The translations under genes were made by a program, and so were the position numbers. Positions 1-14,975 of a DNA stretch of 14,975 bases are shown in pieces; within the stretch, counting starts at the first letter, position 1, and each line of letters opens with the position of its first letter. The notes under the pieces were generated by a model. That model saw only the letters and a list, made by a program, of their open reading frames with translations, was not told where the DNA came from and did not search any database. This DNA is from a bacterium (GTDB lineage Bacteria > AUK180), in contig JAUXGM010000044.1 of the NCBI GenBank assembly GCA_030622125.1, positions 1 to 14,975 on the forward strand, written 5' to 3'.

Positions 1-270
1 AAATTTTACTTCTAAGGGTATAGTATAATAATAAAATTTATATCCTGTAAATTTATTTAATATAAAACTAATCTTAAATGAAAGTAATAATTTATTGTTC
101 AACTCTATATTTCCAAATTCAAAATTTCCGCCACATCCCAAATTTAAACCTTCTCCCCAATTTATAGGAACTCGTATCTGAGGTACAAGATTTAAAGAAA
201 AATTGAACTTTGTGGAATTTACAGAACAAAACGATAAAAGGACAATGAGAATGAAAAACATTTTTTTCAT
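1..270 (-). CDS. Secreted/outer-membrane protein, N-terminal part (cut by window edge)
   Basis: The frame is open for 90 codons from an ATG at 270 down to base 1, with no stop, so only the N-terminus is present. An AGGAGG ribosome binding site at 278-283 sits 7 bases before the ATG and fixes the start. The first 19 residues (MKKMFFILIVLLSFCSVNS) are a typical Sec signal peptide: two Lys, a hydrophobic core, then small residues. The mature part is rich in Phe, Asn, Leu and Tyr and alternates polar and hydrophobic residues, as in outer-membrane beta-barrel strands. That barrel reading is inference, because too little is visible to name a family. It lies downstream of the aconitase-type gene on the same strand, across a 108-bp gap holding a heptamer repeat. 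Confidence 0.7.
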   Translation of the reverse strand, partial: MKKMFFILIVLLSFCSVNSTKFNFSLNLVPQIRVPINWGEGLNLGCGGNFEFGNIELNNKLLLSFKISFILNKFTGYKFYYYTIPLEVKF

Positions 271-277
271 TTTAGCT

Positions 278-283
278 CCTCCT
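278..283 (-). promoter_or_regulatory. Shine-Dalgarno site for the left-edge gene
   Basis: AGGAGG on the minus strand, 7 bases before the ATG at 270. It is a perfect anti-16S match and is the main reason for accepting the partial gene at the window edge. Confidence 0.7.
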
Positions 284-341
284 GATAATCTCTAATTAGG
301 ATTCCCAACTGATGATGATTATCTTTCCTGTCTTCACTCTG

Positions 342-369
342 CAACTCTCAATTCTCAACCCTCAACTAT
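342..369 (-). repeat. Heptamer tandem repeat array H1 (4 units)
   Basis: Four consecutive 7-bp units are seen on the plus strand: CAACTCT, CAATTCT, CAACCCT, CAACTAT. On the minus strand this reads as GTTGAGA-like heptamers, similar to array H3 near 4958. It lies in the 108-bp gap between the aconitase-type gene and the left-edge gene. Confidence 0.7.
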
Positions 370-378
370 TTACTGCCT

Positions 379-1641
379 CTAACATCTGTTTTTCCTTACA
401 TCCGTGAATTTTCCTTCAATAGCAGATGCTGCAACGGTAGCAGGTGATGCAAGATATATCTCCGATTCAGGACTTCCCATCCTTCCTTTGAAATTTCTAT
501 TGGTGGTTGAAAGTGCAACCTCACCTTTTGCTAAAACACCTTCGTGTGCACCAAGACAGGGACCGCAACCGGGATTCATAATAACACATCCTGCTTCAAT
601 GAGTGTCTTAATATAACCATTTGCCATTGCATTTAAATAGACTTCGTAAGAGGCAGGAAATATTAAAACACGGACATCTTTATGAACTTTTTTATCTCTT
701 AATATTTCCGAGGCTGCTTTTAGATCCTCTAATCTTCCGTTCGTGCAGCTTCCTATCAATGCTTGATTAAACGGTTTTCCCTCAAGTTCGGATATCGGAT
801 GAACATTATCAACCGTATGTGGTGATGCTATCTGCGGTTCTAAATTACTAACATCAAATTCCAATTCATTAGCATATTCAGCATCTTTATCCGGATAGAT
901 CGGTTCATATTCTCTTACCGCTCTTCCCTTTAAAAATTCAAAGATCTTTTTATCGGGGGCAATATAACCATTTTTTGCTCCCATCTCTGCAGCCATATTC
1001 GTCAGTACCATTCGTGAGGCAATACTCATTTTTTTAATGGTCCCACCTGAAAATTCTACGGAATTATAAATAGCACCATCGGCACCGATCTTGCCTATTA
1101 TATAAAGTATCAGATCCTTTGCAGAAACTCCTTTTGGAAACTTACCCGTTACAATAATTTTTATAGATTCCGGTACCTTCAGCCATATCTTTCCTGTTGC
1201 CCAGATAACCGCTGCCTCGCTTCTTCCTATTCCGGCGGAAAATGCACCGAAAGCACCATAAGTAGTGGTATGTGAATCTGAACCGACGATAAGAGAACCC
1301 GGAAGAGCAAAACCTTTTTCAGGCAAGACCTGATGACATATTCCACCATTACGATTCATACCATAAAAATTTTTTATTTTCTGTTTTTTAACGAATTCCC
1401 TGATAATTTTATGATTTTCCGCATATTTCACCGTTGCCGCAGGAACGGTATGATCTAAAATAATTACAGGCATATCAGGGTCATAGACCTTTTCAACCTC
1501 AAGTTTTTTAAAGATAATCGAGATCGCAGCGGAATTATCATGAGACATTACAAAATCAGGAATTATCGTAACAATATCATTTCTTGAAACCTCTTTTCCC
1601 GCCTTCTTTCCAAGTGCTTTTTCGGCAAATGTCTTTCCCAT
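379..1641 (-). CDS. Aconitase/3-isopropylmalate dehydratase-type large subunit
   Basis: This 420-residue protein has the usual length of the LeuC/homoaconitase large subunit, which isomerises a hydroxy-tricarboxylate or 2-isopropylmalate by dehydration and rehydration on a [4Fe-4S] cluster in the cytoplasm. Seen: the active-site stretch SDSHTTTYGAFGAF (residues 121-134), GIGRSE (137-142), and the three cluster Cys, C299 in GSCTNG and C359/C362 in NPGCGPCLG. Substrate choice in this family depends mainly on the small (LeuD-type) subunit, which is not adjacent, so leucine, citrate and homocitrate roles cannot be separated from sequence. It is the last gene of the citryl-CoA-lyase operon, starts 3 bp after the HD gene's stop, and has an AAGGAG site inside that gene's end. 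The operon context favours citrate or a similar tricarboxylate as substrate (inference). Confidence 0.9.
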   Translation of the reverse strand: MGKTFAEKALGKKAGKEVSRNDIVTIIPDFVMSHDNSAAISIIFKKLEVEKVYDPDMPVIILDHTVPAATVKYAENHKIIREFVKKQKIKNFYGMNRNGGICHQVLPEKGFALPGSLIVGSDSHTTTYGAFGAFSAGIGRSEAAVIWATGKIWLKVPESIKIIVTGKFPKGVSAKDLILYIIGKIGADGAIYNSVEFSGGTIKKMSIASRMVLTNMAAEMGAKNGYIAPDKKIFEFLKGRAVREYEPIYPDKDAEYANELEFDVSNLEPQIASPHTVDNVHPISELEGKPFNQALIGSCTNGRLEDLKAASEILRDKKVHKDVRVLIFPASYEVYLNAMANGYIKTLIEAGCVIMNPGCGPCLGAHEGVLAKGEVALSTTNRNFKGRMGSPESEIYLASPATVAASAIEGKFTDVRKNRC

Positions 1642-1644
1642 TAT

Positions 1645-2181
1645 CTACTCCTTGAATGGCTCAAAATTCATAAAATCACAATGGTGAATAATGATCCCTT
1701 CTGCTGTTCTTTTGTTCTTTTCTCCTTCCTTTGAGTGAAGTGCAATGATATTTATGATATCAGTCGGAATCCCGACCTTAAATGCAATTGCAGCTCCGGA
1801 AAAAGGATGTCTCAAAAGCCTTCCATCCTTACTTACAACAATTTCACCATTTTTCTTTTCATACTCAACAAATTTTCCTACATCATGTAAAAGTGCACCT
1901 GAAACAATATTATCCATATTCAATTTCTTATCATAAAAGGAATTAAATACCTCGGCAACCTTGATAGACATCTGCGTAACCGATCTTATATGATTGATCA
2001 GGGTCATTCCTTCGGTTTTAATGAGTAATGTAAATGGAAGTTTTTCAAGTTCTTCAATCCCCCATTTTCCCATTTCAATTGCCATTTCATAAGCTTGCAT
2101 TGTTTTTTCTTTTAGATCCACATCTTGAATTTTATTAAACTCAGGGATCTTTTCCAATAAAAATTCTCTTAGGTTGCTCAT
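1645..2181 (-). CDS. HD-domain metal-dependent phosphohydrolase
   Basis: A 178-residue soluble protein with a complete HD signature: H64 in NHIRSV, H99-D100 in LLHDVGK, H125 in RHPFSG, H149 in ALHSKEG, and D169 in HHCDF. Such proteins bind divalent metal and usually hydrolyse phosphoester bonds in nucleotides or related molecules; the substrate cannot be told from sequence. The ATG overlaps the stop of the upstream citryl-CoA-lyase-like gene by one base (TAATG), and its own stop is 3 bp before the next start, so all three genes should be co-translated. The ribosome binding site GAGGAG lies inside the upstream gene. Why a hydrolase sits between two tricarboxylate enzymes is unexplained; a role in nucleotide or CoA-ester housekeeping is speculation. 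Confidence 0.85.
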   Translation of the reverse strand: MSNLREFLLEKIPEFNKIQDVDLKEKTMQAYEMAIEMGKWGIEELEKLPFTLLIKTEGMTLINHIRSVTQMSIKVAEVFNSFYDKKLNMDNIVSGALLHDVGKFVEYEKKNGEIVVSKDGRLLRHPFSGAAIAFKVGIPTDIINIIALHSKEGEKNKRTAEGIIIHHCDFMNFEPFKE

Positions 2182-2957
2182 TATAAACTCCTCTCTTCTA
2201 TTCCGGTATAAATGTGATCGGTCGGGTGTATCTTTCTATTTGGTTTTTGCGTGGTCTGTTCCTCATAGATATGGGCAATTAAGCCAGGAACTCTTGCCAT
2301 TATGAAAAACATATTTCCCAGAGCAATAGGAAAATCCATTTCACATAAAACGGCACCGATAGCACCGTCAACATTTATCGGAAGGTTCTTTCCTGAAATT
2401 TCATTAAACCGTTTTTGAATCTCTTTCAATGCTCTGACATGCTTTCCTGAAAAGCCAAGCTCCGCTGCATATTCAAACAGTTTTGCCGTTCTCGGGTCAT
2501 TTGTATGATAACGGTGCCCAATACCGGGAATCCTTTCATGCCTTTCCTTCTTTTCCTTAACGAAATCCAAAATTGCATCCTCAAAATTCAGATCTTCTTT
2601 TTCTATCTTATCGACAAGACCTTTTAACAATGTCATCATTCCTTCTACTGCACCGCCGTGATATTTGTTAATTGTGAGAATTCCTGCTGCAAGTGCTGCG
2701 TTCATCGGTGCACCTGTTGCTGCACTTGTTATCGCCGCTAATGTTGATGGTGGTGTTGCACCATGATCAATTGACGATGTTAAAATAACATCCATCATCT
2801 TGCCAACCTTTTCATCAGGCAATTCACCCTTTAATATGAGATAGATCGCCTGGCTGAATGTAATTCTTCCCATCAGATTATCAATCGGATAACCCCGAAC
2901 CATTATTTTATTTGGTTCAATTTTTGTGATTTTTGTTTCCCATTGTAATTCGCCCAT
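2181..2957 (-). CDS. Citryl-CoA lyase-like short citrate synthase family protein
   Basis: At 258 residues this is far shorter than true citrate synthase (about 370-430) but matches the short stand-alone citryl-CoA lyases, such as that of Hydrogenobacter, which cleave citryl-CoA to acetyl-CoA and oxaloacetate. All three catalytic residues of the fold can be placed: H100 in NKYHGGAVEG, H148 in GIGHRYHTNDPR and D197 in NVDGAIG. R156 and the MARVPGLIAHIYEE segment (residues 220-233) complete the site. It is first in a three-gene operon, with AGGAGG at 2963-2968 before the ATG and a promoter at 2983-3010. No citryl-CoA synthetase or ATP-citrate lyase gene is in view. A lyase or synthase acting on a methylated analogue (2-methylcitryl-CoA or citramalyl-CoA type) is an alternative. 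Confidence 0.8.
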   Translation of the reverse strand: MGELQWETKITKIEPNKIMVRGYPIDNLMGRITFSQAIYLILKGELPDEKVGKMMDVILTSSIDHGATPPSTLAAITSAATGAPMNAALAAGILTINKYHGGAVEGMMTLLKGLVDKIEKEDLNFEDAILDFVKEKKERHERIPGIGHRYHTNDPRTAKLFEYAAELGFSGKHVRALKEIQKRFNEISGKNLPINVDGAIGAVLCEMDFPIALGNMFFIMARVPGLIAHIYEEQTTQKPNRKIHPTDHIYTGIEERSL

Positions 2958-2982
2958 AGCATCCTCCTATTTATTTTTAACA

Positions 2983-3010
2983 ATTATATCATATTTCAAA
3001 TTATTTTCAA
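2983..3010 (-). promoter_or_regulatory. Sigma70-type promoter for the citryl-CoA lyase operon
   Basis: On the minus strand TTGAAA (3005-3010) and a perfect TATAAT (2983-2988) are separated by 16 bp. Transcription should begin near 2976, just ahead of the AGGAGG site of the first gene. Its place right after the small membrane ORF suggests that ORF is a separate unit. Confidence 0.65.
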
Positions 3011-3043
3011 AGTTTTTTTTGATATCAGAATAACAAAACAGTT

Positions 3044-3220
3044 TTATACAGAATCATCTTTCTTTGTTCCAACAATTATAAAATAAATGAAAGAAAATAT
3101 GACAAAGAATATTGCAATTGGAGTTCCCCAATCAGGATGATCCCCAACAATCAATGCGATAAGCCCCGCTAATAAAAATGATGACGGAATACGATATTTT
3201 TCGTTCTTATTTTTTTTCAA
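3044..3220 (-). CDS. Small two-helix membrane protein, unknown function
   Basis: A 58-codon frame from TTG at 3220 to TAA at 3044. The product starts with a basic stretch (KKNKNEKYR), then a hydrophobic helix FLLAGLIALIVG (residues 15-26), a short turn DHPDWGTP with charged residues, a second helix AIFFVIFSFIYFIIVG (36-51) and a charged tail TKKDDSV, which is the layout of a small inner-membrane hairpin protein. I do not recognise the family. The start is odd: an ATG at 3237 with a well-spaced AGAGG (3243-3247) opens the neighbouring frame and stops after six codons, overlapping the TTG by two bases. Either the protein starts at TTG through translational coupling, or one T is missing in the TTTT run at 3219-3222. 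A promoter at 3256-3284 supports expression. Confidence 0.5.
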   Translation of the reverse strand: MKKNKNEKYRIPSSFLLAGLIALIVGDHPDWGTPIAIFFVIFSFIYFIIVGTKKDDSV

Positions 3221-3255
3221 AATATTATCATCTCCATCAAAACCTCTTTTGCGTT

Positions 3256-3284
3256 ATTTTATACCTTTTTCTAAAAATATTCAA
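3256..3284 (-). promoter_or_regulatory. Candidate promoter for the small membrane protein
   Basis: Minus-strand TTGAAT (3279-3284), 17 bp spacer, TAAAAT (3256-3261). The -10 and the spacing match those of the secD promoter in this window. The predicted transcript start near 3249 falls just before the AGAGG site at 3243-3247. Confidence 0.5.
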
Positions 3285-3390
3285 GATTTTCTTATAGTAA
3301 ATTTGCGAATCAGATAAAAAAATATAGTTCTTCTCCATTTTAGTTGATCGATTTTCCAAGAAAACCCTGTTCACCATTGAGAAGGTAATA

Positions 3391-3425
3391 AGAGGTTAGA
3401 GGTTGGAGGATAGAGGTTGGTGAGG
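3391..3425 (+). repeat. Heptamer tandem repeat array H2 (5 units)
   Basis: Units of exactly 7 bp: AGAGGTT, AGAGGTT, GGAGGAT, AGAGGTT, GGTGAGG, the last being degenerate. It is the same word family as array H4 near 5038. It lies in the 235-bp gap between the ATPase gene and the promoter of the small membrane protein; apart from the candidate terminator at its right side I see no gene there. Confidence 0.75.
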
Positions 3426-3447
3426 AGAAAGACAAAGACAATGACAG

Positions 3448-3487
3448 AAAAAAAATAATTCGCAATGACACTATTTTTAATTATTTT
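3448..3487 (-). terminator. Possible AT-rich terminator of the ATPase gene
   Basis: On the minus strand AAAATAATT (3479-3487) pairs with AATTATTTT (3452-3460) across an 18-base loop and runs into further T residues. The stem contains the ATPase stop codon. It has no G-C pairs and a long loop, so the call is weak. Confidence 0.3.
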
Positions 3488-4821
3488 ACCAACTTTTCCG
3501 AAGAGGAGTCAAAATTTGTAATAAGTTTCGGGAAAAGAGAAAGCCCGTATAGCGGGAAATTGTGAATTCTTCCATCTTTTTTGAAGTTCATCATCGTTGC
3601 TCTGGATAGTGCAAAAGAAGGGTACTTTTCACCAAGTACTTTTAAACTTTTTTTCTTTTTGCTTGCCACTGATTTTACCTCTAATGGAAAAAAAGTATCT
3701 TTAAAAGGAATAACAAAATCAACTTCCGCAGAATTTTTGCTTGCCCAATAAAATAGATCATTAAAACCCATTGCGGACAGTTCTTCGGCGACATAATTTT
3801 CAGTAAATGCTCCATTATATTCCTGAAATAGTTCATTGCTTTCTAAGATTATCTTTCCGGAAAGCCCTAACAATGCCCCTAATAAACCAACATCTAAAAA
3901 ATACAATTTGAAAATATTATTATCCAAATATGCTTTAGCTGGAAGCTTCAATACTTTAATCCTATAACTTTGATAAATTAATCCACTATCTAATAGCCAA
4001 CGAATTGCTCCATAATAATCTCTTGCTCTACTGTGTTTGGATATTTCGCTATAAGTAAACTTTTTATTTTCTTTAGCAAGGACTTTTGGAATCGCATTCC
4101 ATACATTTGTTATTCTTATTGCATCTTGTTTCGATGTATGTTTTGAAAAATCAAATTCAAAGGTTTTTAACAAAGATTGCTGATATTTCCTTACTTTTTT
4201 AATATCACCACTATCTTTAAATTTATTTATTGCCTCCGGCATTCCGCCAATTAAAAAATATAATTTTAAGTAATATTTAAGTTTCTCATGGAAAAGATTT
4301 TCTATTGAATTAAAATTATTTTTTGATACAAGATGTTTTTCTAATAATTCATATCCCATACCCGAAAGAAATTCCATAAATGTCATTGGAAACATATCCA
4401 AAAGATCAACCTTTCCAACAGGAAAGGAAAATTTTTGTGAAAATTTAATTCCCAAAAGCGAACCGGCTGCAATTACATGGAATTTTTCCCCTTCTTCCGC
4501 AAAATATTTAAGACTGGTCAATGCCTTAGGACATTCCTGAACTTCATCAAAAAATATTAGCGTTACCGGGGGTAAAATCTTTTTCTCAAGGTATATTGAA
4601 ATTTCCTCCATTATTCTATCCGGTTTTAAATTTTCTTCAAAAATATTTATTAAATTAGGATCCTGTTCAAAATTAATATAGGCAATATTTTTATATTCAT
4701 TCTTTGCAAATTGCTTAACAATATATGTTTTACCGACCTGTCTCGCTCCCTTTATGATTAAGGGCTTACGGTCTTTGGAATGTTTCCATTTCAATAAATG
4801 TGCATAAACATCTCTTTTCAT
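3481..4821 (-). CDS. AAA ATPase with DUF4143 C-terminal domain
   Basis: A 446-residue protein of the AAA_14 + DUF4143 class, normal length. Seen: Walker A GARQVGKT (residues 25-32), Walker B VTLIFFDE (86-93), a sensor-like VIAAGS (116-121), then the DUF4143 half with GAFTENYVAEEL (338-349), SAEVDFVI (364-371) and PLEVKS (379-384). The last two resemble the D...E-x-K core of the restriction-nuclease-like fold. The cellular role of these proteins is not established; many bacteria and archaea carry several copies, and defence or mobile-element roles have been guessed. It is monocistronic here, flanked by repeats on both sides. The ATG at 4821 lies only 6 bases beyond a perfect TATAAT (4828-4833) and has no Shine-Dalgarno site, so the mRNA is probably leaderless. 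Phased repeats cover its promoter. Confidence 0.9.
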   Translation of the reverse strand: MKRDVYAHLLKWKHSKDRKPLIIKGARQVGKTYIVKQFAKNEYKNIAYINFEQDPNLINIFEENLKPDRIMEEISIYLEKKILPPVTLIFFDEVQECPKALTSLKYFAEEGEKFHVIAAGSLLGIKFSQKFSFPVGKVDLLDMFPMTFMEFLSGMGYELLEKHLVSKNNFNSIENLFHEKLKYYLKLYFLIGGMPEAINKFKDSGDIKKVRKYQQSLLKTFEFDFSKHTSKQDAIRITNVWNAIPKVLAKENKKFTYSEISKHSRARDYYGAIRWLLDSGLIYQSYRIKVLKLPAKAYLDNNIFKLYFLDVGLLGALLGLSGKIILESNELFQEYNGAFTENYVAEELSAMGFNDLFYWASKNSAEVDFVIPFKDTFFPLEVKSVASKKKKSLKVLGEKYPSFALSRATMMNFKKDGRIHNFPLYGLSLFPKLITNFDSSSEKLVK

Positions 4822-4827
4822 AACTTA

Positions 4828-4856
4828 ATTATATAAAATAATGTGAAAAAAATCAA
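4828..4856 (-). promoter_or_regulatory. Leaderless promoter of the DUF4143 ATPase gene
   Basis: Minus-strand TTGATT (4851-4856), 17 bp, TATAAT (4828-4833). The usual start distance puts the first transcribed base at or next to the A of the ATG (4821), and no ribosome binding site exists between. A TTCACAT motif (minus strand) sits in the spacer. Confidence 0.6.
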
Positions 4857-4930
4857 GTTTTTCCCCCGAAAAATGTGAAGTTTTTTAAATTATTCCCCCG
4901 AAAAATGTGAAAATTTTTAAATTTTTCCCC
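4841..4930 (-). repeat. 32-bp phased direct repeats over the ATPase promoter
   Basis: The plus-strand word ATGTGAA begins at 4841 and 4873, and ATGTGAA again at 4905: exactly 32 bp apart each time. The CCCC(C)-G motif begins at 4863, 4895 and 4927, again 32 bp apart. Two units are nearly whole (4863-4894 and 4895-4926). The promoter-proximal copy keeps only the TTCACAT half, which lies between -35 and -10. A spacing of three helical turns puts all copies on one DNA face, as for operator arrays. No protein partner can be named. Confidence 0.7.
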
Positions 4931-5031
4931 ATAAAAGAGGGACATTACCGAAAACAATTGACAGTTGAGAGTTGAGAATTGAAAGTAAAACAATATTAAT
5001 CTCCGAAAAGCCATAAAAGAGGGACATTACC
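4929..5031 (+). repeat. Direct repeat pair containing AGAGGGACATTACC
   Basis: A 21-bp sequence ending in AGAGGGACATTACC occurs at 4929-4949 and again at 5011-5031. A variant AGAGGGACATACC is found at 12181-12193. The left copy directly abuts the third CCCC of the phased repeats. The word AACAATATTAATCTCCG at 4989-5005 recurs at 12153-12169. These are pieces of one composite dispersed repeat. Confidence 0.65.
4958..4985 (+). repeat. Heptamer tandem repeat array H3 (4 units)
   Basis: TTGACAG, TTGAGAG, TTGAGAA, TTGAAAG in strict 7-bp register, between the two direct-repeat copies at 4929 and 5011. It is the reverse-complement word family of array H1. Confidence 0.75.
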
Positions 5032-5037
5032 TCAACA

Positions 5038-5072
5038 AGAGGTTAGAGGTTGGAGGTTAGAGGTTAGTGAAA
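5038..5072 (+). repeat. Heptamer tandem repeat array H4 (4-5 units)
   Basis: AGAGGTT, AGAGGTT, GGAGGTT, AGAGGTT, then a diverged AGTGAAA, all in 7-bp register. It is nearly the same as array H2 at 3391. It immediately precedes the AACAATATTAA word of repeat copy A. Confidence 0.75.
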
Positions 5073-5093
5073 AACAATATTAAATTCAAAAAA

Positions 5094-5250
5094 CAGGCGG
5101 GACATACGTTGCTTGCATCGTGTGTCCCAAGAGTGTGTCCCGGACTCTACATTAGATAACGATAAGCCTCCCGAAAACGATATAGCCAAAGGAAATAGAA
5201 TCAAAGATTCAGAAGAGAATGCACTGAAAACAAGCGGGACATACGTTGCT
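5094..5250 (+). repeat. Dispersed repeat copy A, with hairpin and flanking direct repeats
   Basis: Copy A of the window's dispersed repeat. A near-identical 20-bp word containing GCGGGACATACGTTGCT is at both ends (5094-5114 and 5231-5250). Just inside the left end, GGGACATACG (5099-5108) pairs with CGTGTGTCCC (5119-5128), with one G-T pair, around a 10-base loop. The core from GTGTCCCGGACTCT (5135-5148) to about 5197 matches copies B (12222-12290) and C (12384-12455). No transposase is nearby. The hairpin style resembles REP elements moved by Y1 (TnpA-REP) transposases, which is inference. The right end stops 2 bp from the stop codon of the dehydrogenase gene. Confidence 0.65.
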
Positions 5251-5252
5251 CT

Positions 5253-6155
5253 TTATAGCATTCCTACTAAATATTCGTAAAGTGTATCCCAGAATGTAGC
5301 GAAGGCACCGGCGATATGCGGTGTTAATATAAGATTTTTTACCTTTAATAATGGAGAATCGTCCGGCAACGGTTCCATCTGGAAAACATCAAGTGCAGCA
5401 GCAGCGAGATACTTTTCTTTTAATGCTTTGATCAGTGCTTCCTCTCTAAGTATTCCACCTCTGGAAACATTGATAAAATAACCGCCTTTTTTGATGGAAA
5501 AAAACTCTTTTTCTCCTATTGATCTTCTGGTTGTTTCGTTAAAAGGTAATGTGGATATTACAAGATCAGATTTAGGTAACGGTTCGTACATTTCTGCCGG
5601 ATGATATATTTTCTTAATAAATGGTGTGTCAATAGCAGTTCTCTTTGTTCCATATACCGTCATTCCAAATGATTGTAAATGTTCAGCAACCTTAAGCCCT
5701 ATATGTCCTACTCCGAGAATTGTTACTATTTTCCCTTGAATTGTTTCCGGTATAATTTCTTTTCTTGCTTCCCATAATCTTTTTTTATTCTCAATAAAAT
5801 GATCATACTTTTTAAAAAGTAAAAAAACGATTCCGATTATATATTCGCTTACACTTATGGTATTTATTCCGGGAAACTTAATTATCTCTATTCCTTCAAA
5901 ATCCTTACATTTAAAATTATTCGGAACACCGGCACCGCAAAATACGATTTGCTTAATATTATTCGGAATATCTTCTCTTTTTACCCTCCATGTACAGAGA
6001 ATATCAGATCTTCTTAATTTTTCAAGATAATCCTTTTTCCCTTCACTTTTTAAAAAAATGTAGTCGGGAAATTGTTTCTTCAACCTCTTTAGAAATGAAT
6101 CCGGGGTATTCCAATATGGAACATTACTAAATAGAGATATCAATACCGTTTTCAT
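5253..6155 (-). CDS. D-isomer-specific 2-hydroxyacid dehydrogenase
   Basis: A cytoplasmic NAD(P)H-dependent oxidoreductase interconverting a D-2-hydroxyacid and its 2-ketoacid. Seen: the nucleotide-binding GVGHIG (residues 148-153), and the catalytic triad Arg232 in NVSRGG, Glu261 in FQMEPLP and His280 in TPHIAG. The substrate (3-phosphoglycerate, glycerate, lactate or other) cannot be assigned; there is no ACT domain. At 300 residues it ends roughly 10-20 residues short of the usual C-terminus: after the catalytic His it runs only about 20 residues and stops next to a repeat element, so the tail may have been cut by repeat insertion. The ATG lies 29 bp inside the end of mobB and has no strong ribosome binding site, which suggests translational coupling. 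It is the last gene of the five-gene unit. Confidence 0.88.
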   Translation of the reverse strand: MKTVLISLFSNVPYWNTPDSFLKRLKKQFPDYIFLKSEGKKDYLEKLRRSDILCTWRVKREDIPNNIKQIVFCGAGVPNNFKCKDFEGIEIIKFPGINTISVSEYIIGIVFLLFKKYDHFIENKKRLWEARKEIIPETIQGKIVTILGVGHIGLKVAEHLQSFGMTVYGTKRTAIDTPFIKKIYHPAEMYEPLPKSDLVISTLPFNETTRRSIGEKEFFSIKKGGYFINVSRGGILREEALIKALKEKYLAAAALDVFQMEPLPDDSPLLKVKNLILTPHIAGAFATFWDTLYEYLVGML

Positions 6156-6642
6156 TCACAATTTTGTAAATTTCTTCGAAAGAATCCAATGTATTGTAAA
6201 CCTTGATCCCTTCGATCATTTTTGTATTTTCATCATTTGCCATTATACCGCTGTAAAGTATGATCTTTTTTCCGGAACTAAGTTCTTTCGCATCTTCTAT
6301 GTCTTTCCCGCAAACAATAGCGGGAAGATCATATTCCTTCATCCCCTCAATAATAAGAACATCCCTATTAAGCAATCTAAATATCTCGAATATTTTTTCA
6401 AGTTCCATATTCGGTTCAAAGAAAAAACAAACCTCATTCTCTGTAATTGCACAAACGGGACTTGCTCCTGCTTTACGATGTTCGTAGCTGTTGCTTCCTT
6501 CTTTATCCAGGGCATATCCTTCTTTGTGGATGGATTTTATCGAACCGACAGAATGACCGTCTTCTTTAAACCGTTTGATAAGTTTTTCAACTAATGTCGT
6601 TTTACCACTTTTTGAATGACCTATTACAGAGATGATTTTCAT
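6127..6642 (-). CDS. mobB: MobB, molybdopterin-guanine dinucleotide biosynthesis adapter
   Basis: A 171-residue P-loop GTP-binding protein, normal length for MobB, which assists MobA in attaching GMP to molybdopterin in the cytoplasm. Seen: Walker A GHSKSGKTT (residues 8-16), the family block DKEGSNSYEHRKAGA (46-60) and a Walker B-like LIIEG (about 95-99). Its ATG overlaps the stop of the preceding molybdopterin-binding-like gene by four bases (ATGA), a strong sign of co-translation, and its own end overlaps the dehydrogenase start. No MobA or other moa/moe gene is in this window. The pairing with a SUOX-fold-like protein supports a molybdenum or tungsten cofactor role for that neighbour. Confidence 0.9.
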   Translation of the reverse strand: MKIISVIGHSKSGKTTLVEKLIKRFKEDGHSVGSIKSIHKEGYALDKEGSNSYEHRKAGASPVCAITENEVCFFFEPNMELEKIFEIFRLLNRDVLIIEGMKEYDLPAIVCGKDIEDAKELSSGKKIILYSGIMANDENTKMIEGIKVYNTLDSFEEIYKIVNENGIDISI

Positions 6643-7310
6643 AATTTAAAGACAATTTCTCTACTTTTTCCCGATATTTTGTTAACATACTTAACCCAGT
6701 TCCCAAGTTTTAAATTTAATCCCATCAATGTTCTTTTTCCCTTTTCAATGATCGCCGACCTCAGGTAAGGATTTTTTTCAAATGAGATATTATAACCGTC
6801 ATCCGATACAAAAGAGATAATATCACCATCGATTTTATATTTGTCAATTAAAGATCCAACATCAACGCCCGTATATTCCCTATTTCCAATCTTCAATCTG
6901 TCAAAGGAGAGTTTGTTATAAATAAGTTCAATCTTCTCTTTGTTTGTATTTTCAGTGAATATTTCTTCAATACGGTCAACATTCACTACTCTTAATTTCC
7001 CGTCATCATTTCCTTTAACAATAAAAGTGAGCCTCGTTGGTTTACCGTCTTTTTCAATTGTTAGATAGAATTGCCCGGGTGTCTTGTTCCTTTCAATAAT
7101 CATCTTGTAGCCATCTTTGGCATATACATTGAACATCGACGGTGAATACCCGATATATTTTTTGAATATAGTAGTTAAATTTATGCCTTTATATTCTCCG
7201 CTTGTCCTTTTCAGATGAGAATCGATATAGGTAGTATTGAATTTTTCAAACTGATTTTCAATCTCATTGATAATGACATCCACAATCTTATTTTTTGTTT
7301 TTATTTTCAT
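6639..7310 (-). CDS. Tandem molybdopterin-binding-like (SUOX-fold-like) protein
   Basis: A 223-residue protein without signal peptide or membrane segment. It has an internal duplication: GEYKGINLTTIFKKYIG...KDGYKMIIE (residues 38-73) and REYTGVDVGSLIDKYKI...DDGYNISFE (144-178). Each half resembles the oxidoreductase molybdopterin-binding fold (pattern G-hydrophobic-x-L, then DGY), and residues 87-117 resemble its Gly-Lys/basic end (KPTRLTFIVKG, then a VDRIEEI-type ending). The cofactor-ligand Cys of sulfite oxidase is absent, so catalysis is doubtful; a cofactor carrier or binding role is possible. This family call is from pattern memory and could be wrong. The start is supported by GAGG six bases before the ATG. 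The four-base overlap with mobB downstream is the best context clue. Confidence 0.55.
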   Translation of the reverse strand: MKIKTKNKIVDVIINEIENQFEKFNTTYIDSHLKRTSGEYKGINLTTIFKKYIGYSPSMFNVYAKDGYKMIIERNKTPGQFYLTIEKDGKPTRLTFIVKGNDDGKLRVVNVDRIEEIFTENTNKEKIELIYNKLSFDRLKIGNREYTGVDVGSLIDKYKIDGDIISFVSDDGYNISFEKNPYLRSAIIEKGKRTLMGLNLKLGNWVKYVNKISGKSREIVFKL

Positions 7311-7353
7311 CTTATACCTCAGTAATTATTTTAATGATCTTAAAATTATCATT

Positions 7354-8475
7354 TTAACCGAATTTTTTAACTGCATTTTTAAACTCCTTCAATAAAAATT
7401 TAATCTCAGTATTAAGTATTTCAGGGAATAACGGCAGTGAAATAACTCTCCCTGCAAAATCTTCAGAAACGGGTAGATCATTGTATTTTTTACCATATTT
7501 TCTATTATAATAAACCGGCTGCATATGCAGTGGAATAGGATAATGAATACCGGCTCCAATCCCTTTTTCTTTTAAATAATTTAAAATCTTATCTCTATTT
7601 TTCTTTACTTTTACCACATACAAATGAAAAACATGCTCAAAATCTTTGACTTCCGGCAGATCAATATTAGCAATATTCTTTAAATTTTCATTGTAAATTT
7701 TTGCGATCTCAATTCTTCTCTTGGTCCACCTTTCCAAATATTTCAGTTTTACATTTAATATTGCACCTTGCAAACCATCCATTCTTTCACCAAGCCCGTT
7801 AATCGTATGTTCATATTTTGTTTTTCTTCCATGATTGCGGAGCATTTTTAATTTTTCATAGTGATCTTTATTATGAGTAACGATCACGCCGGCATCGCCA
7901 TAAGCTCCCAAATTTTTTCCGGGGTAAAATGAAAAGCAAGAGATGTCACCGAAATTTCCTGCTTTCACTCCATCAGATTCGGCAAGATGTGCCTGAGCAC
8001 AATCTTCAACTAAAAAAAGATTATGTCTGTCTGCTATCGCTCTGATCTTTTTCATATTGACCATTTTTCCATAGATATGCACCGCAACGATCCCTTTTAC
8101 ACCATTATCAATACGTTCTTCAATAAGGTCTTCATTTATATTGCCATCGTCTTTAATGTCAACAAAAATCGGTTCGGCGCCAAGAAGGATCAATGGTTCT
8201 ACCGTTGCAATAAATGTATTTGGTGTTGTTATGATCTTATCGCCGGGATCTACGCCAAGAGCAAGATAACTTAATAACAATGCCGAAGTTCCTGAACTTA
8301 CACCTATTGCATAGGGTATTCCGATCATTTCAGCAAAATTCTTCTCAAATCTTTCCACCTCACTACCCAGTATAAAATCGGTATTCCCTATTGTTCTATC
8401 TATTGCTTCTCTAAGTTCATTTTTTATCGTATCGTATTGTCTTTGAAGATCAACGAGTTTAATTCTATTCATCAT
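7354..8475 (-). CDS. DegT/DnrJ/EryC1/StrS-family sugar aminotransferase
   Basis: A PLP-dependent aminotransferase of 373 residues, normal for the family, which transfers an amino group to a nucleotide-linked keto-sugar in the cytoplasm for surface polysaccharide or glycan synthesis. Seen: the N-terminal VDLQRQY (residues 8-14), GTSAL (62-66), the cofactor Asp in VEDCAQAH (156-163) and the Schiff-base Lys187 in FYPGKNLGAYGD. The start overlaps the upstream acyltransferase by 11 bp; GAGG lies three bases before the first ATG and six before the second (8472), so the second may be the true start. Paired with the acyltransferase, it fits synthesis of an N-acylated amino sugar (WbpE/FdtB-like step). 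The sugar itself is not determinable, and no glycosyltransferase is adjacent. Confidence 0.92.
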   Translation of the reverse strand: MMNRIKLVDLQRQYDTIKNELREAIDRTIGNTDFILGSEVERFEKNFAEMIGIPYAIGVSSGTSALLLSYLALGVDPGDKIITTPNTFIATVEPLILLGAEPIFVDIKDDGNINEDLIEERIDNGVKGIVAVHIYGKMVNMKKIRAIADRHNLFLVEDCAQAHLAESDGVKAGNFGDISCFSFYPGKNLGAYGDAGVIVTHNKDHYEKLKMLRNHGRKTKYEHTINGLGERMDGLQGAILNVKLKYLERWTKRRIEIAKIYNENLKNIANIDLPEVKDFEHVFHLYVVKVKKNRDKILNYLKEKGIGAGIHYPIPLHMQPVYYNRKYGKKYNDLPVSEDFAGRVISLPLFPEILNTEIKFLLKEFKNAVKKFG

Positions 8476-9109
8476 TTACCTCATACGGTTTTTTCATCAA
8501 ACCGTATCTACATTTAATATCTTTAATTTTCATAATATACTTTGCCGGATTTCCGATATAAACACTGTTATCTTTGCAATCCGATGTAACAACACTTCCG
8601 GCGCCGATCAGGCATTTCTTGCCAATTGTAATGTCAGGAAGCAGTGTAGCATTAGCACCGATCACTGCTTTTTGCTCTATCGTTGGTCCCTTCAAGCATT
8701 CTTTAACCCTCGGACATTTTGGATGGAGTGCATTTGTAAGAACTACATTTGGTCCGAGCCAGCATTCCTTTTTTAGTGTTGAATACTCGGGAACAAAGAC
8801 ATTAGAATGTATTCTGACACCGTCCTCAATGATGAGATGGTGCTCTATAACAGAGTGTGTTCCTATGGAAACATTATCTCCAATCTTATTCTCTTCTCTA
8901 ATATTAACACTGTGACCGGTTTGAAAATTATTACCTATAACATTGCCTGCATAAATAACGGAATGCGAACGAATAATTGCATTATTGCCTATAACGGTTT
9001 TTAGATCACCATTTTTTTTGTCTCTTGGTGGTACACCTATGATAACAAAATCACCTATCTCTGTATTCTTTCCTATCGTAACATTCTTATATATTTTTAC
9101 ATTTTTCAT
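8465..9109 (-). CDS. Left-handed beta-helix sugar N-acyltransferase
   Basis: A hexapeptide-repeat acyltransferase of 214 residues, built of repeats such as IGKNTEIGDFV, IGNNFQTGHSV and IGDNVSIGTHSV that form a left-handed beta-helix. The segment WLGPNVVLTNALHPKCP with GPTIEQKAVIGANATLLP is typical of acetyltransferases acting on UDP- or dTDP-linked amino sugars (WbpD/FdtC/QdtC type), with acetyl-CoA as the usual donor. A GTG at 9115 also opens this frame, but the AGGTG at 9115-9119 overlaps that codon and is well spaced from the ATG at 9109, so I chose the ATG. It is first in the five-gene unit, behind a promoter at 9126-9154, and overlaps the aminotransferase, whose product it probably acylates. 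Confidence 0.9.
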   Translation of the reverse strand: MKNVKIYKNVTIGKNTEIGDFVIIGVPPRDKKNGDLKTVIGNNAIIRSHSVIYAGNVIGNNFQTGHSVNIREENKIGDNVSIGTHSVIEHHLIIEDGVRIHSNVFVPEYSTLKKECWLGPNVVLTNALHPKCPRVKECLKGPTIEQKAVIGANATLLPDITIGKKCLIGAGSVVTSDCKDNSVYIGNPAKYIMKIKDIKCRYGLMKKPYEVNDE

Positions 9110-9125
9110 AATCACCTACAAAGTT

Positions 9126-9154
9126 ATTTTAACAAAATTCCAAAAATTTAGCAA
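9126..9154 (-). promoter_or_regulatory. Promoter of the amino-sugar/mobB gene unit
   Basis: Minus-strand TTGCTA (9149-9154), 17 bp spacer, TAAAAT (9126-9131). The predicted transcript start near 9119 leaves only about 10 bases before the ATG at 9109. Confidence 0.5.
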
Positions 9155-9221
9155 ATAAATGTCTGGTGTCTCAACATTTTGGACTTTTTTTAAAAATAGT
9201 TTTTTTGCCAAATAAGATTTT

Positions 9222-9470
9222 TTAACCACGGATTTAACGGATTATACGGATTTTTAAAATTTCTAAATTTTCAGTTATGAAATGAAATTTCATTATTCTA
9301 AATCTTTTTAATTATTAGAAAATTAATTTTCTACTTTATAGAAAAGATTTAATAAAAAGTGATTTAATAAAATCACTTTACTGAAAATTTAAAGATAGAT
9401 TCTAAAAATTTTTTTGTTTTCAATAAATTTATTATTTTTAATCTGTCAAATCTGTCTAATCTGTGGTTAA
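9222..9470. repeat. 249-bp cloverleaf-like palindromic element
   Basis: The ends are inverted: TTAACCACGGATT (9222-9234) against the complement of AATCTGTGGTTAA (9458-9470), one mismatch. Inside, AAATTTTCAGT (9265-9275) pairs perfectly with 9380-9390, then AAATCTTTT (9300-9308) with 9342-9350. Three hairpins fill the rest: ATGAAAT/ATTTCAT (9277-9293), a perfect 18-bp palindrome (9316-9333), and AAAGTGATTT/AAATCACTTT (9356-9379). The result is a roughly symmetrical cloverleaf. Just inside each end are 9-bp tandem words (CGGATTTAA, CGGATTATA; ATCTGTCAA, ATCTGTCTA). There is no ORF. It fits a MITE-like non-autonomous element or a structured DNA/RNA site. It fills most of the 480-bp gap between the divergent acyltransferase and secD genes. 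Confidence 0.7.
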
Positions 9471-9540
9471 TATTATTATTTAAATACCGAATTCTTTTTC
9501 AAGCAAAATCCAACATGTTTCTGATATTTTGCAATAAATG

Positions 9541-9569
9541 TTGCAATTTTAGTTAAAATTTGATAAAAT
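9541..9569 (+). promoter_or_regulatory. Promoter of secDF
   Basis: TTGCAA (9541-9546), 17 bp, TAAAAT (9564-9569). The leader then carries AGGAGG at 9583-9588, 7 bases before the secD ATG at 9596. Confidence 0.6.
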
Positions 9570-9595
9570 AAAAAATTATTGTAGGAGGCATTATT

Positions 9596-11017
9596 ATGTC
9601 TAATAAACCTTTTATGTGGCGGTTTGTTATAATCGCTATTGTATTTATCATTTCACTTGTGTTGGTAGTTCAGACATTCAATTGGTATAAAATCCCTGAG
9701 GAAAAGAGAAAAGAGATCTATTCACAAAAAGAATATGAAAAACATTACAAAAAAGTAATAAAGCTCGGACTTGATCTGCAGGGCGGTATTCATCTTATTC
9801 TCGGTGCCGATGTTTCAAATGTTAAACAGAGCGAGAAAAGAGATGTTGTAGAAAGGATCATCACAACGATAAGATCAAGAATTGATGAATTCGGTGTCAG
9901 TGAACCGATTATCAAAAAGGAAGGGAACAATAAGATCGTTGTTGAACTTCCGGGAATGAAGGATCCGGAAAGGGCTATAAGATTGGTCTCTGAAACCGCA
10001 TTTTTGGAATTTAAACTCCTGGATGAAATAAATCAACCGAAGGTATATCTTTTTGTTGATGAGGATGGAAATCAAAAAATGGAAATGCCTCTGCCTCCAA
10101 ATGATGAATTACTTTTTATGGAGAAAAAAAATGTCGATGTGGGCACAATTGAAAAGGTACCATTTCTCTTAAAAAAGACAACTCTACTAACGGGTAGTGA
10201 GCTTAAAACGGCTAATGTCGAATTTGGACAACTTACAACTCCAATTGTCGGATTAACATTTAAACCGAAAGGCGGCAGAACATTTGCAAAGATCACGGAA
10301 GAAAATGTTGGCAAACGACTTGCTATAGTATTGAACGGCAAGGTTATGTCCGCACCTGTTATTAAGCAGAAAATACCTAACGGGAGAGCAATTATTGAAG
10401 GTAATTTTACGCTTCAAGATGCAAAAGACCTCTCTCTTGTTTTGAGAGCAGGAGCATTGCCGGCGCCTGTGCAGATCTTGGAAAATCAAACTGTTGGTCC
10501 AACACTTGGAAAGGACTCAATAGCAAAAGGTGGAAAAGCTCTGCTGCTCGGCTTGATCCTCGTCTTTTTATTTATGCTCATTGCCTATAAAGGAAGTGGT
10601 ATAATCGTTGATCTTGCACTTTTTATCGTCCTTATTACAATATTGGGTGTAATGTCATTATTCAATTTTACACTGACTTTTCCGGGTATTGCAGGTCTTG
10701 TTCTCACGGTCGGTATGGCGGTAGATGCGAATATTATTATATTTGAACGGATCAAAGAAGAAAAGGCACGAGGGAATAGTGCCATTGCTTCAATGAGAAG
10801 GGGTTTCGGTAAGGCATTTTTGACTATTTTGGATGCAAATATTACAACATTGATCGCAGCTGCGGTTCTCTTCCAGTTTGGGACAGGACCTCTAAAAGGA
10901 TTTGCTATTACATTGACCATCGGTATTCTTGCAAGTATGTTTGCGGCACTTGTTTTTACAAGAATGTGTTTTGAATACTTGATCGGGACTGTAAAAATAA
11001 AAAAAATAAGTATATAG
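9596..11017 (+). CDS. secD: Protein translocase subunit SecD
   Basis: An inner-membrane component of the Sec accessory complex that uses the proton gradient to pull secreted proteins out on the periplasmic side. At 473 residues it is a short-form SecD. Seen: TM1 (about residues 9-26), the conserved GLDLQGGIHL (58-67) opening the periplasmic domain, and five C-terminal membrane segments (about 315-331, 336-356, 362-380, 413-428, 436-456). GMAVDANIIIFERIKEE (373-389) carries Asp377, in the place of the proton-path Asp, and GFGKAFLTILDANITTLIAA follows it. The strong ribosome binding site AGGAGG sets the start. secF follows after 9 bp, so the two are one operon under the promoter at 9541-9569. 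Confidence 0.97.
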   Translation: MSNKPFMWRFVIIAIVFIISLVLVVQTFNWYKIPEEKRKEIYSQKEYEKHYKKVIKLGLDLQGGIHLILGADVSNVKQSEKRDVVERIITTIRSRIDEFGVSEPIIKKEGNNKIVVELPGMKDPERAIRLVSETAFLEFKLLDEINQPKVYLFVDEDGNQKMEMPLPPNDELLFMEKKNVDVGTIEKVPFLLKKTTLLTGSELKTANVEFGQLTTPIVGLTFKPKGGRTFAKITEENVGKRLAIVLNGKVMSAPVIKQKIPNGRAIIEGNFTLQDAKDLSLVLRAGALPAPVQILENQTVGPTLGKDSIAKGGKALLLGLILVFLFMLIAYKGSGIIVDLALFIVLITILGVMSLFNFTLTFPGIAGLVLTVGMAVDANIIIFERIKEEKARGNSAIASMRRGFGKAFLTILDANITTLIAAAVLFQFGTGPLKGFAITLTIGILASMFAALVFTRMCFEYLIGTVKIKKISI

Positions 11018-11026
11018 GAGTCTAAA

Positions 11027-12118
11027 ATGAAACTTTTTGGTAATGCAAATTATAATTTTATCGGAACAAGGAAATATGCGTACATCATTTCTTCCTCAAT
11101 TATTTTATTAGGAATAATTTTATATATAGTCAGGGGAGGATTTAATTGGGGAATTGAGTTTCAAGGTGGAATAAAATTACAGGTTAAATTTGAAAAATCA
11201 TTAACAATTAAAAACCTTGAAGGAATAAGAGAAAAGTTAAATTCTGAAATAAAAGGAATTGGGAAAGAGAATACCGACTTTATTATCCAAAAAAAATTAC
11301 CTGATTTCATAAAGGAAAAAACGATCATTCTTGAAAAGGCACGAAAGGATAATATGATATTTAATAATTATGAAGAGGCGCTCTCGTATCTTGCGATTCC
11401 TGAAAACTTAGCCGATGAGTTTATAAAAAATTTCAAATTGAATGAAAAGGAAGATAAACCGAGAGCAATTAATCTAAATACAGCCTCTATTGATGTTACA
11501 AAATCACGAATATCCAATTTGATGACACAAGGCGAGGTGGATAACTTTAAGAATGTTTTGAAGGAGATGTTCCCCGAAAATAAATTTAATATTGAAGGGA
11601 TCTCTCTTGTCGGTCCCTCTGTCGGCAAAAAATACCAGCAGACAGCGATCTATGCAATGTTTTTTGCGTTGATAGGGATATTGATATACATCTCATTTAG
11701 GTTTGAATTTATATATTCTATTGGTGCGATCCTTGCTTTGATACATGATGTTTTGATAACATTAACGGTATTTTTGCTTGTTAATGCCGAGGTAAATTTA
11801 TCGGTTGTTGTTGCTCTTTTAACATTGATCGGTTATTCTCTAAATGATACTATCGTTGTTGACGATAGAATAAGAGAAACAAGAAAATATGCTAAAGGAA
11901 CCCTTTCGGAACTTATAAATATTGGGATCAACAAGACATTATCAAGAACTATCCTCACTTCGTTTACGACATTTATGGTTGTTCTTTGCTTGTTTCTTTT
12001 TGCCGGAGCCGGTTTGCATGAATTCGCATTAGCATTTTTAGTCGGTATTGTTACAGGGACTTATTCATCAATATATATCGCAGCACCGGTGGTTCTTGAA
12101 TTTAGCGGAAAAAAGTGA
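11027..12118 (+). CDS. secF: Protein translocase subunit SecF
   Basis: The partner of SecD, 363 residues, with six membrane segments. Seen: TM1 (about 17-35), GIEFQGGIKLQV (42-53), a periplasmic domain of about 150 residues, then GPSVGKKYQQTAIYA and the core motif LIGYSLNDTIVVDDRIRE (267-284), with LSRTILTSFTTF (305-316) after it. The periplasmic domain is long because of a roughly 70-residue charged stretch (residues 95-165). Within the core motif the residue before DRIRE is Asp279, where Phe is the common choice. AGGAG six to seven bases before the ATG gives the start. The gene ends without an obvious terminator, directly before a heptamer array and repeat copy B. Confidence 0.96.
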   Translation: MKLFGNANYNFIGTRKYAYIISSSIILLGIILYIVRGGFNWGIEFQGGIKLQVKFEKSLTIKNLEGIREKLNSEIKGIGKENTDFIIQKKLPDFIKEKTIILEKARKDNMIFNNYEEALSYLAIPENLADEFIKNFKLNEKEDKPRAINLNTASIDVTKSRISNLMTQGEVDNFKNVLKEMFPENKFNIEGISLVGPSVGKKYQQTAIYAMFFALIGILIYISFRFEFIYSIGAILALIHDVLITLTVFLLVNAEVNLSVVVALLTLIGYSLNDTIVVDDRIRETRKYAKGTLSELINIGINKTLSRTILTSFTTFMVVLCLFLFAGAGLHEFALAFLVGIVTGTYSSIYIAAPVVLEFSGKK

Positions 12119-12132
12119 ATCAAGGGAAAAAA

Positions 12133-12146
12133 GAGGTTCGAGGTTC
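12133..12146 (+). repeat. Heptamer repeat H5 (2 units)
   Basis: GAGGTTC twice in tandem, followed by GAAAAAA. It is the shortest of the heptamer arrays and, like H4, lies directly before the AACAATATTAA word of a dispersed repeat copy. Confidence 0.5.
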
Positions 12147-12150
12147 GAAA

Positions 12151-12290
12151 AAAACAATATTAATCTCCGTACCAAACAAAAGAGGGACATACCTCATCAA
12201 ACTGATTTTTTTTGTTGAGATGTGTCCCGGACTCTTCCTTAGATAACGATATACCTCCCGAGAACAATATAAACAAGGCAACAAAAAAAT
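12151..12290 (+). repeat. Dispersed repeat copy B
   Basis: It begins with the AACAATATTAATCTCCG word shared with 4989-5005. The hairpin arm GGGACATACCTCA (12184-12196) then faces TGAGATGTGTCCC (12216-12228), an imperfect stem with G-T pairs. The core from GTGTCCCGGACTCT (12222-12235) to about 12267 is identical to copy C over more than 40 bp and similar to copy A. The stem sequence differs from that of copy A while pairing is largely kept. On the minus strand it contains a 60-codon open frame, discussed in the findings. Confidence 0.7.
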
Positions 12291-12338
12291 AAGTTAATAA
12301 AGAAATAAAATTTAGGATTTTGGGTTTGGGTTTTTCTG

Positions 12339-12373
12339 TCACTATTCACTTTTCACTATTCATTTTTCACTTG
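12339..12373 (-). repeat. Heptamer tandem repeat array H6 (5 units)
   Basis: TCACTAT, TCACTTT, TCACTAT, TCATTTT, TCACTTG in strict 7-bp register (minus strand: AGTGAAA-type words). It lies directly before repeat copy C. Confidence 0.75.
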
Positions 12374-12383
12374 TTTTTTTGGT

Positions 12384-12455
12384 GTGTCCCGGACTCTTCC
12401 TTAGATAACGATATACCTCCCGAGAACAGTATAGCCAAGGTAATAAGGAAATACG
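12384..12455 (+). repeat. Dispersed repeat copy C (right part only)
   Basis: It matches copy B from GTGTCCCGGACTCT onward (12384 to about 12429 identical), then both share a CAAGG word. The left hairpin arm with GGGACATAC is missing and its place is taken by array H6, so this is a truncated copy. Confidence 0.7.
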
Positions 12456-12493
12456 GGAAGAAAATTTAAGATTTGAAATTTGGAGTTTTTTTT

Positions 12494-12564
12494 GTCATTC
12501 AGAGCAATTGAAAAGGTGTTGTGGTTTATCCAGCACTTTGAAAAGGTGCTGGGCTCTGAATGAC
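12494..12564. repeat. 71-bp nested inverted repeat
   Basis: The outer arms GTCATTCAGAGC (12494-12505) and GCTCTGAATGAC (12553-12564) are perfect complements. Inside, CCAGCAC (12530-12536) pairs with GTGCTGG (12546-12552), directly stacked on the outer right arm. A GAAAAGGTG word occurs twice in the loops (near 12509 and 12540). This looks like a small palindromic mobile or REP-like element. It may also fold in RNA from either direction. Confidence 0.65.
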
Positions 12565-12594
12565 CGTAAGGGTTCGGCATGCCGAACCCCTACG
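12565..12594 (-). terminator. Perfect palindrome after the secreted-protein gene; possible terminator
   Basis: GGGTTCGGCATGCCGAACCC (12570-12589) is a perfect 20-bp palindrome, extended by CGTA/TACG arms with one mismatch to 12565-12594. It begins 1 bp after the stop of the large secreted-protein gene, where a terminator would be. No T-run follows, so it may act as an RNA-stabilising or REP-type hairpin instead. Confidence 0.5.
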
Positions 12595-12595
12595 A

Positions 12596-14975
12596 CTATC
12601 TAACAATAGCAACTTTTTTCTTTGTGGTTTTTCCGTTATATTCAAAAGTTACAATATAAATTCCACTTGCAACCTTTAAATTATCGTCATTCTTTACGAT
12701 CCATTCCCACTTGTTCGTTACCCATCTCAATGAATTTGCACTTTTTGATGATGCAACAAGTTCACCGAATATACTGTATATCTTTATTTTTGTCTCTTTC
12801 GGTATATTTCTAAATGTAACAAGATCGCCATTTGACGGATTCGGTCCGACCACTACATTGCTAAGTTCCTCATCATCATCGTCATCATCATCACCATCAT
12901 TCTCGTGCCCATTATTGAATAATCCGATAAGACCGAGTGTTTTTGTCGTTATCTCAACAAACCCGCCATCTTTATCATCATTGAAGGGATTGCCGTCCTC
13001 ATCTGTGATGAGTGCGTAGCTATATATCCTTTCCCAACTTTGATTATCTTCGTTATATCTGTATGGGACAATATTATTCTCTTCATAATTTCCCTTTGCT
13101 TGAAATCTTGTGTAATGGATCTTTAATGTAACCGTATAATCAAGTTCCGTTGTTCCGCCGAGCATGAACCTTCTCATTGCCGCAATGTTCTTCTTTGCAA
13201 ACGGATAATTTTCAGGCTCTCTCTCGATAGGATAGATAGCAATATTCTCAAACTGATTGTAATGATCTTTGTTTACAGTAATTGAAGTAAAATCTCTATC
13301 AGATATGGTTAAAGTTGTTGCCGTCTCATTTCTTTTAGCCATTTTAGAAGCTTTACCGCCAACACCATAAATAGTTGGGTCAATGAATTGATTTATTTCA
13401 ATCGTAGAGGTATTGATATAAACCTCGGAAAATTTATCTCCACCGGCAGGTGCCCAGGAAACGAATCCCTCATTGTTTGAAGTATTCTTTTCAGGATAGC
13501 CAACCGGCCAGGTACCAATTCCTCTTTCATAAGTATAGACATCAAAATTGGTTAACCCAAGAATTTCAACGGCATCAGAATATTTTGATGAAAATATATA
13601 ATTCGCAAATTTATTCGATACATCAACATTGTATGAGACCATTGTTGAATCATTTGACCAGGAAGGGCACCAGATAGGCTTATACCTTGCCGGAGAATGT
13701 GTTTCCGTTACTATCTCAAGTCGTGTATCATTCAAACTTGTTATTGGGTTATTCCCCCCATAAATTTTTCCAATTAAATTTTGGACATCGGGGATAATAT
13801 AAATATCCGATACTGCAACCTCAACAGGCAAAGCAGGATGTCTGATAATAAATGCCATTGCTGTGTTGTCGGGCGACCATTTCGGTTCATAGCACATATC
13901 TGTTTTACCATAAGTATAATCATCGGGATTAACAAAATCCGTTAAAGCAATCAGATTTTCTCCCGGATTGATATTTGAATCATCAGGATTCAAAACCCAG
14001 ATATCACCGTCTATTGAACAGGCAAGCATATTTGTTGTTGTCCATTGATTAAGAGAATCCGTCCAATCAGGATCAACCCAGTTTCCCCAACCCTGGGATA
14101 TTTGAGCATAATCATTTTGTTTTGTAGGGTCAGAATTCTGGACATATATCTGTGTATGATTTTTCGCATCTATTGCAGTGAAATAAATACATGAATCAGG
14201 TCCATGACCTTTATAATCTCCCCAGCTTACCGATGATGCCCAATAAACCTGACGAGCATTGAAAAGCCAGCCGTTGTTTCCTTTTAGATCTGCATAATTA
14301 AGAGAATATTTATCGGTTGCTTTATCATAACAAAAAAAAGAGGTACATTGTGTAGTTGCCCATGCAGGGACTCCTTTTGACCATGCCGGGAAAAGAACGG
14401 TTTCTCCAAGAGAAAAATCTTTTTGATCCATTGTTCCATCGTAAGGTTCTGCTGTTACCGGATTGCTGGGAGCTGATTCAAATTGTCCTGCATTATATAC
14501 GGTTATTTCATATTTATCACCGGATGCAGCCTTTGTATCTACCCAGATCGTACTTATTGTTTCATCAATTCTACTTCCATTTTTATAGATAAAATATTTC
14601 TCACAAGTAGGATCAGGTGATGCCGACCATTGAAGATATATCTTCTTATCGGAATTAACGATACCAAGATCAGATATTGGCGGAAATGGTTCATTAGGTT
14701 TTGAATAATTAGAGTAAACGGATCTAGTAGGTGCAAATACATCATCTCCAAATCCAATCTCTTCGTATTCATCAATCTCACCATTACCATTATCATCTGT
14801 ACCCTTATAACCAGGGCTTTTATCAGGACCATAATCATAATTGCCAAGCTCCGCTTCATTTCTCATAACGAGTGTAATATAGTAATAACCATTCCTTGAT
14901 GTGTCTGTAAATGTGGATTCGCTATAGAGAATTGGCAAAGAATTTACCTTCATACCCGGTTCCCCATGAGCTGCA
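12596..14975 (-). CDS. Large secreted protein: FN3, PD40-type repeats, type IX-like sorting domain (5' end outside window)
   Basis: The frame stays open to the right edge; the Met at 14953 has no ribosome binding site and the upstream codons (ASHGEPG) continue the frame, so the N-terminus is missing. Residues are numbered from that Met. Seen: a canonical EF-hand-like loop DDNGNGEIDEYE (53-64); a fibronectin type III-like domain (about 88-170); PD40/TolB-type propeller repeats around EPKWSPDN (356-363), KPIWCPSWSNDS (425-436) and GFVSWAPAGG (496-505); a beta-rich region; an acidic linker of mostly Asp (686-696); and a C-terminal domain from VVVGPNPSNGD (about 700) through SGIYIVTFEYNGKTTKKKVAIVR-type ending. 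That domain matches the type A sorting signal used by FCB bacteria for export and surface attachment, with the Sec system doing the first step. Ligand and role are unknown. The acidic linker is encoded by a CAT/CGT trinucleotide run. Confidence 0.85.
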   Translation of the reverse strand, partial: AAHGEPGMKVNSLPILYSESTFTDTSRNGYYYITLVMRNEAELGNYDYGPDKSPGYKGTDDNGNGEIDEYEEIGFGDDVFAPTRSVYSNYSKPNEPFPPISDLGIVNSDKKIYLQWSASPDPTCEKYFIYKNGSRIDETISTIWVDTKAASGDKYEITVYNAGQFESAPSNPVTAEPYDGTMDQKDFSLGETVLFPAWSKGVPAWATTQCTSFFCYDKATDKYSLNYADLKGNNGWLFNARQVYWASSVSWGDYKGHGPDSCIYFTAIDAKNHTQIYVQNSDPTKQNDYAQISQGWGNWVDPDWTDSLNQWTTTNMLACSIDGDIWVLNPDDSNINPGENLIALTDFVNPDDYTYGKTDMCYEPKWSPDNTAMAFIIRHPALPVEVAVSDIYIIPDVQNLIGKIYGGNNPITSLNDTRLEIVTETHSPARYKPIWCPSWSNDSTMVSYNVDVSNKFANYIFSSKYSDAVEILGLTNFDVYTYERGIGTWPVGYPEKNTSNNEGFVSWAPAGGDKFSEVYINTSTIEINQFIDPTIYGVGGKASKMAKRNETATTLTISDRDFTSITVNKDHYNQFENIAIYPIEREPENYPFAKKNIAAMRRFMLGGTTELDYTVTLKIHYTRFQAKGNYEENNIVPYRYNEDNQSWERIYSYALITDEDGNPFNDDKDGGFVEITTKTLGLIGLFNNGHENDGDDDDDDDEELSNVVVGPNPSNGDLVTFRNIPKETKIKIYSIFGELVASSKSANSLRWVTNKWEWIVKNDDNLKVASGIYIVTFEYNGKTTKKKVAIVR
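12869..12900 (-). repeat. Trinucleotide microsatellite coding the Asp linker
   Basis: On the plus strand a run of CAT with occasional CGT and CAC triplets, coding Asp on the minus strand just before the sorting domain. In-frame gain or loss of triplets would change only the linker length. Confidence 0.65.

Follow-up and report, generated by a model that had tools for sequence, protein, structure and literature searches.

MITE-like elements are a known kind of bacterial repeat: bacterial MITEs are short and gene-less, carry terminal inverted repeats and lie dispersed in intergenic DNA. Proteins of the GxxExxY family (TIGR04256; PF13366, PDDEXK_3) are annotated in many genomes without a function; PD-(D/E)XK nuclease is the Pfam name of the family, for which, to our knowledge, no activity is known, and we know of no described mobility for it. 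A further family of relevance here comprises the four-helix-bundle genes of 23S rRNA intervening sequences (PF05635, TIGR02436). REPs, finally, are extragenic palindromes thought to be mobilized by RAYT (PMC2817692, PMC3116915).

Here, we describe a 249-bp palindrome (9222-9470) upstream of secD in a 14,975-nt stretch of bacterial DNA, hereafter the window. It recurs as a dispersed repeat without a gene, built around a cloverleaf core of conserved structure and bounded by inverted arrays of 9-bp words; arrays of this kind flank GxxExxY genes in many phyla. Like bacterial MITEs, it has the features named above and is a probable internally deleted relative of a gene-bearing element; unlike them, its ends consist of three 9-bp iterons and its gene-bearing relatives encode a PDDEXK_3 protein rather than a known transposase. 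Members of the GxxExxY family in other phyla are flanked by identical or sister word-array inverted repeats, whereas the window element is without an ORF. The palindrome is likely a MITE-like, non-autonomous element, with a GxxExxY nuclease acting in trans to mobilize the contents of word arrays and with the core as an amplified parasite. The 249-bp fold is probably a parasitic, gene-less "passenger" version of a widespread and seemingly undescribed element whose one small nuclease-like gene is GxxExxY.

The palindrome is real, and every arm named in a first-pass annotation is present with exactly complementary arms, including a perfect 9-bp stem and three hairpins of 7, 9 and 10 bp at their reported places. 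The closing stem is perfectly paired, as that annotation had it, with a length of 12 bp rather than 11. The 9-bp tandem words described inside both ends were also found (ACGGATT three times and ACAGATT three times). Folded as DNA with 20 bp added on each side, the palindrome reaches -47.2 kcal/mol, against a mean of -22.8 (SD 3.2) for 200 dinucleotide shuffles (z -7.76), none of which folds as well; the assertion that the fold is beyond chance thus holds. So does the statement that it has no ORF, as none of at least 80 aa overlaps it. Its parts are:

9222-9229 and 9463-9470: outer paired ends, TTAACCAC and GTGGTTAA, seen in the sequence.
9222-9252, plus strand: left ("CGG") end, TTAACCACGGATTTAACGGATTATACGGATT, three 9-bp words; kept in most copies, with a pattern that recurs in many phyla.
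9440-9470, minus strand: right ("CAG") end, inverted, AATCTGTCAAATCTGTCTAATCTGTGGTTAA; kept in most copies.
9264-9391, plus strand: cloverleaf core, or module A, 128 nt; subject of alignment A1 and covariance model R1.
9264-9275 and 9380-9391, plus strand: closing stem of 12 bp, TAAATTTTCAGT and ACTGAAAATTTA; helix 1 of the core covariation test.
9277-9293, plus strand: hairpin 1, 7 bp, ATGAAAT/ATTTCAT; helix 2.
9300-9350, plus strand: middle arm stem of 9 bp, AAATCTTTT (9300-9308) and AAAAGATTT (9342-9350); the whole middle arm makes up helices 3 and 4.
9316-9333, plus strand: middle arm palindrome, 9 bp, TAGAAAATT/AATTTTCTA, carried on the stem 9300-9308/9342-9350.
9356-9379, plus strand: hairpin 3, 10 bp, AAAGTGATTT/AAATCACTTT; helix 5.

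The genome to which the window belongs holds 75 matches to the palindrome, grouped into about 40 dispersed places, 25 of which lie within 50 bp of a contig end, as expected because repeats break an assembly. A copy runs from the left end TTAACCACGGATTNNACGGATTNNACGGATT through a linker, the 128-nt core and a second linker to the inverse of TTAACCACAGATTAGACAGATTNNACAGATT, so that the terminal inverted repeats read TTAACCAC(G/A)GATT at both ends. The core extends from TAAATTTTCAGT to ACTGAAAATTTA with three arms between. In two places, a second three-hairpin module (CCTCAATCAGAAAGATTGAGG, GATGAAATAAGTTTCATC, GTAGAAGATGAGAATTTCAATCTTCTAC) was seen within the same ends, beside the core at L018 (C62) and in its place at L047 (C82). 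At L092 (665-1444, C184), the core's expected position directly next to the CGG end is taken by an ORF with a weak AbiEii-like nucleotidyltransferase match (E 2e-4, just under the cut-off). This genome also contains a different recurrent intergenic repeat, GGTTATATTGTTTTCGGGTGGTCTATTGTTATCTAATGAAGAGTCCGGGACACA, at L084, L088 and L108.

For the core, 17 copies were aligned (A1), 13 from this genome and four from G002, a relative of another genus in the same family. Own-genome copies are on average 93.5% identical to one another and 74% identical to the G002 copies. Across the two genera, 8 of 42 pairs are altered on both sides with pairing kept; shuffles give 1.2 such pairs, with 0 of 500 reaching 8, and slid structures give 1 to 4. 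The covariance model R1 finds 18 core copies in the own genome and four in G002, and none in the 39 other genomes searched with it (G001 and G003-G006, which belong to the same family or class, and 34 further genomes). The lack of a second copy and of covariation in relatives would have been refuting according to the first-pass annotation; both are contradicted by the roughly 40 places and the compensatory changes. That such changes preserve the cloverleaf suggests that the DNA fold itself is important for the element, and extrusion of the palindrome as a cruciform may be possible.

Alternatively, the core could insert, as an element in its own right, into word arrays already in place, and the arrays would be a separate kind of repeat. 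It sits in other words in G002 (ACCACAGAGCACGCAGAG), and in the own genome module B or other contents are also found next to the CGG end (L047, L092, L098). We regard this reading as rather unlikely, because in nearly all own-genome copies the core comes with both ends and with the same inner linkers, and the repeat reaches out to the ends rather than being confined to the core.

The palindrome had been placed between divergent promoters, and -35/-10-like boxes with 17-bp spacers are indeed found on both sides, pointing outward. These boxes and the neighbouring motifs are:

9126-9154, minus strand: putative promoter of the leftward gene, TTGCTA-17-TAAAAT, from sequence reading only.
9541-9569, plus strand: putative promoter of secD, TTGCAA-17-TAAAAT, on the same basis.
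9201-9223, minus strand: promoter-upstream A/T motif, host DNA outside the element, AAAAAATCTTATTTGGCAAAAAA.
9160-9184, minus strand: second promoter-associated motif, also host, TGTCTGGTGTCTCAACATTTTGGAC, adjoining -35 boxes.

The strip outside the CGG end, TTTTTTGCGAAATAAGATTTTTT, has 52 sites in the own genome against 5 for a reversed-pattern control. The A/T motif AAAAAATCTTATTTCGCAAAAAAC, which is UP-element-like, lies mostly beside -35 boxes at many genes and occurs also at sites without the element (L265, L278, L292); it is therefore counted as host promoter-upstream DNA and not as element. An outer inverted repeat, TGTCTGGTGTCTCAACATTTTGGAC / TCCAACATGTTTCTGA, was considered as part of the element and rejected, since it adjoins -35 boxes and is also present at element-free sites. 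The second motif, GTCCAAAATG / ATGTTGAGACACCAGACA, was seen just upstream of -35 boxes, in the window at 9160-9184 and about 9505-9535 and elsewhere at L020, L022, L025, L084, L088, L096 and L107; it is possibly a regulator site.

This position bears on another proposal of the first-pass annotation, a structured transcript, i.e., a small or regulatory RNA that recurs in front of many genes. Such an RNA would account for the cloverleaf kept by compensatory changes and for the orientation of neighbouring genes: of 26 genes adjoining the CGG end, 22 point outward from the element (p = 5e-4, an optimistic value given that the copies are related), with starts usually 64-124 bp off. At the CAG end, no orientation bias of the adjoining gene was found (13 of 24). 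However, the element lies upstream of the -35 boxes of both promoters and hence outside the leaders, and Rfam covariance models gave no match at gathering score for the 249-bp palindrome. The non-canonical cells of the core alignment comprise 5 G.T and 9 A.C, so that neither strand looks selected as RNA. Moreover, copies read individually show the core in either direction while the ends and linkers around it stay the same, and the element is missing upstream of secD in relatives. The transcript is thus disfavoured and has little probability. For the secD comparison, the palindrome is absent in all six relatives (G001-G006), a result that counts as absence and not as a clean empty site because the neighbours of secD differ from those in the window; in G002, secD and the divergent gene are 89 bp apart. 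Neither a precise empty site nor a target-site duplication was found for the family of the window.

The REP, BIME and REPIN systems with their RAYT partners resemble the element in being extragenic palindromes with many copies. A REP- or REPIN-like palindrome mobilized by a host RAYT (Y1 tyrosine transposase) would find candidate enzymes in the own genome, which encodes four Y1_Tnp genes with frames of 282-306 aa. At least three of these four genes have ends of their own, GGGGACGGTGGT...ACCACCGTCCCC, unrelated to AACCACGGATT, and RAYT was rejected as the mobilizer on account of these differing ends. The element is also much longer, at 249 bp against 20-40 bp for a REP, and the foot of the palindrome (9222-9470) lacks a GTAG or CGTC tag as defined in PMC3733652. 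A RAYT-driven origin therefore seems very unlikely. Three of the four RAYT-like genes (PF01797; L227, L228, L229) lie between GGGGACGGTGG...CCACCGTCCCC ends, and ends of this type also occur bare elsewhere in the genome, e.g., at L287.

The reading of the palindrome as a GxxExxY-related element draws on the distribution of its ends. The exact end pattern, AACCACRGATTNNACRGATTNNACRGATT with its three inverted 9-bp words, was found across many phyla in public genomes, in at least 116 stretches, against a chance expectation of about 0.004 in a uniform collection of that size, and in only 10 stretches among 2.9 million viral contigs. Outside the phylum of the window, such ends often belong to bare hairpins. 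In three cases, each from a different phylum, the inverted ends exactly enclose a PDDEXK_3 ORF: L112 (Neomarinimicrobiota), L116 (Opitutaceae) and L117 (Planctomycetota). An ordinary IS-family MITE with a TA target (IS630/Tc1-like), moved by a transposase for which the words are only binding sites, would fit the TA found on both sides of most own-genome copies (TA-ACCAC...GTGGT-TA, as read from the copies). Other phyla do not preserve this TA (e.g., L113, L136, L177), and GxxExxY genes are the only genes found between ends of the element's type, which makes an IS-type MITE improbable.

GxxExxY genes themselves tend to be bounded by such arrays. Among 30 PF13366 loci drawn from a survey of 193 genomes, 20 have inverted repeats beyond dinucleotide shuffles in their 160-bp flanks, almost all composed of arrayed words 7-10 bp long, e.g., ACCACAGAGGCACGGAGACACAGAG or ACCGCAGAGGACGCAGAGGTCGCAGAG; the flank test found no word-array repeats at the other 10. 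Among neighbouring ORFs, a control judged against mononucleotide rather than dinucleotide shuffles, 2 of 39 had such repeats; both are PDDEXK_3 copies by position, leaving 0 of 37. In Desulfosporosinus, short copies with the same ends enclose an in-frame PF13366 C-terminal stump (E 1e-5). Between radA and a FAD-protein gene, Bacteroides finegoldii carries a GxxExxY unit with word-array ends, about 470 bp long, in a gap that measures 13 bp in Parabacteroides distasonis and holds another gene in Phocaeicola massiliensis. Bare hairpins with ACCACAGATT-type ends are present in that B. finegoldii genome as well, one location being between trmB and an aminotransferase gene and the other after rny, and its relatives have no hairpin at these two sites. 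A dense group of GxxExxY genes was observed in the complete genome G146 (contig C1, 786-828 kb), where about ten genes and fragments, some in tandem, occupy 42 kb. Elsewhere, GxxExxY gave no match in phages and only seven records in plasmids.

These observations support the first option named in the first-pass annotation, a non-autonomous mobile element: copies are dispersed, they share inverted-repeat ends with a gene-bearing class, internally deleted copies of that class exist elsewhere, and the secD upstream regions of six relatives lack the element. Of the iteron-ended GxxExxY class defined here, the window copy has the inverted word-array ends, and neither an ORF nor a PDDEXK_3 remnant was recognised in it. 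A same-end autonomous partner was not found in the own genome, such partners occurring only in other phyla, and for this reason the element is called MITE-like. The GxxExxY gene of the own genome is associated with the sister words ACCGCAGAAACGCAGAGATCGCAAAG (ACCGCAGAAACGCAGAG), not with ACCACGGATT.

Four-helix-bundle genes introduce a further complication. At least one own-genome copy, L010 (C82:10197-10514), lies between inverted word arrays (AGAGGTTAGAGGTTGGAGGTTAGAGG) that are clear in the inverted-repeat test; L012 and L013 are weak in the same test, though alike by eye, and L011 gives none. The words at these genes differ from those of the window element, and exact ACCACRGATT ends were not found to enclose any PF05635 gene. 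Because word arrays also flank L010, GxxExxY may be a passenger and not the mobilizing enzyme. The identity of the enzyme is accordingly the weakest step of the proposal: the own GxxExxY gene has sister words, L010 lies in arrays, and some GxxExxY loci are without repeats.

We infer that the element moves, with GxxExxY as the enzyme and a hairpin form as the substrate. In this mechanism, a protein, most plausibly the GxxExxY nuclease acting in trans, would recognise the paired word arrays, possibly in the form of an extruded hairpin, and would mobilize any DNA between them. The gene-less cloverleaf core would then be a replicating parasite amplified in this lineage, and the element would enter T-rich DNA just upstream of promoters. 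More broadly, and more tentatively, there may be a large undescribed class of mobile elements in which a GxxExxY PD-(D/E)XK protein is the sole protein and its nuclease drives movement, the ends comprise three degenerate words of 7-10 bp in inverted arrays, and gene-less derivatives, from bare hairpins to the cloverleaf, have been bred in many phyla.

A search of the open literature found no description of a link between GxxExxY genes and word-array ends, and a text search of that literature gave no match to the literal word strings of the ends. If GxxExxY genes are indeed bounded by word-array repeats and leave gene-less copies behind, they would constitute a mobile-element system open to testing, and an origin would be at hand for the tandem-word repeats strewn through intergenic DNA in many uncultured bacteria.
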